A DNA stretch of 64,000 bases from Leucothrix pacifica (GTDB lineage: Bacteria > Pseudomonadota > Gammaproteobacteria > Thiotrichales > Thiotrichaceae), in contig NZ_QGKM01000056.1 of assembly GCF_003172875.1 (NCBI RefSeq), positions 1 through 64,000 of the forward strand, given 5' to 3'. Numbering within the stretch: the first letter of the stretch is position 1; each line of letters begins with the position of its first letter. This document shows positions 1 through 64,000 of the stretch, piece after piece. The notes under the pieces were generated by a model. The model saw only the letters and a list, made by a program, of their open reading frames with translations, ran no database searches and was not told the DNA's origin. The position numbers and the translations under genes are program-made.

Positions 1-90
1 ATTTTTTGTCGTGTACAGAGAAATTTTTTATGAAGTAGTTTTTAACTAGCCTCTTTTTCTAGTTAAATATCTCTAGTCTTGAGTTAGCCC

Positions 91-1599
91 TCACCTTAAA
101 AAGTATTGGTAGACAGGATTCTGTGTCTCTTCCTGATAGTCATATCCAAGCTTTTCAAGGAATTGGTTAAACGCTTCTCTTTCACTATCGGGCACTTGAA
201 TACCCACCAGTACCCGACCAAAGTCTGAGCCGTGGTTACGATAATGAAACAGACTTATATTCCAGTGACCCATGCTATTTAAGAAGTGCAGCAATGCGCC
301 CGGACGTTCCGGAAAGCGAAAACGGTATAGCAATTCATCATCGATTTCCGGTGCGTGACCACCCACCATAAATCTTAGGTGGACTTTAGCGACCTCATTG
401 TCCGTGAGGTCCAGTACTGGATTACCGAGATCTCTGAACTGTTGTAGCAATTGATCTTTTTCATCGATATCAGCTATTTTCGCTCCGACAAAGACTTGAG
501 CTTGTTCTTTGTCAGCATAGCGATAATTAAATTCAGTGATCGAGCGATTACCGATGACTTCACAAAACTGCCTAAAGCTACCCGGCTGCTCAGCAATAGA
601 CACTGCAAACAACGCTTCGCGCTGCTCACCGATTTCAGCGCGCTCCGCCACATGACGCAGGCGGTCAAAATTCACATTAGCGCCGCTACTAATTGCGACA
701 AACTTTTTACCTTCGCAGTCATTTTGTTGGATGTATTTCTTCATGCCCGCAACGCCTAAGGCACCTGCTGGCTCCAGCAAAGTTCGGGTATCTTCAAAGA
801 CATCTTTAATGGCAGCGCAGGTTTCGTCAGTACTCACGGTGATCATGTCATCTACCACGTCCTGAGCGATCCTGAATGTGTTCTCACCAGCTTGTTTCAC
901 TGCAGCACCATCTGCAAAAGTACCGATTTGATCCAAGGTAATGCGTTCACCCGTTTCTAAAGCGCGCGTCATACTCGGTGCTTCTTCGTGCTCAATTCCA
1001 ATAATTCGGGTTTCAGGGCTGAGATATTTAATCCAACTACCAATGCCAGAGATCAAACCACCACCGCCGACGCAGATGAAAATTGCATCAAGAGGGTTAG
1101 GATGTTGCCGAGTGATTTCCATGCCAATAGTCCCTTGGCCGGCAATTACATCTATATCATCAAACGGATGGACGAATGTCAGGCCTTCTTTTTCACACCG
1201 CTCCATTGCATATTGGTAAGCCTCATCAAAAGTGTTGCCGTGTAGCACCGCATTACCACCAAAGGCGCGAACGGAATTCACTTTGATATCGGGCGTAATC
1301 ACCGGCATAACGATCGTGGTGGGTATGCCTAAATGAGTGCCGGCATAAGCGACTCCTTGCGCATGGTTTCCCGCTGAAGCTGCAATCACACCTTTGGCCT
1401 TCGCTTCTGGCGATAAGTTATGCATGCAATTAAACCCACCGCGCAGTTTAAAAGAGAATACCGGCTGCAAGTCTTCCCGCTTTAAATAAATCGTATTATT
1501 GAAACGCTGTGATAGGGAGCGAGCCAGCTCCAGTGGCGTTTCACGCGCCACATCATAGACGCGGGCTTTGAGTATTTTTTCAATCAGATCGTTTTTCAT
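91..1599 (-). CDS. ilvA: Threonine ammonia-lyase, biosynthetic
   Basis: This PLP enzyme converts L-threonine to 2-oxobutanoate and ammonia, the first committed step of isoleucine synthesis, in the cytosol. The 502-residue length matches the biosynthetic, allosteric class. The PLP-lysine motif SFKLRGGFN lies near residue 50, an SAGNHAQG phosphate-binding segment follows near 75, and a glycine-rich CVGGGGLISG loop lies near 177. The last 170 residues form two ACT-like regulatory domains (ALFAVSIAEQPGSF and YRFRFPERPGALLHF), which in this family bind isoleucine and valine. The gene is divergent from rpiA with about 100 bases between them that must hold both promoters. It stands alone, not in an ilv cluster. 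The call is firm. Confidence 0.96.
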   Translation of the reverse strand: MKNDLIEKILKARVYDVARETPLELARSLSQRFNNTIYLKREDLQPVFSFKLRGGFNCMHNLSPEAKAKGVIAASAGNHAQGVAYAGTHLGIPTTIVMPVITPDIKVNSVRAFGGNAVLHGNTFDEAYQYAMERCEKEGLTFVHPFDDIDVIAGQGTIGMEITRQHPNPLDAIFICVGGGGLISGIGSWIKYLSPETRIIGIEHEEAPSMTRALETGERITLDQIGTFADGAAVKQAGENTFRIAQDVVDDMITVSTDETCAAIKDVFEDTRTLLEPAGALGVAGMKKYIQQNDCEGKKFVAISSGANVNFDRLRHVAERAEIGEQREALFAVSIAEQPGSFRQFCEVIGNRSITEFNYRYADKEQAQVFVGAKIADIDEKDQLLQQFRDLGNPVLDLTDNEVAKVHLRFMVGGHAPEIDDELLYRFRFPERPGALLHFLNSMGHWNISLFHYRNHGSDFGRVLVGIQVPDSEREAFNQFLEKLGYDYQEETQNPVYQYFLR

Positions 1600-1698
1600 T
1601 GGGTAGGCTAAGAATGCATTATATCGCTATGTAAAGAGTGCCATAGCGTACCATCATTCGGTATGATGTCAGTATTTCAATTTGGGAATACAACCGCC

Positions 1699-2358
1699 AT
1701 GACACAAGACGAAATGAAGCGTGCTGCCGCCGAAGCTGCGCTGGCTTATGTAGAAGAAAAAACAGTAATCGGAGTAGGTACTGGTTCTACGGCAAACCAC
1801 TTCATCGATTTGCTGGCTGAAAAAAGAATACCTTTGGAAGGCACGGTTGCCAGTTCTGTTGCAACGGCTGAGCGACTAAAAGGGCATGGCTATAAAATAC
1901 TGGAACTCAATCAAACCGGACCATTATCGTTATATGTCGATGGAGCGGATGAGTCAGACCCACGTTTGAACCTGATAAAAGGTGGTGGCGGAGCGTTAAC
2001 GCGCGAGAAAATTGTTGCGGCTGCCAGTGATAAATTTGTCTGTATTGCGGATGAAAGTAAGTTGGTGGATGTATTGGGTGACTTCCCCTTGCCAATTGAG
2101 GTGATTCCAATGGCGCAAAGCTACGTTGCCAGAGAGATGGTGAAGCTGGGTGGTAATCCTAGTTTACGTCTCGACTACATCACTGATAACGGCAATATTA
2201 TTTTGGATGTGAGCGGCCTGCATATTGTGGATCCCGTTACATTAGAACGTGAGATTAACCAAATTACTGGTGTGGTCACGGTTGGCTTATTCGCCGCCAG
2301 ACCAGCGGATGTGTTGATTTTGGGTGCTCCGGGTGGTGCACAGGTTGTTACAGCCTGA
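1699..2358 (+). CDS. rpiA: Ribose-5-phosphate isomerase A
   Basis: It interconverts ribose 5-phosphate and ribulose 5-phosphate in the non-oxidative pentose phosphate pathway. Family landmarks are present: [12 protein letters not shown] near residue 28, DGADE near 81 with the catalytic Asp, and [12 protein letters not shown] near 95 with the catalytic Glu and Lys region. I chose the ATG at 1699, which gives 219 residues, the usual RpiA length, and the typical start [14 protein letters not shown]. The frame is open from an ATG at 1663, but that adds twelve residues unlike the family. The gene is transcribed away from ilvA. Confidence 0.95.
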
Positions 2359-2458
2359 TTGTTGTGATTCGAGCAAATAAACAAAATTATCGCGATGTAC
2401 TCTCCGTATTTTAGAGGGTACAGCTCTTATTTCTAAGCAAGCTGGAAAAGGATTAACT

Positions 2459-3064
2459 ATGGTTTCTGAAGTCTATCAATCATTATTAGCCACTGATATC
2501 TCAGATGCACAATCGGCCGGTCAGGCGATGGATATCGGGATAAGATCATTGCTAAGCCCGATACCCAGACTGATGGGGTATGCGTTTACAGTGCGTTGCA
2601 CTAATCGCAGCAATACTTATTTGCATGATGCGATCTATAAAGCACCGAAAGGTGCTGTTATTGTGGTTGAGACAGATGCCAATGACTATGCAGTGGCAGG
2701 TGGCAATGTCTGTGCGGTCGCTCAGCAAAACGGAGTGGCGGGTTTTGTAATAGATGGCGTGATTCGTGATGTTGGTGAAGCGAAAGAGATTAATTTCGCA
2801 GTGTTCGCACGTGGTGTGTTCCCGAAGCCGGGCGGTAAAACCAACGATGGTGAGTCACAAGTAGAGATTAATTGTGGTGGTGTAAGCGTAAACACTGGTG
2901 ACTTAATTGTTGCGGATGAAGAAGGAATAGTGGTGATTCCTAAAGCGGAGATTGAATCGACACTAAAATCTGCTCTTGAGAAGAAACAAAAGGCAGAAGC
3001 TCAATCGTTGGCTGATTGGCGAACGAGCCATGAAGCGAAGATCAAAAGTATTATTGGTGAGTAA
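2459..3064 (+). CDS. RraA-like / HMG-CHA aldolase family protein
   Basis: This 201-residue protein belongs to the RraA/MenG-like fold that includes 4-hydroxy-4-methyl-2-oxoglutarate (and 4-carboxy-4-hydroxy-2-oxoadipate) aldolases and the RNase E inhibitor RraA. The core GGNVCAVAQQNGVAGFVIDG (residues about 81-100) followed by VIRD carries the Arg-Asp pair that binds the metal and substrate in the aldolases. The C-terminal segment GDLIVADEEGIVVIP is also typical. A Shine-Dalgarno-like AAAGGA precedes the start. It follows rpiA by 100 bases and could be cotranscribed. Aldolase and RraA activities cannot be told apart by reading, so the exact substrate is open. Confidence 0.8.
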   Translation: MVSEVYQSLLATDISDAQSAGQAMDIGIRSLLSPIPRLMGYAFTVRCTNRSNTYLHDAIYKAPKGAVIVVETDANDYAVAGGNVCAVAQQNGVAGFVIDGVIRDVGEAKEINFAVFARGVFPKPGGKTNDGESQVEINCGGVSVNTGDLIVADEEGIVVIPKAEIESTLKSALEKKQKAEAQSLADWRTSHEAKIKSIIGE

Positions 3065-3190
3065 TCAGTGAACCTTATCTGTCCAATTATTCACTTTAGT
3101 AGGGCATTTGCTCTATTATAATAAATTGGGCTAATCAGGCACTTATACCCCAAGACAGTGCTTACCTAAAACCTCAAATGGATTTTTGAT

Positions 3191-3538
3191 ATGAAAAAAA
3201 TATTACTCATTATTCCCCTGTGTTTGTCACTACAGGCTTGCTCGACGGTGCCTACAGAAGGTCTGGATTTAGTTAGTACGCCTGAGAAGACTGCATCGAC
3301 AGTAATCGGTGCTGTATTAGGTGGTTATCTGGGCGCCAAGGCCGGTGATGGTATTGCCGACTCTGCAGGAGAGACACTTGGTTTAATCGGTGGTACTTAT
3401 TTGGGGATGTTGGCACCTGCGTATATCTGGAAGAATTACGGCACATCATCAAATAATTCGACAGGTACTAATTCAGGTTGGTTGGGGTCGCAGTTTTATA
3501 CACAAAGCACCACAACAGTTCGCCGCGGTACGCAGTAA
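3191..3538 (+). CDS. Small glycine-zipper lipoprotein
   Basis: This is a predicted lipoprotein of 115 residues. The N-terminus MKKILLIIPLCLSLQACST is a signal peptide with lipobox LQAC, so Cys17 would be lipidated after cleavage. The middle (about 37-75) is glycine-rich with regularly spaced small residues, VIGAVLGGYLGAKAG and ETLGLIGGTYLG, as in glycine-zipper proteins that pack in or against membranes. The tail is Ser/Thr/Asn-rich and polar. No enzymatic motif is seen. It stands alone, followed by a stable hairpin. A role in the envelope is likely; a specific function is not known. Confidence 0.75.
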   Translation: MKKILLIIPLCLSLQACSTVPTEGLDLVSTPEKTASTVIGAVLGGYLGAKAGDGIADSAGETLGLIGGTYLGMLAPAYIWKNYGTSSNNSTGTNSGWLGSQFYTQSTTTVRRGTQ

Positions 3539-3545
3539 AATCCCT

Positions 3546-3584
3546 CCCCATCATCTCTCAGTAATTAGATGAGGGATGGTGGGG
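3546..3584 (+). terminator. Hairpin after the lipoprotein gene
   Basis: The arms CCCCATCATCTCTCA (3546-3560) and TGAGGGATGGTGGGG (3570-3584) pair over 15 positions with two G-U wobbles and a 9-base loop. The hairpin starts seven bases after the stop codon. There is no strong T-run after it, so it is either a weak intrinsic terminator or an RNA 3'-end stabiliser. Confidence 0.5.
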
Positions 3585-3707
3585 CGTTCTATGCTGAATC
3601 CCGATGCCCTTATTGCTTAAGAGATAGCTTCTATCCATACGGCAACCTTTTGTTGTTTATCACACCTGCGTACTATGGGATTCCCTACGCAATGTTAGTC
3701 CTTGGCT

Positions 3708-4121
3708 ATGCTTGAATATTTATTCTTCAATCAGCAGTACTGCGATGAATTCACCGAAACGCTCGCAAACCGAAACATTTCCTTTCAGATCGAGCATGAA
3801 GCAGTTCAAAAATCACTCAATGTAAAAGTGCCTGATTTTACAAACGATGAGCTTTGGAACGACATTGATAGCCTTTACGATGAACTATCAGAAAAAGACA
3901 CGCTATTATTGCAAGAGAGCTTTGAAGATGACGCTAACGTCAGTACCGCTGGTATTTACATACAGTTAGCGAATAATCAGCAGACAATTGCCAAGGTAGA
4001 CCCGGACGTGATGAATCGCATACTGAGCAGTATCTCGATGGAAGAGTTTAATCAGTTCATCGAGGTTATTGTGGACAGTGTTGAAAATCCGGATGACTCA
4101 CCGATTTGTAAAACGAGCTAG
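3708..4121 (+). CDS. Hypothetical acidic cytosolic protein
   Basis: I do not recognise this 137-residue protein. It has no signal peptide and no membrane segment, and it is rich in Asp and Glu. The start chosen is the ATG at 3708 (MLEYLFFNQQYCDEF); a TTG two codons upstream is possible. The sequence alternates amphipathic helices (DELWNDIDSLYDELSEKD near residue 45; SMEEFNQFIEVIVDSVEN near 110) with a beta-like stretch, and reads like a small folded single-domain protein. It is convergent with the thioredoxin-like gene, with about 20 bases between the stops. Codon use looks ordinary for the window. Confidence 0.65.
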   Translation: MLEYLFFNQQYCDEFTETLANRNISFQIEHEAVQKSLNVKVPDFTNDELWNDIDSLYDELSEKDTLLLQESFEDDANVSTAGIYIQLANNQQTIAKVDPDVMNRILSSISMEEFNQFIEVIVDSVENPDDSPICKTS

Positions 4122-4141
4122 CGGTATTTACCCCACATCAT

Positions 4142-4651
4142 TTACTGTGCACTAACGGCCTTGTGTAATTTGTTGATCGCACGCTCAACGTAAGCTGCAA
4201 AAAAATCGGGAGTGGTATAGCCTAATATGCGCTCTGCCTGTTCCGCACCTTCGGCATCTAAGAAAACCAGAGTGGGCGTCATCGAGGCGTCATACATGGT
4301 TGTTAACTGGTCAGAAGAAACCTGCTGACCATTAAAGTTCACCAAGTCGTATGCGCCATCTACCTGAATTTTACGTATCAGGACTTTGTCATCATATTCG
4401 CCACTGCGCACCATTGGTTGCAGCAGTTCATGCTCAAGCCTGTCACAAAAGTCACAGTATTCAGCATGGAACATAATCACCAGACCTAATTTGTTCCGCT
4501 TCATTTCCTCAGAAAGCTTCTGCAGGTTGTTTTCCTCGATGACCACATGCTCGGTACGAGGTGTGTCTGTATCATCAACGGTAGAGGCGGATAAGTGACT
4601 GAAACTCACGAACACCGCAATCAGTGGTAATACTAACCATTTTAATTTCAT
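4142..4651 (-). CDS. Exported thioredoxin-fold protein
   Basis: This is a 169-residue periplasmic thioredoxin-like protein. A signal peptide covers about residues 1-22. The redox motif appears as FHAEYCDFCDRLEHE, a CxxC of the form CDFC near residue 66. The conserved cis-proline region follows as ASMTPTLVFLDAEG near 129. The layout resembles SoxW-like and DsbD-gamma-like proteins (thioredoxin_2 group), which reduce periplasmic disulfides or assist cytochrome maturation. It is divergent from hemC, with about 80 bases between the starts. A link to haem protein assembly is possible from position only. Confidence 0.8.
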   Translation of the reverse strand: MKLKWLVLPLIAVFVSFSHLSASTVDDTDTPRTEHVVIEENNLQKLSEEMKRNKLGLVIMFHAEYCDFCDRLEHELLQPMVRSGEYDDKVLIRKIQVDGAYDLVNFNGQQVSSDQLTTMYDASMTPTLVFLDAEGAEQAERILGYTTPDFFAAYVERAINKLHKAVSAQ

Positions 4652-4732
4652 GTGATTCTCCTCTTAGCTTTTGCCACCATGCCGATTTTGTCGTAAAGTG
4701 CTGAACTTTCAATCTTGTAAAGAAAGCCCTTT

Positions 4733-5665
4733 ATGTCCAATACCTTACGCATCGCAACGCGCAAAAGTGCACTCGCAATCTGGCAAGCTGAGCATGTTGC
4801 CAATCGCTTACAACAAATCCATCCGGATTTGCAAGTGGAACTAGTAGGTATGATGACACGTGGCGATATAATTTTGGATACCCCTTTAGCCAAGGTAGGT
4901 GGTAAAGGTCTGTTTGTTAAAGAGCTGGAAACAGGCATGTTAGAAGGGACAGCAGATATTGCGGTTCATTCCATGAAAGATGTGCCGATGGCATTCCCGG
5001 AGGGTCTGCACCTTCCTGTGATTATGGAGCGTGAAGATCCAACGGATGCGTTCGTGTCTAATACGATTGAATCCATTGATGCGCTACCTTTGAATGCGCG
5101 CGTAGGAACGTGCAGCTTACGTCGTCAAACACAAATCCGTGAATATCGTCCTGATCTACAAATTCTTGATTTACGCGGTAATGTCAATACACGCCTGGCT
5201 AAGCTGGATAATGATGAATACGATGCCATTATTTTGGCCTCAGCAGGCCTGATGCGTCTTGGTTTTGAAGCGCGTATTCGTGAACGCATTGCCACTGAGA
5301 AAAGTTTGCCTGCTATTGGACAAGGTGCGGTGGGTATCGAGTGTCGGGTAGATGATGAGCGAATCAATGGATTGTTAGCACCGCTGATTCATGATGATAC
5401 CGCCGTCCGTGTTCGTGCTGAGCGTGCTTTAAACAATCGCTTAAATGGCGGCTGTCAGGTTCCGGTCGCTGGTTTTGCCGAGTTGAATGGTGATCAAATT
5501 CACTTGCGCGGATTAATTGGTTATCCTGACGGTTCAACAATTTATCGCGCAGAAATGACTGGCTCAATCGATGATGCCGAGTCCATTGGTGTTGCGGTTG
5601 CCGAAGATCTGTTGGCACAAGGCGGGCGCAGTGTGCTGGAAAGTATCGGCATCAACGTTGATTAA
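4733..5665 (+). CDS. hemC: Hydroxymethylbilane synthase (porphobilinogen deaminase)
   Basis: HemC condenses four porphobilinogen molecules into hydroxymethylbilane, a cytosolic step of haem synthesis. Length (310 residues) and motifs fit the family: [17 protein letters not shown] at the N-terminus, the HSMKDVP loop near residue 80, the [10 protein letters not shown] basic segment near 125, and [15 protein letters not shown] with Cys241, the residue that carries the dipyrromethane cofactor. It is the first gene of a four-gene run, hemC-hemD-hemX-hemY. Its stop overlaps the hemD start by one base (TAATG), which points to coupled translation. Confidence 0.97.
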
Positions 5666-6441
5666 TGGTTAACGGCTTACCGCTGCAGGGGCGTTCGATT
5701 GTTGTTACACGCCCCGTACATCAGGCAGCACAAATAAGCCAGCAGTTACAGGATGTCGGTGCGGAGGTGATTAATTTCCCTTTGCTCGATATTGTAGAGC
5801 CTTCAGATACAGATGGCTGCAGGCGTAAACTTGCAGTTCTTGATCGATACGATTTTCTTATTTTCACCAGTCCCAATGCGGTTGAGTGTGCTTTATCTTA
5901 TCTTACAGATGGCTTACCGGAAACAGTGAAAGTCGCTGCAGTCGGAAAGAAAACAGCGCAGTGCTTGTCACATCATGGCATTTCGGTATCTATTGTGCCT
6001 TCCGATACCTTCAATAGTGAATCACTACTGGCTTGTGCTGACTTGCAAGCGGTTAAGGGCTTGTCAATCGCGATTATTCGGGGTGAGGGTGGGCGCAGCT
6101 TATTAAGAGAGACCTTGTCAGAGCGTGGTGCCTGCGTTGATTATATCGATGTGTACCGGCGAATTTGTCCTGCTGATAATTTATTGCCCTTAGTTAAGTT
6201 ACAGCAGCAGAGTGGACTCGATATAATTATTCTGACTAGTGTTGAAAGTTTGCACCACTTGTTTCGCTTAGGTAAAGGTCAGTTATGGTTAAATGACACC
6301 ACATTACTTGTGGGAAGCGAACGTATCGCCTCCATGGTAAAACAAACCTCTCATGCAGGACGCGTGTTGGTCGCGCCAGACCCAAGCGATGGCAGTATCT
6401 TCAGTCGCATCCAGGACTGGGTTAACGATAAAAACAGATAG
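5665..6441 (+). CDS. hemD: Uroporphyrinogen-III synthase
   Basis: HemD closes and rearranges hydroxymethylbilane to uroporphyrinogen III. The 258 residues show the usual weakly conserved two-domain pattern: GRSIVVTRPVHQAAQISQQL at the start, FLIFTSPNAVECAL near residue 72, VAAVGKKTAQCL near 92, and IIILTSVESLHHLF near 190. The start overlaps the hemC stop by one base, and hemX follows 12 bases after its stop. The position within hemCDXY makes the call secure despite low family conservation. Confidence 0.93.
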   Translation: MVNGLPLQGRSIVVTRPVHQAAQISQQLQDVGAEVINFPLLDIVEPSDTDGCRRKLAVLDRYDFLIFTSPNAVECALSYLTDGLPETVKVAAVGKKTAQCLSHHGISVSIVPSDTFNSESLLACADLQAVKGLSIAIIRGEGGRSLLRETLSERGACVDYIDVYRRICPADNLLPLVKLQQQSGLDIIILTSVESLHHLFRLGKGQLWLNDTTLLVGSERIASMVKQTSHAGRVLVAPDPSDGSIFSRIQDWVNDKNR

Positions 6442-6453
6442 GTATAAGAATCG

Positions 6454-7542
6454 ATGGCTATTCAAGGCTCAGGGATGGAAAAGCAAATTAGGACATTGCG
6501 GAAACGCTCATTGTTTACCTTGTTTTTAACCTGGCTGGCATTGTTTTTTACCGTGGTAGGTATTGCAGCGGGCTATAAAAACTTTCTTCGTGTTCAGGAC
6601 AAGGCCAAGGAAGCAGGCCTAAATGCCAAGGTTGCCAGAGATATTTTGCCTGAGTTAGCGCGCAAAGATGTCATTCAGGAATGGCAAGCGCAGGTGCGTG
6701 ATCAGCTGAAATCCAGCAGTGAGCAGAATGCACGGGAACTAAGCCAGTTAAAAGAAGTGAGTAATACCAGTGCTTATGTTGCTGACACTTTAAACGAGCA
6801 AGTTCGCCAGCTGACAATCCAGCAAGAAATTCTCAAAACGCCTCAGAAGCAGACTAATCAATGGAAAATCGAAGAGGCCCGTTATCTGTTAAAAACCGCG
6901 CAAAGAAAACTCCAATTAGATGAAGATCCGATTGCTGCGCAAAAGGCTTTAGTACTGGCGGATGAAATATTAATTGAACTCGGCTCTGAAGCTTATTTAC
7001 CGGTACGTCAGGCATTGGCAACCGATATCGCATTAGTGAAACGCGCTAAGTCCTACAATCCGGCTCAGTTGGTCAAACAAATTGATAGCTTAGCGCTGAG
7101 TTTAAAGCGTGCGATGAGTAGAGGCTCTGCTGTGGTTGATCCTTCAACTGAATCAGATGCCGATGCCGGTGGGAGAAACTCCTTGTTTCAACGTGTTCAG
7201 GCGAGCATTAGCGAGGTGGTGGTCATTAAACAATATGATCAGGATCTGGCTAAACGTATCAGTGGTGATGCCCAGTCGGTACGCTACGAATTACTTCGAC
7301 TCAAATTAGAAAATTTAAAGCACTTAGGGTTACGCAATCAGGTTGAAGCTTATCAACTACAGCTTCAGGAGATTCAGTCGCTTATTGAGACAGAACAAAT
7401 ATCACAGTCTGGAGATGACTTGAGTGCCGATGTTGATGCCTTAAAGAATTTACTACACCGTCCGGATTTCCCCGAACTACAGTCACCAGATGTGATGGAT
7501 TTAGTGTTATCAAATGCACATCCGGCAGAGGCAAGTAAATGA
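6454..7542 (+). CDS. hemX: HemX family membrane protein
   Basis: This is the HemX (YggW-like uroporphyrin-III C-methyltransferase-like) protein found between hemD and hemY in many gammaproteobacteria. Despite the family's usual name, no methyltransferase motif is visible. It has one N-terminal membrane anchor (about residues 18-42, FTLFLTWLALFFTVVGIAAGY) and then a long helical, Gln/Lys/Glu-rich periplasmic region with coiled-coil character (about 45-130). The segment IEEARYLLKTAQRKLQLDED near 142 is characteristic. It overlaps hemY by four bases (ATGA). Its role in haem metabolism is inferred from gene order. Confidence 0.88.
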   Translation: MAIQGSGMEKQIRTLRKRSLFTLFLTWLALFFTVVGIAAGYKNFLRVQDKAKEAGLNAKVARDILPELARKDVIQEWQAQVRDQLKSSSEQNARELSQLKEVSNTSAYVADTLNEQVRQLTIQQEILKTPQKQTNQWKIEEARYLLKTAQRKLQLDEDPIAAQKALVLADEILIELGSEAYLPVRQALATDIALVKRAKSYNPAQLVKQIDSLALSLKRAMSRGSAVVDPSTESDADAGGRNSLFQRVQASISEVVVIKQYDQDLAKRISGDAQSVRYELLRLKLENLKHLGLRNQVEAYQLQLQEIQSLIETEQISQSGDDLSADVDALKNLLHRPDFPELQSPDVMDLVLSNAHPAEASK

Positions 7543-8768
7543 TTCTGTATCCTTTTCTGATTTTGCTGTTGATCGGTGTTCTTTACATCGTGGGATTAAT
7601 GTTGCTGAGAAACTCACAAGATCTGGTGGTGTTATGGGGTCAGAGCTATACCTTAGAGTTAAGTAGCTTTACCCTGGTAGTAGGTTTGATTCTGTTATTT
7701 ATTCTCGGATACGTGTTGATCGCCTCAATCGTTGCGTTGTTATTAGCGCCGAAGCGTATTAGTCAGAACCGGGAGAATAAATATCATGCTGAAGCGCAGC
7801 TGGATTTGAAAAATGGTCTGGTAAACTTGGTAGAGGGGCACTTCGCCGAATCAGAGAAATTACTGGTTAAGAACGTGGCGTACTCTGAAACACCTCTGCT
7901 GAATTATCTGGGGGCAGCTCACTGTGCACATATGTTAAAGAATACTCAACAGCGTGATGAGTATTTAAAAGTAGCCAGTGCTTACGGTGATGAAGCTGAA
8001 ATTGCAGTGGCAGTCTCACAGGCTTCTATGCAGTTTGAGAGTGGTCAAATCGAGCAATCCAGAGCTACCTTAACGCACCTTAGAGAGCTGGCTCCGAGTC
8101 ATCCGTATCCTAATCAATTGCTTGCGCAGGTTTATTACCAGCAGGAAGATTGGCGGCAATTAGTGAAACTTATTCCGGAATTGGTCAAACAGCCGGAGGG
8201 TAGAGGGGGTGACTACGAGCCATACTTCCAACGGGCGGTGACTGGCCTGTTTGAGAGTACGTCAGGTAAAAAAGACATTCCGGCCTTGTCCACGCTTTGG
8301 CAACAATTACCCGATAATGTCCGGAATGAAGAATACGCCATAGAGGCCTATACCACTGCGCTAAATAATGCGGGTGGTGGAGAATTGGCGACACCATTAT
8401 TAGAGCAAAAAATATCCGAACAGCCTAGCAGGGCGCTGGTTAAAGTGTATGGGGAGATAAAACATCGTCGGCCTGCTGAGGCGTTTGAAACAGCGATGCA
8501 GTGGCAGACTTCCATGCCGGGGGACTCCGCAATGCTATTGTGCCTCGGACGCTTAGCGAGTCAGGCTTCAGATTATACGTCGAGTGCTGATTATTATGAG
8601 CGAGCGCTGTCTCTGGTGCCGGATAAAGCGGTTTATAATGAGTTTGCCGAATTGTTAACGTCTATGGGGGATCTTGATAATGCACAACGTTGCTATCGAC
8701 AAGGCCTTCGATACTGTGTGCAAGGGAAGGCACAACCGTTTAAAAGATTAGTAGACTCCGGCGACTAA
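7539..8768 (+). CDS. hemY: HemY-like TPR membrane protein
   Basis: This proteobacterial HemY is not the protoporphyrinogen oxidase of the same name. It has two N-terminal membrane spans (about residues 3-23 and 43-70) and then a TPR-rich domain. TPR-like helices are visible at ADYYERALSLVPDKAVYNEF and GDLDNAQRCYRQGLRY near the C-terminus. The family is thought to act in late haem or cytochrome assembly in the inner membrane. The start overlaps the hemX stop (ATGA), so it closes the hemCDXY operon. The length of 409 residues is normal. Confidence 0.9.
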   Translation: MILYPFLILLLIGVLYIVGLMLLRNSQDLVVLWGQSYTLELSSFTLVVGLILLFILGYVLIASIVALLLAPKRISQNRENKYHAEAQLDLKNGLVNLVEGHFAESEKLLVKNVAYSETPLLNYLGAAHCAHMLKNTQQRDEYLKVASAYGDEAEIAVAVSQASMQFESGQIEQSRATLTHLRELAPSHPYPNQLLAQVYYQQEDWRQLVKLIPELVKQPEGRGGDYEPYFQRAVTGLFESTSGKKDIPALSTLWQQLPDNVRNEEYAIEAYTTALNNAGGGELATPLLEQKISEQPSRALVKVYGEIKHRRPAEAFETAMQWQTSMPGDSAMLLCLGRLASQASDYTSSADYYERALSLVPDKAVYNEFAELLTSMGDLDNAQRCYRQGLRYCVQGKAQPFKRLVDSGD

Positions 8769-8857
8769 ATGGCTCATTAAGCATTAGTTCACTATGATTG
8801 AACCATTATGGCGTACCGACCAACTTTTCACTGTTGGCTAATTATAAAAATAAAGGT

Positions 8858-11800
8858 ATGTATCGTATGTTTGACTGGGGCTTAAGGTCTGTTGGTGTTC
8901 TATTACTAATTGCGTTTTCACATATAAGCTACGCAACCACTCCTAATATAAACTTTGGTCCTTTGGATGGTGGCCTTAATGATGGTACGGAACCTTTTGG
9001 TCAATTCCAGACCGATGCATCCGGAACGCCTCTGCCGTGCTCGTCAGACACTGATACCGATATGCTTGGAGCGGATTGTGGAGAACGCAACCGTATCGTC
9101 CGAACTCAAGATATAGTGACTCATCTCTGGTCGATCTCTGTTAACGGTGGTGATGCCTCGATTCCAGTAGGTGATCCGGTCCTGACAGATGTTGTTATCG
9201 AGCAAACCATTCATCCATCAGCTGGTGCCGTTGTAAGTTTTGAGTCCATGCCTGCGGCTTGCCGTGAAGATGCAGGTGGTGGAACTAATCCTCCCTCAAG
9301 TATCGTAGAAAATGCCGACGGCAGTAGTACCTTAACGTGTAACTTAGGTGCGTTTGCCGAAGGGCAGGGGCGTATTTTTACAGTTGGTGTAAAACCATCC
9401 GGTTACTCAAAGAACGGTTCCAGTTATACCAGTACACAGCGTGTGTATTCTTTAGATTCTGACGGCAACGAAAATGCCACAAAAAATGAATACTCGGATG
9501 ACCGTCCGATAATGATTTCAGCGGCGCCGGCTTATGACTTGATTCACTCCATCAGTACGACTCAGGCCATTCGTAATAATAACGTCACAACGATGGATGT
9601 TGGGCAAGGACCTGAGAAAGGTTTTGTCGCATATATGCATTATCGTATGGCAGCAGGTAGGCAAACGGGGATTGAACAGATTACTCAGCCAATTACTTTT
9701 AATGATGTTTTTACCGCGACCAAAGACTCATCCGCCGGTCCTGAGTTTGATCTGGAATTTCATATCACTCAGTGTATCCCAAACCCATCAGGATGGGGAA
9801 CTGAGACTTGGGGACGTATGAACATTCGTACCGATCGCCCGGAGTCTGAGCATGTACTCGACTCAGGAGATTGTACCTATGAACGAGAAGATCCACTAGA
9901 TCCCACTTCAACAAGCTATAAGATTACGATCGACAATGTGGATTTGTCAGGGACGCACTACCCAACGAAAGCGGTCGGAGCGATAGATCTAACTGCTGGA
10001 CCTTATTATGTCATGAACCATCGTGTTCAGGTATTTATTCCGTTTCGCTCTATCGACATGACGGATGGTATTGCAGGGAATAACACTGGCGCTGTCTATC
10101 TATCAAGCTTATTAAAGGATTTTGATCCAGTCAGCCCGTCAGGCGTTGCTAACTTCGCTGGTGATAAAGAACCGGGTTACAACGGTGATCTTATTGACGG
10201 AAAACGAAGTAACAATCAACTGGGTGCCACTGAATTTCGTTTGATACCGGACGGATCGTTTAGCAAGCGCAACCTCAAAACGACTGACAATCGCGTCCTG
10301 AGTTATACATATTCAGGAACATCTTCCTATCACTCCGGTGATGGTGAGCTCGAAACCGGACAGGCAGTTGCTGGTTGGATACTGGTTTACAACAAAGGAA
10401 CGGTAGGGCTAAACAATCCGATTGCGTGCGATATTTTTGATAATACAGTCGGTCAACTGACTGATCGTGGTGATGTAGGCGCGTCCGCTGGTACCTATGC
10501 GTTTATGGGTACCTATGCTGTTAATGGTCATGATTACCGTGATTATACGATTCAGTATGCCAATATTGATTTAAGTGGTGATGATCCATTGAACGGCGAT
10601 GGGGTGCCCGGTAGTGATTATGATGTAGTTACCGGACGTTACAATGGTAATTGGGATAAGCAAGCCGCAGCTCGCTGTAATGATGATAGTCCGTCAAATG
10701 GTCAATGGTATACAGATCCGAATGATGTTCCGGGTGGAATAGATAATGTCAATGCCGCGCGAGCAGTACTCAGTGATGCAGCCAAGGCCGCTGGTAAGAC
10801 TTTTGAGCCGGGGCAGCAAATCAGGTTTATTACTCCAATCAAAGCTCGTGACCGTTTCAAAGGTGGCCCATATGATGGTGAGATCATTCCAGTGGGGACG
10901 GTACTGGCTAACTTTGGTGGCTTTAAGTCGGATGAGTGGTCTAGCAATTGGACAGGAAGAAGTTACTATCCATCACCGGAAACAGCTCAGGTGGACGGTG
11001 ACAGAGTTACCATCACACGCTTGAGTATGACGCTGGATTCACACAGTATTACACCTTACGCTGCACCAGCCAACACAACAACCACGTTGGCAGGTAATCA
11101 GATAGTTTGGCAAGTGGATACCGCTGTGCAATCGACGCTGGCTGAGCCAACCTATGCCGAAAACCTCCAGATCATTAATGTATTGCCACCAAACGTGAGT
11201 TATAACCATAGTTGTACGATTGATTATGACGGGGGAACGCCCGCCGGTCAGGTTCAGTACAATATGGATGTTGATGGTAATCCCGCACCGGGATATACCC
11301 GACTAGTTTGGGAGCTTGGTGACCTTCGGGCGAACACCGCAATTCCACCTCGTATTATTTGTACCGATACCAATCCACTGGCCGAAGATGGAAGTTCCGT
11401 CATTAATTATGCTGAGATACGGGCGGACAACGTCTTGTCATCCCTGGCGGCAAGATCCGACACCCACACTATTAGTCTGGAGCAGATCGGTGAAATACAG
11501 GTCTCAAAAAAGGTTGATGTACCGCTAGATGATCGGAATGATGATCAGGTCTATACCTTGTCATGGTCTAACTTCTCAGCAGCTATTGAGATAGCAAAAC
11601 CTGTTGTTATTGATATTTTACCGTTTAATGGTGATAGCGTACTTGATCGGAGTCCTGCCTCTAGTTTCAGTGGTACTTTGGAGTTGGTCGGTGCACCTAC
11701 AGTCGAATGGTTGGATGGCAGTGTCCCTGGCGGATCTGAGGACGCAATGGGTACCTGGTATTATACTGTTGATGATCCAACCACCATTATTGTTGATCCG

Positions 11801-14221
11801 GATAACAATGTATCAAACTGGTGTTTGGAAGCTGATTTCGGGACCGCAACCTGTCCGGCAGATTTCGCCTCGGTAACCGCACTGAAGTTTATCTCAAATT
11901 ATAACCTGGATAAGGACGGTAATCCTCGCCAAGGGGTAAATGCAACGATGACCTTGAGAGCGGGTGATTCTGCTGATCCTGCTTCTGGAAATGCCAATAA
12001 ATCAGGTGATATTTATACCAACCGTTTCTCACTGGACTCGCAGACTTTGCCTCCGGCGCAATTTTTTGAATCCGGAAATGCCACAGTACAAATTGCCTCC
12101 TACTCGATCGGTGATTTCGTATTTGCCGATATCGATGGGGATGGTAAGTATGATGCCGAAGTAGATTACCCTGCGCCTGACGGTGTTCGTGTGAATCTCA
12201 GGAAGCCTGATGGCACTCTCGTTAAAACCACGACGATTGGTCTTGAAAAGCCAGCGCGCTACTTCTTTAATGTACTGGACTCTGGCGACTATTACATCGA
12301 AATCCCGGCGAGTGAATTTCAGGACGATGCCTTACTTGAACACTGGACCGCATCAGTTGTACTTTCCCCTGAGAGTGATGACAATAATGAGACGGGGGAT
12401 CAGCACGCATACTCAACAGGTTCACCATTAACAGACGGTATACGCACTGGTCTACTAACCTTGTCTGCGACTCCTCCGGTACCTGGGGGTATTCCACTGG
12501 GTAATGAACCACTTGGTGATAATGTTGCCTTCTTGTCAGACCCTACGGGTGATGATTTTTCTAACTTTACCTTAGATATCGGTTTGATTCCTGATACTTA
12601 TGAAGTAACCGGTACTGTCTGGAACGATGCTAATAACAACGGTCTTCGTGAGAACAGTGAGTCCGGAATTGCTGGCGTTACCGTTGTGCTGCATGGTTCA
12701 CCGTGGGGTGAAGAGCGTTGTTTGAGTGTTGATACGGATGCCAATGGATTTTATAAGTTCGACAAAGTGATGTCTGGTGATTATAAGATCTATGAGTCTG
12801 ATGCATCAGATGCGCCATACGGTTATGCGAGCTGCCCACCAGCAGTGAGCGATCCAGCGACCTATATTTCTACAACAAATAACACACGCAGCATCACAGT
12901 TCATGAGGCGGATGTTCATCGGCAAGATTTTGGTGATTACAATGGAATAATTATTCGCGGAGTCGTGTTTGATGATAATGGCATGTTGGGTGGCAACTCG
13001 GCTAATGAAATACAAGATGGCGGTGAGTCAGGTATTTCGGGTGTTAAAGTTGAAGCGACCGATGCCAGCGGCAATGTTTATGATTCTGCTATTACTAAAA
13101 CAGACGGTAGTTATGCGCTGTATGTGCCGGGAACGGCAACAACCGTCAATGTGCGCGAATATAATGCGAGTGGCTATGAAACAACAGGTGCAGATGTTGG
13201 AAACAGTGGTGGTACTTACACGGCATCAACAGATGTGATTAGCTTTACTGCAACGCCCGCTACGGAATACACAGGTCTGGACTTTGGTGATATTCGTAAG
13301 CCAACCTTTGAGCCGAACCACACAGGGGAGATTATCCCGGGTAATGTGGTATTTTATGCTCATAAGTTTACCTCGCCTGCGTCAGGTACGGTTTCATTCT
13401 CCGCGCTTGGGAGTCTACATCAAAGTCCGGGTTGGGCTAAGTTGCTGTACCGCGATAGCAATTGTGATGGCATCTTAAACGGTGCTGAGGGGCAGTCATC
13501 GTTGAATACTTCACCGATTGCGATTTCAGCAGGAGAGTCAGTGTGTATTATCGATAAAGTCTATGCTCCTTCTAACGTTGCGGCGCGTGATCAATACCGT
13601 GTCGCCATCACCGCTGACTTTGCATTTGGTGGAAGTGGTGCGGGTGATATTCAATTGATGGTGACAGATGTGACGACAGCCGGACAGGTTGTGACACCGA
13701 CCTTGCCAGCAACACCTGCTGTGGTTGCAGAACCCGCAGTGCCTAGCCAGCCGGCTCAGCCTGCCACGCCCAATGTACCTGCAACAGAAACCACGCCCGA
13801 GATTCCGGGCACTCCGGCAACTCCAGCGACTGACCCCGTCCCCGCACAGGATGCTGTTGCAGCGACTCCGGTGACACCAGAGCTTGGTCCATCACGTTTA
13901 GAACTAAGAAAAAGCGTAAAAAATATCAGTAAGAATACAGCGGAAACCCAGACCATTAATCAAGCTGATCCGGGTGATGTATTGGAATACCGTGTTTACT
14001 ATAGCAATACAGGAACCGGTCCAATTACAGACTTGCGAGTCAATGATGTTGCACCAGCATATACAGAGTTTGTCCCTGGCTCGGGTGCATGTCATCTGAC
14101 ACCGGCTGGCATGACCTGTAGTCCGGTAATGGGCATTAGTGATATCCATTGGCGCTTTACCGGCACATTGACCGGTGGAAGCAGTGGTAATGTGAGTTAC
14201 CGTGTGAAAGTTGATGATTAA
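8858..14221 (+). CDS. Giant secreted SdrD-B/DUF11 repeat protein
   Basis: This is a predicted secreted or surface protein of about 1787 residues. A signal peptide ends near SHISYA. I chose the ATG at 8858; the ATG at 8867 and a TTG at 8798 are also in frame. Numbering from 8858, residues about 30-720 are beta-rich and unassigned. A DUF11-like module (IINVLPPNVSYNHSC, NYAEIRADN) lies near 760-850. Three SdrD B-like repeats follow at about 1090-1180, 1250-1360 and 1370-1480, with Ca-loop-like stretches such as ADIDGDGKYDAE and NDANNNGLRE. A Pro/Ala/Thr-rich linker occupies about 1610-1675, and a last DUF11-like domain ends the protein (DVLEYRVYYSNTG). There is no sortase signal, C-terminal membrane span or visible autotransporter barrel. 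Adhesive or matrix function is inferred from the domain types. Confidence 0.8.
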   Translation: MYRMFDWGLRSVGVLLLIAFSHISYATTPNINFGPLDGGLNDGTEPFGQFQTDASGTPLPCSSDTDTDMLGADCGERNRIVRTQDIVTHLWSISVNGGDASIPVGDPVLTDVVIEQTIHPSAGAVVSFESMPAACREDAGGGTNPPSSIVENADGSSTLTCNLGAFAEGQGRIFTVGVKPSGYSKNGSSYTSTQRVYSLDSDGNENATKNEYSDDRPIMISAAPAYDLIHSISTTQAIRNNNVTTMDVGQGPEKGFVAYMHYRMAAGRQTGIEQITQPITFNDVFTATKDSSAGPEFDLEFHITQCIPNPSGWGTETWGRMNIRTDRPESEHVLDSGDCTYEREDPLDPTSTSYKITIDNVDLSGTHYPTKAVGAIDLTAGPYYVMNHRVQVFIPFRSIDMTDGIAGNNTGAVYLSSLLKDFDPVSPSGVANFAGDKEPGYNGDLIDGKRSNNQLGATEFRLIPDGSFSKRNLKTTDNRVLSYTYSGTSSYHSGDGELETGQAVAGWILVYNKGTVGLNNPIACDIFDNTVGQLTDRGDVGASAGTYAFMGTYAVNGHDYRDYTIQYANIDLSGDDPLNGDGVPGSDYDVVTGRYNGNWDKQAAARCNDDSPSNGQWYTDPNDVPGGIDNVNAARAVLSDAAKAAGKTFEPGQQIRFITPIKARDRFKGGPYDGEIIPVGTVLANFGGFKSDEWSSNWTGRSYYPSPETAQVDGDRVTITRLSMTLDSHSITPYAAPANTTTTLAGNQIVWQVDTAVQSTLAEPTYAENLQIINVLPPNVSYNHSCTIDYDGGTPAGQVQYNMDVDGNPAPGYTRLVWELGDLRANTAIPPRIICTDTNPLAEDGSSVINYAEIRADNVLSSLAARSDTHTISLEQIGEIQVSKKVDVPLDDRNDDQVYTLSWSNFSAAIEIAKPVVIDILPFNGDSVLDRSPASSFSGTLELVGAPTVEWLDGSVPGGSEDAMGTWYYTVDDPTTIIVDPDNNVSNWCLEADFGTATCPADFASVTALKFISNYNLDKDGNPRQGVNATMTLRAGDSADPASGNANKSGDIYTNRFSLDSQTLPPAQFFESGNATVQIASYSIGDFVFADIDGDGKYDAEVDYPAPDGVRVNLRKPDGTLVKTTTIGLEKPARYFFNVLDSGDYYIEIPASEFQDDALLEHWTASVVLSPESDDNNETGDQHAYSTGSPLTDGIRTGLLTLSATPPVPGGIPLGNEPLGDNVAFLSDPTGDDFSNFTLDIGLIPDTYEVTGTVWNDANNNGLRENSESGIAGVTVVLHGSPWGEERCLSVDTDANGFYKFDKVMSGDYKIYESDASDAPYGYASCPPAVSDPATYISTTNNTRSITVHEADVHRQDFGDYNGIIIRGVVFDDNGMLGGNSANEIQDGGESGISGVKVEATDASGNVYDSAITKTDGSYALYVPGTATTVNVREYNASGYETTGADVGNSGGTYTASTDVISFTATPATEYTGLDFGDIRKPTFEPNHTGEIIPGNVVFYAHKFTSPASGTVSFSALGSLHQSPGWAKLLYRDSNCDGILNGAEGQSSLNTSPIAISAGESVCIIDKVYAPSNVAARDQYRVAITADFAFGGSGAGDIQLMVTDVTTAGQVVTPTLPATPAVVAEPAVPSQPAQPATPNVPATETTPEIPGTPATPATDPVPAQDAVAATPVTPELGPSRLELRKSVKNISKNTAETQTINQADPGDVLEYRVYYSNTGTGPITDLRVNDVAPAYTEFVPGSGACHLTPAGMTCSPVMGISDIHWRFTGTLTGGSSGNVSYRVKVDD
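13684..13890 (+). repeat. Pro/Ala/Thr-rich linker region in the giant protein
   Basis: The coding sequence here specifies a low-complexity segment rich in Pro, Ala, Thr and Val (for example VPSQPAQPATPNVPATE and PGTPATPATDPVPAQD). It separates the SdrD-like part from the last DUF11-like domain and would form an extended spacer. Confidence 0.7.
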
Positions 14222-14279
14222 GTCACAGCATGTTTGATAGTGGTAAACTCTGAACTTCTGTTCGAATTAAGAGCTATCG

Positions 14280-15029
14280 ATGAAAGTAATGACAGAAGCA
14301 CAGACCGGCGGAAAGGTTCGCTGGCTGTGTCTGACTTTTTTGGCATTTATACTTGCATTAGGGTTAAGTTGGATCGTTTGGATCCCACTTAACTTTGGTT
14401 ATGAATACCTCTATTCGTTGATTGGGATCGATCAGCATATAGCGCGTTTCGCGCCTGCGAATCCGCTGAAGCATGATTTTGCCTTGACCGCACAAAGTCA
14501 ACGCTACGACTTATTCGAAGGGATTGTGCATGCCATTCATCGGCACGGTGATGGTTTAGCATCACTGGCCTATATCGACGCTCAGGGGCAGTCGGTTGGC
14601 TTATTAACGCATGATGAAGTGGTGCATTTGCAAGATGTCGCGATTCTGATCGAACGCATGAAAATCTTACTGTATGGTTCTTTTGTTCTGTTTGTCACTT
14701 TGATTGTCTGGCTCTATAAAAGCCGCATTGTGATGCCATCGTTTAAAGCCTTGCTTAGCTATACTTTCGTTGCACTGATAGTGATCACAGGCATTATCTT
14801 GCTTATTGGTGCGCATGATGTGTTTTATCAGCTGCATGTTTGGGCCTTCCCAGATGATCATAAGTGGTTTTTTTATTATGAAGAATCACTGATGAGCACC
14901 ATGATGAAAGCACCTGATCTATTTGCTTACATCGCAGTCTTATTGGTCATTGTGGCAGCGATCATTTTCGTCATTATTATGTGGTTTATCAGGCAGATTT
15001 TTAGCGCCCGTACTATGACTCATGACTGA
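14280..15029 (+). CDS. Integral membrane protein, DUF1461-like
   Basis: This 249-residue protein has four clear membrane spans: about residues 15-40 (CLTFLAFILALGLSWIVWIP), 127-147, 158-180 and 215-242. Between spans three and four lies GAHDVFYQLHVWAFPDDHKW, an aromatic and His-rich loop that resembles the DUF1461 (TIGR01906) pattern of membrane proteins of unknown function. The large loop between spans one and two (about 45-125) would be periplasmic. It overlaps the next gene by eight bases, so the two are probably cotranscribed. The family call is by pattern only. Confidence 0.6.
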   Translation: MKVMTEAQTGGKVRWLCLTFLAFILALGLSWIVWIPLNFGYEYLYSLIGIDQHIARFAPANPLKHDFALTAQSQRYDLFEGIVHAIHRHGDGLASLAYIDAQGQSVGLLTHDEVVHLQDVAILIERMKILLYGSFVLFVTLIVWLYKSRIVMPSFKALLSYTFVALIVITGIILLIGAHDVFYQLHVWAFPDDHKWFFYYEESLMSTMMKAPDLFAYIAVLLVIVAAIIFVIIMWFIRQIFSARTMTHD

Positions 15030-16062
15030 TCTCCTGAGGTGGCGACACCGCATAGTCAGGGATCTTGCGTGGGTCATTGCGAGTCCGCCTCTGGTATCAG
15101 GTTATTTCTCAGGTGTCACCTGGTGGGATAATGCCCATTTGAGTGCGGAGTACATGGATTGCCTGACGGTTTTGACTGAGCTGGATGAAAATCCTTTACC
15201 TTTAGAACAACATCTCAGTGCTTTAAAAAGCAAAGCGCTGGGTCATCGGTTTGAGGCATTAGTTGCCTTCTGGCTAGCGATTAGTCCGAACTATGATTTG
15301 ATTGACCGAAACCTGCAAATTCAGGGCGATGGAAGAACGTTAGGTGAGTTGGATTTTATTATTCGTGATCGCAAAACGGATGCCATCATTCACCTTGAGG
15401 TGACTGTGAAATTCTATATGGGGTTATTCGATCTTCAGAACGCATTGAATTGGTATGGGAGTAATCTCAGGGACACCTTTGGCAAGAAGCTTAATCATCT
15501 CAAACAGCGACAAACTCAGCTTAGTTGTTTGCATCCGGATAAAATTAAGTACCCGATTGATCAACGTTGTTGCATGGTGAAAGGGCGATTGTTTTATCCT
15601 GAGTACCCAAGCCCAAGCCCAAGCCCAAGCCCAAGCCCAAGCCCAAGCCCAAGCCCAAGCCCAAGCCCAAGTTCACGCAATGAGTTGGACTCAAGTGCTT
15701 CAACGACTTATCAATATCCCGAAGGAGTATCAGCGCATCATCTACATGCAATCTGGGGTAGTGATGTCTCCGCTTATGCGAGTAAATATTCTATTAAGCA
15801 GGTGTTCCCAATCCAAAAACCGGAATGGTTTTCAGAGTTCGCTGATCCGCAGGAGTGCTCAAGCTTATCTTCAAAACCAGATAGAGATAGTTTAAGTAAT
15901 GCAAACTATAGCAAAACAGATCTACATGACTTCTTGAGCAATGCTGCCAACACAATGCATCGGCCTCAGTGTTATGTACTGATGAATGAGCGACAAGAGT
16001 TTATGCGTTACTTCCAGTTTCCTGAAGACTACTTTGCTTCAGTAAAGGCTGTTGACAGTTAG
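15022..16062 (+). CDS. DUF1853 family protein with Pro-Ser repeat insertion
   Basis: This 346-residue cytosolic protein matches DUF1853 as I remember it: an N-terminal RDLAWVIASPPL segment, then LGHRFEALVAFWLAISPNYD near residue 73 and GELDFIIRD with IHLEVTVKFYMG near 110-135. The E...LDF...HLEVTVKF pattern is reminiscent of a PD-(D/E)xK nuclease core, which is an inference. Residues about 196-217 are eleven Pro-Ser dipeptides encoded by a hexanucleotide repeat, an insertion of a kind expected to vary in length. The C-terminal part ends with YVLMNERQEFMRYFQFPEDY. It overlaps the membrane protein gene and is convergent with the peroxidase gene seven bases away. Confidence 0.72.
   Translation: MTDLLRWRHRIVRDLAWVIASPPLVSGYFSGVTWWDNAHLSAEYMDCLTVLTELDENPLPLEQHLSALKSKALGHRFEALVAFWLAISPNYDLIDRNLQIQGDGRTLGELDFIIRDRKTDAIIHLEVTVKFYMGLFDLQNALNWYGSNLRDTFGKKLNHLKQRQTQLSCLHPDKIKYPIDQRCCMVKGRLFYPEYPSPSPSPSPSPSPSPSPSPSPSSRNELDSSASTTYQYPEGVSAHHLHAIWGSDVSAYASKYSIKQVFPIQKPEWFSEFADPQECSSLSSKPDRDSLSNANYSKTDLHDFLSNAANTMHRPQCYVLMNERQEFMRYFQFPEDYFASVKAVDS
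15607..15672 (+). repeat. Hexanucleotide microsatellite (CCAAGC)10 plus one variant
   Basis: Ten perfect CCAAGC units are followed by one CCAAGT unit. The tract encodes (Pro-Ser)11 within the DUF1853 gene. A six-base unit keeps the reading frame, so slippage would change linker length rather than switch the gene off. Confidence 0.97.
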
Positions 16063-16069
16063 CCAACGT

Positions 16070-17473
16070 CTAATCAACCGCTATGCCGCTTGGTACTTCA
16101 GCGGGTGCTTTTAATCGTCCATAAAGGGCTTTCTGATCTGTCAGTGCGCCTAAGAACTCGATCAATAAATCAATTTCAGAATCTGATAACGGAGGAAGGT
16201 TAATATCATTCTGCCGCTTCAGTCGTGCCATTTCCCGTTTGTCCTGCTGGATAATAAAATCCGTTTTAACCAGATAAGGATCTTTTGGCATTACCAGTTG
16301 ATCCGCCTGATATTGCGCTAAACTTTCAACAGGGTTCAGATGATGGCGAATGATGCCTTCCAGTGTGGCATACGCACCGTTATGGCCATAAGGTGCTGTC
16401 GCCGTGACATTGCGAAGACTTGGTGTACGAAAGCGATACGCGTCTTCTAAGCGATCCGTCTCGTTGATACGGCCTTGGTCGCGGGCGATGAATTCAAAAC
16501 GCCGTGTCCGGCCCGGTCCAAACCCCGGTAACATCAAAGCATGGAACCCGTGATCGGTTTGCAGCGCGCCACTGTGACAACTTGAACAGTTAGCTTTGCC
16601 GTAAAATAACTCCATTCCCTGTTTTTGTTTATCGCTGAGTGCTGATGGATCACCTCTAAGATAGTGGTCAAACGGGCTTTCATCAGAGCGCCATTCGTGT
16701 GCCATAAAATCCGCTAATGCATTGCCGACATGAACAATGGTGATATCCGGTGAGGCTTTAATCTCTGGATAGGCGGCTTTAAACAATGGCTCGTAAGCTG
16801 CTATGGCCTGAAGCCGCTTGAGTAGTATCGCCCACACATAATCAGGTCTGCGCCGTGTGGCTCCGGCAATCTGATTTTCATTACGTTCCCCCGCCATTTC
16901 AACCGGAGATGTCACGGGAAAAAGCGCTTGGGCGGCTAACAAATTGTTTAAGCCTTTTGGCAAAAACTCTTCAGCAGGGGTGTTAAAACCACTGGGAAAA
17001 ATGGGATCGATAGAGACGCGCCCATCATGAAACAGATGTGTAAACTCTTTTGCACCCAAATTGAATAAAGCTGAGGCATTACGTGGTACACGACGTTTTA
17101 CCTTTGAAGGGCCTATGCCGACGGTACGTTCAGTACCAAGTCCAATCCCACCTTCGCCAATACCCAATGACAGTCCATCTGCACTGGCCAAGTCGTGATG
17201 GTGGCAGGTTGAACAAGCGATATTTTGGTTGCCACTCAAAATCTTATCGTAAAACAGAAGTTGCCCTAATCTGGCCGCTTCTAAAGAAACCTCGTGATAG
17301 TCATCGTCTTTCAGGGGCTGTGGCAGTTGAATGGTTTGTTGATCATCGTCAGCATTATTCTGAGTTTCTAGGTTTGCTGCCAAACGCAAGTTCTCATCGG
17401 CAGAAACTGAGCCTATAGTCCCCAGAGAATAACCAAGACAAATCAAAAGTGATAAAATTAATCCTCGTTTCAT
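16070..17473 (-). CDS. Di-haem cytochrome c peroxidase / MauG-like protein
   Basis: This is a periplasmic di-haem protein of 467 residues. A signal peptide spans about residues 1-25. Two haem c attachment motifs are visible: CSTCHHH near residue 86 and CSSCHSG near 297. The core LFYDKILSGNQNIACSTCHH and the late stretch RTPSLRNVTATAPYGHNGAYA (two pieces around residue 355) are typical of the bacterial cytochrome c peroxidase/MauG superfamily, which reduces H2O2 or oxidises protein side chains. Classical peroxidases are near 340 residues, so this is a longer MauG-like form with extra N- and C-terminal parts. It stands alone on the minus strand. The substrate is unknown. Confidence 0.87.
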   Translation of the reverse strand: MKRGLILSLLICLGYSLGTIGSVSADENLRLAANLETQNNADDDQQTIQLPQPLKDDDYHEVSLEAARLGQLLFYDKILSGNQNIACSTCHHHDLASADGLSLGIGEGGIGLGTERTVGIGPSKVKRRVPRNASALFNLGAKEFTHLFHDGRVSIDPIFPSGFNTPAEEFLPKGLNNLLAAQALFPVTSPVEMAGERNENQIAGATRRRPDYVWAILLKRLQAIAAYEPLFKAAYPEIKASPDITIVHVGNALADFMAHEWRSDESPFDHYLRGDPSALSDKQKQGMELFYGKANCSSCHSGALQTDHGFHALMLPGFGPGRTRRFEFIARDQGRINETDRLEDAYRFRTPSLRNVTATAPYGHNGAYATLEGIIRHHLNPVESLAQYQADQLVMPKDPYLVKTDFIIQQDKREMARLKRQNDINLPPLSDSEIDLLIEFLGALTDQKALYGRLKAPAEVPSGIAVD

Positions 17474-17593
17474 CAGTCATCACCGTTCGTGTTCGTAACA
17501 AAAGGATAATCGTTGGTGTAAGGCTCAATACCACATGCCGGGTAACCGGCTATGTCACGAATAGTGTATAAAAATTCGAGTAAAGGAAAGTTC

Positions 17594-18082
17594 ATGTCAG
17601 TATTAAAACGTAGTATCGCCATAAGTCTGTTAAGTGCTGTGTTATGTCAGGGTAGCGCATTTGCCGATGTTGAAAAAGGTCGCCAACTGATGGAGCAAAG
17701 CCGTTTTCAGGAAGCGATGACTGAGTTTCTCCCTGCAGCTCAGGCTGGCAATGCCGATGCTGAAGAGCTGATTGGTGTGATGTACGCGATGGGGCTTGGT
17801 GTGGAGCGCGATGACCGACGTGCCTTTGAGTGGTATCTGCGTGCCTCGATGAAGGCGCATCCGGGTGCTCAGTCTGGTGTGGGTTGGTATTACGAAGTCG
17901 GGCGGGGCGTTGCTAAGGATTTGGTGCGTGCGTATATGTGGTATGTCCTGTCGGCGATAGGTGGTGATCCTGATGCAGCGATCAGTCAGGAAGAAGTCAT
18001 CAAGAAAATGACCAAAGAGCAGGTGAGGGAGGCTCAAATTCTGATCGCGGATTACAAAACTCATTTATACCCTTATGACTAA
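17594..18082 (+). CDS. Exported Sel1-repeat protein
   Basis: This protein has 162 residues from the ATG at 17594, which is preceded by AAAGGAAAG; an upstream in-frame ATG at 17552 lacks such a site. The signal peptide ends near GSAFA. At least two Sel1-like repeats follow: GNADAEELIGVMYAMGLGVE with RAFEWYLRAS, and AQSGVGWYYEVGRGVAKD with RAYMWYVLSA. These alpha-solenoid repeats mediate protein contacts. A periplasmic adaptor or scaffold role is likely, but no partner is indicated by neighbours. Confidence 0.82.
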   Translation: MSVLKRSIAISLLSAVLCQGSAFADVEKGRQLMEQSRFQEAMTEFLPAAQAGNADAEELIGVMYAMGLGVERDDRRAFEWYLRASMKAHPGAQSGVGWYYEVGRGVAKDLVRAYMWYVLSAIGGDPDAAISQEEVIKKMTKEQVREAQILIADYKTHLYPYD

Positions 18083-18415
18083 TTATCCAACCCAAATATT
18101 GTCATTTTTGGACACCATACCGTTTATCTGAATCGCAGCTGTACCAAATATATAAACCATAGCAAAAGATATAAATATAACTTTTGAGGTTAATAAATCG
18201 TTAAGTCCGATTCCGTAGAATAGTCATCAGCTTCTAGGGGCTAATCGGCAACAAAACAAAATAAGAAGAAAAACAATAATAAGAAATGCTGATGTTTTAT
18301 GTAATAAACCGATAACACCGGGCAAGATAGCTCGGGTCATCGGATTGTAATTAAGACCTAACACTGCGGGAGGCGATATAAAAATAATAAATGCCTCCTG
18401 CAGTTTCTTGGTTTC
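18083..18415. other. Intergenic region with one hairpin
   Basis: These 333 bases separate the Sel1 gene and the convergent dctP gene. I see no open frame with a ribosome site and no RNA gene. The only structure I find is the inverted repeat at 18363-18404. Confidence 0.6.
18363..18404 (-). terminator. Hairpin downstream of dctP
   Basis: The arms ACTGCGGGAGGC (18363-18374) and GCCTCCTGCAGT (18393-18404) pair over 12 positions with one G-U wobble; the loop is an 18-base A/T-rich stretch. It lies just beyond the dctP stop on the minus strand. There is no clean T-run on the minus side, so it may be an imperfect terminator or an mRNA 3' stabiliser. Confidence 0.45.
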
Positions 18416-19486
18416 TTAGTTCACATCTGCAGCATACGCTGCATCAACCGCTTTCTCAGCCTTCTCAGCTTCTGATGACAACAGTGAGAACCACTTTTCA
18501 CCATCTTTTACGTTCTTCTGGAACCAAGTGTACACCGGTGCAGCTGCTGCTTTAAATGCCGCTTTATCTGCAGGTGTTGGCACATAAAGATTTCCGCCAG
18601 CCTTTTTGAAGTCAGCATAAGCCTGAATGGATTTACGCTTAGGTGACGCAAAAGTCGCCTGCTGTAGCGCGTCAAAACCGTCAACGATAACTTTACGGGT
18701 TTCCTCATCCATCTTCATGAAGCTCTCATTGCTCATGTACCACAATGCGCCCATGTAAGCGTGACCGTCTAATGTGACGTTCTTCAAACCAGCTTCCGGG
18801 AATTTCATCCCCATGATGTCAGTGATACCGTTCTTAGAACCTTCAACAACACCGGTCTGGAATGAGGTGAACAGCTCAGGCCATGGGATTGGAGTAGGGC
18901 TTGCGCCTAGTGCTTTAACCAATTCCTGAGGCAGGTCAGCCACAACGGTACGAATTTTCAGACCTTTCATGTCTTCCGGAGTCTTAACCACACGCTTCGT
19001 GTTGGCAAAGTTTCTCCAGCCACCAGTATTACCAATGGTCATCAGACGAATTTTATCATCAGAATCTTTCAGGATTGCTTTACGCATTTCACGTGTGAAG
19101 TCACCGCTTAGTACTTCTTCAGCAATACGATCATCACGCAGTATATACGGCAAGTCTAATACCTGAACGTAAGGGTACATGTTGGCAGCACCACCAGACG
19201 TAGAGATATAGATATCAACTGAACCATCTTCAACAGCCTGCAGACATTCCGTACCGTTTGCACAAAGTTGCGTACCGATAAATAACTCAACTTCAACTTT
19301 GCCATTAGAGCGAGACTCAACGAAATCTTTGAAAACCACTAAGCCATCGTAGTCTTCATCATTTTCGTTTGAGTTAGCAACCGCACGCAGTTTAAAGTCA
19401 GCTGCCTGAACGGAAGCCACACCCGCTCCAAACAACATAGACGCCCCGAGCACACTGGACAATAATAATTTTGTCGATTTCTTCAT
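18416..19486 (-). CDS. TRAP transporter solute-binding protein (DctP family)
   Basis: This is the periplasmic binding component of a tripartite ATP-independent transporter. The signal peptide ends at SVQAADF (about residue 28). Family marks are FKDFVESRSNGKVEVELF near 53, VEDGSVDIYIST near 85, and the conserved arginine region MKGLKIRTVVADLPQELVKA near 175, which in this family clamps the ligand's acidic group. Two cysteines, LCANGTEC near 73-80, could form a disulfide. It is the last gene of the DctQ-DctM-DctP run and lies downstream of the flavin oxygenase genes on the same strand. TRAP ligands are usually organic acids, including sulfonates; the actual ligand is unknown. Confidence 0.9.
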   Translation of the reverse strand: MKKSTKLLLSSVLGASMLFGAGVASVQAADFKLRAVANSNENDEDYDGLVVFKDFVESRSNGKVEVELFIGTQLCANGTECLQAVEDGSVDIYISTSGGAANMYPYVQVLDLPYILRDDRIAEEVLSGDFTREMRKAILKDSDDKIRLMTIGNTGGWRNFANTKRVVKTPEDMKGLKIRTVVADLPQELVKALGASPTPIPWPELFTSFQTGVVEGSKNGITDIMGMKFPEAGLKNVTLDGHAYMGALWYMSNESFMKMDEETRKVIVDGFDALQQATFASPKRKSIQAYADFKKAGGNLYVPTPADKAAFKAAAAPVYTWFQKNVKDGEKWFSLLSSEAEKAEKAVDAAYAADVN

Positions 19487-19524
19487 AATGATTAGCTCCT
19501 CTTAAGCTTTTTATAAAAACACAA

Positions 19525-20811
19525 TCAGGCCAGCCCTAACAGTCTAGGAATGGTCATTGATATTGCAGGAATGAAGGTGATTAAAAAGATCACCAAAATT
19601 TCAACAAACAGGAAGGGTAGGATCGCACGCGCAATCGTTTGTACTTTCTCGCCCGAAACACTGGAGGCGACAAACAACACCAGTCCCATGGGCGGTGTCG
19701 CCAAACCCACCGTAAGGTTAACACTCATGATCGTTGCAAAGTGAACCGGATCTACGCCTAATTTAATAAAAATCGGTGCCAGAATTGGGCCAAGAATAAT
19801 AATGGCAGGGCCTGCATCTAGAAACATTCCAACAATAAATAACAGAATGTTGATTAGGAACAACAGAATGAGTGCGTTCTCACTAAGTGATAATGTCCAC
19901 TCTGCCATCATTTCAGCTGCGTGAGACAAGCTTACAACTGTCTTAAAGGCGATTGCCGCACCGACCAATAATAAGACGACTGACGATGAGATAGCACTTC
20001 GTGTAAAGATGTCTGGTAGGTCACGGAAACGCACACTTCTGAGTACGAATAAGCTGATGACCATGGCATAGCCAACCGCAATCGCTGATGCCTCTGTGGG
20101 TGTAAATACCCCACTCAAAATACCGCCGAGAATGATTACAGGCGTCAGTAACGGGAAGAATGCCTTCCAGGTTGCTGTTACTTTCTCCCGAGGCGTTGAC
20201 TTGCGACCAGCGACCGGGAAGTCGTACCGCTTGGCCATCAGCGTTGTCATCCCCATCAGACCTAAGCCGACCAGAATACCCGGAACTACACCCGCAGCAA
20301 ATAAAGCCGCTACCGAGATTTCCATGGTGTAGGCATAGATAATCATAATGCCTGACGGTGGAATAATCGGGCCAATGACCGAGGAGGCGGCAGTGATCGC
20401 AGCGGCAAATTTACGGGAGTAGCCATTCTTTTCCATAGCTGGAATCAGCATAGAACCCAGCGCAGAGGTATCAGCCACAGCAGAGCCCGATAAGCCCGCA
20501 AACAACATACTAGATAGAATGTTGACGTGAGCAAGTCCACCCCGTACATGCCCGATCAGTGCCTGTGAGAAGGCAACCAGACGCATGGTGATGCCGCCTT
20601 GGTTCATCAGCTCACCGGCCAACATAAAGAAGGGGATTGCCATCAACGGGAAGGAGTCGATACCGTTGTAGATGTTGCGAAACAGCAAAGGAATGTCGCG
20701 ATCCATGCCTTCGACATAGAGCATGATGCCGGGGCCGGTCAGCATTGCAAAAAATACCGGCATACCGAGTAGCAGCAGTACTAAAAAGATAACGAGAAAG
20801 AATATTAACAT
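19525..20811 (-). CDS. TRAP transporter large permease (DctM family)
   Basis: This is the 428-residue inner-membrane transport subunit with roughly twelve hydrophobic segments. Characteristic stretches are PFFMLAGELMNQGGIT near residue 60, IIPPSGIMIIYAYTMEIS near 150, GVFTPTEASAIAVGYAM near 235, and MSVNLTVGLATPPMGLVLF near 363. It couples solute uptake to the sodium or proton gradient, working with DctQ and DctP. The start lies four bases after the DctQ stop, and dctP follows after 38 bases, so the three are one transcriptional unit. Confidence 0.94.
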   Translation of the reverse strand: MLIFFLVIFLVLLLLGMPVFFAMLTGPGIMLYVEGMDRDIPLLFRNIYNGIDSFPLMAIPFFMLAGELMNQGGITMRLVAFSQALIGHVRGGLAHVNILSSMLFAGLSGSAVADTSALGSMLIPAMEKNGYSRKFAAAITAASSVIGPIIPPSGIMIIYAYTMEISVAALFAAGVVPGILVGLGLMGMTTLMAKRYDFPVAGRKSTPREKVTATWKAFFPLLTPVIILGGILSGVFTPTEASAIAVGYAMVISLFVLRSVRFRDLPDIFTRSAISSSVVLLLVGAAIAFKTVVSLSHAAEMMAEWTLSLSENALILLFLINILLFIVGMFLDAGPAIIILGPILAPIFIKLGVDPVHFATIMSVNLTVGLATPPMGLVLFVASSVSGEKVQTIARAILPFLFVEILVIFLITFIPAISMTIPRLLGLA

Positions 20812-20815
20812 GTGA

Positions 20816-21367
20816 TTACTCCGCTACAGTCAATGATGGGCGCGGAGGCTCAGGATAATCATCAGGATCGCCGAAGGTGCGGCCAATCTCGCGGAGTAGC
20901 ATTTCTATATTGACTAGCAGCATTGATCCAAAGCAAACGGGCATTGCCAGATAAATCCAGGCACGTGATAAGTGGAATGAAGCGGCGCGTGTTCTAAAGC
21001 CACGTTGGAAAAATTCGATAGCAAGATAGAATAATTGGCACAGCACTACCAGAGCTAGTGCCAGTAAGAAGAGTTTTAACAGGCGCTGTAGCAAACCGGG
21101 TAGCATTTCACCGACCATATCGATTGCGACGAATGATCCCCAACGATAGCCAGAAGCAGCCACCAAGCCCATCATCCAGATCATTAATGCACGGGCCACT
21201 TCTTCAGGCCACGGTAGTGCGCTATCCAACACATAGCGGTAGAACACCTGCAGCAGAATAGTGCCGACCATTAATGCGACGAGTACCCATGCAATCGAGC
21301 GGCCGAATGCCAGCATGTAAGTGTTAAATGTTTCCAGTAGATGCAAAAACTTGCGCATAGCGGTCAT
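20816..21367 (-). CDS. TRAP transporter small permease (DctQ family)
   Basis: This 183-residue protein has four membrane spans (about residues 17-42, 55-73, 93-118 and 138-158), as usual for DctQ. The stretch VFYRYVLDSALPWPEEVARA with the Pro-Glu-Glu pair near residue 50 is a family signature. It holds the DctM permease in the membrane. The ATG at 21367 has only a weak AGG upstream, but it overlaps the stop codon of a tiny reading frame (21364-21390) that has a strong ribosome site. Translation may therefore be coupled to that leader. Confidence 0.9.
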   Translation of the reverse strand: MTAMRKFLHLLETFNTYMLAFGRSIAWVLVALMVGTILLQVFYRYVLDSALPWPEEVARALMIWMMGLVAASGYRWGSFVAIDMVGEMLPGLLQRLLKLFLLALALVVLCQLFYLAIEFFQRGFRTRAASFHLSRAWIYLAMPVCFGSMLLVNIEMLLREIGRTFGDPDDYPEPPRPSLTVAE

Positions 21368-21390
21368 TGTATTGAAACCTGTTCTTGCAT
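21364..21390 (-). CDS. Eight-codon leader frame coupled to dctQ
   Basis: An ATG at 21390 is preceded at six bases by GGAGGA (21397-21402), the best ribosome site in this stretch. It opens a frame of eight codons (MQEQVSIQ) whose TGA overlaps the dctQ ATG as ATGA. This layout suggests translational coupling. It could also mean that ribosomes load here and simply re-start at dctQ. The peptide itself need not be functional. Confidence 0.45.
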   Translation of the reverse strand: MQEQVSIQ

Positions 21391-21471
21391 TGATCTTCCT
21401 CCATTGTCACTGCATGGCCACTAGCGACTAGCTAGTTGTCGATAGCGGCATACAGAGTTTGTGCCTGAACG

Positions 21472-21497
21472 GATCTGTTGATGTAAACCAACAAATC
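21472..21497. promoter_or_regulatory. Imperfect inverted repeat upstream of dctQ
   Basis: GATCTGTTG (21472-21480) and CAACAAATC (21489-21497) form 9-base arms with one mismatch around an 8-base spacer. It sits in the gap between the flavin reductase gene and dctQ and could be an operator or an mRNA hairpin. No T-run follows. Confidence 0.3.
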
Positions 21498-21514
21498 ACA
21501 GCATCAAGCATGTT

Positions 21515-21994
21515 CTACGCGACGTTTTGCAATTGCACAACACCAAACTGGCTGCGTTCAAAGACGAGTCCACTGCCATCATGCCTGCTGAAGTCACGAA
21601 TATTCGACAATAAAATATCGTGATCACCAGCTTCAATCACCTGATGCAAGTCACAGTCAAACCAGGCGACACACTCAGGAATCAACAGACGACCGCTAGG
21701 CGCACGCAATGTTTCTACAGCAGCGAAACGTTCTTCCTGCGCTCCACGTGTAAAGTGCATAGCTAATTCGCTTTGCTTAGCCGACAACACGCTGACGGTA
21801 TAACCATCACTGTTATGAAAGGCTTCGATACAACCGGAATTTTTCTGAATATTCCAAAGTGCCATCGCCGGATCAAGCGAAACCGCATTGAAAGAGGAGC
21901 AGGTCATACCGTAGTCCTGTCCCTTATAGTGTGTAGTGATAATGGTAACGCCGGTTGCAAAGCAACCTAAGGCATCACGAAGCTCCCGACTCAT
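21515..21994 (-). CDS. Flavin reductase (HpaC-like, FMN-binding split barrel)
   Basis: This 159-residue enzyme uses NAD(P)H to reduce FMN or FAD and would supply reduced flavin to the monooxygenase encoded two genes upstream. Family marks are LRDALGCFATGVTIITT at the N-terminus, GMTCSSFNAVSLDPAMALW near residue 28, and the GDHDILL motif near 122. The start overlaps the aldo/keto reductase stop by four bases (ATGA), so it is cotranslated with the two-gene block upstream. The pairing with an SsuD-like oxygenase matches the two-component flavin systems SsuE/SsuD and SmoA/SmoC. Confidence 0.88.
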   Translation of the reverse strand: MSRELRDALGCFATGVTIITTHYKGQDYGMTCSSFNAVSLDPAMALWNIQKNSGCIEAFHNSDGYTVSVLSAKQSELAMHFTRGAQEERFAAVETLRAPSGRLLIPECVAWFDCDLHQVIEAGDHDILLSNIRDFSRHDGSGLVFERSQFGVVQLQNVA

Positions 21995-22893
21995 GCAACC
22001 TCCTCACCCATTGCTGCGGTCAATAACTCAAACCAGGTTTGGCGATCAATCTCGACGTCCATGGCTTTTGACAATGTTTTAATGCGCTCCAGATTATTAG
22101 TACCAACAATCGGTAAAATATTGGAAGGATGAGCCAGCAACCAAGCCACTGCTACGTGATCAATTCCACAGTTCTGCTGATCAGCAATTCGCTCCATCAC
22201 AGGTCGTAAACGCTGAGCATCGGCGTCATCACCGAAAATACGGCCACCTGCCAAAGGAGACCATGCCATTGCATTGAGGTTTAAGGTTTCCAAATGCGCC
22301 AGTGAGCCGTCAGTAAACGCATCGCGCTCTAACAAACTCATCTCGATTTGATTGGTCACCAAGGTGTTTTCCATGCGACTTTGCAGTAACTCCCAATCCC
22401 AAGATTTGAAGTTTGATACACCGGCAGCCAAAATTTTTCCTTCATCGATCAAGGCATCCAGTGTTGCACCAGTCGCTGTCGCATCCATAAATGGGTCAGG
22501 GCGATGAATCAACAATAAATCGAGCACCTCTGTATTCAGATTGCGCAGGCTATTTTCCACCGACATGCGGATATATTCAGGGCTGGTGTCATAATATTTA
22601 ACACGTCGCTCCGGATATTTACTGGTAGGAATCGCAATGTCACATTTACTGATCAGCTGCATTTGATCACGCAGACTACTGTCTTGTGCTAAGGCTTCGC
22701 CAAATAGCTTTTCACAGGCATATTCACCATAGATATCGGCATGGTCAAAGGTGGTAATCCCTTGCTCCAGACAGGCGTCAATTTTCGCACGTACATGAGA
22801 AAGGCTGGTGTTTTCATCATCAGCCAGTCGCCATGCGCCATAAATGAGTCGGCTAAAGGCGGGAAGTGAATTGCTGAGTTGAATCATGTCCAT
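21991..22893 (-). CDS. Aldo/keto reductase (YdhF-like)
   Basis: This is an NAD(P)H-dependent oxidoreductase of 300 residues. The start chosen is the ATG at 22893, which overlaps the oxygenase stop as TAATG; the open frame extends further upstream but without reason. The catalytic tetrad of the superfamily is visible: Asp and Tyr in FDHADIYGEYACEKLFGEA, Lys in LISKCDIA, and His in LLLIHRPDPFMD. The C-terminal NADPH-binding part carries LPIVGTNNLERIKTL. It resembles E. coli YdhF. By context it would reduce an aldehyde released by the flavin oxygenase, as SmoB does for 6-oxo-glucose in the Agrobacterium sulfoquinovose pathway; that substrate is inference. Confidence 0.85.
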   Translation of the reverse strand: MDMIQLSNSLPAFSRLIYGAWRLADDENTSLSHVRAKIDACLEQGITTFDHADIYGEYACEKLFGEALAQDSSLRDQMQLISKCDIAIPTSKYPERRVKYYDTSPEYIRMSVENSLRNLNTEVLDLLLIHRPDPFMDATATGATLDALIDEGKILAAGVSNFKSWDWELLQSRMENTLVTNQIEMSLLERDAFTDGSLAHLETLNLNAMAWSPLAGGRIFGDDADAQRLRPVMERIADQQNCGIDHVAVAWLLAHPSNILPIVGTNNLERIKTLSKAMDVEIDRQTWFELLTAAMGEEVA

Positions 22894-24050
22894 TATTTTC
22901 GTTCTCCAATGCCCAGAGGTGTTGCCGGTGTGGATGCTGGTACACGACCATAGGCCTCCGGCAGTGAGCAAGTTTCTAAGTGTGGTAAAACCTTTTCGCC
23001 AAAGATTTCACATTCGTCTTTGTGTGGGTAACCCGAGAAAATAAAGGCTCGCATTCCCATTTTTTTGTAGCGTTCAATTTTTGATAACACTTGATCTACG
23101 CTGCCCACTAATGCGGCACCGCAGCCAGAACGGGCGCGTCCGACGCCAGTCCATAAATTTGGTTCGGTATAGCCTTCTTCGCTCGCCGCTTTTCGCTGTT
23201 CGGCCTGCAAGGCGACACCCAAGCTTTTGGCATCCAGTGCGCGCTCACGAATCGCAGTCCCTTGATCATCATCCAGTTGTGACACTAAATGCTCTGCATA
23301 TTCTCGCGCTTCAGCCTCGGTGTCACGCACTATCATGTGTACGCGCAAACCATAATCTAGTGTGCGACCATGTGCAGCAGCGCGTTCGGCAACGGCTTTC
23401 ATGCGCTCTTCAAGCTTATCTTCGGTCTCAGGCCACATGAGATACACATCACAGAATTGTCCGCAAAGCTCCAAAGCATCCGGAGAGTAGCCACCAAAAT
23501 AGAGCAGTGGGCCACCGTTTTGTTGATAGGGACGTACCGGATCGGTATTGAGCCCTTTCAGCTGATAGATCTCGCCCTCATAGTTAATTTCATCCTGAGT
23601 CCATGCCTGACGCAAAATCTCAACCACTTCACGTGAGCGTTGGTAGCGGTAAGGACTTGGTGAGTCTTCACCCGGGAAGTTGGAGGAGATCACATTGAGT
23701 GTCAAACGACCTTTCATAATATGATCAAGCGTTGCAGCAGTGCGTGCCAGCATAACCGGATGCAATTCACCGCAACGAATCGCGGCTAACAAGTTCATCT
23801 GGCTGGTCAGTGGAGCGACCGCTGAAGCGAATGTTAGGGTGTCTTGTCCAACCTGATAGGAGGAGGGGCACAGCATGTTTCTAAAACCTAAACGATCAGC
23901 GGTGAGGGCGATATCACGGGTGTTTTCCCAACTGGAGCGTAAATCGCCGTCGGGAACACCTAACAGACGGAAGTCATCACTACATAATGGCGCAAACCAA
24001 GAGACTTCGGCTGCTGTTAAGTCTTCACTATAAACAGGTACTACACTCAT
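22893..24050 (-). CDS. SsuD-like flavin-dependent monooxygenase
   Basis: This is a luciferase-like monooxygenase of about 385 residues. I chose the ATG at 24050, eight bases after GGAGG; an ATG two codons upstream at 24056 sits too close to that site. The sequence follows alkanesulfonate monooxygenase SsuD along its length: ADRLGFRNMLCPSSYQVG, RTAATLDHIMKGRLTLNVIS, QPYP-like VRPYQQNGGPLLYFGGYSPD, LISHLDD-like LVSQLDDDQG, PNLWTGVGRARSGCGAALVG, and the ending IFSGYPHKDE. SsuD-type enzymes use reduced FMN and O2 to cleave C-S bonds, giving sulfite and an aldehyde. The downstream reductase and flavin reductase fit that chemistry. The natural substrate is not shown by the sequence. Confidence 0.85.
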   Translation of the reverse strand: MSVVPVYSEDLTAAEVSWFAPLCSDDFRLLGVPDGDLRSSWENTRDIALTADRLGFRNMLCPSSYQVGQDTLTFASAVAPLTSQMNLLAAIRCGELHPVMLARTAATLDHIMKGRLTLNVISSNFPGEDSPSPYRYQRSREVVEILRQAWTQDEINYEGEIYQLKGLNTDPVRPYQQNGGPLLYFGGYSPDALELCGQFCDVYLMWPETEDKLEERMKAVAERAAAHGRTLDYGLRVHMIVRDTEAEAREYAEHLVSQLDDDQGTAIRERALDAKSLGVALQAEQRKAASEEGYTEPNLWTGVGRARSGCGAALVGSVDQVLSKIERYKKMGMRAFIFSGYPHKDECEIFGEKVLPHLETCSLPEAYGRVPASTPATPLGIGERK

Positions 24051-24090
24051 TGACATTTCCTCCGGAGTTGAACCGTTTGTTATGTTTTGG

Positions 24091-24143
24091 ATATTAAATC
24101 AATTGTGAATGAATTGACAAGATAATTATATGAATAGTATAGG
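24091..24143. promoter_or_regulatory. Divergent overlapping promoters, oxygenase operon and gntR
   Basis: On the plus strand TTGACA (24114-24119) is followed after 18 bases by TATAGG (24138-24143), pointing to gntR. On the minus strand TTGTCA (24115-24120) is followed after 18 bases by TAATAT (24091-24096), pointing to the oxygenase gene. The two -35 elements overlap, so a regulator bound here would affect both. This is by consensus matching only. Confidence 0.5.
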
Positions 24144-24199
24144 AATTGTTATGAGACTAAGGCATCATAGGCTTTCGTTAGTGGCCATGAAGACGAAAC

Positions 24200-24919
24200 A
24201 TGAGTGCGAATAAAACATCAAACCGACTCCCTTTATACCTGCAAATCAGTGAGTTATTGCATCGAGAAATCGGTGCCGGGCACTGGGTGCCGGGAGAACG
24301 TCTGCCGACTGAAGCACAGCTGGCGAAAGATCTTGATGTGGCGGTTGGCACTTTGCGCAAAGCGTTGGACTCGCTGGAAAAGGATGGACTATTAGAACGC
24401 CGACAAGGCTCTGGTACTTATGTGAAAATGCCACCGGAAGGAGGCGCGATTTATCAGTTCTTTCGTTTGGAATTACTCAATGGCGGTGGAATGCCGAATG
24501 CCAAAACGCTGTCAGTGACGCGTATGGCAGATCCCTTTGTTGCAAAGCAATTAGGACGGAGTGATCCTGAGCGATTGTTATGGCGTGTCAGACGCCTGAG
24601 AAATTTAAACCAACAACCGATTGCAGCCGAAGAGATCTGGTTTGACGGACGACATGCTGAAGCGTTGTCGGCGGAGGATATGCATGAGTCTTTATATATG
24701 CATTACCGTGAGTCGTTTAACTTTTGGGTGACTCATGTGACTGATGAAATTAGTTGTCAGCAAGCACCAGCATGGGCCAGCGAATTATTAGGCTTGCCCG
24801 AACCATCGGTATTAGGTTGGATCAGCAGGCAAGCTTGGGCGAATAATGGCAAGGTTGAGGAGTTTTCTCAGACTTGGTTTGATCCGGTGGTGAGCCGTTA
24901 TATGGCGCGCTGGTCATGA
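24200..24919 (+). CDS. GntR family regulator, HutC/UTRA type
   Basis: This 239-residue regulator has an N-terminal winged helix (about residues 8-75) with LPLYLQISELLHREIGAGHW, GERLPTEAQLAKDLDVAVGT and DGLLERRQGSGTYV, typical of GntR. The C-terminal UTRA ligand domain (about 90-235) shows the usual pattern, for example RVRRLRNLNQQPIAAEEIWF. It is divergent from the oxygenase operon and faces the Gfo/Idh/MocA gene, so it probably controls both sides in response to the pathway substrate or product. The effector is unknown. Confidence 0.92.
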   Translation: MSANKTSNRLPLYLQISELLHREIGAGHWVPGERLPTEAQLAKDLDVAVGTLRKALDSLEKDGLLERRQGSGTYVKMPPEGGAIYQFFRLELLNGGGMPNAKTLSVTRMADPFVAKQLGRSDPERLLWRVRRLRNLNQQPIAAEEIWFDGRHAEALSAEDMHESLYMHYRESFNFWVTHVTDEISCQQAPAWASELLGLPEPSVLGWISRQAWANNGKVEEFSQTWFDPVVSRYMARWS

Positions 24920-24948
24920 GTAGAAAGCTCAGTGATCAATGGATGATC

Positions 24949-25002
24949 AGGTATTCACTTCACTTTCTCTCCGCAGTGTTAGCGGGTACGGAGTGAATAC
25001 CT
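24949..25002 (+). promoter_or_regulatory. Long inverted repeat between gntR and the Gfo/Idh/MocA gene
   Basis: AGGTATTCACT (24949-24959) and AGTGAATACCT (24992-25002) are perfect 11-base arms around a 32-base spacer, which itself contains short complementary pieces (CTCCG and CGGAG). It could end gntR transcripts, fold in the leader of the next gene, or be an operator. No T-run follows directly. Confidence 0.5.
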
Positions 25003-25078
25003 AATTATCCAAGTGACAATGGATTGTGACTGGGTCGATTGAAGATAGCTTTAAACACACACTTAGGAAGAAATCATA

Positions 25079-26206
25079 ATGAGTAAGACATTACGTTACG
25101 GCATTCTTGGCTGCGGCATGATGGGCAAGGAACACATTCGCAATATTGCTTTAATCGACGGTGCGAGTGTGACCGCTGTGGCAGACCCTGATGGGGCGAT
25201 GCAGACTGAGAATCAGGCAATGCTGCCGGAGGCGCGGTTTTGTCATGATTTAGATGAGTTACTATCGGTAGACGACTTTGATGCTTTGTTGATTGCCAGT
25301 CCCAATTATCAACATGCAGAGCAGTTGTTGACGGTTTTTGAACGAACGCAATTACCGATTCTGGTAGAGAAACCTATTTGCACCACGATTGAAGATGTGG
25401 CTCGTGTTCGGGAAGCTGCTGCAGCGCATCCGGCCCCCATCTGGGTAGCGATGGAGTACCGTTATATGCCAGCGATTACGCAGTTTGTGAAACAGGTGCG
25501 TGATGGTGATATCGGGCCATTACAGATGGCAACGATATGTGAGCATCGCTTCCCGTTTCTGGAAAAAGTGGGTGACTGGAATCGCTTTAACCGCAACTCC
25601 GGCGGCACCTTGGTGGAAAAATGCTGCCATTTCTTTGATCTGATGCGTTTGCTGACGCAAGACGAAGCCGTGCGTGTGATGGCCTCGGGGGCGGCTGATC
25701 ATAATCATCAGGACGAGACTTATGAGGGTGAAACACCGGATATTATTGATAACGCTTTTGTCATCGTAGACTTTGCCTCTGGCAAACGTGCCATGCTGGA
25801 ACTGAATATGTTTGCGGAAGGTTCGCGTTTCCAGGAGCGCATTACCGCGATTGGGCCAAAAGCTAAATTGGAATGCTTGCTACCTGGGCCAGGACGTTTT
25901 TGGCCTGAAGAAACCTTAGGACCAGCGCCTGTCTCTCAGGTGATTGTTAGTCCTCGTGAGCCGAAAGGGCCGATTGAGTCTGAGATTCCGGTAGATCCCA
26001 CAATATTGGAAGCTGGGGATCATAACGGATCGACTTACTATCAGCATGTTGGATTTTATAAGGCAGTGACTGAAGGTGCTGAGGTTGAAGTGACGGTTGA
26101 AGATGGGCTTAAAGCAGTGGTCATTGGTATGGCGGCGCAGGAGTCTATTCGTTCGGGTAGGGCGGTTGAGATTGTTGATGGTGGTTTTGGCTTTAATGCG
26201 GTTTGA
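25079..26206 (+). CDS. Gfo/Idh/MocA family oxidoreductase
   Basis: This is an NAD(P)-dependent sugar-type oxidoreductase of 375 residues. The Rossmann motif is GILGCGMMGKEHIRN at residues 8-22, the EKP signature appears as LVEKPI near 97, and the C-terminal substrate domain has GGTLVEKCCHFFDLMR near 178 with the conserved His. The ribosome site AGGAAG precedes the ATG. It lies between the GntR gene and an MFS gene. The superfamily includes sugar dehydrogenases and also NAD-dependent glycosidases, among them the sulfoquinovosidases of GH188. Given the SsuD-like oxygenase next door a sulfosugar role is worth testing, but I cannot assign it by reading. Confidence 0.88.
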   Translation: MSKTLRYGILGCGMMGKEHIRNIALIDGASVTAVADPDGAMQTENQAMLPEARFCHDLDELLSVDDFDALLIASPNYQHAEQLLTVFERTQLPILVEKPICTTIEDVARVREAAAAHPAPIWVAMEYRYMPAITQFVKQVRDGDIGPLQMATICEHRFPFLEKVGDWNRFNRNSGGTLVEKCCHFFDLMRLLTQDEAVRVMASGAADHNHQDETYEGETPDIIDNAFVIVDFASGKRAMLELNMFAEGSRFQERITAIGPKAKLECLLPGPGRFWPEETLGPAPVSQVIVSPREPKGPIESEIPVDPTILEAGDHNGSTYYQHVGFYKAVTEGAEVEVTVEDGLKAVVIGMAAQESIRSGRAVEIVDGGFGFNAV

Positions 26207-26303
26207 TTTGTTTCGAAAGCACCTAAAAGTCTTTACACTGCTTAACTTCAAAGTGTGTCGGTCTTGATCGGCATACTTCCCATTTCTGTTGAGCATCGAG
26301 TTA

Positions 26304-27542
26304 ATGAGCACACTGCCTGAGCCACGGTTTTTAAACCAAGGAACACCGCCTGCTATTGTTACCATGGTGGCGTTGGTTGCCATCGCCTCGATACCGCTCA
26401 ACATCTTTTTGCCGTCGTTACCGGCAATGGCGGAATATTTTGAAACGCCGTACTCCATGATGCAGTTTGCAGTGACCGGCTTTTTGATCTTTACCGGTCT
26501 GCTGCAAATCGTGATTGGTCCCTTATCTGACCGATTCGGACGGCGTCCAGTGTTATTGCTGTGTTTGGTGGTGTTTATTGTTGCTTCAGCAGGTGCTGCG
26601 AGATCGACCAGTTTTAATGAGTTTATGTTTTACCGGTTGCTGCAGTCATTGGTGGTCGCCGCGACAGCAATTTCTCGTGCCTCGGTAAGAGATATGGTGG
26701 GGCGTGATAAAGCGGCAAGTCTAATCGGCTATATCACCATGGGCATGGCCTTAGCGCCCATGCTGACCCCGCCGCTTGGTGGTTATCTGGGCGCGACCTT
26801 CGGCTGGCAATCTAATTTTTATGTGCTGACCGGCCTTGGTGCATGTGTGTTTGCATTGAGCTACTTTGACTACGGCGAAACAAATCTCAAACGCTCAGCT
26901 AGCTTTACTGAGCAATTCAAAGCCTATCCTGCATTAATTACTTCCAGACGATTTTGGGGGTATGCCTTAACTACCGCATTTTCAGCGGCCTGCTATTTTG
27001 CTTATCTTGGTGGTGCACCTTACGTTGGTTCGGTGGTTTATGGTTTAGGGCCAGAGCAGATTGGTCTGTACCTGATGTTTACGCCTATGGGTTATATCCT
27101 GGGTAACTTTATAAGCGGTCGTTTTTCAAAAGTGCTTGGGGTCGAAAAAATGCTATTGATAGGTTGCTCACTGGTGCTGATTCCCATGCTGATGTCGTTA
27201 GTGGTCATTCTGTCAGGCGTGACGCACCCACTGGGTTTTTACCTGTTTACCTTCTCAATTGGTTTGGGTAATGGCATGGTGTTGCCAAATGCTACTGCCG
27301 GATTATTGGATGTGAATCCGAGTTTGGCAGGCTCAGCATCAGGTTTAGGTGGTGCTGTGCTGACGTTAGGTGGTGCGGCATTTTCGGCGATTGCGGGTTT
27401 TTTACTTACTGAGACTTCAGGTGCTTTGCCGCTGGTACTTTGTATTATTGTGGCGAGTTCATTGGCGCTTTTGTTGTCGGTGTTTACCATTCGGGTTGAG
27501 AGGCAGGTTCGTCGGGACGCGGAATTAGCGGTTTCTGCGTAG
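26304..27542 (+). CDS. MFS transporter, Bcr/CflA type
   Basis: This is a major facilitator protein of 412 residues from the ATG at 26304 (a TTG five codons earlier is possible). It has about twelve membrane spans. The motif GPLSDRFGRRPVLL near residue 73 is the loop 2-3 signature, and SRASVRDMVGRDKAASLIGY near 134 with MALAPMLTPPLGG is typical of the Bcr/CflA drug-efflux subfamily. It starts 98 bases after the Gfo/Idh/MocA gene. It may export a toxic product of the pathway or may be unrelated drug efflux; the sequence does not decide. Confidence 0.85.
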   Translation: MSTLPEPRFLNQGTPPAIVTMVALVAIASIPLNIFLPSLPAMAEYFETPYSMMQFAVTGFLIFTGLLQIVIGPLSDRFGRRPVLLLCLVVFIVASAGAARSTSFNEFMFYRLLQSLVVAATAISRASVRDMVGRDKAASLIGYITMGMALAPMLTPPLGGYLGATFGWQSNFYVLTGLGACVFALSYFDYGETNLKRSASFTEQFKAYPALITSRRFWGYALTTAFSAACYFAYLGGAPYVGSVVYGLGPEQIGLYLMFTPMGYILGNFISGRFSKVLGVEKMLLIGCSLVLIPMLMSLVVILSGVTHPLGFYLFTFSIGLGNGMVLPNATAGLLDVNPSLAGSASGLGGAVLTLGGAAFSAIAGFLLTETSGALPLVLCIIVASSLALLLSVFTIRVERQVRRDAELAVSA

Positions 27543-27583
27543 TTGTTGCTGTGGTGAGACTGTCTGTCTGACTTGGTAAATAT

Positions 27584-28231
27584 TTAGAGAAATCGTTTCA
27601 CAAACAATATCCCCATTGCCACACTCGGCCCAACACCAAAGGCAAATAACACAGTGCCCATGCCAACCACGCCTCCTAAATACCAGCCAATAGAAACAAC
27701 TGTCACTTCAATACCAATTCGAATGCTTGCAATTGGCAGTCCGGTTTTAGCTTGCAAGCCTTTCATCAAGCCATCTCTGGGGCCCGCTCCCAAATTGGCA
27801 GTGAGATAAATTCCCGAAGCAATACCAATAACGCCAACACCAATCACCGCTTGCAGTAGTTGCCAAAAAAGTGTCTCCGGACTTGGTAGTAACACCAGCG
27901 AAAAATCGATCATAAAAGCAATGATCAAGGCATTAAGAATGGTGCCCATTCCCGGCTTTTGTTTTAACGGAATCCATAAGGCGAGTACCGCAAAACTGAT
28001 TAGCATAGTGACAAAACCAATGCTCCAGTCTGTCTTACCCGCAATTCCCTGAGCCAACACAGTCCACGGACTGACACCAGCGTTACTGGTGATGAGGATT
28101 GCTTCACCCAAGCCAAATAACACCAGACCTAAATTGAGATAGAAGAAACTCAATAGCTTAGGTCGCAAATTATAAGGTGAGGGCGAGCTCCAGCTGAGTG
28201 TCGGAATTTCTTTAACGGAGAATATTTTCAA
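27584..28231 (-). CDS. YczE/YitT-like membrane protein
   Basis: This is a 215-residue inner-membrane protein with about five membrane spans. It matches the YczE/YyaS/YitT type: LGLVLFGLGEAILITSNAGVSPWTVLAQGI in pieces near residues 35-60, the repeat-like YLTANLGAGPRDGLMKGL near 142, and a C-terminal GTVLFAFGVGPSVAMGILF. The two SNAGVSPW and NLGAGPRD segments are related internal halves typical of the family. Function in the family is unclear. It is convergent with the MFS gene. Confidence 0.75.
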   Translation of the reverse strand: MKIFSVKEIPTLSWSSPSPYNLRPKLLSFFYLNLGLVLFGLGEAILITSNAGVSPWTVLAQGIAGKTDWSIGFVTMLISFAVLALWIPLKQKPGMGTILNALIIAFMIDFSLVLLPSPETLFWQLLQAVIGVGVIGIASGIYLTANLGAGPRDGLMKGLQAKTGLPIASIRIGIEVTVVSIGWYLGGVVGMGTVLFAFGVGPSVAMGILFVKRFL

Positions 28232-28346
28232 GAGAGATGTGACTCATCAGGGTGATTGCTTAGTTTCATCACTAAAGCCCGTCACCTTAACAACTTATGT
28301 CACATCCTCCAAGCCATCATAATGGACACCGATTGATAGCATGCGC

Positions 28347-29318
28347 TTAAGTGGCATCCAGCTTGACACACTCTGCAGCCGTTTTTCCGCCTTTACTTTT
28401 GATGGCATTGATCAGTCTCGGATTATTCATTTCAGTCGCAAGATCCAGTGGCATTTTATCATTGGCTGGACCTGTTATTTGGCCACACTCATACATGCCA
28501 AAATTAAGATTAGCGCCGCTGTTAATCAATAAAAGGGCAATCTCAGTATCTTTGTTCTTCAGAGCGTAGGTGAGAGGAGGGACAGTATCAAAGACATTGG
28601 GGCTGGCTTTTCCGATAGTGATCAAGTCACGCACGGCCCGAAGGTAACGTTTTTGCACAGCAACCATCAGCGGAATATAGGATTCCGTTCTGTATTCACC
28701 GTGGTAGTTAGCATCTACGCCGTTTTCTAATAAAAAGCGCAGTAAGTCATAATCAACTTTTTCATTAGCCAGCATAAAGGCCAAAGGCGCTCCACCACCA
28801 TTGGTTGAGCGATTAGGGTTCACAAACCCGATTAAGTACCGAACCACCTTTGATGCCTGATGCTTAATGGCGTGGAACAGAACCGTGCTGTCATTACCTC
28901 CCCATTCCCAGTTGAAATCAACACCTTCGCGCCCGAACACCTGAATGCTTCTGACATCATCAACCTTGGCACGCTCTATTGCGGTTGTAATCAGAAAGTC
29001 TGCAAGACCATATTCAAGACTATTGAATGGTTTGCGAATGTTATTTTCAGGTACACCACATTGAGTTAATGATTTACGACGTTCCGCTGTTTCATTCTCG
29101 GCAATGGGTCTTCGCACAGACTTACACCAGTTTTTTTGACTGATAAAGTCAGCACTCCAGCGCAGGCCTTGTAAGTTACATTTGTGCGCGATATTACTGA
29201 TATGTTGTGCGACGCCTGTCTGTGCGTATTGATCACAAAAAGCCTCGTTAACCGCGTGACTCACAGAGCTCATAAACATAAGGCAGCCCGCAGCTATATT
29301 TAGTGTTGTAATTTTCAT
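28347..29318 (-). CDS. Exported ankyrin-repeat protein
   Basis: This protein has 323 residues from the ATG at 29318, which is preceded by GAAAGGA; the frame is open upstream to 29402 but without a ribosome site. The signal peptide ends near SSVSHA. The first part (about residues 25-120) has several Cys and no known motif. From about 130 to 310 there are ankyrin-like repeats, such as DSTVLFHAIKHQASKVVRYL, YDLLRFLLENGVDANYHGE, YIPLMVAVQKRYLRAVRDLI and LTYALKNKDTEIALLLINSG. The protein is probably periplasmic and acts through protein contacts. No partner is evident from neighbours. Confidence 0.8.
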   Translation of the reverse strand: MKITTLNIAAGCLMFMSSVSHAVNEAFCDQYAQTGVAQHISNIAHKCNLQGLRWSADFISQKNWCKSVRRPIAENETAERRKSLTQCGVPENNIRKPFNSLEYGLADFLITTAIERAKVDDVRSIQVFGREGVDFNWEWGGNDSTVLFHAIKHQASKVVRYLIGFVNPNRSTNGGGAPLAFMLANEKVDYDLLRFLLENGVDANYHGEYRTESYIPLMVAVQKRYLRAVRDLITIGKASPNVFDTVPPLTYALKNKDTEIALLLINSGANLNFGMYECGQITGPANDKMPLDLATEMNNPRLINAIKSKGGKTAAECVKLDAT

Positions 29319-29571
29319 TTTGAATCCTTTCAAGGTGAGTTTTTTAGGGTCTTGTCTGTAAAGTATAGTCAAAGATATTGCGTTTCTCGTGATATACACC
29401 AAAGCATTTCAGGCTAATTCAGCGTATCAAAACATAAAGTCACAGGCTTATTAGTCATTGCTTATTAATAGAATAATAAAAAAATCAATCTCCCTGATAG
29501 GTAATAGCGATATTCCCAATCTGGGTTCATGGTTATAGGCCAGTTTTTGATATTTCTTGAGGAGGAAATCT

Positions 29572-31002
29572 ATGACTGTATTAGCTAATAAAAACAAGCA
29601 ATGGCTACTGAAAGCAGGTGTGCTGTTCTCGCCTTTCATGTTCTCACCAGTTGCATTCGCTACCAACGGTATGTTGTTGGAAGGAATGGGGCCGGAGGCA
29701 ACAGGCATGGGTGGCGCGGCGCAGGCGGTTGATAACGGCACTGCTGCCATGGTGAATAACCCTGCGACATTGGGCCTGATGAGGTCTGGCGAGTCTCGTT
29801 TTGATTTTGCTGTGGGTAATCTTCGGCCTGATGTCGAAGCAGGGCAGATGGGCAGCTCTGATGGCGATTCTTACCTGATGCCTGCGATTGGTTATACCAG
29901 TAAAACGGGTCGCGTGGGCTATGGTGTGGGTGTGTTCTCTCAAGGTGGAATGGGCACGGAATACGGGTCGGATACCATGCTTGGTATGTTTGCCGGTGGT
30001 GAAGCGCGTTCAGAAGTAGGTGTTGGCGCCGTACTTTTTCCAGTCTCTTATGACTTGAGTAGCAAGGTCACGGTCGGTGGAACGCTTCAGTATGTCTGGG
30101 GTGGTATGGATATGATTTTTGGTATGCCGATGGGGAATACTGCTGCACCTCAGCCTGGTACTTTTGCGGATTTCGCGAATCCTTCATCGAATATATTAGG
30201 TTCGGCTACCGGTACCTTGGTTCAGGGGCTTGGTTCAGCAGCAGCACCGGCATTTTTATCGCCAGATGATGCGGCAGTATTCCACTTTTCAAATGACAAC
30301 GATTTCTCCGGTCAGGTTAAAGGACAAGGTGCAGGTGCCTCAGCGGGCATTATGTATCAGGCTTCACCTCGCTTTAGAGTGGGTGGCTCATATCGCACTA
30401 AGACAGCCATGAGTAATTTCAAAGGCAGTGGTTCGATGAAAATCATTGACTTAGGTGATGGTGCTGGTGGAGCAGGCTCAGGGGATGAACTGGAGATCAC
30501 AGGTGATTATTCCATCAAAGACTTCCAATTCCCGGCAGTAGCTTCGGTTGGTATGGCGTATCAGGTTACACCATCAACCTTGTTGGCCATGGACGTCAGT
30601 CATATAGATTGGTCGAGTGTGATGGATACGGTGGATATTGTATTTAAAGCGGACAGTGGCCCGTTTGCCGGAGCTGTGGCCAATGTCAGTATGAATCAGC
30701 ACTGGGATGACCAAACTGTGGTTAAGTTGGGTGTTGAGCATGCGCTAAATGCACGGACTAAAATACGGGGCGGTTTGAATATTGCCAGCAATCCTGTACC
30801 GGATGAGTACCTGAATCCATTATTCCCGGCAATTATCGAAAATCATATCACTGCAGGTTTCTCTCATAAGTTAAATCGCAACAGTGAGATATCTGGTTCA
30901 ATTGTTCATGCGCCAGAGGTTGAACAAACTAATAGCAATACAATGGGTGAATCATCTCACTCGCAAACCAATTTGCAGTTGATGTATTCACGTACTTGGT
31001 AA
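29572..31002 (+). CDS. FadL/OmpP1/TodX outer membrane transport protein
   Basis: This is a 476-residue outer membrane beta-barrel from the ATG at 29572, preceded by GGAGGAAA. The signal peptide ends near SPVAFA. The mature N-terminus TNGMLLEGMGPEATGMGGAA is the FadL hatch-type start with AMVNNPATLGLM following. Repeated aromatic and Gly-rich beta strands run to the end, and the last residues YSRTW match a barrel terminal strand. FadL-type channels take up long-chain fatty acids or other hydrophobic compounds. It sits alone, with no fad genes next to it, so the ligand is open. Confidence 0.88.
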   Translation: MTVLANKNKQWLLKAGVLFSPFMFSPVAFATNGMLLEGMGPEATGMGGAAQAVDNGTAAMVNNPATLGLMRSGESRFDFAVGNLRPDVEAGQMGSSDGDSYLMPAIGYTSKTGRVGYGVGVFSQGGMGTEYGSDTMLGMFAGGEARSEVGVGAVLFPVSYDLSSKVTVGGTLQYVWGGMDMIFGMPMGNTAAPQPGTFADFANPSSNILGSATGTLVQGLGSAAAPAFLSPDDAAVFHFSNDNDFSGQVKGQGAGASAGIMYQASPRFRVGGSYRTKTAMSNFKGSGSMKIIDLGDGAGGAGSGDELEITGDYSIKDFQFPAVASVGMAYQVTPSTLLAMDVSHIDWSSVMDTVDIVFKADSGPFAGAVANVSMNQHWDDQTVVKLGVEHALNARTKIRGGLNIASNPVPDEYLNPLFPAIIENHITAGFSHKLNRNSEISGSIVHAPEVEQTNSNTMGESSHSQTNLQLMYSRTW

Positions 31003-31189
31003 GATTATTATTAGATGAACTATGGTGCTGGGGTTGGTTTTCCAGTGCCATTTTTATTAAACCGCCGCTCAGGTTATTGAGCTCTATGTACTGTTTCATT
31101 GCCCTAAGCAAATTACGTTGAGCTTTTACAGATATCATGAAGCATTCATTTATGTGCTCAGCACCTTCCAGAATATAGCTCGTACCCAT
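30929..31189 (-). CDS. Possible small protein, partly antisense to the FadL-like gene
   Basis: This is an 86-codon frame in the gap before trmJ. Residues 1-60 lie in otherwise empty DNA and read like a plausible helical protein (NECFMISVKAQRNLLRAMKQ). The last third runs antisense into the end of the FadL-like gene. An AGGGG lies about ten bases upstream of the ATG. I do not recognise it and it could be chance. Confidence 0.2.
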   Translation of the reverse strand: MGTSYILEGAEHINECFMISVKAQRNLLRAMKQYIELNNLSGGLIKMALENQPQHHSSSNNNLTKYVNTSTANWFASEMIHPLYCY

Positions 31190-31288
31190 AATATAGTACC
31201 CCTGAGCATTGGCATCATCCTGTTATAGCTTTTACAATCGCACCGGCGCATTATCGCGCTGAAATCAGAATAACATTGGGTGATCTCC

Positions 31289-32035
31289 ATGCTTGAAAAT
31301 ATCCGCATTGTACTGGTGCGTACCTACCATCCCGGCAATATCGGTTCGTCGATTCGTGCCATGAAAACCATGGGGCTGAGTCAGTTGGTATTGGTTGAGC
31401 CAAGAGATTATCCTTCTGAAGAAGCGAATAAAATGGCCAGTAGTGCAGAGGATTTACTGGAGCATGCTCAGGTTGTTGATTCCCTGTATGAAGCAGTCCG
31501 GGACTGTGAGCTGGTGATTGCGTGTACTGCTCGTCCCAGAACGTTTGATTTGCCGATGCTTGAGCCAGAGCAAGCGGCTTCGCAGCTTTATCAAACCTCA
31601 GAATCAGCTCCTGTGGCGTTGGTCTTTGGTCCGGAACGTATGGGGCTACACAATGATGATATTCAATTGGCACACTATCGCGTCACCATTCCGGCTAATC
31701 CTGAATATAGCTCATTAAATCTGGCCTCTGCAGTACAGATCCTATGCTATGAACTCAGAAAGCAGCGGGTTGCCGCTGAATTGAATGCTAATGATAGCGA
31801 AGGCAATCATGAGGCTGATAAGCAAACACGGGTGTTACCAAACATTTCCCAACGCGAAAACTTCTACGAAACCTTAGAGCAAGTGCTTAACGACAGTGGA
31901 TTTGTGAATCAGCAACATCCCGGGCAGTTGATGCAGAAGTTGAGACGTTTCTTTTCCAGAGCTGAAATGGATGAGTCGGAGCTCAATATACTCCGGGGCG
32001 CCTTGGCAGCTATTCAGCGTAAAATGGAAAAATAA
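31289..32035 (+). CDS. trmJ: tRNA (cytidine/uridine-2'-O)-methyltransferase
   Basis: TrmJ methylates the 2'-OH of the nucleotide at position 32 in tRNA anticodon loops using S-adenosylmethionine. The ATG at 31289 gives MLENIRIVLVRTYHPGNIGS, matching the family start; a GTG three codons earlier is in frame. SPOUT-family marks are RAMKTMGLSQLVLVEPRDYP near residue 26, VALVFGPERMGLHNDDI near 110, and IPANPEYSSLNLASAVQIL near 136, which together form the trefoil knot SAM site. The C-terminal extension FVNQQHPGQLMQKLRRFFSR is typical of TrmJ. It is monocistronic here. Confidence 0.93.
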   Translation: MLENIRIVLVRTYHPGNIGSSIRAMKTMGLSQLVLVEPRDYPSEEANKMASSAEDLLEHAQVVDSLYEAVRDCELVIACTARPRTFDLPMLEPEQAASQLYQTSESAPVALVFGPERMGLHNDDIQLAHYRVTIPANPEYSSLNLASAVQILCYELRKQRVAAELNANDSEGNHEADKQTRVLPNISQRENFYETLEQVLNDSGFVNQQHPGQLMQKLRRFFSRAEMDESELNILRGALAAIQRKMEK

Positions 32036-32174
32036 TTGGGCCGGATGTAAGTATTTTATTATTTATTGTCATAATAGGATCAAGCGGCTAGTCATGTGCG
32101 GTTGAGGCATGTTAGATTCCAAGGATTGACCTATCTTAATCACTAGGCTTACCCAATAAGGAGAGAAACTCATT

Positions 32175-33392
32175 ATGTCAGAGTTGAGAGACGCCGCATT
32201 GCAATATCACGCCGAGCCAAAGCCCGGCAAGCTGGAAGTTAACATAACAAAACCAACAGCAACTCAGTATGATTTGTCGTTGGCGTATTCTCCGGGTGTC
32301 GCAGAGCCTTGCAAAGAGATCGAGCAAAACCCTGATGATGCTTACAAGTATACAGGCAAGGGCAACTTAGTTGCGGTGATCACCGATGGTACGGCTGTGT
32401 TAGGTCTGGGGAATATCGGAGCGCTTGCAGGTAAGCCGGTTATGGAAGGTAAGGGCGTGTTATTCAAGCGCTTTGCAGGTATTGATGTATTTGACATTGA
32501 AGTCAGCACTACCGATACAGAAGAATTTATCCAAACCGTTGCTAATATTGCTGATACCTTCGGTGGCATCAATCTTGAAGATATTGGTGCGCCACGTTGT
32601 TTTGAAATCGAACAACGTTTAAAGAAGATGTTAAATATCCCTGTATTCCATGATGACCAACACGGTACTGCGATTATCATCGCTGCAGGCATGATGAATG
32701 CGCTAAAACTTCAGGGTAAGACACTGGAAGAGGCGAAGATTGTTTGCTTAGGTGCTGGTGCGGCTGGTATTGCCTCGGCAAATTTATTAGTTGGTATGGG
32801 TGCTAACCGTCAAAACATCTTTATGATCGACCGCCAAGGTGTGATTCATAGTGGCCGAGAAGGCTTGACTAAAGAAAAGCAAGCCGCAGCAGTCGATACT
32901 GATAAGCGCAGTCTTGCAGATGCGTGTGAAGATGCAGATGTGTTTATTGGTTTGTCTGGCCCTGATCTGATGACGCCAGAGATGCTAAAGTCAATGGCAC
33001 CTAAGCCGGTCGTTTTTGCATTATCTAACCCAAATCCGGAAATCAAACCAGAGCTGGCTAAAGAGACTCGCGATGATGTGATTATGGCAACCGGCCGCAG
33101 TGACTACCCGAATCAGGTTAACAATGTTCTGTGTTTCCCATTTATCTTCCGTGGTGCGTTAGATGTTCGTGCCAGCGATATCAATATGGAAATGCAAATT
33201 GCCGTGGTTAAGGCACTGGCTGATTTGTCCAAGGAACCCGTCCCGCAATCTGTGAAAGATGCATACGGAAAAGAGGATATGGAATTCGGTCCGGACTATA
33301 TCATCCCAACACCACTAGACCCACGTCTGGGTGAGCGTATCCCTCAGGCAGTTGCTGAGGCTGCTCGTGTGACTGGAGTCGCCAGAATCTAG
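32175..33392 (+). CDS. Malic enzyme (short form)
   Basis: This enzyme decarboxylates malate to pyruvate with NAD(P) reduction. The 405-residue length corresponds to malic enzymes without the phosphotransacetylase-like extension of MaeB. Visible are LAYSPGVAEPCKEI near residue 36, KGNLVAVITDGTAVLGLGNI near 62, the metal-binding GINLEDIGAPRCFEIE near 131, HDDQHGTAII near 157, and the nucleotide-binding GAGAAGIASANLLV near 194. GGAGAG precedes the start and a strong terminator follows. It could supply NADPH and pyruvate for PHA synthesis, which is inference. Cofactor choice is not decided by reading. Confidence 0.92.
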   Translation: MSELRDAALQYHAEPKPGKLEVNITKPTATQYDLSLAYSPGVAEPCKEIEQNPDDAYKYTGKGNLVAVITDGTAVLGLGNIGALAGKPVMEGKGVLFKRFAGIDVFDIEVSTTDTEEFIQTVANIADTFGGINLEDIGAPRCFEIEQRLKKMLNIPVFHDDQHGTAIIIAAGMMNALKLQGKTLEEAKIVCLGAGAAGIASANLLVGMGANRQNIFMIDRQGVIHSGREGLTKEKQAAAVDTDKRSLADACEDADVFIGLSGPDLMTPEMLKSMAPKPVVFALSNPNPEIKPELAKETRDDVIMATGRSDYPNQVNNVLCFPFIFRGALDVRASDINMEMQIAVVKALADLSKEPVPQSVKDAYGKEDMEFGPDYIIPTPLDPRLGERIPQAVAEAARVTGVARI

Positions 33393-33413
33393 GTTGAGTA
33401 ACATAGATTGAAT

Positions 33414-33440
33414 AAAAGCCCGATTATTTCGGGCTTTTTT
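33414..33440 (+). terminator. Intrinsic terminator of the malic enzyme gene
   Basis: The arms AAAAGCCCGA (33414-33423) and TCGGGCTTTT (33429-33438) surround a TTATT loop and run into six T residues. This is a classic Rho-independent terminator. Confidence 0.93.
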
Positions 33441-33637
33441 GTGCCTGCTCGGTATGTGAGCGGTGCTATCTTTGAAAGTCTACCGTTTATCCGACCTTTG
33501 ATTGTTGCTCTATTGATACTTATTCAAAATTGTCTCGAGATCAGTTTTATACCGAGTTTATATGTCGGTTTCAGACCTAACTGATTGATTTCTGATTAAT
33601 AAGTATACAATAAGCTTTAGAGCTGTAAGGAGATACA

Positions 33638-34162
33638 ATGAAAAAGGTCGTTCCAACAATTTTGGCAATGTCAGCCGTCTTGGTACTAGCTGGTTGTTCC
33701 AGTTCAGGTTCAAGACACGCTGGATATTCTGGTGTAGCTGCCAGCCATGCCACTTATGCCGGTGGTGCTTATGGTGCTGCAAATGCCAGTTACGCTGGTG
33801 CAGGCGCAACTTGTGCGACCTGTGGACCAGGTTCTCACGCTGTAGCACATAGCCATGGTCATAGCAGCCAGTCAACGGGTCAAATAGTGACTCATACTCA
33901 CGCAGGGACTTCAGGCCATGCTCACGCTGGTATGTCAGGCAGCCATTCTTATGTGAATACTGCTTCTCATGCAGGTCGTAACACTTATGTTAATGCAGGT
34001 GGTGTTGCAGCGGGTCGTGCAGGTGGCGGTGGTCTGTCTACCGTGGCTAAAGTAGCGGGAGCCTTATTGGTCGGTGGCTTAATCTACAAAGCAACAGAAG
34101 ACGATGATGATAACGGTTCAAGTTCAGGTGGTGGTTCTACTGACGATGAACATAAGAAGTAA
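33638..34162 (+). CDS. His/Gly/Ala-rich lipoprotein
   Basis: This is a predicted lipoprotein of 174 residues. The lipobox is LAGC at residues 17-20 after a short signal peptide. The mature part is low in complexity: Tyr-Ala-Gly-Gly rich (about 30-60), a CATC pair near 59-62, then a His-rich stretch with HAVAHSHGHSSQ and THTHAGTSGHAHAGMSGSHS (about 67-105), then Gly-rich with a hydrophobic GALLVGGLIYK segment, and an acidic Asp-rich tail. The spaced His and paired Cys suggest metal binding, which is inference. An AAGGAG site precedes the ATG and a strong terminator follows, so the gene is monocistronic. Confidence 0.75.
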   Translation: MKKVVPTILAMSAVLVLAGCSSSGSRHAGYSGVAASHATYAGGAYGAANASYAGAGATCATCGPGSHAVAHSHGHSSQSTGQIVTHTHAGTSGHAHAGMSGSHSYVNTASHAGRNTYVNAGGVAAGRAGGGGLSTVAKVAGALLVGGLIYKATEDDDDNGSSSGGGSTDDEHKK

Positions 34163-34232
34163 GCCACTTCCTATCTGATTGTGTTGTCACCCTAATTGGT
34201 TCTGACGCACGAACGATCAGCTAGTGATACGA

Positions 34233-34267
34233 GCTGCTGTAGGTTAACGCCTACAGCAGCTTTTTTT
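34233..34267 (+). terminator. Intrinsic terminator of the lipoprotein gene
   Basis: GCTGCTGTAGG (34233-34243) and CCTACAGCAGC (34250-34260) are perfect 11-base arms with a six-base loop, followed by seven T residues (34261-34267). Confidence 0.96.
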
Positions 34268-34357
34268 ATGTAAAAAAGCTTGTTATGAGATGAGCTTATT
34301 CTGCGTGTCGTGCTACTAACACGCGTAAGGCAAAGAATAATGTAACTCTGAGTTTTA

Positions 34358-37300
34358 ATGAATCCATTCCACAATGCATGGGGAATGATCTGTCTTTGGC
34401 TACTGTTGCTCTTGAACTCAATTACTTACGCCAATACAGACAAATTTGACCTCGATACCCTGTTAGAGGGTACTGACCACCCAAGCGCGATTGAGCAGCT
34501 TGATGGTCTGCTGGAATCACTCGATTATACGCGTGACGTAGAACTGTGGACGATCACTTTAGTAAGAGCAGCGAGACTGCGGGCGCTTGAGTCGCAGCAC
34601 AAACAAGCGCTAGATTTCCTGAGATCCAAGTCATGGCCAGAGGATTTACTGGCAAATACCGTTTTAAAAATCGCAACGTCTAATGAAATTGAGCATTATC
34701 TGAATCATAAAAGTTGGGGACTCGTGCCACATAGTGGTAGGAATGAGGCGTTAGCGGGCAAACATGTCAGCGAATATCATCAGCTCACTACTGACCTTGG
34801 TAACTACTACCGTTCAGCTTTTGATGATGCGCTCGATAATGCAATCACACTTAAACAGGCTTCAGCGTACTTCACACCTAGCGAATATCCAGAGCATATC
34901 AGAGGCTACCTTGCTGATTTAGTCGCTAGTCGCTGGATAGATTTTTTGTCAGATGATTTGTATTGGACGCAGCGTCAACAAAAGCAGCTTCGCAATATTG
35001 ATCTGGCGGCTTTGTTAGCACTGGGTGCTCGGGATGATCTGGAGTTATTTGATGAGCATCTTCATCCACTTAACAGAATTAAAGCCATCAGTGAGCGCTT
35101 GTACTATTGGCATAAGCGTGCGGGACGTAAGGAAGCAGCGCTTGAAGTGTATCGATTATATGTTGTGCTGCTAAATCGCCATTTTTCCACTGCAGAAGAG
35201 ACTGAGGTTCTGAGTCAGTCTCTTACTGAAGCAGTGAAAGCATTAGGGGCTCAATATCCGTGGTGGACGGTGGGCCAATATCAGTTGTCATTATTCCGGC
35301 AACAAATGCCCCACGCCAGCGCGTTGCTTGAAGCGCATGATTTAGCGGTGCAGGCAAGTATCGCCCACCCAACGTCACATGGTGCAAAGCTAAGCAAAGC
35401 CCTGTTGCGTGAATTAGAATATCAGGAGTTTTCTGTGTCCGGGCAGCGAAGTAGCGCGATCGGGCGAGCATCTCTCAAAGTAAATTACCGCAATCTGTAT
35501 CGTCTTTATTTTAAAGCATGGAAAGTCAGTGAGCCATTACCGGTAAGTCTTGAAGAAGGTGAGTTGCGAGTTGTCGTAGATGAATTACTGAAGCAACCGG
35601 CCACTGTTGAGTGGAAAGCTGAGTTATCTGATTATTCTGATCTGCGACATCATGAAACCCACCTCGTCCCACAGATTGAAGAGCATGGTCAGTGGTTGCT
35701 GATGGTCTCGCCACAAGCTGAATTTGCCGATGTTACTGAGAAAGTTCAATTACTAAATCTTCACCTCAGTCACTATGTGGCAAGCGTGAGTTATCATAAC
35801 GGTGAGTTTAGAGTGGCTACTTACGATGGCCGCCGTGGTCGTGCGTTACCCAATATTGTGGTTGAGCTAGTTGAAGTTACGGACGAGTCAACGGTTGTGT
35901 TGACCAGTGCTAAAAGCAATGTCCATGGAGTTGCGACCTTAAGCCGCACCAAAGATGCTGATCACTATCAAATCCGTTTAAGGCACGGTGTGGATAGTTC
36001 AGTCATTGAAATACCAGGTTTATTAGGACTGAAAGATGAACAACGTTGGTCCTTAAAGCCAGCTAAGGCGGTCGTGTTTACTGATCAGCTTAGCTATGAG
36101 CCAGGTGATTTAATCCATTGGACGATGTTAGTGAAAGCAAGTGAGCGTAATACACAGAGCGCGCCACACGTCTTGGCAGATAGTGCAGGCTGGATGAAGC
36201 TTTATAATCCTGACAACCAATTAATCCTTCAGCAGCAAGTGACAACAGACGCAACCGGCTTAGCCAGTGGCACGCTTCAGCTTGATGAAAATATTCAAGA
36301 GATTGATTTTGGTACGTGGCGGCTTCAGTCCAGTTGGCGTGGGAATAAATCAATTAATGTAAGCAAGACTGCCGAATCATATTTAACGATTGACACTCTG
36401 TCCGAGCATTTATCCGCGAATCAAGCTCTGACTATCAATGGTGTGGCACGGAGTGACCGCTCTAAGCTAGAGGAAGCTTATATTAGCTGGAAGCTTCGCA
36501 GATCTGGCTTCAAAGCAAATGGTGATCTCGTGTCATCTGTTGAGATATCTCAAGGTGTTTCAGAGCTTATTAATCATCAATTCAAAGTACCACTTGTCTT
36601 ATCGATACATGATGAGTCGTCTGCTTTGCGATATCGATTTGAATTGCAATTAGACCTTATGGATGACGGGCAGCGCCTTAAAACGATATCAACGCCATTT
36701 AATGTAGCGAATGATCATCACTACTTTACCATTAAAAGTGACCAGGCCTTTTACGAAACTGCTGTTGGCATCAACCTTGCTTTTTCAAAAACAAATAGTC
36801 ATTGGCAGGGCGTGGCCGGGAGTAGCGAGTGGTTTTTATATGCTTTAAATGCGCCGCACAAAATAGATACTGAAAAGAAACATGAAACGAAGGAGTGGAT
36901 TCTTGGTGCGCTTAAAAAACATGGTGAACTAAACCATAATAATCAAGGCCTCGCACGACTTCACTTGAAAGGCCTTGAAGCGGGCATATATCGTTTACGC
37001 TTAGTAGATAAGCAATCAACTGACTCAGAGTCTGTGGGGACCGCAGAGGAGCTCGATATTATCGTTGTAGAATCAGACAATATAAATCGACTCAAAGCAG
37101 GAGAGGTGTTACTCGCTCAAAAAGCCAATGCTGAAGTGGGTGATACACTAAAGTTACTGGCGGGTTCAGGCACTCAAAACCAGTGGGTACGCCTAAATAT
37201 TTTGAAACAAGGTAAGTTGCTTGCAAGTCAGATGCTATCGCCGGGTGTGCACCTGTTAGAGTTTCCGGTTACAAAGTCTCATCAGGGAGGCTTGGCGTTC

Positions 37301-37993
37301 AATCTGGAATGGGTTGAGCAAAATCAGATAAACAATAAAGATATCTTTGTCGCTGTTCCTTGGGTAAGTAAACATCTCACGCTAAGCATCACAGAACAGG
37401 CATCTGGTGATCATAGATTGTTAAAGGTGACTACATCTGATGGTCATGCTTTGATTCATAAAAAAGCACAAGTCCTGGTACATTACAGCGACATAGGCAC
37501 GGTTAACACCCCTGGTGAAGCAATTAATCTAAGCGAGCTATATCAACAGTATCAGCCATCAATGATCCGTCTGGATAATAATGGTGACAGCTACCCCTAT
37601 TATTTCAGGGAATCGCGCCGCATAGCGCCCACGGCCAAATCAACTTTAAGGTACGCAGAAATTCGCTACAGTAATAAAAACAACGATGCATACCTTGGTA
37701 AGCAAAGTACCTTTAGTATGCTGCCAATGATGCTGGTAAATAATGAGAGTGCTTTGGGGCAGATTGGCTTGTCGTCTAATAATCAAACATTAAAGACCAT
37801 TAGTGCGTCAACATCGGTGGTTGCTTCCGGTCAGCATAAACCGTTATCAATAGTACAAAGAGGTTTCCTGAATGAAAACGGTGAATTTCAGTTAGTGATT
37901 CCTGCCTCCCTTAGAGGAAAGCAGGTTCGCGCTCACATATTAGTCGTCACACCAACGCTTGAAACAGGGCAGTTATCAACCACCCTGAGGTGA
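34358..37993 (+). CDS. Truncated alpha-2-macroglobulin-like protein
   Basis: This 1211-residue exported protein has a signal peptide ending near NSITYA. Residues about 30-350 are helical. From about 365 macroglobulin-type beta domains begin: LKVNYRNLYRLYFKAW, then the MG2-like VVFTDQLSYEPGDLIHWTML near 570, where the usual motif is YRPGE. Bacterial alpha-2-macroglobulins are normally 1500-2000 residues, with bait, thioester (CxEQ) and receptor-binding parts after this point. Here the frame stops just as the A2M segment would start (FLNENGEFQLVIPASLRG), with no thioester. The end overlaps the convergent protease gene by 18 bases. It may be a functional short form or a 3'-truncated remnant; the intact 3.6-kb frame argues for function. 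Confidence 0.72.
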   Translation: MNPFHNAWGMICLWLLLLLNSITYANTDKFDLDTLLEGTDHPSAIEQLDGLLESLDYTRDVELWTITLVRAARLRALESQHKQALDFLRSKSWPEDLLANTVLKIATSNEIEHYLNHKSWGLVPHSGRNEALAGKHVSEYHQLTTDLGNYYRSAFDDALDNAITLKQASAYFTPSEYPEHIRGYLADLVASRWIDFLSDDLYWTQRQQKQLRNIDLAALLALGARDDLELFDEHLHPLNRIKAISERLYYWHKRAGRKEAALEVYRLYVVLLNRHFSTAEETEVLSQSLTEAVKALGAQYPWWTVGQYQLSLFRQQMPHASALLEAHDLAVQASIAHPTSHGAKLSKALLRELEYQEFSVSGQRSSAIGRASLKVNYRNLYRLYFKAWKVSEPLPVSLEEGELRVVVDELLKQPATVEWKAELSDYSDLRHHETHLVPQIEEHGQWLLMVSPQAEFADVTEKVQLLNLHLSHYVASVSYHNGEFRVATYDGRRGRALPNIVVELVEVTDESTVVLTSAKSNVHGVATLSRTKDADHYQIRLRHGVDSSVIEIPGLLGLKDEQRWSLKPAKAVVFTDQLSYEPGDLIHWTMLVKASERNTQSAPHVLADSAGWMKLYNPDNQLILQQQVTTDATGLASGTLQLDENIQEIDFGTWRLQSSWRGNKSINVSKTAESYLTIDTLSEHLSANQALTINGVARSDRSKLEEAYISWKLRRSGFKANGDLVSSVEISQGVSELINHQFKVPLVLSIHDESSALRYRFELQLDLMDDGQRLKTISTPFNVANDHHYFTIKSDQAFYETAVGINLAFSKTNSHWQGVAGSSEWFLYALNAPHKIDTEKKHETKEWILGALKKHGELNHNNQGLARLHLKGLEAGIYRLRLVDKQSTDSESVGTAEELDIIVVESDNINRLKAGEVLLAQKANAEVGDTLKLLAGSGTQNQWVRLNILKQGKLLASQMLSPGVHLLEFPVTKSHQGGLAFNLEWVEQNQINNKDIFVAVPWVSKHLTLSITEQASGDHRLLKVTTSDGHALIHKKAQVLVHYSDIGTVNTPGEAINLSELYQQYQPSMIRLDNNGDSYPYYFRESRRIAPTAKSTLRYAEIRYSNKNNDAYLGKQSTFSMLPMMLVNNESALGQIGLSSNNQTLKTISASTSVVASGQHKPLSIVQRGFLNENGEFQLVIPASLRGKQVRAHILVVTPTLETGQLSTTLR

Positions 37994-39091
37994 GGTGAGT
38001 GGCACCATGACTTTCAGTTGTTGTTTGTTTCTGAGGATGGTCAGCTCGACAGTGTCGCCAGACTCATATTCATCGAGAATGTCCAGCAAATCAGCAACAG
38101 TATCGACATCGCGCCCGTCGATTTGCTGAATCATGTCACCGAGCACACTTTGGTTATTGTGTTCGGTAATGCCAATTAATCCCACTTTCTCAGCACCACT
38201 GTTTTTAGCAGTGTTGAGTACTGCCACCCCTCGGATGCCAAATCGTTGGTTGATCAGTGCGTTATAGCGTTCATCCATTGTCACACCTAACACCGGACGG
38301 ATATAGCGACCCTTAGAGATAAGCTGCGGTACTACGCGATTAACATTATCAACCGGAATAGAAAAACCAATGCCGGAGGATGAACCTGAAGGACTGTAGA
38401 TAGCGGTGTTGATACCAATGAGTCGCCCCGCGCTATCAATCAAGGGACCGCCTGAGTTGCCCGGGTTAATTGCTGCATCGGTTTGAATCAGGCTTTCTAT
38501 ACGTCCACCTGCCTCGCTGTCTATGGAACGCCCTAACGCAGAAATAATGCCGGTAGTCAGCGTGTGATCCAGTCCAAAAGGATTGCCAATGGCATAAACC
38601 TTTTGTCCTACTTGTAAGTTCTTACTGCGACCAATGGGCACAGGATCAGGGCTGTCCAACGGCACATTAATCTTCAATACGGCTAAGTCATGCCGAGGGC
38701 TGGCACCGACTAAAATTGCATCATAGACGCGTTGGTCTGATAACTTCACAGTGGCAGAGGAGGAGTCTTTGATCACATGGAAGTTGGTGACGACATGCCC
38801 CTGATTATCCCAAATAAACCCAGAGCCGGAACCTAGCGGTGTTTCTTTAAAGGTACGTGTCCACGGGTTCAACTGTGTATCTAGCGTATTAATAAAGACA
38901 ACAGAAGGGCTGACACGTTGAAAGATGTTTATGGTGTTTTGTTCATCAGAATTAAAGTCGCCACGCTCGGTAACCACTCTGGGTTGGCTTTGACCATCCA
39001 ATAACCAGTTTTGAATATAGGGTTTGCAGACAAATAATATGACTAGCGCAACGATTGTCCAAATTGTCAGGTTAAGGAGTTTTTTAAGCAT
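37976..39091 (-). CDS. Membrane-anchored trypsin-like protease (DegS/AlgW type)
   Basis: This periplasmic serine protease of 371 residues is held by one N-terminal membrane helix (about 7-23). The catalytic triad is visible: His105 in VVTNFHVIKD, Asp134 in PRHDLAVLKI, Ser212 in INPGNSGGPLI. One PDZ domain (about 265-365) contains MIQQIDGRDVDTVADLLDIL. A single PDZ plus an anchor fits DegS/AlgW, which cleaves the anti-sigma factor RseA/MucA during envelope stress, rather than DegP/DegQ with two PDZ domains. No rpoE-rse genes are in the window. The last codons overlap the A2M-like gene on the other strand. Confidence 0.9.
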   Translation of the reverse strand: MLKKLLNLTIWTIVALVILFVCKPYIQNWLLDGQSQPRVVTERGDFNSDEQNTINIFQRVSPSVVFINTLDTQLNPWTRTFKETPLGSGSGFIWDNQGHVVTNFHVIKDSSSATVKLSDQRVYDAILVGASPRHDLAVLKINVPLDSPDPVPIGRSKNLQVGQKVYAIGNPFGLDHTLTTGIISALGRSIDSEAGGRIESLIQTDAAINPGNSGGPLIDSAGRLIGINTAIYSPSGSSSGIGFSIPVDNVNRVVPQLISKGRYIRPVLGVTMDERYNALINQRFGIRGVAVLNTAKNSGAEKVGLIGITEHNNQSVLGDMIQQIDGRDVDTVADLLDILDEYESGDTVELTILRNKQQLKVMVPLTSPQGG

Positions 39092-39411
39092 GGCAGGGGC
39101 GTTTTTATCAAAGACTATTATGAAAAGTGTGGGGATTATTATCGCTCATTCAACACATTAGCGAGTTAATAATAGTTTAATCTGTTGTGTTAACACTCCA
39201 AGTGGTCATATGAATGAGGGTAAGTGTTAGCAGACTAATCAGTCCAATATTTTGTAATTGTGTTGATGCAAAAGTATGTATGTGTTTTCCAGATCGTTCA
39301 AAATAGTAGGTGATAAATGATTAAGGGTTAAGTCGTCTTAATCCGCAATAAGATGGGCAATAAAAAGGCCCGAACTCAGTCGGGCCTCTGTGTCGCGGAT
39401 TAAGCCAGAAA
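39092..39411. other. Intergenic region between acs and the protease gene
   Basis: These 320 bases lie between two minus-strand genes. They hold the acs terminator at the right end and presumably the protease promoter at the left. A perfect 10-base palindrome GTGTTAACAC lies at 39187-39196. I see no gene. Confidence 0.6.
39362..39386 (-). terminator. Intrinsic terminator of acs
   Basis: On the minus strand GGCCCGA and TCGGGCC (plus positions 39380-39386 and 39367-39373) form a perfect 7-base stem with a six-base loop, followed by five T residues (39366-39362). It starts 26 bases after the acs stop. Confidence 0.93.
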
Positions 39412-41355
39412 TTAGCTGTTTTCGCGATGCTCGATCAGGTCATCAACTACTGAAGGATCAGCAAGTGTTGAAGTATCGCCCAAGCTATCGATCTCGTTAG
39501 TTGCGATCTTGCGAAGGATACGACGCATGATCTTACCAGAACGAGTTTTTGGCAGGCCAGGAGACCACTGAATCAGATTAATCTTAGCGATTGGGCCGAT
39601 TTCAGCACGTACCAGTTTAACCAGTTCAGTCTTCAGCTCATCAGTACCCACTTCGCCGTCCATTAGTGTGACGTATGCATAAATACCCTGACCAGTCAGG
39701 TCATGTGGATAACCGACAACCGCCGCTTCTGCTACCTTCTCATGAAGACCAAGAGCCGCTTCGATTTCAGCAGTACCTAGACGGTGACCAGAGACGTTTA
39801 ATACGTCATCAACACGACCCGTGATCCAGTAGTGACCATCTTCGTCACGACGTGCGCCGTCACCCGTGAAGTAGTAACCCTTAAACATTGAGAAATACGT
39901 CTCATAGAAACGCTTGTGGTCGCCAAATACGGTGCGAATCATTGCAGGCCAAGGACGATCAATCGCTAAGTTACCCGCAGCAGGGCTACCTTCGATCTCG
40001 TTACCTTCATCATCAAGCAGTACAGGGTTCACACCGAAGAATGGCTGCATAGCAGAACCTGGCTTCAGGTCATTAACACCCGGAAGAGGCGTCATCATGT
40101 GACCACCAGTCTCAGTCTGCCACCATGTATCAACGATTGGGCACTTACCATTACCGACGATGTTGTAATACCACTCCCATGCTTCAGGATTGATTGGCTC
40201 ACCAACCGTACCCAATACACGTAAGCTCTTACGTGAAGTCTTTTCAACAGGCTCGTTACCCGCACCCATTAAAGAGCGGATTGCCGTAGGTGCTGTGTAG
40301 AAAATGCTGACGTTGTGTTTATCAACCACTTCCCAGAAACGTGAAATGTCAGGGTAAGTCGGAATACCTTCAAACATGACTGTAGTTGCACCGTTAGCCA
40401 GCGGGCCATACACGATGTAAGTGTGACCTGTAACCCAGCCGACGTCCGCTGTACACCAGTAAACATCACCTTCTTTGTAGTCAAACACTGCTTCGTGAGT
40501 CATTGCAGCCTGAACTAAGTAACCACCCGTTGTGTGCTGAACACCCTTTGGCGTACCAGTAGAACCAGACGTGTAAAGGATGAATAACGGATCTTCAGAA
40601 TCCATTTGCTCAGGTTCACAGTCTGCACTCGCTGCATCAACTGCTTCGTGATACCAAACGTCACGGTCTTCAGTCCACTCGATTGGATCACCACCGCGCT
40701 TTACCACGATGCAAGAATGAACGTTAGGGCAGTGCTCCAGAGCGATATCAGCATTGCTCTTCAGAGGAACACGGCGGCCACCACGCATAGATTGGTCAGC
40801 CGTGATTACAACACGGCAGTCAGAGTCATTGATACGACTTGCTAGTGCTTCAGGTGAGAAGCCACCGAATACGATCGAGTGGATCGCACCGATACGGGTA
40901 CAAGCCAGCATCGCGATAGCAGCTTCAGGAATCATTGGCAGGTACAAAGAAACGCGATCGCCTTTCTCAACGCCACGTGCTTTTAATACGTTAGCGAACT
41001 TAGATACTTCCTCGTGTAGTTCACGGTAAGTGATCTTACGTGTATCTTCAGGACTGTCGCCTTCCCAGATAATCGCAACCTGATCCGCACGCTTTTCAAG
41101 GTGACGGTCAATACAGTTATAAGATACGTTTAGTTTTGCTTCTGTGAACCAGTTGATGTGCAGATCTTCCTGATCAAAGCTCCAGTCCATCGTTTTCTTC
41201 CATGGCTTAAACCAGCTGACATACTTGTTAGCTTGCTCATCCCAGAAACCTTCAGGGTCGTCGATTGAACGTGCATACATTTCTTCAAACTGGGCTTTAT
41301 TGATGTTTGCCTGTGCAGCAAATTCAGCCGAAACCGGGAACGTTTTTTCAGACAT
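39412..41355 (-). CDS. acs: Acetyl-CoA synthetase
   Basis: Acs activates acetate to acetyl-CoA through acetyl-AMP. The 647-residue length and motifs match: the P-loop-like [20 protein letters not shown] near residue 264, the [12 protein letters not shown] core near 413, [14 protein letters not shown] near 493, and the C-terminal [12 protein letters not shown] near 603 whose Lys is the residue inactivated by acetylation in other bacteria. The window also carries a PatZ-like acetyltransferase and a deacetylase-fold protein that could act on that Lys, and an acetate-type symporter. It is divergent from phaC. Confidence 0.97.
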
Positions 41356-41473
41356 AAGTACATTTCTCCATGGGTAATCACTCTTCTCAAACTAAGGCCA
41401 CTAGTGGACTCGTCGCTCAACTAAGGCGTACATAATAACATTTTGCATGAGTCACTCTAAGTGGCTGGCCTAA

Positions 41474-41502
41474 TTCTCTATATTAGACTTAAATATAGTG
41501 AA
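41474..41502. promoter_or_regulatory. Inverted repeat upstream of acs
   Basis: TTCTCTATATT (41474-41484) and AATATAGTGAA (41492-41502) are 11-base arms with one mismatch and a 7-base spacer. The arrangement is operator-like and lies about 120 bases before the acs start. Confidence 0.35.
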
Positions 41503-41609
41503 CGACTTTTAGGCTTTACTATTGATAATCACAATAGTAAAAAATTTTATAGTGACGCACAATCATACGCCTAAGGTATATCATAGTGGTTTTACTGCAA
41601 AATCTTATA

Positions 41610-41630
41610 TTATTGTGCGGTGCACAATAA
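41610..41630. promoter_or_regulatory. Perfect inverted repeat upstream of phaC, candidate PhaR site
   Basis: TTATTGTGC (41610-41618) and GCACAATAA (41622-41630) form a perfect 9-base inverted repeat with a 3-base spacer. Inside it TGCGGTGCACAA (41616-41627) shares the pattern TGC-RR-TGCACAA with a site upstream of phaB. Confidence 0.5.
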
Positions 41631-41754
41631 GCTGCTATATTAGCCTGAGCACTGCAGATAGTTTGGGCCACTCTGATAACGATGTTATGATGTAGGTCAA
41701 ATTTACTGCTCTTAATAATGAGTAACATACGAGTCAATTGGTAAGGGATACAAT

Positions 41755-43881
41755 ATGTCTGAGCATGACAAACTAGACGAAGCTGCAAATCATCTGGAAG
41801 CAGCAACAGAGGCAATGAAACAGAATTTTCAGCACATTCAATCGATGATGGATGAATTTGCAAAGTCACACGAAAACCTCAATATGGATCCGTTTAATCT
41901 GTCTGCAGCTTATTCAGAGTGGTTAAAAGCTGCAACTAGTGATCCTAAGAAGTTAGTGGACGCTAATATGCGTTTTTTCCAAAACTCGATGGCTCTTTCA
42001 CAGCAAATGTTTAACGCCATGTTAGGGCAGTCATCTAAGCCAGTGATCACTGAAGAAGCGGGTGATCGTCGTTTCAAACATGAGGATTGGTCAAACAACC
42101 CGGTCTTCGGCACCATCAAACAGTCGTACCTTCTGACCTCTAAATGGATGCGTGATGTAGTGCAGGATGTTGAGGGCTTGGATGAGAAGACAGCTGAAAA
42201 AGTTGAATTCTTCACCGAGCGCTATTTAGATGCGTTGTCACCAACGAACTTTGCGGCAACCAATCCTGCGGTGATTGAGAAAGTACTCGAAACCAAAGGT
42301 GAAAACCTGATTAGCGGCCTGAAGAATATGATGGCTGATATGGACAACGGTAGTGGTCAGCTCAATATTCGTATGACGGATACTGAAGCATTTACTTTGG
42401 GTGAGAACGTTGCAGCGACGCCGGGTAAAGTGGTTTTCCAAAACCGCATGTTCCAGCTCATTCAGTACACACCAACCACTGAAAAAGTACTCAAGCGTCC
42501 TTTGATGATCGTCCCACCATGGATTAATAAATTCTACATCCTTGATTTACAGCCTAAAAACTCAATGTTGAAGTGGCTAACGGATCAGGGTCACACTGTC
42601 TTCGTCGTGTCATGGGTTAACCCTGATGAAACCTACCGAGATGTTGGTTTCGAGACTTATATGAAAGAGGGTGTTCTGACTGCAGTAGATGCAGTAGAGG
42701 CAGCAACGGGCGAAAGCGATATCAATGCCATTGGTTATTGTATCGGTGGAACACTGCTGAGCCTGACGTTGTCGTATATGAAGCAAATAGGGGATGAGCG
42801 CATTAAGAGTGCGACGTTCTTCACCACGATGATCGACTTCTCCGAGCCGGGTGAGTTGGGAGTATTCATTGATGAAGAGCAAATCCAGAATATTGAAGAG
42901 CGAATGGATACACAGGGTTACCTCGATGGTGCCGGTATGTCAGGTGCGTTTAATTTGATGCGTGCTAATGATTTGATTTGGTCTTTCTACATCAATAATT
43001 ACTTGCTCGGCAACGACGCCCGCCCGTTTGACTTGTTGTTCTGGAATTCAGATTCAACGCGTATGCCGGCTAAGATGCACTCTTGGTATCTACGCAATAT
43101 GTATCTGGAAAACCAATTATGTAAGCCTCAGGCGGTGACAGTTGAGGGTGTTGATATTGACTTATCAAAGATTGATATTCCGAGCTGCTTTATTTCTGCC
43201 GTTGATGATCACATCGCTCCGTGGCTTTCTACCTATAAGGGTGCGAAATTACTGGGTGGCAAAACTCGCTTTATCTTGGGTGGTTCTGGTCATATTGCCG
43301 GAATCGTTAACCCTCCTACACAAGTGAAATATGGTTACCGCTTTACTGATGACTTACCAGACGATCCACAAACATGGGCAGATAGCGCTGAACAGTTTGA
43401 AGGTTCGTGGTGGCCTGAGTGGGATAAGTGGGTACGTGCATTAGACAACAAGCAAGTAGCTGCCCGTAAGCCGGGAAGCGGCGCTCTGAAAGTCATTGAG
43501 GACGCACCAGGTACGTATGTGAAGTGTCGTTTAGGTGAGCCGGTACCAAAGCTCGAAACAACTGTCATTAAGCCTGTTGCAAAAAAAACAGCGACTAAAG
43601 CAAAAGCAAGTGCTACCAAAAAGCCAGCGGCTAAAAAAGCGACTGCAAAGAAGCCAGCGAGTAAAAAAGCTGAGACAAAGCCAGTTGCCAAAGCGAAACC
43701 AGCGACAAAAAAGTCAACGGACACAGCGGGTGCTAAGCAATCTGCTACTGTGAAGAAGACTGAAGCAGCAAAATCGCCCGCAAAAGCTAAGTCAGCTGCT
43801 AAAAAGCCAGTTGCTAAAGCTGAAGAGCCAGCTAAACAGCAAACAGAGGCTGACGCAAAAAAAGATTCTGATCAGAAGTAA
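41755..43881 (+). CDS. phaC: Class I polyhydroxyalkanoate synthase with histone-like tail
   Basis: This enzyme polymerises 3-hydroxyacyl-CoA into polyester at the granule surface. It is a class I type: a long N-terminal domain, then the lipase-like box IGYCIGGTLL with catalytic Cys329, ISAVDDHIAPW with the catalytic Asp near residue 483, and GGSGHIAGIVNPP with the His near 510. A class I enzyme normally ends near EDAPGTYVKCRLG (about residue 590). Here some 105 extra residues follow (about 603-708), almost all Lys, Ala, Pro and Thr in KKPAAKK-like repeats, resembling histone H1, AlgP and the tail of PhaM. The ribosome site AAGGGA precedes the ATG. It is divergent from acs and is not linked to phaAB directly. 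Confidence 0.94.
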   Translation: MSEHDKLDEAANHLEAATEAMKQNFQHIQSMMDEFAKSHENLNMDPFNLSAAYSEWLKAATSDPKKLVDANMRFFQNSMALSQQMFNAMLGQSSKPVITEEAGDRRFKHEDWSNNPVFGTIKQSYLLTSKWMRDVVQDVEGLDEKTAEKVEFFTERYLDALSPTNFAATNPAVIEKVLETKGENLISGLKNMMADMDNGSGQLNIRMTDTEAFTLGENVAATPGKVVFQNRMFQLIQYTPTTEKVLKRPLMIVPPWINKFYILDLQPKNSMLKWLTDQGHTVFVVSWVNPDETYRDVGFETYMKEGVLTAVDAVEAATGESDINAIGYCIGGTLLSLTLSYMKQIGDERIKSATFFTTMIDFSEPGELGVFIDEEQIQNIEERMDTQGYLDGAGMSGAFNLMRANDLIWSFYINNYLLGNDARPFDLLFWNSDSTRMPAKMHSWYLRNMYLENQLCKPQAVTVEGVDIDLSKIDIPSCFISAVDDHIAPWLSTYKGAKLLGGKTRFILGGSGHIAGIVNPPTQVKYGYRFTDDLPDDPQTWADSAEQFEGSWWPEWDKWVRALDNKQVAARKPGSGALKVIEDAPGTYVKCRLGEPVPKLETTVIKPVAKKTATKAKASATKKPAAKKATAKKPASKKAETKPVAKAKPATKKSTDTAGAKQSATVKKTEAAKSPAKAKSAAKKPVAKAEEPAKQQTEADAKKDSDQK
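43546..43880 (+). repeat. Lys/Ala/Pro-rich repeat tail of PhaC
   Basis: The final stretch of phaC is a degenerate coding repeat of AAG/AAA, GCN and CCA codons giving KPAAKK-, KKPASKK- and KSAAKKP-like units. It is strongly basic and ends with a mixed acidic run (EADAKKDSDQK). Confidence 0.85.
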
Positions 43882-43894
43882 TTGATTAGTTTCA

Positions 43895-43932
43895 GGCAAT
43901 AAAAAAGCTCCTGTGGGAGCTTTTTTATTGCC
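43895..43932. terminator. Bidirectional terminator between phaC and the response regulator gene
   Basis: GGCAATAAAAAAGCTCC (43895-43911) and GGAGCTTTTTTATTGCC (43916-43932) are perfect 17-base arms with a TGTG loop. T-runs occur on both strands, so it can end transcripts of both convergent genes. Confidence 0.95.
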
Positions 43933-43946
43933 ATCAATTTGTGTCG

Positions 43947-44816
43947 TTAACTGTTTTTTCCAAACTCATTCAGCCAGCGGGTAATTCGCTCGGTAACTTC
44001 CTGAAAATGCTGATGCTTAACAGGTTTGGTTAAATAGGTTGATGCGCCAGCTAAGACCCCTTTTACTTCATCAAGTGGTGAAGTTTTTCCACTAAGCATA
44101 ATGACCGGCGTTTTTTTGTAGCGAGGGTCTTTACGTATCTGCCCACAAGTCTCATAACCATCGATCCCCGGCATCATAATGTCCAGAAATATCAGGTCGT
44201 ATTCTTTATCGGCTATTTTCTCTAAGGCTTCTTCACCGGATTCTGCAAAATCGCTTTGCATACCTGACGTTCGTAATTCGATTTCTAATTGTTTGCGAAT
44301 CGCGGCACTGTCATCGATAACTAATGCCAAATAAGACTTTTGAACATTCGCTGAAGATTCAGGTGTAACGGTCGCAGTAGAAGGGGCAGGTTTCGTTTCT
44401 GTTGCGGGCGCAACGGTTGTTGGTGTTGGTTTAGTACTTATGGTTGATTTCTTTTTTGAGCCAATGCGTTTGGACAGCGTTTCCATCGTACGCATTACAC
44501 GCGTTACAAGCAGGGGGCGTTGAAGTTGTATATCTCCAGCTTCACAGTTCTGATCATTCGACACGACCAGCAGCATATTGCCATCTTGTTGTGCAATAGC
44601 CGATTCAATACTCGCTGTCTCGTCATTCGTAATCAGCACATCAGCATCAACTGAATCACTTATCTCAAAGTGCTGACCACGTGCTGCACAAAAGGTGATG
44701 ACTCGCTCAAACGTCGCCTTGTCAGCCGTTGGTAAATCAATAAAGCAAATGCTGATAGCACTGGGTGTGTCAGCCTGTGTCGTGGTGTCGGATTGCGATT
44801 CTTTCAAAGTATCCAT
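43947..44816 (-). CDS. Response regulator with N-terminal extension
   Basis: This is the last gene of the chemosensory operon, 289 residues. Residues 1-115 are an unassigned alpha/beta region (SICFIDLPTADKATFERVIT), possibly a degenerate receiver. A Thr/Pro/Ala-rich linker (about 120-155) leads to a C-terminal receiver domain: LVIDDSAAIRKQL with the acidic pair near 168, LIFLDIMMPGIDGYETCG with the phosphorylatable Asp near 213, MLSGKTSP and YLTKPVKHQHF with the conserved Lys. It has no DNA-binding or output domain. It starts four bases after the CheA-like gene and would receive phosphate from it. Confidence 0.86.
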   Translation of the reverse strand: MDTLKESQSDTTTQADTPSAISICFIDLPTADKATFERVITFCAARGQHFEISDSVDADVLITNDETASIESAIAQQDGNMLLVVSNDQNCEAGDIQLQRPLLVTRVMRTMETLSKRIGSKKKSTISTKPTPTTVAPATETKPAPSTATVTPESSANVQKSYLALVIDDSAAIRKQLEIELRTSGMQSDFAESGEEALEKIADKEYDLIFLDIMMPGIDGYETCGQIRKDPRYKKTPVIMLSGKTSPLDEVKGVLAGASTYLTKPVKHQHFQEVTERITRWLNEFGKNS

Positions 44817-44820
44817 GCGT

Positions 44821-47742
44821 CTAATTTAACCACTTTTCGAGATAGTTCTGAAGTGTTTCTCGATCAACAGGTTTAACCAAATAATCATTCACACCCGCCA
44901 ACTTTGCTTGCTGACGATGTTTATTGGTCGCACGTGAGGTAATCATAATAAATGGTAGAAGGCTGTCAGTATTTCTGGCACGTACGGCCTGAGCAAACTC
45001 TAGGCCGTTCATGCGTGGCATTTCAAGATCACTTAGAATGATGTCAGGTTGCTGATCATTCAGTACCTGCAGTGCGTCCTCACCATCAATAGCCGTGACA
45101 GTCCGATAACCCAATTGCTCAGCTGTAATACTCAGTGCCTTACGGTTACTGAGAGAGTCATCCACAATCAGTACTAATGCCGTTAGCTTCTGCTCAGGAG
45201 CGGCTTCAAACAGGTCAGTCGATGTGTCTTTAGCGAACGGGATCAGGCGGGGAATATCCAATACAGGCGCAACCGCACCATCACTTAACAGGCAGGCACC
45301 ATTTATCCCCGGCACATTACTGAGCCATGGCGCAAGCGACTTCACAACGACTTCACGTGGTTGCAGCACGGTATCTACAATTAATGCGAAGGACTGTTGT
45401 TGATGATCGAACAAAATGACATTAAGCGCTGAATCACTGTCTGGCTTAGGATTGCCCCAGCCTAGCAACTGAGATAACTGACGAATTTGATATGTCTTAT
45501 CATTTATTTGCGCGGTAATACTGCCATCTTCCACTGAAATATTATCGGGTTGGATGGTCTCAAGGCGGTCAATGCTATCAACCGGAATAGCCACTGTCTT
45601 GTCAGCAACACTTGCCATCAATGCATTTGCAGCCACTAACGTCAGGGGTAAACGAATATGAACGGTACTGTTTACCCCTACGGTTGACTGTATATCCAAA
45701 TTTCCGCGCAGTCTTGATACTGCGTCCTGAACGACATCCATACCCACGCCACGGCCAGAGATATTACTGACAGCATCCCGTGTAGAGAGACCAGCTTGTA
45801 AAATAAGTCTGAGTTTCTCATCATCGCTTAATTCATTATCAGCAGAGATCAGGTCCTGACTTAGAGCACGTTGATAGATGGCTTCAGGGTCTATGCCTTT
45901 GCCGTCATCAGTCAGTGTCATGGTGACGTATCGACCTTCTTGTTTAAAACTTAGTTCGATCAGCCCACTCTCTGGTTTACCGGCAGCGGTGCGTTGTTCT
46001 GCGGGTTCAATACCGTGGTCAACGGCATTCCGCAGTAAGTGAAGCAGTGGGTCAGTCAGGCCCTTAAGGATATCGGTATCCACTGCAAGATCACTGCCGC
46101 TAATGACGAGTTCAGCTTTTTTACCGGTACTTCTGCAAGTCTCACGTACAATACGTTCCAGACGCGGCGTCAATGTCTCCAGAGACTCCATTCTGGTATC
46201 CAGAATCGTAGTGTTAAGTTCGCGATTTATGCGCTGTTGAGAGTGGAGTTGATCGCTGAGCTCACGCAGATTTTGTTGCATACTGCGTTCAATATCACGG
46301 TTATCCGCGATTGTTTCACTCAGCAATGAGTGAACGCTGTGCAGCTCGTTGTAGACTTCTAACTCAAGTTGATCAAACGCTTCGGTTTCGTCGCTCTGAC
46401 GCTTTACTTGCCGGAATTGCTGGTCAATAGAATGTTCCAGCTCATCCATATTCGTGCTCATACGCTCTTCGAGCTGCCTTAGCTGCTGACTCTCCCGAAG
46501 AATATTTTTAACTCTGTCATTCACCTGACTGGTGGATGTAACCAGCTCTTCGGCTAAGTTGAGAAGGTCATCAATCAGACTGATTGGTACTCTCATGCTT
46601 GCTTCATTTGAAGAGGTACGTCTACTGCTGAGATTCGGCGTTGAATTACTGAATAAAGCTTGTGATGCCAGCAACTCCGTCGAGAGTATCAACGGATCTG
46701 TTTCAGCTGTTTTTGTGGGTTTAGCTGGTGATGTTGGTTTTTTGGGAGGTGGTGCGAAAACGACTTCTTCCTCATCGTCCTCATCAAAAACACGGCCTGA
46801 AGTCTCTAATTGTTTGGCCGTCGATTCAAGTTGCGTTAGGACTTTCTCAAAAGAGGAGGGCAGCGGTTGATTGTTTAACATCGCCTCGCCCATTCCATCC
46901 AAACAATCAGCAGAGGCAGAAAGTAACTCTTGTGTTTCACTGTCGAGTTTGTGGTCGACGGAGTGTTCGAGAATCTCTTCTAATTGATGAGTGAATGCGG
47001 TCATTGACGATACACCAACGACACCACTAGCACCTTTGATGGTGTGGGTGAGTCTGGCGGCTAGTTTGTGTTCGTCTTTAGTAGCCAGACCCTTGGCTAT
47101 TTTGTGAATGAGCGCAGTGGACTCTACTATCTGATCCGGTGTGTCTGATAAGAAGGCGCTGAGGATTTCCGGGTGTACATCAGGATCCCATGCAATAGAG
47201 TATTGACTGGTACTTACCGAAGCCGGTGATAATTCTGTTTCTGTTTCTGTTTCTGTTTCTGTTTCTGTTTCTGTTTCTGTTTCTGTTTCTGCGTCACCTT
47301 GCGCACCTTTTTTGGCGAGACTTGGCTCTGCCAGAGACAATAACAGCGCTTGCAATACGTCCGTTTCAATCGGAACCGGCCAGACCGGATCATTCAAGGC
47401 ACTGGTTAACTCTGGCAATAACAACGTATCTTGCTGACGGATGCTTGCAGCTACTAACTCAGCCCATTGGTAAAAATGGCCTTCATTGTGTAATCGAACA
47501 AAGGTCTCCGGGGACTTCGCTGCGTGTTGAGTATTTTTTGTTAGCCAGCGACACAGCGATTGTAACGGCGTGAAGTCCAACATTTCACCTGCCAGCTCCA
47601 GACGCTGAAATTCAGCACCCACAGCATCTGCCTGGATTACGCTTTCCTTGTCTGACAGGTTTGCAGCTACAGGTTCTCGGCCCGCCAACAGCATGGCAAC
47701 ATCTTCAAGCTCTGCGGCAACTTCTTGAATCATCTCAGTCAT
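44821..47742 (-). CDS. CheA-type hybrid histidine kinase (PilL/ChpA-like)
   Basis: This is a 973-residue chemosensory kinase. Residues 1-150 resemble a degenerate Hpt-like region. Residues 151-170 are Ala-Glu followed by nine Thr-Glu pairs from a hexanucleotide repeat. An Hpt domain follows with His233 in LTHTIKGASG. Then come a long helical dimerisation part (about 370-500), a HATPase with LLRNAVDHGIEPAEQR, DDGKGID and SGRGVGMDVV (about 530-680), a CheW-like coupling domain (about 690-830), and a C-terminal receiver with the acceptor Asp near 905 (IILSDLEMPRMNG). Only one canonical Hpt is seen, fewer than in Pseudomonas ChpA. It sits between an MCP gene and a response regulator gene. Confidence 0.9.
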   Translation of the reverse strand: MTEMIQEVAAELEDVAMLLAGREPVAANLSDKESVIQADAVGAEFQRLELAGEMLDFTPLQSLCRWLTKNTQHAAKSPETFVRLHNEGHFYQWAELVAASIRQQDTLLLPELTSALNDPVWPVPIETDVLQALLLSLAEPSLAKKGAQGDAETETETETETETETETETELSPASVSTSQYSIAWDPDVHPEILSAFLSDTPDQIVESTALIHKIAKGLATKDEHKLAARLTHTIKGASGVVGVSSMTAFTHQLEEILEHSVDHKLDSETQELLSASADCLDGMGEAMLNNQPLPSSFEKVLTQLESTAKQLETSGRVFDEDDEEEVVFAPPPKKPTSPAKPTKTAETDPLILSTELLASQALFSNSTPNLSSRRTSSNEASMRVPISLIDDLLNLAEELVTSTSQVNDRVKNILRESQQLRQLEERMSTNMDELEHSIDQQFRQVKRQSDETEAFDQLELEVYNELHSVHSLLSETIADNRDIERSMQQNLRELSDQLHSQQRINRELNTTILDTRMESLETLTPRLERIVRETCRSTGKKAELVISGSDLAVDTDILKGLTDPLLHLLRNAVDHGIEPAEQRTAAGKPESGLIELSFKQEGRYVTMTLTDDGKGIDPEAIYQRALSQDLISADNELSDDEKLRLILQAGLSTRDAVSNISGRGVGMDVVQDAVSRLRGNLDIQSTVGVNSTVHIRLPLTLVAANALMASVADKTVAIPVDSIDRLETIQPDNISVEDGSITAQINDKTYQIRQLSQLLGWGNPKPDSDSALNVILFDHQQQSFALIVDTVLQPREVVVKSLAPWLSNVPGINGACLLSDGAVAPVLDIPRLIPFAKDTSTDLFEAAPEQKLTALVLIVDDSLSNRKALSITAEQLGYRTVTAIDGEDALQVLNDQQPDIILSDLEMPRMNGLEFAQAVRARNTDSLLPFIMITSRATNKHRQQAKLAGVNDYLVKPVDRETLQNYLEKWLN
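47233..47292 (-). repeat. Hexanucleotide microsatellite (ACAGAA)9 in the CheA-like gene
   Basis: On the coding strand one GCAGAA is followed by nine perfect ACAGAA units, encoding Ala-Glu then (Thr-Glu)9. The unit length preserves the frame, so length changes alter an acidic linker between the N-terminal region and the Hpt domain. Confidence 0.97.
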
Positions 47743-47768
47743 GGCTATTATCCAATCTCATCATCACC

Positions 47769-49655
47769 TCAAGGCTTAAGCTTGAAAACATTAACCGACT
47801 CTACCAATTGCTTGGCGTAATCAGTCATGTCGTTGGTGAGTTGAGCCAGTAAATTCATTTCCTTACCGGTAGCCGTCGTGGACTCCATAATGCGGGTCGC
47901 ACTGGATTGCAGTGTTTCACTCATTTCCATTTGTTCTTTGGAGGCATTTGCAATGTCGTTAACCGACGAGGTCAGTTGGTTGGTTGCATCAAGAGTCTCT
48001 TGCATTTGACGCGTCGCTTCATCTGCCAAAGCGGAACCTTCAACAACCTGCTCGATGGTATGATCCATGGTGGCGATGGTTGACTTGGTTTCTTTCTGAA
48101 TGTTTTTAACCAGCGTAGAGATTTGCTCCGTAGATTCACGTGAGCTTTCTGCAAGGCGTTGGATTTCATCGGCGATTACCGAGAAGCCTTTACCAGCCTC
48201 ACCGGCAGCCATGGCCTGCATATTCGCGTTCAGTGCCAATACTGTGGTGCGCTCCGCGATACCATTAATGATATCGGTAATGTAACTGATCTCCTGGGAA
48301 CGCTCACCTAAGCGTTTAATACGCTTACCCGTGTCTTGTACGGTATTTCTAATCTCATTCATGCTGCCCATAGAGCGAGATACTGACTGATAAGCATCCT
48401 GAGTGGTGCCGGATGTCTTGCCCGCCATATCATTGGTTTGTAGTGCTGACTGGGCAATAATTTCAAGGCGGCGGCGAATGCGTTCAATTTGATTCGCTGT
48501 TTCTTGTGCCTCCGCTTGTTCTTCTTTGGCTAGCACGTTAACCGATTGAGAGCGCTCGTTTACGATGGTTGAAGTTTCTTCTACCGAAGAGGCGATGGTT
48601 TTAACCTGATCCAATACTTCAGTAGTATCTTCAGCCAGTTGGTTGATTGCGTCAGCCAGCGGCCCGGTCGCATCCTCAGTAACTTGTGCCCGAACTGTCA
48701 GGTCACGTTCACTTAGGTCAGATACTGCCTCAAGCAGTGAGAATACCGAATGGTTAATTGCATCGTTGTCCCGGTTTACCTGTTCCTGAAGCTGTGTACT
48801 ATCATCAACCATTCGGTTAAAGGCATTACCCAGGTGAGTCAATTCATCATTACCACGAAGTCTGGAGCGGGCAGTGGTATCTCCTGCAGACATAGAGTTA
48901 ACCACTTGCGTCAGGTGATTTACGGGTCGTGCGATGGAGCTATACAGCAATACACCCGACATCATAATGAAAATCAAACCCAATAGTATAACGGTTGCAA
49001 TGGTTGCTGTAGCCAGATCAATACTGTTTTTGGCTTCTTCAAAGGCTGTTTGGTTGTTGATTTTATTAGATTCAATGCGCTTTTCTAAAGCGGTAATCAG
49101 TGGATTTCCAAGGTGAGAAATAACGTCCAAGGGAAAGCCTGTCGCAGAGCGGTCTGCAAATATATGGTATCGGGTTGCCTCAAAAAACTTTTGATAGGTA
49201 TCTGGAGATTCTTCGGTGAGAATCGCCATGAGTTCGTCCAGACGAGTATCAAAATGCGCTTTACCTGAAATTAATTCTTCAGCGACTGCTTTATCATCAC
49301 TTTCCACACTTGCAATATAGCCAGGCCACACTTTTTCAAGCTCCTGACGTTTGATAATGAGTTTGGTGAGTCCTCTGTCCGGTTTCAGCGTAGCGGACTT
49401 AATATAATTGAGCTGTCCCAGAAAGTCCTCTTGAATCAGTGATTTAATTTCAGTGGTTTCAAGAACCTTAGCATTCACTTCATTAAGCTCGATCAGTGTT
49501 GAGGAGCTTTTCATTAGCGTGAGCAGGCTCATTACACTCACTACAAGCAGAATGACTAAGGGAGCGGTAATTGACAGCGCAACCCGCGAACGGATCGACA
49601 TAATGCCGCCTTGAACTGCTCTCTGAGATTGTGGTGATGTGGAGTTTTTACTCAT
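47769..49655 (-). CDS. Methyl-accepting chemotaxis protein (PilJ-like)
   Basis: This is a 628-residue transmembrane receptor. Two membrane spans (about 22-48 and 218-243) enclose a periplasmic domain of about 170 residues. A HAMP domain (about 243-297, SSIARPVNHLTQVVNSMSAG) follows, then a second helical region like that of PilJ (LLEAVSDLSERDLTVRAQVT). The signalling hairpin reads LALNANMQAMAAGEAGKGFS, closer to PilJ-type tips than to the LALNAAIEAARAGE form of classical receptors. No methylation pentapeptide enzymes (CheR, CheB) are encoded nearby. Its start overlaps the CheW stop by four bases. Confidence 0.9.
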   Translation of the reverse strand: MSKNSTSPQSQRAVQGGIMSIRSRVALSITAPLVILLVVSVMSLLTLMKSSSTLIELNEVNAKVLETTEIKSLIQEDFLGQLNYIKSATLKPDRGLTKLIIKRQELEKVWPGYIASVESDDKAVAEELISGKAHFDTRLDELMAILTEESPDTYQKFFEATRYHIFADRSATGFPLDVISHLGNPLITALEKRIESNKINNQTAFEEAKNSIDLATATIATVILLGLIFIMMSGVLLYSSIARPVNHLTQVVNSMSAGDTTARSRLRGNDELTHLGNAFNRMVDDSTQLQEQVNRDNDAINHSVFSLLEAVSDLSERDLTVRAQVTEDATGPLADAINQLAEDTTEVLDQVKTIASSVEETSTIVNERSQSVNVLAKEEQAEAQETANQIERIRRRLEIIAQSALQTNDMAGKTSGTTQDAYQSVSRSMGSMNEIRNTVQDTGKRIKRLGERSQEISYITDIINGIAERTTVLALNANMQAMAAGEAGKGFSVIADEIQRLAESSRESTEQISTLVKNIQKETKSTIATMDHTIEQVVEGSALADEATRQMQETLDATNQLTSSVNDIANASKEQMEMSETLQSSATRIMESTTATGKEMNLLAQLTNDMTDYAKQLVESVNVFKLKP

Positions 49656-50173
49656 GCCTGATTTCCTGATGAGTCTGGTGTAAGAAGTGTTTCACTGCCC
49701 GGCTTAGCAGCTTGCTGATTCTGCAGAATGAGAAGCTCAAACAGCTTATGATGATCCGCCTTATAAATATTTCTTCCTTCCACATCGATGGCGGATGTCA
49801 GCCAGAAGGGTAGGTTCAGATCTTCAATACTTTGAAAGTCATCGGCTTGAACAATATGTTGCATCGGGAGCCGGTCGATGCGGATAACCACCGCAGGAAG
49901 AGGGTCAGATTCAACCACTAGCAGCCAGTGCGACTGGGTTTGTGATTGCCTGCCAAGTAAACGATGTACGTTTAGGACGGGTAGTAGTTTTCCCCGCAAA
50001 CTTATCATGCCACGGCACCACTCAGGTGCATGTGGAATAGGATAAATATTGCGTTGCTCCACAATTTCCGTTCTTACCGTTGGCTCCAGCAGGATATCAA
50101 AGTCTTCGATTGAGTAATAAAACTGAGGCGTTCCGGTTGATTCAGGCGTTACTGGTTGAATCTCATCCGTCAT
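49652..50173 (-). CDS. CheW-like coupling protein (PilI-like)
   Basis: This 173-residue coupling protein links the receptor to the CheA-like kinase. The CheW fold is visible: IYPIPHAPEWCRGMISLRGK in the middle (about residue 43), LPVLNVHRLLG near 67, and LLVVESDPLPAVVIRIDRLP near 83. Flanking N- and C-terminal tails are Pro/Gln-rich and probably disordered. It overlaps the MCP gene (ATGA) and follows the response regulator gene by two bases, so it is within the operon. Confidence 0.9.
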   Translation of the reverse strand: MTDEIQPVTPESTGTPQFYYSIEDFDILLEPTVRTEIVEQRNIYPIPHAPEWCRGMISLRGKLLPVLNVHRLLGRQSQTQSHWLLVVESDPLPAVVIRIDRLPMQHIVQADDFQSIEDLNLPFWLTSAIDVEGRNIYKADHHKLFELLILQNQQAAKPGSETLLTPDSSGNQA

Positions 50174-50175
50174 TA

Positions 50176-50571
50176 TTACACTTCACTCAATCGCTGAATC
50201 AAATCTTCATCATTGTATGGTTTAACGATGTAGTCCAGTGCACCAAGCTTTAGTGCCCATTTACGATCCACATCGTTTTGCTTGCTTGAAACCATGATCA
50301 CCGGTATGTCACTGGTTTCAGGGGCACGTTTGAGTTTGCGGCAAGTTTGATAACCGTCACCATCATCCATAATGATGTCGAGTAGTATCAAGTCCGGCAT
50401 ATTGGATTTGGCTAGTTCAAATGCCTTTGAACCGGATGGAGCCTCCGTTACAACATACCCCGCAGACTCCAGAATTTTTTTAAGGTGTGTTCTTTCAGTA
50501 TTTGAATCATCTGCTATAAGAATATTTTTAATAGAGCCCGAACGTGAATAGTTGCTTTTATCATCACTCAT
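50176..50571 (-). CDS. CheY/PilH-like response regulator
   Basis: This is the first gene of the chemosensory operon, a single receiver domain. I chose the ATG at 50571 (MSDDKSNYS), giving 131 residues; the frame is open to an ATG at 50685, but those 38 residues do not look like a conserved part and neither ATG has a strong ribosome site. The domain shows ILIADDSNTERTHL with the acidic pair, LILLDIIMDDGDGYQTC with the acceptor Asp, MVSSKQNDVD, and YIVKPYNDEDL with the conserved Lys. The acceptor loop has an unusual DDGDGY in place of the common MPxxDG. It resembles PilG/PilH. Confidence 0.85.
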   Translation of the reverse strand: MSDDKSNYSRSGSIKNILIADDSNTERTHLKKILESAGYVVTEAPSGSKAFELAKSNMPDLILLDIIMDDGDGYQTCRKLKRAPETSDIPVIMVSSKQNDVDRKWALKLGALDYIVKPYNDEDLIQRLSEV

Positions 50572-50805
50572 TGAGGGTGTTCCTGGCGTTGTTAGTTGAC
50601 CAATTAAACCCATGGGTAAAGGTAAATCTTGGTGTGGTGAAACATTGGTTAGATGCACAGCAGTCTCCCAGTTTTTACAATACATAGGTCGAATTGTAGT
50701 TTTTCCTGTGCAGAAATAGCACAGAAATCAGCCGAGTGGTTAACCATTGATCGGTTAAATACTCATTAGATTTTGAAGTATGTACACACACTAAAAGACA
50801 AACGG

Positions 50806-50835
50806 AGGGGGTATCGTTATGATTTTAGGGGGTAT
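50806..50835. promoter_or_regulatory. Direct repeats AGGGGGTAT, 21 bases apart
   Basis: AGGGGGTAT occurs at 50806-50814 and 50827-50835. The start-to-start distance of 21 bases is two helical turns, an arrangement often seen in tandem activator sites. It lies upstream of the chemosensory operon. Confidence 0.4.
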
Positions 50836-50952
50836 ATACACTTATTCGAAGTAGACACAGGAATTATAGTAGATGCAATGATACCGTTTGTCCTATTATT
50901 ATAAATAATTCAATTAATAATTTATTTTTATTGAGAGTGTGAAAATCTATAA

Positions 50953-50986
50953 CAATAAGGCCCTGTATGTTTTCACACACAAGGCC
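50953..50986 (-). terminator. Terminator of the phaB-phaA unit
   Basis: On the minus strand GGCCTTGTGTGT and ACATACAGGGCC pair over 12 positions with two G-U wobbles around a GAAA tetraloop, then TTATTGTT follows. It is about 43 bases after the phaA stop. Confidence 0.75.
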
Positions 50987-51028
50987 TCTGTTTCAGATAG
51001 GTTTTATCTGGCTTGAAGTATGGCTTAT

Positions 51029-52210
51029 TTAGGCGCGTTCTACTGTCATAGCAATACCCATACCACCACCGATACACAGAGTAGCCAGTCCTTTTTTGGC
51101 GTCACTTCGTTGCATTTCATGTAATAAGCTGACCAAAATTCTTGCACCTGAAGCACCAATCGGGTGACCGATAGCAATCGCACCACCGTTTACATTCACC
51201 TTCTCAGCATCCCAGCCCATATCCATATTTACAGATAGCGCCTGTGCTGCGAATGCTTCATTCGCCTCAACCAAGTCAAGATCAGATACTTCCCAGCCTG
51301 CTTTAGCCAGGCACTTTTGGCTGGCAGAAATGGGTCCGGTTCCCATAATCTTTGGGTCAACACCCGTAGAGGCATAAGAAACAATCTTTGCAAGTGGTGT
51401 CAGGCCAAGCTCTTCAGCTTTGCTGGCACTCATTACCATCACCGCTGCTGCACCATCATTGATGCCAGATGCATTACCAGCAGTTACTGTACCATCACGT
51501 GAGAACGCAGCACGTAGCTTGCCCAGACTTTCTGCAGTGGTACCGTGACGCGGAAATTCATCCTGAGCGAAAACAACCGGATCACCACGTCGCTGAGGGA
51601 TCTCGACCGGAACAATCTCGTCTTCAAATTTGCCTGCTTTTTGAGCCGCTTCGGCTTTTTGCTGAGAGGCTGCAGCGAATGCATCCTGAGTCTCACGGCT
51701 GATTTCATACTTATCAGCAATATTCTCAGCAGTCGTCCCCATGTGGTAGTCATTGAAAGCATCCCATAATCCATCCTGAATCATAGTGTCCTTCATTTTC
51801 CAGTCCATCATCTTCTGGCCATTTCGTGAGTTAGGCAGAACGTGAGGGGAGGCACTCATATTTTCCTGACCACCAGCGATCACGATATCCGCGTCACCAC
51901 ATTTGATGGCTTGAAAGGCAAGTTGAACAGACTTGAGTCCACTACCGCAGACTTTATTGATTGTCATAGCCGGAACAGACTCAGGCAAGCCTGCCGCGAT
52001 AACGCTTTGACGTGCCGGATTCTGACCAGAACCCGCTGTCAGTACCTGGCCCAAAATAACTTCATCGACTGATTCACCAGACACGCCCGTCTTTTCCAGT
52101 AAGTCAGCTAATACTTTTGCGCCTAATTGCTGCGCAGGCACACTCGCAAGTGAACCACCGAAGTTACCTACGGCGGTCCGGCTTGCTGCCACAATTACTA
52201 CATCACTCAT
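51029..52210 (-). CDS. phaA: Acetyl-CoA C-acetyltransferase (beta-ketothiolase)
   Basis: This thiolase condenses two acetyl-CoA to acetoacetyl-CoA, the entry step of PHB synthesis. It is 393 residues long, with nucleophile Cys88 in [22 protein letters not shown] near 317, [18 protein letters not shown] near 343 with the active-site His, and the second Cys in TLCIGGGMG near 378. The set is that of biosynthetic thiolases. It follows phaB by 34 bases on the same strand, so the two form a phaB-phaA unit that ends at the hairpin downstream. Confidence 0.95.
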
Positions 52211-52244
52211 TGATTCACTCCTTCTCGAGGTTAAAATACAGAGC

Positions 52245-52994
52245 TTAGAAACTCATGAATAATCCACCATTTACAGGAATGTTAGCACCTGTAACATAAG
52301 CGGAATTATCATCCGTTAACCAGGCAACAGCTTGTGCAATTTCTGCTGGCTTAGCCATACGACCCATTGGTACTTCGCCAATGATAGCTTCCAACACTTT
52401 CTCAGGCATTGCTTCTGTCATGGCAGTCGCAACGTACCCGGGTGACACGGTATTTACTGTAACACCTTTGCGGGCACCTTCGCGAGCCGTAGCCATGGTA
52501 AAACCGTGTAATCCTGCTTTTGCTGCAGAATAATTAGGTTGACCGAACTGTCCACGCTGTCCATTGACTGAGGAAATGTTCACGACACGACCAAATCCGC
52601 GCTCCATCATACCAATCATGACTGGTTTTGTAACGTTGAAGGCACTGGTTAGGTTGGTATCAATCACAGCTTCCCAAGCTGAGTATTCCATTTTCTTAAG
52701 GCTGGCGTCACGTGTAATACCGGCACAGTTGACAAGAATATCGATTGGACCAACAGACTCTTCGACATTAGCAACCATCTGTTGAGTTTGCTCAAAATCA
52801 GCAACGTCAGCCGCAGCCAGAATAATCTCGTATCCGTCGCGTTTCATTTCAGCTTGCCATTTTTCAGCATTCTCTTTATCAGCCGGATAATAGCCAGCGA
52901 TAACCGTACAGCCTTTGTTTACTAGCGCCATACAGATTGACTCACCGATACCGCCGTTGCCACCGGTTACCAGTGCAATTCTTTTTTCGTTCAT
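52245..52994 (-). CDS. phaB: Acetoacetyl-CoA reductase
   Basis: PhaB reduces acetoacetyl-CoA to (R)-3-hydroxybutyryl-CoA with NADPH. It is a 249-residue short-chain dehydrogenase with the nucleotide motif [12 protein letters not shown] at residue 9, [14 protein letters not shown] near 90, and the Ser-Tyr-Lys catalytic set in [20 protein letters not shown] (Lys just after). The stretch [13 protein letters not shown] is typical of PhaB and separates it from FabG. It is the first gene of the phaBA unit; a TGC-rich motif lies 69-80 bases upstream of its start. Confidence 0.95.
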
Positions 52995-53062
52995 AATGTG
53001 TATCCTGTTATAAAATTAAGTCCGTCCATCACTTTAGGCAGGACGGGAAGAGTCACATTTGC

Positions 53063-53074
53063 TGCAATGCACAA
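53063..53074 (-). promoter_or_regulatory. Candidate PhaR site upstream of phaB
   Basis: TGCAATGCACAA at 53063-53074 matches ten of twelve positions of the TGCGGTGCACAA element in the phaC upstream palindrome and keeps the TGC-RR-TGC spacing. A second partial copy, AATGCAAAA, lies at 53086-53094. Confidence 0.45.
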
Positions 53075-53200
53075 ATTATGCTATCAATGCAAAAGTGTCA
53101 AGTGTGATACAATACTCTCTAGTGATATAAGGATTACTAAATCTTTATAAAACAATGATTTAATAATGATAATTAACTTTACCGATATCTGGGTACTATT

Positions 53201-55879
53201 ATGCGATCGCATTACCTAAGTTCTCTGTTTCTACCGAAGTCCATTGCTATGTTTGGTGCAAGTGACCGAGCTAACTCCGTTGGACAGGCTGTTTTCGAAA
53301 ATTTGATGAATGGAGGATTTAAGGGTGAAATTTATCCGATAAATCCTAAGCATAAGAAAATCAACGATATTAAGTGTTATGCCGACCTTGCAGCACTAGA
53401 CAAACCGGTTGAAATGGCCGTAGTCACAACGCCTGCAAAAACAGTATTGCCAATTATGCGGCAGTGTGGAGAGCATGGCGTTAAGCATGTTGTGTTATTT
53501 GCGTCTGGCTTTCGCGAGGCCGGGGATGCGGGGATTGCCCTTGAGCAAAAGGTGATGGAGGTAGCGCAGTCCTACGGTATTCGTATTTTAGGGCCTAATT
53601 CGAGTGGTTTTATACGTCCTAAGGTTGGTTTGAACATTAGTTGTGGCTTTAGCCTGAGTAAACCGGGAAATGTGGCCATAGTGTCTCAGTCCGGTGCCAT
53701 TTGTAGTGCCATGTTGGACTGGGCAGATTCTAATGACATTGGTTTCTCAACAGTTGTATCGACGGGTGCCTCCGCTGATCTTGATTTCGGTGAAGTGCTT
53801 GACTATCTGGTTAGCGATCCCGATACACGCAGTATCTTGCTGTACATAGAGGGTTTACATAACTCACGTCGTTTTATGAGTGGTTTGAGAGCTGCGGCAC
53901 GTATTAAGCCGGTGATTGCGATAAAAGTAGGGCGTTTTTACGGAGAAGTCGAAACGCCCATGTCACACACCGGTGCGATGGTTGGTAGCGATGAGGTGTT
54001 TGATGAGGCGCTATCTCGCTCAGGTGTGGTTCGTATTAGTCAGTTTACTCAGTTATTTGCTGCTGCCCGGATTCTATCGTCACGCTACCGCAGTGCGGGC
54101 AAGAATCTGATGATTATTTCAAATGGTGCCGGTCCCGGTGTATTGGCGGCTGACTATGCAGTGGATAAAGGACTTAAGCTGGTTGAACCTTCAGAGGAAA
54201 CGATAAAGAAATTAGCAAAGTTTCTTGGACCACATCAAGGGCGGCGAAACCCCCTGGACCTGAAATTTGGCGCTGATCCAAACAGTTATCCTAAAGCCAT
54301 TGAGCTGTGCCTGCAGGATGAGAATATAGATGGTGTTGTCGCCTTTTTTACGCCGATAGCGACTCAAAACTCAGAAGAAATCGCTAAGTCCGTGATTGCT
54401 TTAGCGGATAAGTATAAGAAACCAATCCTGACATCGTGGATGGGCGGGACTCAGGTACAGTCTTCCAGAGAGTTGTTTGCTAAAGCAAAAATTCCAAGTT
54501 ATCAAACCCCTGAATCCACAATCGATGCTTATTCGTTTTTAGCAGCCTATCAGCTAAGCCAAAAGTTGTTGTTACAGTCGCCTAGTAAATACAGTACCGG
54601 GCACGAACGGGCGGATGTGGAAGCGCCACACCTGATTATCGAGTCGGCGCTGTCAGAAAAGCGTAAATCGCTAACAGCTCAAGAGTCTATGGCGATATTA
54701 CAGGCGTTCTCAATCAACACGGTGCGTAATGCCGTTGCCTATTCGCCTGAGCAGGCCTTAGTGATTGCGACGTCGATTGGTTTTCCCGTCGCGATGAAGG
54801 TACTGTCACCGGACATTGCACACAAGTCTGATGTGATGGGTGTCGTACTTAACATACGTGGTGCGCAAAAAGTGCGTAATGTATACCGCGAAATCATGGA
54901 CAACGTCAAAATTAAGCGCCCGGAAGCTCGCATTGACGGTGTTCTTATCGAAAAAATGCATATCGCGCCTAATGGCCGTGAGCTGATGATTGGTCTAAAA
55001 AATGATTCAATATTTGGTCCCGTCATTAGCTTTGGAAGTGGTGGCACGCAGGTTGAAGTACTGCGGGATCATGCGGTGGCATTGCCCCCACTCAATCGCT
55101 TACTTGCCGAAAAGCTAATTAACCGAACCAAAGTAAAGCGCCTGCTTGAAGAGTTTGGCCACATGCCTGCAGCGAATAAAGAAGCAGTGATTAATATTTT
55201 GCTACGGGTTTCGGCGATGGCTTGTGAATTGCCATGGATACAGGAGATGGACATCAATCCATTGATCGTCGATGAGCATGGTATCGTGGCGGTAGATGCC
55301 CATATTCGTGTTGCTTATCCTAAGTCCAGTAATCGTCAATATGCGCATATGGCGATTCATCCGTATCCGGCACGCGTTGTGGAAAATCAGCAGTTGGCCG
55401 ATGGCACGGATATCGTTCTTAGACCGATTCGTCCGGATGATACAGGTTTGTTGACGACATTTATGGATAGTTTATCGTCGGAAGCTAAGTATTTCCGGTT
55501 TATGCATGCACTGCATCACTTGTCACCTGAGATGCTGGTTCGCTTTACTCAGATCGACTACGACCTCGAGATGGCGGTCGTTGCAGTTGAGCAAGAAGAA
55601 GGGCGCGTATTAGGTGTAGCTCGCTTCTTGTCGAACCCGGATAATATTAGCTGTGAGTTTGCACTGGTGGTTTCTGATGCTCGTCAGAATCAGGGCTTAG
55701 GTCACCGATTGATGAGTAAATTAATTGAAGTGGCTTATGATAAAGGTTTATCAGTGATTGAAGGTGAGGTACTGGCGAATAATCACAAGATGTTGGGGCT
55801 GATGAAGTCAATGGAATTTACCATTGTTAATGACCCTGAAGATATGAATGTGAAGATCGTCAGCAAGCGTATTGCTTAA
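53201..55879 (+). CDS. Acyl-CoA ligase (ADP-forming)-like protein with GNAT domain, PatZ-like
   Basis: This 892-residue protein has the layout of lysine acetyltransferases PatZ/YfiQ/Pat. The N-terminal CoA-binding domain (about 8-130) starts FLPKSIAMFGASDRANSVGQ; a succinyl-CoA-ligase-like region (about 150-460) includes IVSQSGAICSAMLDWA and VKVGRFYGE-like IKVGRFYGEV; an ATP-grasp part (about 490-715) includes GFPVAMKVLSPDIAHKSDVM and the late MDINPLIV; and a GNAT domain (about 730-892) includes VVSDARQNQGLGHRLMSKLI, the acetyl-CoA loop. In enteric bacteria such proteins acetylate and inactivate Acs. The final codons form one arm of a terminator. It is convergent with the deacetylase-fold gene. 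Confidence 0.9.
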   Translation: MRSHYLSSLFLPKSIAMFGASDRANSVGQAVFENLMNGGFKGEIYPINPKHKKINDIKCYADLAALDKPVEMAVVTTPAKTVLPIMRQCGEHGVKHVVLFASGFREAGDAGIALEQKVMEVAQSYGIRILGPNSSGFIRPKVGLNISCGFSLSKPGNVAIVSQSGAICSAMLDWADSNDIGFSTVVSTGASADLDFGEVLDYLVSDPDTRSILLYIEGLHNSRRFMSGLRAAARIKPVIAIKVGRFYGEVETPMSHTGAMVGSDEVFDEALSRSGVVRISQFTQLFAAARILSSRYRSAGKNLMIISNGAGPGVLAADYAVDKGLKLVEPSEETIKKLAKFLGPHQGRRNPLDLKFGADPNSYPKAIELCLQDENIDGVVAFFTPIATQNSEEIAKSVIALADKYKKPILTSWMGGTQVQSSRELFAKAKIPSYQTPESTIDAYSFLAAYQLSQKLLLQSPSKYSTGHERADVEAPHLIIESALSEKRKSLTAQESMAILQAFSINTVRNAVAYSPEQALVIATSIGFPVAMKVLSPDIAHKSDVMGVVLNIRGAQKVRNVYREIMDNVKIKRPEARIDGVLIEKMHIAPNGRELMIGLKNDSIFGPVISFGSGGTQVEVLRDHAVALPPLNRLLAEKLINRTKVKRLLEEFGHMPAANKEAVINILLRVSAMACELPWIQEMDINPLIVDEHGIVAVDAHIRVAYPKSSNRQYAHMAIHPYPARVVENQQLADGTDIVLRPIRPDDTGLLTTFMDSLSSEAKYFRFMHALHHLSPEMLVRFTQIDYDLEMAVVAVEQEEGRVLGVARFLSNPDNISCEFALVVSDARQNQGLGHRLMSKLIEVAYDKGLSVIEGEVLANNHKMLGLMKSMEFTIVNDPEDMNVKIVSKRIA

Positions 55880-55900
55880 TACTAATACGCTTGCTGTTTG
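55861..55900 (+). terminator. Terminator overlapping the end of the PatZ-like gene
   Basis: CAGCAAGCGTATT (55861-55873) and AATACGCTTGCTG (55884-55896) are perfect 13-base arms with a ten-base loop, followed by TTTGTTTT. The left arm is coding sequence for the last residues, and the stop codon lies in the loop. Confidence 0.88.
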
Positions 55901-55902
55901 TT

Positions 55903-56835
55903 TTAGAGCTTCATGAGTACCTTGAGATGAGCAACCACACTTCTGGCTAGCGCGGAAGTGTCATAACCGCCTTCCAGCATTGAGACAATGCGTCCATTGG
56001 CGTACTTGTCCGCTATCTCACACAGTTGCTCGGTGACCCACTTATAATCGCTTTCGACCAGGCGCAAGCCAGCCATTTCATCTTCTAAATGCGCATCAAA
56101 GCCTGCTGAGATAAAAATCATCTGTGGTTTGAAGTCGTGCAGAGCTGGTAACCAGTAGCCTTCGACAGCTTCTCTGAATTCAGCAGCGCCAGCACCTTGT
56201 GCTAAAGGAGCGTTAATCAGGTAGCCTTTTTTGCTTGGCTTAGCGCGCTCTGGGTACAGCGGGTGTTGATAGGTTGAGCAGAATAATATCTGCGGATCGT
56301 CCGCGACAATGTCTTCTGTACCATTGCCGTGGTGCACGTCAAAATCAACTATCGCAACCCGTTCCAAGCCGTGCTTTTTAATCGCATGACGTGCCGCAAT
56401 CGCGATATTGTTAAAAAAGCAGAATCCCATGGCCTCGTCACGCTCAGCATGATGCCCCGGTGGTCTGACGCTGCAAAATACACGTTGCTCTGTGTCATCA
56501 CTGAGTACTTTGTCTGTCGCTGCTATCGCTGCACCCGCAGAGCGAAGGGCTGCCTGCAAGGTGAACTCATTCATATACGTATCAGGATCAATATGAGCCA
56601 TCTTGCTGTCATCAGCCGGGGATTGTTCAAAGATATAGTCGATGTGCTTTTGACTGTGGGCCAATGCCAGTTGTTCTGCAGTGGCTAGTGGTGCATCGTA
56701 GTAACGAATAAAATCACCGATTCCTGAAGTGATTAGTTGGTCATCGATCGCACGCAGGCGTTGAGGGCGTTCAGGATGCCCATGACCCATGTCATGCTTC
56801 AGGCAATCTGCATGGGTGTAAATGGCAATGCTCAT
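55903..56835 (-). CDS. Histone deacetylase family protein
   Basis: This is a zinc amidohydrolase of the arginase/deacetylase fold, 310 residues. The active-site signatures are all present: RPPGHHAERDEAMGFCFFNN near residue 127, IVDFDVHHGNGTEDI near 167 with Asp and His zinc ligands, and ISAGFDAHLEDEMAG near 247. The C-terminal MLEGGYD holds the catalytic Tyr region. Bacterial members include AcuC, which deacetylates acetyl-CoA synthetase, and polyamine or acetoin-related amidohydrolases. Placement next to a PatZ-like acetyltransferase favours protein deacetylation, as inference. Confidence 0.92.
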   Translation of the reverse strand: MSIAIYTHADCLKHDMGHGHPERPQRLRAIDDQLITSGIGDFIRYYDAPLATAEQLALAHSQKHIDYIFEQSPADDSKMAHIDPDTYMNEFTLQAALRSAGAAIAATDKVLSDDTEQRVFCSVRPPGHHAERDEAMGFCFFNNIAIAARHAIKKHGLERVAIVDFDVHHGNGTEDIVADDPQILFCSTYQHPLYPERAKPSKKGYLINAPLAQGAGAAEFREAVEGYWLPALHDFKPQMIFISAGFDAHLEDEMAGLRLVESDYKWVTEQLCEIADKYANGRIVSMLEGGYDTSALARSVVAHLKVLMKL

Positions 56836-56844
56836 GGCTTAACC

Positions 56845-57303
56845 TTATTTGTCGTCGCTTTTATTGGACTTGAAAAAGCTATCCTGAACTTGTTTCCACA
56901 TCGCTAGATTTTTGGCCGTTGATTGCTTCCAGAAATCCATAGGGTTGCTGGTCATCATTTCTTTCATCTGCTGTTGCATGGTTTGCTGTTGCTGATGGAA
57001 AAATTGCAGGCTTTTTTGCATATAATCATTGAAGCCTTCACGGGAATTTTCACCGTAATACCGGATGAAGTTTTCCAGGCTGTCAGTGGTAAACAGGGGT
57101 TCGTTATTGGACTCTTGTTCAAGGATGATCTGTAATAAAATGCTGCGTGTGATGTCTTGCTCAGACTGGCTATCAATCACTCTGATTTCTAGTCCGTCTT
57201 CGATCATTGTTTTAATGTCGACCAATTTAATATAACGGCTACCCTCAGTGTCGTATAGTCGTCTGTTTGGGTACTTTTTAATTAGGCGTGTTTTCTGATC
57301 CAT
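56845..57303 (-). CDS. phaR: Polyhydroxyalkanoate synthesis repressor
   Basis: PhaR represses phasin and pha genes and is released by binding to PHA granules. I chose the ATG at 57303, preceded by AGAAGAG, giving MDQKTRLIKKYPNRRLYDTE, which fits the family start; the frame extends to an ATG at 57345 that has no ribosome site. The N-terminal DNA-binding domain (about 5-60) carries IKKYPNRRLYDTEGSRYIKL and the following PHB-accumulation domain has RSILLQIILEQES. The C-terminus is Gln/Met-rich (QQQQTMQQQMKEMM). It is divergent from the phaE-like gene. Confidence 0.94.
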   Translation of the reverse strand: MDQKTRLIKKYPNRRLYDTEGSRYIKLVDIKTMIEDGLEIRVIDSQSEQDITRSILLQIILEQESNNEPLFTTDSLENFIRYYGENSREGFNDYMQKSLQFFHQQQQTMQQQMKEMMTSNPMDFWKQSTAKNLAMWKQVQDSFFKSNKSDDK

Positions 57304-57375
57304 AGAACTCTTCTGTTTATTCCCTATGAAACCAAATAGGTTCATGAGTTGTTGTCTTGTATACTACTACAAAAT

Positions 57376-57383
57376 TGCGATGC
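57376..57383. promoter_or_regulatory. TGC-GA-TGC element between phaR and the phaE-like gene
   Basis: TGCGATGC at 57376-57383 repeats the TGC-RR-TGC pattern found upstream of phaC and phaB. It lies in the short divergent gap and would suit autoregulation by PhaR. The match is short, so chance is possible. Confidence 0.35.
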
Positions 57384-57440
57384 GGTATAACGTAGAATAA
57401 GCGCATCCAGTCTAAATAAAATCAATGCGGAGTATGCATT

Positions 57441-57899
57441 TTGGCGTCGACGATACAGGATAAAATGCGATATGTGGGCGTTGCATATCAGCAGTTTCTG
57501 ATCGCAATCAATACGGATCAGGATTGCCTGAATCAGGCTCGCTCTGTATTTGAGCAACATTTTTATATTTTGGTATCACAACATAGAAAAATACTGGATT
57601 CACTGTCTATTCCGAATCCTGAATTTCTGGAAGATAGCGTATTACTTCAAACCAAAATAGTGAATTTCACGAAGCAGTTTGAATGCTTTTATGTTGACGT
57701 CTTTGAACAGTTTAAAGCGCAACATTCAGGGCTAATTGATAAGGATTCTAAGATGGCTTTCAAATGTTGGCTCCAAATGTTTGATACTGAGTATTTAGCC
57801 TATATAAGACAGGACAGTGTCTGTCGCGAATATGCAGACATATTGTTAGCGACAACACAACTCGCCCAACAATTACAGTCCTCTGATAAGGCTGGCTGA
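57441..57899 (+). CDS. Short PhaE-like subunit
   Basis: This small helical protein of 152 residues lies one base before a class III-type PHA synthase gene. The TTG start at 57441 has GGAG eight bases upstream; an ATG at 57465 (144 residues, AGGA nearby) is the alternative. No enzyme motif is visible. The C-terminal half (KCWLQMFDTEYLAYIRQDSV, then YADILLATTQLAQQL) resembles the C-terminal helical part of PhaE, the non-catalytic partner of class III PhaC. Typical PhaE is about 350 residues, so this is a very short version and closer in size to class IV PhaR subunits. The role is inferred from position and pattern. Confidence 0.6.
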   Translation: MASTIQDKMRYVGVAYQQFLIAINTDQDCLNQARSVFEQHFYILVSQHRKILDSLSIPNPEFLEDSVLLQTKIVNFTKQFECFYVDVFEQFKAQHSGLIDKDSKMAFKCWLQMFDTEYLAYIRQDSVCREYADILLATTQLAQQLQSSDKAG

Positions 57900-57900
57900 C

Positions 57901-58983
57901 GTGAGCACTGTTAGTCTCGAAGCGCCAGTCTCGACTCCGGTCTGTCTTTTTGAACGAGGTGCTGCCTGTTTGACGTCTGCTACGCAAAAATGGACTCCTG
58001 TGACGCAGCGCGAACAAGTGGCTGCTTCCACGCTTTATCAGTTGTACCGCTATCCGCTGTCTGAGCATCAGGCTGAGTCGGGAGCTCGCAGCGTTGAGAC
58101 TGACGAAGTCGTGCTAATCGTCTATGCCATGGTCAATACAGCGTCAGTGCTGGATCTGGATCGTGATATGTCGATGATACAAGCCCTGAAAGCGCAGGGG
58201 CTGACCGTTTACCTCATGGAGTGGGAAGAGCCTCAGGTTCAGCAGAGTTCCATTGGTATGAGTGAGTACCTGCAGCGTTCTTTACACCATTGTGTTATGC
58301 AAATAAGACAGGACTGCAAGCTTGATAAAATCAATCTGATGGGGGTCTGTCAGGGGGGGGTATTTGCACTGTGTTATGCCAAGCTATACCCCGAATATAT
58401 CCGGTCGGTCATTCCATTGGTCACTCCGATTAATTGTCATACCCAATACGACACACTCAGCACTTTAGCCCGGCATATGGATTTTGAGTCCTTATTGATG
58501 CCGGGTATTAATATTCCGGGTCAGTTGCTGGCGCAGGTGTTCTTGTCATTAAAGCCGATGACGCTCAGTATCATGAAATATATAGAGATATCTGAACGCT
58601 TAAATGCTGCGAAGGATAATACTGAGCTCAGTAGAAAGTTTATGGCAATGGAACAATGGATAGAGGAAACGCCAGATCAGCCCGCTCTGTTTTTTAAAGA
58701 GTTCGTAGAGAGTGTCTATCAACAAAATGCACTTTATAAGGGTGAATTGTTGATCCTTGGCGAAAAGATAGATTTGAGACAGATGGAAATCCCGGTACTC
58801 AATATTTATGCTTCTAATGATCACTTAGTACCGCCGGATTCTTCAAAAGCATTGGCCGAGTTGGTTCCTGAAGCGTATTACCAGTCGCTTGAAGTGAGGA
58901 CGGGTCACATTGGGATGTTTGTCAGTCGTAAATCACTGAAGCAAGTCCCCCAAGCAATAGCTGACTTTATTCGTCAGCCTTGA
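57901..58983 (+). CDS. phaC: Class III polyhydroxyalkanoate synthase subunit
   Basis: This is the second PHA synthase of the window, 360 residues, the size of class III PhaC. It begins with GTG one base after the phaE-like stop. The lipase box is LMGVCQGGVFALC with Cys150; YASNDHLVPPDSS near 300 holds the Asp and EVRTGHIGMFVSRKS near 335 the His. Class III enzymes need PhaE, here a very short candidate. A run of eight G residues (58353-58360) lies just after the catalytic Cys codon. The 3' end overlaps the convergent carbonic anhydrase-like gene by ten bases. Confidence 0.92.
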   Translation: MSTVSLEAPVSTPVCLFERGAACLTSATQKWTPVTQREQVAASTLYQLYRYPLSEHQAESGARSVETDEVVLIVYAMVNTASVLDLDRDMSMIQALKAQGLTVYLMEWEEPQVQQSSIGMSEYLQRSLHHCVMQIRQDCKLDKINLMGVCQGGVFALCYAKLYPEYIRSVIPLVTPINCHTQYDTLSTLARHMDFESLLMPGINIPGQLLAQVFLSLKPMTLSIMKYIEISERLNAAKDNTELSRKFMAMEQWIEETPDQPALFFKEFVESVYQQNALYKGELLILGEKIDLRQMEIPVLNIYASNDHLVPPDSSKALAELVPEAYYQSLEVRTGHIGMFVSRKSLKQVPQAIADFIRQP

Positions 58984-59516
58984 TCTGCTTTTGTTCGGTG
59001 AGCAAGTTTTACGTAGTTTGCAGCAGAGTAGCCCAGAAACTCGCGCTCCTTATCACTTAACGGCCTCTTTTTTATCGCCGGATTACCGATATACAGGTAG
59101 CCACTTTCAAGCCGCTTGTTGGGTGGCACAACACTTCCGGCAGCAATCATCACCTCATCTTCAACGACGGTATTATCCATCACGATAGCTCCCATGCCAA
59201 TCAGGCAACGATTCCCAATGGTACAAGCGTGAAGCAGTGCCTTGTGGCCCACAGTCACATCATCACCAATAATCAATGGGTAGCCAGTGCTGGTCGTATA
59301 CTCTGGGTTTGCGTGGGTCACATGCAGAACTGAGCCGTCCTGAATATTGGTACGTGCACCAATGCGTATATGGTTAACATCACCGCGAATCACGGTGCAT
59401 GGCCAGATTGAGACGTCCTCTGCAATGACGACATCACCAGTAATGACCGCAGAGTCATCGATATAGGCTGACTCTGCAATCTCGGGTGTTTTATCTTCAA
59501 ATCGACGAACAGTCAT
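58974..59516 (-). CDS. Gamma-carbonic anhydrase family protein (YrdA-like)
   Basis: This is a 180-residue left-handed beta-helix hexapeptide protein. Repeats run from AYIDDSAVITGDVVIAEDVS through IRIGARTNIQDGSVLHVTHA and LIIGDDVTVGHKALLHACTI. Three His in HVTH and GHKALLH match the zinc ligands of gamma-class carbonic anhydrases. YrdA/PaaY-like members are often of unclear activity; some act as thioesterases. It is followed after two bases by a CBS protein gene, so they are likely one unit. Confidence 0.9.
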   Translation of the reverse strand: MTVRRFEDKTPEIAESAYIDDSAVITGDVVIAEDVSIWPCTVIRGDVNHIRIGARTNIQDGSVLHVTHANPEYTTSTGYPLIIGDDVTVGHKALLHACTIGNRCLIGMGAIVMDNTVVEDEVMIAAGSVVPPNKRLESGYLYIGNPAIKKRPLSDKEREFLGYSAANYVKLAHRTKADQG

Positions 59517-59518
59517 CG

Positions 59519-59926
59519 TTATTTGAGCGGGGAGCCGGCGTCTGAAATAGCGCGGAGAATATCGCTTCGGTTGATAATACCAATTACCCGATTATCATCC
59601 ATTACCGGAAAAAAGCGGTAAGGTGAATTCATGAACTCTTTAGCGATAAACAATATGCTGTAGTTGGAATCAACCGTTTTAACATCGCGCGTCATTAGGT
59701 CACTTACAGTCAAATGTGAATTCTGGTCAAAGTTGCCTTCGATGGCTGCTTGAATGCAGTCCGAGCCGGATAATACACCAACCAGATTGCCCAGATTGTC
59801 CATCACTGGTGCCCCAAAGATATTTTGTTTATTAAAAACAAAAATAACATCTTTGATATATTGATCAGGCTTTAAAGTAACGAATTTTGGATTCAGGTAG
59901 TTTTTGACGTGAAGTGATTTTTGCAT
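59519..59926 (-). CDS. CBS domain protein
   Basis: This 135-residue protein consists of a pair of CBS domains. The first covers about residues 10-65 (FVTLKPDQYIKDVIFVFNKQ and LVGVLSGSDCIQAA), the second about 78-130 (VSDLMTRDVKTVDSNYSILF and VIGIINRSDILRAI). Such Bateman modules bind adenosine nucleotides and regulate partners. No other domain is present. It lies upstream of the carbonic anhydrase-like gene with two bases between them. The partner is unknown. Confidence 0.88.
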   Translation of the reverse strand: MQKSLHVKNYLNPKFVTLKPDQYIKDVIFVFNKQNIFGAPVMDNLGNLVGVLSGSDCIQAAIEGNFDQNSHLTVSDLMTRDVKTVDSNYSILFIAKEFMNSPYRFFPVMDDNRVIGIINRSDILRAISDAGSPLK

Positions 59927-59952
59927 AAATGACGCTCCGAATAATTAAAATT

Positions 59953-60189
59953 TTAGAATTTGCGAAACTCTATCGGTGACTCCTTTGGTTCATTAGATTC
60001 TTGTTCTTTTGCCATACGTGCTTTTTTCTTTTCGCAGGGGTTTGAGCAAGAGCAATCACTGCTCATACCTGGAATATTACCCAGCCCACCACAGCTTCCT
60101 TTGAGCTCGCGGTTATTCAGAATAACCCCGAGTGACATACCGAGTGCCACTAAGCTGAAGATAATAAACGCTAACAAAAAAACGGACAT
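59953..60189 (-). CDS. nqrM: Na+-NQR maturation protein NqrM
   Basis: This small inner-membrane protein of 78 residues has one N-terminal span (about 4-24) and a Cys-rich cytosolic segment, KGSCGGLGNIPGMSSDCSCS followed by NPCEKKK. This matches NqrM (DUF539), which delivers iron for the Cys4 centre between NqrD and NqrE of the Na+-translocating NADH:quinone oxidoreductase. It is normally next to apbE and the nqr operon; here nqr genes are not in the window. It implies that the organism has Na+-NQR. Confidence 0.9.
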   Translation of the reverse strand: MSVFLLAFIIFSLVALGMSLGVILNNRELKGSCGGLGNIPGMSSDCSCSNPCEKKKARMAKEQESNEPKESPIEFRKF

Positions 60190-60252
60190 TTTTTACACCT
60201 TGATTCTATATGTGTTCAATACTTGAGACATTAGTATACCGCTTGCTGAGAA

Positions 60253-60945
60253 TTATAGTATTAAGTTTTTTAACGGAGGAGAGGTTTTATGGTTCATCAT
60301 AGATACTTCGGCAAATAAAAGCTCCGCAGTGGCCAAAGCGTCTGTCAACGCATTGTGGGCACTATAACGTGGTAGATTTGCAGTTTCTCTTAGGTTGGAT
60401 AACCGTAATTCTGAAGGGTCATAACCGGCTGACTTCATATCCATACGCCTTTGCGCCAGCATAAATGTGTCGATGATGGGGTAGATCGGTGCCATGCCAT
60501 AAAGCCGTTCGCAGGCATGATTAAGAAAACTGCGTTCAATATGTGCAAAGTGCACCAGCATGACCTTGCCACTGAGTGCTGCTAGCAAATCACTGATGGT
60601 TTGCTCCAAACTCTGGCCTTGGGCTTTATGGTCATCAGTGATTTGGTGGATGATCACGTTTTCTTCTCTCAGGGCGCAATCCGTATCAATAATCGCGTGA
60701 TGTGAGGAGCCCAAAATGATCTCATCCTGATCGACTGTTAGGTAACCGGCACTGAGAATATGATCAACTTTAGGGTTAAGTCCGGTAGTTTCAAAATCCA
60801 ACGCCAACAATGGTACTTGTGCGATGGGACAATCCATTGCAGGGAAGGGATGCGAAAGGTAGTCTTTGAGTGGCCCTTCCGGTGCTTTTTTTAACAGGCG
60901 CTCACGTTGTTTTTCATAACCTAGCAGGCGTGTCAGTATGTTCAC
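60253..60945 (-). CDS. 3'-5' exonuclease (DnaQ/PolC-like)
   Basis: This is a 230-residue DEDDh exonuclease. ExoI is visible as LLALDFETTGLNPKVDHILS near residue 46 with Asp and Glu, ExoII as LVHFAHIERSFLNHA near 133, and ExoIII as RYSAHNALTDALATAELL near 195 with the HxAxxD pattern. Proteins of this kind commonly sit beside the DUF294/CBS protein and VC_2705 symporter, as here. The gene follows the DUF294 gene by 13 bases and is presumably cotranscribed. Its physiological substrate in this setting is not known. Confidence 0.9.
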   Translation of the reverse strand: MNILTRLLGYEKQRERLLKKAPEGPLKDYLSHPFPAMDCPIAQVPLLALDFETTGLNPKVDHILSAGYLTVDQDEIILGSSHHAIIDTDCALREENVIIHQITDDHKAQGQSLEQTISDLLAALSGKVMLVHFAHIERSFLNHACERLYGMAPIYPIIDTFMLAQRRMDMKSAGYDPSELRLSNLRETANLPRYSAHNALTDALATAELLFAEVSMMNHKTSPPLKNLIL

Positions 60946-60958
60946 GTCAGACTCCCTT

Positions 60959-62812
60959 TTAGTATTTCATTTTGATACTGTTTTGCATGGTCTGAATCAC
61001 CTTAAAGGCATCCTTTAGATATTCACGTTCTAACTGAGGAATGTCCTTTGGTGGCAGGAAGTTATCGGCTTTCTCATTGCGCTTAATTTGCCGGGTTTGG
61101 TGTTGTATTTTTTGCTCACCAATAAACTCAAAAGCGGCCAATAAATCGGCTGCGCCATCTTCACTTAGACTGTTAGTACCGGCAGCCTGCAGGATGCGCT
61201 CCCGGGTATTCACTGTTTTGATACCTTCTGCCAGAGCATATATGCGTGCTAAATCGACGATGGGCGCCGTGCCATTTAGTTTAAGATCCAGAGTGTCTTT
61301 ATGTTCACCGTCTTCAATTAATACAAACCCACGGAAGAAACCTAGAGGTGGACGTAGTCCCAATGCGTTTTTAGCCAGCAGTCCAAGGAATAGTGTGTTC
61401 TTTTGTGAGCGCTCTAACATGCGATCTCGTATTTCATCCAGTAGATAATCTTCTCCGTGGATGGTTCTGAAGTCAAAGAACGTACTGGCGTTGAGCAAAG
61501 CTTGAGGGTCCGGAGTATCAATCCAGTTTTCGAAGTATTTGTCCCAGGTTGCCTGTGTTTGGCGGTACTCCGGATTCATCGCCATAATGTTACCGGGGCA
61601 ATGAATAAACCCGCACTCCGCTAATCCATCACACACGAAGGTTCCGAGCTGGGTATACCAATCTATGTCTTTAGGGTCTAAGTCATTAGAAATGATTAAT
61701 GCATTGTCTTGGTCGGTATGTGAGGTTTGCTCACGACGTGCCTGAGAACCTGCCGCAACCCAGGAATAGGGTACGGGAGGTGGGCCGAGCTTTTCCTCCG
61801 CCAATTCAATTAATCGACGGGTGATTGCACCATTCACCGCGCTAACCGCTTTACCGATGTGGTCAGCACTGGCATCCATATCCGTTAATTGTACTTGTAG
61901 CTGTGGAATTACTTTGCTTTCTTGTGCCAGTGTTGCGATGTCTTTTGCACGTGCGATCGACGTACTTAAGTAGACCGTATTCTTACTTTCGAATTTAATC
62001 AGGTCAGTAGAGGTGATCATCCCAAGTAGCTGATTGTTATCTACGACTGGCAAGTGATGGATACCTTTACGCGTCATTAACATCAAGGCGTCGAAGGCAT
62101 TGCTACTCGGTTTGATGGAGCGCACCGAATGCGTCATGATCGAATCTGCAATGGCGTCGGTTGACATGCCTGTTGCAACACAATCCCGCCGGATATCGGT
62201 ATCCGTCAAAATACCAATGGCAGCACCGTTAGTATCTGTCACCATGATGCTTGAGACATCATGCTCCGACATTTTTATAGACGCTTCAAGAATGCTGCTA
62301 CCTGATGCGATAGTGATTGCTGGTGAGCTATAGATGGTCTCAATTTCATTATAGATTAAGGCGGATCCCGTGCTGCTATTTGTATTGGCTTTAATCAGAT
62401 TTTGACTAAGTCCGCCCCGGATGTGTTTGATAACCATATCAAGCACGGTCTGATTGCTATCAGGCTCTGTGGCTATGTCTTTAAGAGCATTGGTGTCCAG
62501 ACTATACACCAGCATGTCTTCAGTAACCTCGCCTGAATGCTCTTTAGTGTCTGGCTCAGTCATTAAGAGGGTCAGGAGGTCTCCTTCTGCTGCTTTACCA
62601 ATAAGTCGACCACTTTTTGAGGATAGTGAGATGGCACCTTTGCGGATGATCATCAGGCGACTTGATTCAGTTTCCGCAGACACAGTCGTTCCACGACGCA
62701 AATATCGGATGCGAATTTCCTGAGTGAGTTGTTCCAATGTGGACTGAGGCAAGCGGTCAAGTGGAGTAACCTTGCTTATAAAATCACATATTTCTTTCAG
62801 TTCAATATCCAT
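60959..62812 (-). CDS. cNMP-binding / CBS / DUF294 nucleotidyltransferase-like protein
   Basis: This 617-residue regulator has four parts. A cyclic-nucleotide-binding-like domain covers about 10-130 (YLRRGTTVSAETESSRLMII). Two CBS domains cover about 155-285 (GILTDTDIRRDCV and LLGMITSTDLIKFE). A DUF294 nucleotidyltransferase-like domain follows at about 320-450 with GSQARREQTSHTDQDNALI, the G-S plus DxD pattern of GlnD-like enzymes. A C-terminal DUF294 helical domain completes it (RPPLGFFRGFVL, then LDLKLNGTAPIVDLARIYAL). Such proteins are found with acetate-type symporters and are thought to sense nucleotides and control them. The symporter gene is just upstream on the same strand. Confidence 0.9.
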   Translation of the reverse strand: MDIELKEICDFISKVTPLDRLPQSTLEQLTQEIRIRYLRRGTTVSAETESSRLMIIRKGAISLSSKSGRLIGKAAEGDLLTLLMTEPDTKEHSGEVTEDMLVYSLDTNALKDIATEPDSNQTVLDMVIKHIRGGLSQNLIKANTNSSTGSALIYNEIETIYSSPAITIASGSSILEASIKMSEHDVSSIMVTDTNGAAIGILTDTDIRRDCVATGMSTDAIADSIMTHSVRSIKPSSNAFDALMLMTRKGIHHLPVVDNNQLLGMITSTDLIKFESKNTVYLSTSIARAKDIATLAQESKVIPQLQVQLTDMDASADHIGKAVSAVNGAITRRLIELAEEKLGPPPVPYSWVAAGSQARREQTSHTDQDNALIISNDLDPKDIDWYTQLGTFVCDGLAECGFIHCPGNIMAMNPEYRQTQATWDKYFENWIDTPDPQALLNASTFFDFRTIHGEDYLLDEIRDRMLERSQKNTLFLGLLAKNALGLRPPLGFFRGFVLIEDGEHKDTLDLKLNGTAPIVDLARIYALAEGIKTVNTRERILQAAGTNSLSEDGAADLLAAFEFIGEQKIQHQTRQIKRNEKADNFLPPKDIPQLEREYLKDAFKVIQTMQNSIKMKY

Positions 62813-62923
62813 CGTAGCACCTGATTAGTAAGATTAGTTCATTATCATTCAAAGACTTATGAATACATATGACATTGATCAAGCTTATAGGAAAGAGCGT
62901 AAAAAATCCGTATCTCAGATACA

Positions 62924-62949
62924 AGAAAGGCTCCCGAAGGAGCCTTTCT
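62924..62949 (-). terminator. Hairpin after the symporter gene
   Basis: AGAAAGGCTCC (62924-62934) and GGAGCCTTTCT (62939-62949) are perfect 11-base arms. On the minus strand the loop is TTCG, a stable tetraloop. The T-rich right arm runs into TGT, so it can serve as a terminator of the symporter gene. Confidence 0.82.
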
Positions 62950-62973
62950 GTTACTAGTTTCTAAGAGTAGATC

Positions 62974-64000
62974 TTAGTGGCTAGTGTCTGCCGCACCAGC
63001 ACCAGCTGGGATACGGAAGTTGTCAACCATGTCACGGATCTCTTGTGGAGCAGGACCAGTCATCTTAGTAACTACCCAAGCAACTACGAAGTTAACGATC
63101 GCACCTACCACACCAAACGCGTTTGGTGAGATACCCATGAACCAGTTAGGCTCCATGTCACCCAGGAACGCAGTTCCAGGAATAAACATAATACCCTTGT
63201 GCTGGAATACGTAGAACAGAGTGATACCGATACCAGCCAACATACCTGCAATACCTGCTGTGCTGCTGATGTTCTTAGAGAAGATACCCATCATCAGAGC
63301 CGGGAAGATAGAGGAAGCTGCCAGACCAAAGGCCAGTGCTACCGTACCTGCCGCGAAACCAGGAGGATTTAATCCTAACCAACCAGCTAGTAATACCGAG
63401 AGTGTCATTACGACTCGACTCGCCATTAATTCGCCTTTCTCTGACATGTTCGGTGAGAGTACACCTTTCATCAAGTCATGAGATATGGATGAGGATATTG
63501 CCAACAACAAACCTGCCGCTGTTGAGAGTGCTGCTGCCAGACCACCGGCTGCGATCAATGCGATTACCCAGTTAGGTAGCTGCGCGATCTCAGGGTTAGC
63601 AAGTACCATGATGTCACGGTCAACTTTAACCATTTCATTGGTTTCTTTGTCAGCAGTGTATTGGATCTTACCATCGCCATTCTTATCTTCGAACTTCAGA
63701 AGACCAGTCTGTTCCCAGTTCTTGAACCACTGTGGACGTGCTTCATACTCCAGAGGACCAGCTGCAGGCTGAAGAGTAGACATCAGGTTCATACGAGCCA
63801 TTGCGCCAACAGCAGGAGCAACAGTGTATAGACATGCGATGAATACTAGTGCCCAACCAGCAGAAGAACGAGCATCTTTAACTGTAGGTACAGTGAAGAA
63901 ACGCATAATTACGTGTGGCAGACCAGCAGTACCGATCATAAGAGATGCAGTGTAAGCAAACATGTTCAGGCTGCTGCCTAGCTTTGCAGTGGTGTACTCT
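62974..64000 (-). CDS. Sodium:solute symporter, VC_2705/ActP-like (partial, 5' end outside)
   Basis: This is the C-terminal 341 residues or so of a sodium:solute symporter; the frame stays open past the right edge (EYTTAKLGSSLNMFAYT before the internal Met at 63963). Membrane segments alternate along the sequence, with IGTAGLPHVIMRFFTVPTVK near its start, typical of the acetate/solute symporter branch. A cytosolic-looking loop LKFEDKNGDGKIQY contains an EF-hand-like DxNxDGxI string. The group (TIGR03648, VC_2705 type) is usually preceded by a small DUF4212 gene and followed by the DUF294 and exonuclease genes, as seen here. Acetate is the likely substrate by relation and context. Confidence 0.88.
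   Translation of the reverse strand, partial: EYTTAKLGSSLNMFAYTASLMIGTAGLPHVIMRFFTVPTVKDARSSAGWALVFIACLYTVAPAVGAMARMNLMSTLQPAAGPLEYEARPQWFKNWEQTGLLKFEDKNGDGKIQYTADKETNEMVKVDRDIMVLANPEIAQLPNWVIALIAAGGLAAALSTAAGLLLAISSSISHDLMKGVLSPNMSEKGELMASRVVMTLSVLLAGWLGLNPPGFAAGTVALAFGLAASSIFPALMMGIFSKNISSTAGIAGMLAGIGITLFYVFQHKGIMFIPGTAFLGDMEPNWFMGISPNAFGVVGAIVNFVVAWVVTKMTGPAPQEIRDMVDNFRIPAGAGAADTSH

Follow-up and report, generated by a model that had tools for sequence, protein, structure and literature searches.

A class I PHA synthase with a basic, histone H1-like C-terminal tail in Leucothrix pacifica belongs to a clade of tailed synthases

The phaC locus and its neighborhood

We analyzed a 64,000-nucleotide stretch of DNA from Leucothrix pacifica (contig NZ_QGKM01000056.1, positions 1 to 64,000; hereafter, the window), in which the gene of a class I PHA synthase runs on into a basic C-terminal tail. 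The features considered here are as follows.

39412..41355, minus strand: divergent neighbor of phaC, also present in both congeners that carry phaC; from its sequence we take it to be acetyl-CoA synthetase (acs)
41755..43881 (including the stop codon), plus strand: phaC, class I PHA synthase with a basic C-terminal tail (ATG ORF, 708 aa)
41935..43524, plus strand: class I synthase region, residues 61-590 (TIGR01838, alignment A1 and the 9knj_A match)
43543..43878, plus strand: Lys/Ala/Thr/Pro-rich tail, residues 597-708 (112 aa), delimited by sequence and composition
43617..43680, plus strand: imperfect 16/30-bp tandem repeats within the tail (sequence)
43895..43932, plus strand: terminator-like hairpin directly after the phaC stop codon, in the gap where phaC and a convergent response-regulator gene meet (fold and sequence)
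51029-52210, minus strand: phaA-like thiolase, in the same PHA island
52245-52994, minus strand: phaB-like acetoacetyl-CoA reductase, in the same PHA island
56845..57345, minus strand: PhaR, PHA synthesis repressor (TIGR01848, 129.7 bits, cut-off 109.45)
57441-57899: conserved orphan ORF preceding the class III PhaC-like gene (synteny)
57901..58983, plus strand: second synthase, class III PhaC-like and untailed (TIGR01836, 299.7 bits, under the cut-off of 365.3; synteny)

The phaC product matched the class I PHA synthase model TIGR01838 at 780.1 bits (cut-off 622.65) over profile positions 2-531 of 532; a PhaC_N match (259.4 bits) and a match of residues 56-594 to 9knj_A (E = 2.3e-163) were also obtained. 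The catalytic protein ends near residue 590 and a tail follows, as the preliminary description of this locus had it. Residues C329, D485, and H513, which we take to be the catalytic triad, were invariant in an alignment of 17 rows. On its profile match and its conserved box Cys, Asp, and His, the protein is assigned to the class I PHA synthases, and it is predicted to be an active-looking PHB synthase that would polymerize 3-hydroxyacyl-CoA. The core is acidic, with a net charge of -27 and a pI of 4.8. A structure model of the full-length protein was of low confidence throughout (mean pLDDT 50.9, pTM 0.50).

Folding of positions 43880-43940 gave -28.2 kcal/mol (z = -7.1), and the hairpin after the stop codon is flanked by A and T runs. 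It was recognized from the sequence and was not listed by the consensus terminator scan; over 41300-44000, consensus scans returned three promoter sites and one terminator site, as compared to 4.2 and 2.2, respectively, in shuffled sequence.

Composition and predicted structure of the tail

The tail had been described as some 105 Lys/Ala/Pro-rich residues. Its composition was as claimed (K 32, A 28, T 13, P 9, D+E 10; 29% Lys), but its length is 112 aa. Residues 597-708 carry a net charge of +22 (pI 10.3), while the final 20 residues are at -2, and short motifs recur (AAKK twice, AKKP twice, KPAxKK three times). In the full-length model the tail was without secondary structure at a pLDDT of about 22-31, weak evidence in a model of low overall confidence from which we infer that the tail is probably disordered. 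The tandem repeats in the tail's DNA suggest a possible route by which it grew.

Basic ends of this kind were rare among 226 ORFs of at least 250 aa drawn from the window and loci L029-L059. Under a cut that required the last 100 aa to be basic and rich in K/A/P/T, only two ORFs passed, i.e., the window PhaC and its L029 ortholog, and none of the other PhaC tails among the 226 did so. The tail does not appear to be a copy of a resident H1-like protein: the genome yielded no other match (best other E = 2.18), although low-complexity filtering may hide some. Nor did a search of the tail against plasmids produce any match. A tailless isoform might have arisen from a -1 slippery heptamer (A AAA AAA) where the tail begins, but this idea was set aside, as the heptamer occurs in the window and is absent at that place in the congeners L029 and L004.

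The tail's composition resembles that of PhaM and PhaF tails. Models of Hc2/H1-like proteins matched the window PhaC weakly and in every case below cut-off (PF07382, 18.1 of 40 bits; NF038052, 17.7 of 135 bits; NF038053, 17.1 of 80 bits). Neither the PhaM model (NF043076, PHA_gran_PhaM) nor that of the phasin domain of PhaF (TIGR01837, PHA_granule_1) matched the protein at E <= 1, and the tail contains neither PAKKA nor PAKK. PAKKA motifs are named as a feature of the PhaM tail (PMC9049629). In the draft genome as a whole, PhaM was likewise unmatched at E <= 1, in a search lacking a positive control since none of 14 control genomes gave a match over cut-off either. The preliminary description had read the protein as PhaC fused to a PhaM/histone H1-like tail; what holds of this is the direct, basic, histone H1-like extension on a class I PhaC, while the supposed homology to PhaM found no support.

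Tails in the genus and among relatives

A class I phaC was found in three of seven genomes of the window's genus (G000, G002, and G003). In a fourth genome that is 99% complete (G006) no class I phaC match was obtained at E <= 1e-50; the three others without a match are 56-69% complete. Both congeners have open, in-frame tails at the same place, of 102 aa (net +15) in L029 and 125 aa (net +17) in L004, and therefore the tail is not a frameshift artefact. Amino acid identity between the window PhaC and these congeners is 82-85% in the core and 45-49% in the tail, where the nucleotide difference reaches 44-50%. In neutral simulations of tail charge, a value as high as those of the relatives had a probability of 0.09 to 0.48, depending on divergence and threshold.

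As the preliminary description had proposed, PhaC proteins were surveyed for such a tail. The family survey comprised 141 distinct PhaC frames, six of which were cut before the end of the core and dropped, leaving 135. Of the 135, eight start beyond query residue 100, and a few may be fragments of a single gene found in two loci. A further eight matches without a locus, i.e., seven second PhaCs (51-52% identity) and one fragment (68%), were left out. A tail of at least 20 aa was present in 30 of the 135 sequences reaching the C-terminus of the core. Forty-five sequences were placed on the PhaC tree; the remaining 90, all untailed, were omitted for a core identity below 55% or, in two cases, a short core. 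Results showed that 29 of the 30 sequences in one clade (branch support 98/96) are tailed, as compared to one of 105 outside it. This clade includes Thiothrix, Thiolinea, Thiofilum, Thiodiazotropha, and relatives.

Within the clade, the linker has a pI above 8 in 25 of the 29 tailed members; of the remaining four, L037, L138, and L142 have basic final stretches of 20 aa (+6 to +8), and L033 carries a helix-hairpin-helix module. Charge is not conserved, however, since the net charge of module-free tails ranges from -3 to +22; several relatives have low values (L136, +4; L040, +3; L037, -3). Length varies as well, the shortest extensions being 34 aa and, in L143, a mere 12 aa beyond the core.

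A wider survey of the phylum covered 67 PhaC frames from 68 loci among the matches listed, partly picked for long open frames; five of the 67 had tails of at least 20 aa, a count not to be taken as a frequency. Two of these distant PhaCs (L222 and L223; core 40% identical) bear tails of 80 and 79 aa with net charges of +19 and +18, and three more (L207, L209, and L211) bear basic tails of 33-43 aa (net +6 to +12). Basic PhaC tails thus recur in two genera outside the clade.

A helix-hairpin-helix module in related synthases

In 11 of the 29 tailed clade members, counting L146 as a carrier and L043 (a 35-aa tail near a contig end) as unknown, the K/A/P linker ends in a helix-hairpin-helix module. 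Two module-bearing PhaCs were scanned and both passed Pfam HHH_5 (28.6 and 27.1 bits; cut-off 27), and the module was modeled with a mean pLDDT of 84.3. The modules of three related PhaCs matched the C-terminal part of NF045508, the PhaH model (E = 5.7e-7, 1.6e-12, and 8.8e-13), and did not reach its whole-protein cut-off of 250 bits. Models of ribosomal proteins L21 and S2 and of NuoE matched about as well as that of PhaH, which indicates that the module is found on unrelated proteins; its solved sequence relatives are a reaction-centre subunit and a complex I subunit. A Foldseek search with the module gave no significant match (best E 0.43). Among the 162 top Foldseek-ranked chains compared by VIA-align, 80 scored Z >= 5 and eight Z >= 8 (best 9.8), including Pol theta, RadA, NusA, and Pol iota, a level that may reflect merely a common arrangement for helical folds.

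The window PhaC and its tail gave no helix-hairpin-helix match. No relic of the module was recognized 3' of the gene in the window, L004, or L029: in all three genes, none of the three frames spanning the stop codon and the sequence beyond it contains GIGP, and a single GVGA in L029 is off-frame and between stops. On the PhaC tree, a single clade of module carriers was rejected (AU p = 0.019), whereas a test on the modules alone, with few columns, was consistent with a single origin (AU p = 0.525). Parsimony was indifferent, as one gain with two losses and three gains each require three changes, and any order of gains and losses would be conjectural. As to origin, the best reading is that the window tail derives from an ancestral K/A/P linker, which ends in the module in related synthases; in the window's genus the module is absent and the linker strongly basic.

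Related ends occur on other PHA proteins of the same family. Six PhaE-type proteins (class III subunit) matched TIGR01834, two over cut-off and four below; L164 and L166 have a basic linker plus module, L165, L167, and L172 the module, and L185 only a Lys/Ala/Pro tail. A 99/99 branch separates the modules of PhaE from those of PhaC. The genome of the window itself encodes a second candidate tether, the PhaE-like L154 (C56:41592-42503), with a basic linker and helix-hairpin-helix, as well as a phasin (L153) whose C-terminal end, AAKAAPAKKAPAKKAA, has two PAKKA motifs. Since both occur in the same genome, the PhaC tail may be redundant.

Discussion

A PhaC in which an H1-like tail takes the place of PhaM is not a new idea, having been proposed in 2021 for Cobetia PhaC2, whose extended basic C-terminus has Hc2-like matches and was speculated to be a nucleoid anchor substituting for the missing PhaM (PMC8686332). 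By its sequence the window PhaC fits the description of that protein, both having a class I core, a long and mostly disordered C-terminal extension with a high pI (10.34 in Cobetia strain MC34), and weak, unspecific Hc2/H1-like matches. Compared by description only, they differ in tail length (380 aa in Cobetia, of the Halomonadaceae, vs. 112 aa) and in the PhaC box (SYCIG vs. GYCIG; PMC8686332). The PhaC2 proteins of Halomonas sp. O-1 and H. bluephagenesis TD01 are also PhaC-like with longer C-termini (PMC8686332, PMC3227634). A match to COG3743 (H3TH, of helix-hairpin-helix type) is reported for the former and one to the histone H1-like NF038053 for the latter, in both cases as data not shown; therefore, both kinds of end have already been noted on bacterial PhaC-like proteins (PMC8686332). 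However, these two have other PhaC boxes, TD01 PhaC2 is just 19% identical to PhaC1, and O-1 PhaC2 is reported to make no PHA in E. coli (PMC8686332, PMC3227634). What is new here is the comparison across relatives, in which the tail marks one PhaC clade; among the open-access literature matches listed, no title or abstract concerned a tailed PhaC of Thiothrix-like bacteria.

Two devices are used by the known proteins that tether granules to the nucleoid: PhaM and PhaF have a histone-like domain and PhaH has a helix-hairpin-helix (PMC13052382). Non-specific DNA binding is reported for Pseudomonas putida PhaF and Cupriavidus necator PhaM (PMC9049629, PMC13052382). Both share with the window PhaC a histone-like C-terminus on a PHA granule protein, but they are separate, non-catalytic proteins and their sequence models do not match it. 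The C-terminal helix-hairpin-helix of Caulobacter crescentus PhaH is reported to bind DNA and to order granules (PMC13052382, PMC12028471); the C-terminal modules of the three related PhaCs resemble it, whereas PhaH is a phasin rather than a synthase and the window PhaC has no such module. A parallel in architecture is Haloferax mediterranei PhaC, a catalytic subunit with a disordered C-terminal extension, there with an AlphaFold-modeled helix-hairpin-helix, although it belongs to an archaeal PhaEC enzyme (PMC12028471). The paper describing it calls this element absent from bacterial PhaC (PMC12028471), in contrast to the 11 bacterial class I PhaC loci that carry it here.

Since these tethers use the same two devices as the PhaC clade, and given a tail of net +22 on a core of net -27 in a class I PhaC architecture, we consider it about an even call, leaning to probable, that the window tail acts as a non-specific tether of the synthase and its nascent granule to the nucleoid, and not as a fused PhaM. 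In this model, the disordered polybasic tail would bind DNA non-specifically, much as PhaF and PhaM do with their histone-like tails; the synthase would be held on the nucleoid together with its growing granule; and granules so held would be spread along the cell and shared at division. Against this stand the uneven charge within the clade, the 12 aa of L143, the neutral-simulation probabilities of 0.09 to 0.48, and Hc2/H1 scores far below cut-off.

A basic low-complexity tail could instead bind RNA, polyphosphate, or acidic proteins. That the tail serves polyanion binding or solubility, its partners being RNA, polyphosphate, acidic phasins, or the acidic core of a neighboring subunit, and that it tunes activity, oligomer state, or granule surface rather than attaching to DNA, seems to us unlikely but worth weighing. 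The opposite charges of core and tail make contact within or between subunits plausible, several relatives have tails of low charge (L136, L040, and L037), and AlgP, which contains a PhaF-like domain, is responsible for the positioning of polyphosphate granules (PMC13052382). However, 11 of 29 relatives' linkers end in a PhaH-type helix-hairpin-helix, and DNA binding is attributed to the published granule proteins that end in this way (PMC13052382).

Less probable again is the reading of the tail as a relic or slippage product under little constraint, i.e., a drifting linker that lost its terminal helix-hairpin-helix and is kept because it is harmless. Such drift would fit the low identity of the tail relative to the core, the tandem repeats, the presence of clade tails as short as 34 and 12 aa, and a neutral simulation that does not reject drift of charge; yet all three genus members with the gene keep open basic tails of 102-125 aa despite the 44-50% nucleotide difference, and two genera beyond the clade likewise have PhaCs with basic tails. 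Fusion of a genuine PhaM or PhaF to PhaC, to which a likeness in composition and the unmatched separate PhaM (in the search without a positive control) could point, is most improbable, given no match to either model in the protein at E <= 1, no PAKK, and a terminal module of another type in the relatives.

Returning to the tail as a tether, a broader proposal may be made for this lineage of sulfur bacteria (Thiothrix, Thiolinea, Thiofilum, Thiodiazotropha, and relatives), which we put forward tentatively, as somewhat short of probable. Interchangeable nucleoid-binding ends (polybasic tails, PhaH-type helix-hairpin-helices, or the two combined) would be carried by class I PhaC and, as a separate case, by class III PhaE, and granule birth would be tied to the chromosome at the polymerase itself without PhaM, PhaF, or PhaH; the window's genus would have traded the module for a histone-like tail. 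In the three model bacteria reviewed, separate tether proteins give PHB granules their positions along the nucleoid (PMC13052382). If the synthase carries its own tether, the start sites of granules and their sharing at division would be set by one gene, open to truncation or exchange. Natural versions with a basic tail, a module, or nearly no tail exist in the lineage on closely related catalytic cores, and therefore what the basic tail does can be separated from what the helix-hairpin-helix does. For bioplastic engineering, if the tether is real, these ends would be ready-made parts with which to set the number and position of granules.

Results

The preliminary description proposed a class I PHA synthase (PhaC) fused to a PhaM/histone H1-like basic tail of about 105 residues, encoded by a single frame:

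41755-43881, + strand: phaC, open reading frame of 708 aa

Residues 61-590 of the product match TIGR01838 (NCBIfam; 780.1 bits against a cut-off of 622.65), PhaC_N matches at 259.4 bits, and the alignment to the closest solved relative by sequence, 9knj_A, spans residues 56-594. The core has a net charge of -27 and a pI of 4.8; the tail after residue 596 holds 32 Lys and has a net charge of +22 and a pI of 10.3. The observation of a class I PhaC with a basic C-terminal extension is correct and solid; the Lys-rich tail measures 112 residues. Matches of the tail to Hc2/H1-like models were all under cut-off.

The tail is not an artefact, since its open frame is retained in two congeners, L029 (metagenome isolate DOLZORAL124_48_12) and L004 (from genome G003), with tails of 102 and 125 aa and net charges of +15 and +17. 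Identity of these proteins to the window PhaC is 82-85% in the core and 45-49% in the tail, and nucleotide difference is 24% and 44-45%, respectively. At the tail's start (window 43589-43597) lies a run of eight A, read A AAA AAA in frame, at which a -1 slip would lead to a stop, in the manner of dnaX; the run is not conserved in the two congeners, and the reading as a slip site was dropped. Directly 3' of the phaC stop lies a strong hairpin, flanked by runs of A and of T, which is absent from the output of the consensus scan. Among 226 ORFs no shorter than 250 aa (window and loci L029-L059), two, the window protein and L029, had a comparable C-terminal 100 aa by a cut-off that we set ourselves. 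Class I phaC was found in three of seven genomes of the genus; G006 (99% complete) gave no match at E <= 1e-50, and the other three genomes are 56-69% complete.

For a wider survey of tails, PhaC loci were gathered from relatives (in 15 of 39 genomes), by scanning named genomes (31 loci), from a sample of the class (55 of 274 genomes, with matches lacking a locus added) and from the family (28 of 63 genomes, eight matches without a locus being left out). Removal of identical sequences left 141 frames, six of which end before the core does; among the 135 kept, 30 extend at least 20 residues past the core and 105 fewer. A maximum-likelihood tree of 45 cores placed 29 of the 30 tailed PhaCs in one clade of 30 (branch 98/96), comprising Thiothrix, Thiolinea, Thiofilum, Candidatus Thiodiazotropha and unnamed gammaproteobacteria, whose sole member with a shorter tail (12 aa) is L143. 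The 90 untailed frames outside the tree have core identity below 55% (88) or a short core (2). The thirtieth tail, L086 (37 aa, net -2), falls outside the clade. Four family genomes combine a tailed PhaC with a second class I PhaC (L018, L019, L020, L021) that extends at most two residues past the core.

Linker pI exceeds 8 in 25 of the 29 tailed clade PhaCs; in L037, L138 and L142, where it does not, the last 20 aa are basic, and L033 has an acidic linker with a folded module. Such a module ends the linker in 11 of the 29 (L005, L006, L007, L032, L033, L036, L038, L041, L054, L060, L146); it is a helix-hairpin-helix of ~65 aa that starts with DDLT and contains GIGP or GVGP. Pfam scans of two modules gave HHH_5, with 28.6 bits in one and 27.1 in the other (cut-off 27), and in one of the two Cdd1 as well (28.8, cut-off 25.5). 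Three tested modules matched the NCBIfam model of the phasin PhaH, only in its C-terminal part (E 5.7e-7, 1.6e-12 and 8.8e-13). The models of ribosomal L21, S2 and NuoE match it through their tails with scores close to that of PhaH, so the module is generic. Its structure was predicted fairly confidently (mean pLDDT 84.3, pTM 0.65). Among the structural matches, which are not significant in Foldseek, are chains of RadA, NusA, Pol theta and Pol iota. Sequence comparison with solved structures shows a resemblance to the end of a photosynthetic reaction-centre protein (E 1.4e-6) and to that of a complex I subunit (E 0.0049), a caution that the module does not necessarily bind DNA wherever it occurs.

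With L146 scored as carrier and L043 as unknown, module history on the PhaC tree takes three changes, either three gains or one gain and two losses, the latter in the window genus and the Thiothrix-Thiolinea group. A single origin of the PhaC modules is not rejected (AU p = 0.525), and a 99/99 branch sets PhaE modules apart from them, each result resting on few columns. We infer one gain and two losses in preference to three gains; the window tail would therefore be the linker left from a lost module.

Tails were seen in five of 67 further PhaC frames of a phylum sample, taken from the matches listed and partly picked for long open frames. Two of the five, L222 and L223, are class I-like PhaCs (core 40% identical) from a distant genus in another class of the phylum; their basic Lys/Ala/Pro tails (80 and 79 aa, net +19 and +18) probably represent an independent origin of this design. 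The tails of L207, L209 and L211 are 33-43 aa, net +6 to +12. As these two genera, absent from the tree, lie outside the clade, basic PhaC tails appear to have more than one origin.

The same device occurs on other proteins. Six PhaE-type proteins of the family match TIGR01834 (cut-off 154.95 bits), L172 (178.8) and L185 (208.7) above it and L164 (133.6), L165 (104.9), L166 (123.2) and L167 (107.8) below. L164 and L166 end in a basic linker and module, L165, L167 and L172 in a module whose linker is short or acidic, and L185 in Lys/Ala/Pro only. The window's genome (G000) also encodes:

L154 793-1704 (G000:C56:41592-42503): PhaE-like granule protein, 304 aa, TIGR01834 only 18.2 bits
L153 1402-1869 (G000:C125): Phasin_2 protein
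L156 1-2601 (G000:C81): large protein rich in Glu, Ala and Lys, in which a helix-hairpin-helix of the PhaH type is repeated six times

With its basic, Lys/Pro-rich linker and C-terminal helix-hairpin-helix module, L154 is a second candidate nucleoid tether; a relative (L163) occurs in G005, and at E <= 1e-6 nothing matched in G002 or G003. Two phasins were found: the C-terminus of L153 is AAKAAPAKKAPAKKAA and contains PAKKA twice, and L152 lacks an end of this type. The accessible text of PMC9049629 reports this motif as necessary for nucleoid attachment of PhaM.

The surrounding PHA island reads putative acs, phaC, chemotaxis-type genes (in part putative), phaA, phaB, Pat-like acetyltransferase, HDAC-family deacetylase, PhaR, an orphan ORF and, last, a class III gene similar to phaC. 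It includes:

53201-56835: adjoining Pat-like acetyltransferase and HDAC-family deacetylase
57441-58983, + strand: class III PhaC-like synthase and preceding 152-aa ORF

Both congeners (L262, L263) retain this order, starting at phaC and ending with the class III gene. Three further family genomes (L264-L266) have phaC, phaA, phaB, PhaR and a class III PhaC-like gene (37-43% identical) inside a stretch of 20 kb. The class III PhaC-like synthase scores 299.7 bits with TIGR01836, under the cut-off of 365.3. The orphan ORF matched nothing in Pfam or NCBIfam at E <= 0.01 and is conserved at 41-43% identity in the two congeners; PhaE stands in its place in the relative G015 (L172, L266), and the ORF may represent a PhaE that was reduced or replaced. 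The 892-aa protein with CoA-ligase and GNAT domains is presumably a Pat-like protein acetyltransferase, and its neighbour matches Hist_deacetyl at 298.8 bits. The pair lies inside the island in all three genus members with phaC and was not found in the examined stretches of the three other family genomes.

Discussion

In the accessible text of a 2025 review (PMC13052382), the histone-like domains of PhaM and PhaF and the helix-hairpin-helix of PhaH bind DNA and position granules. The central idea of a tethering tail is not new, since a DNA-binding basic C-terminus, possibly replacing PhaM, was proposed for Cobetia PhaC2 in 2021 (PMC8686332, accessible text). The same text already gives, as data not shown, a helix-hairpin-helix-type match on a bacterial PhaC-like protein (COG3743, H3TH; Halomonas sp. 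O-1 PhaC2) and a match of the histone H1-like kind for PhaC2 of H. bluephagenesis TD01, whose longer C-terminus was recorded in 2011 and linked to salt (PMC3227634, accessible text). Haloferax PhaC has a helix-hairpin-helix in its extended C-terminus, said in the accessible text to be absent from bacterial PhaC (2025, PMC12028471), a statement that our 11 module-bearing loci and the Halomonas O-1 match argue against. In the accessible open-access literature we found no account of basic tail and helix-hairpin-helix being exchanged across a whole clade, on class I PhaC and on PhaE.

It is tempting to speculate that the tail lysines could be reversibly acetylated, which would loosen the tail from DNA. 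A putative built-in nucleoid tether is our best bet for the function of the window PhaC tail, with the chances roughly balanced.
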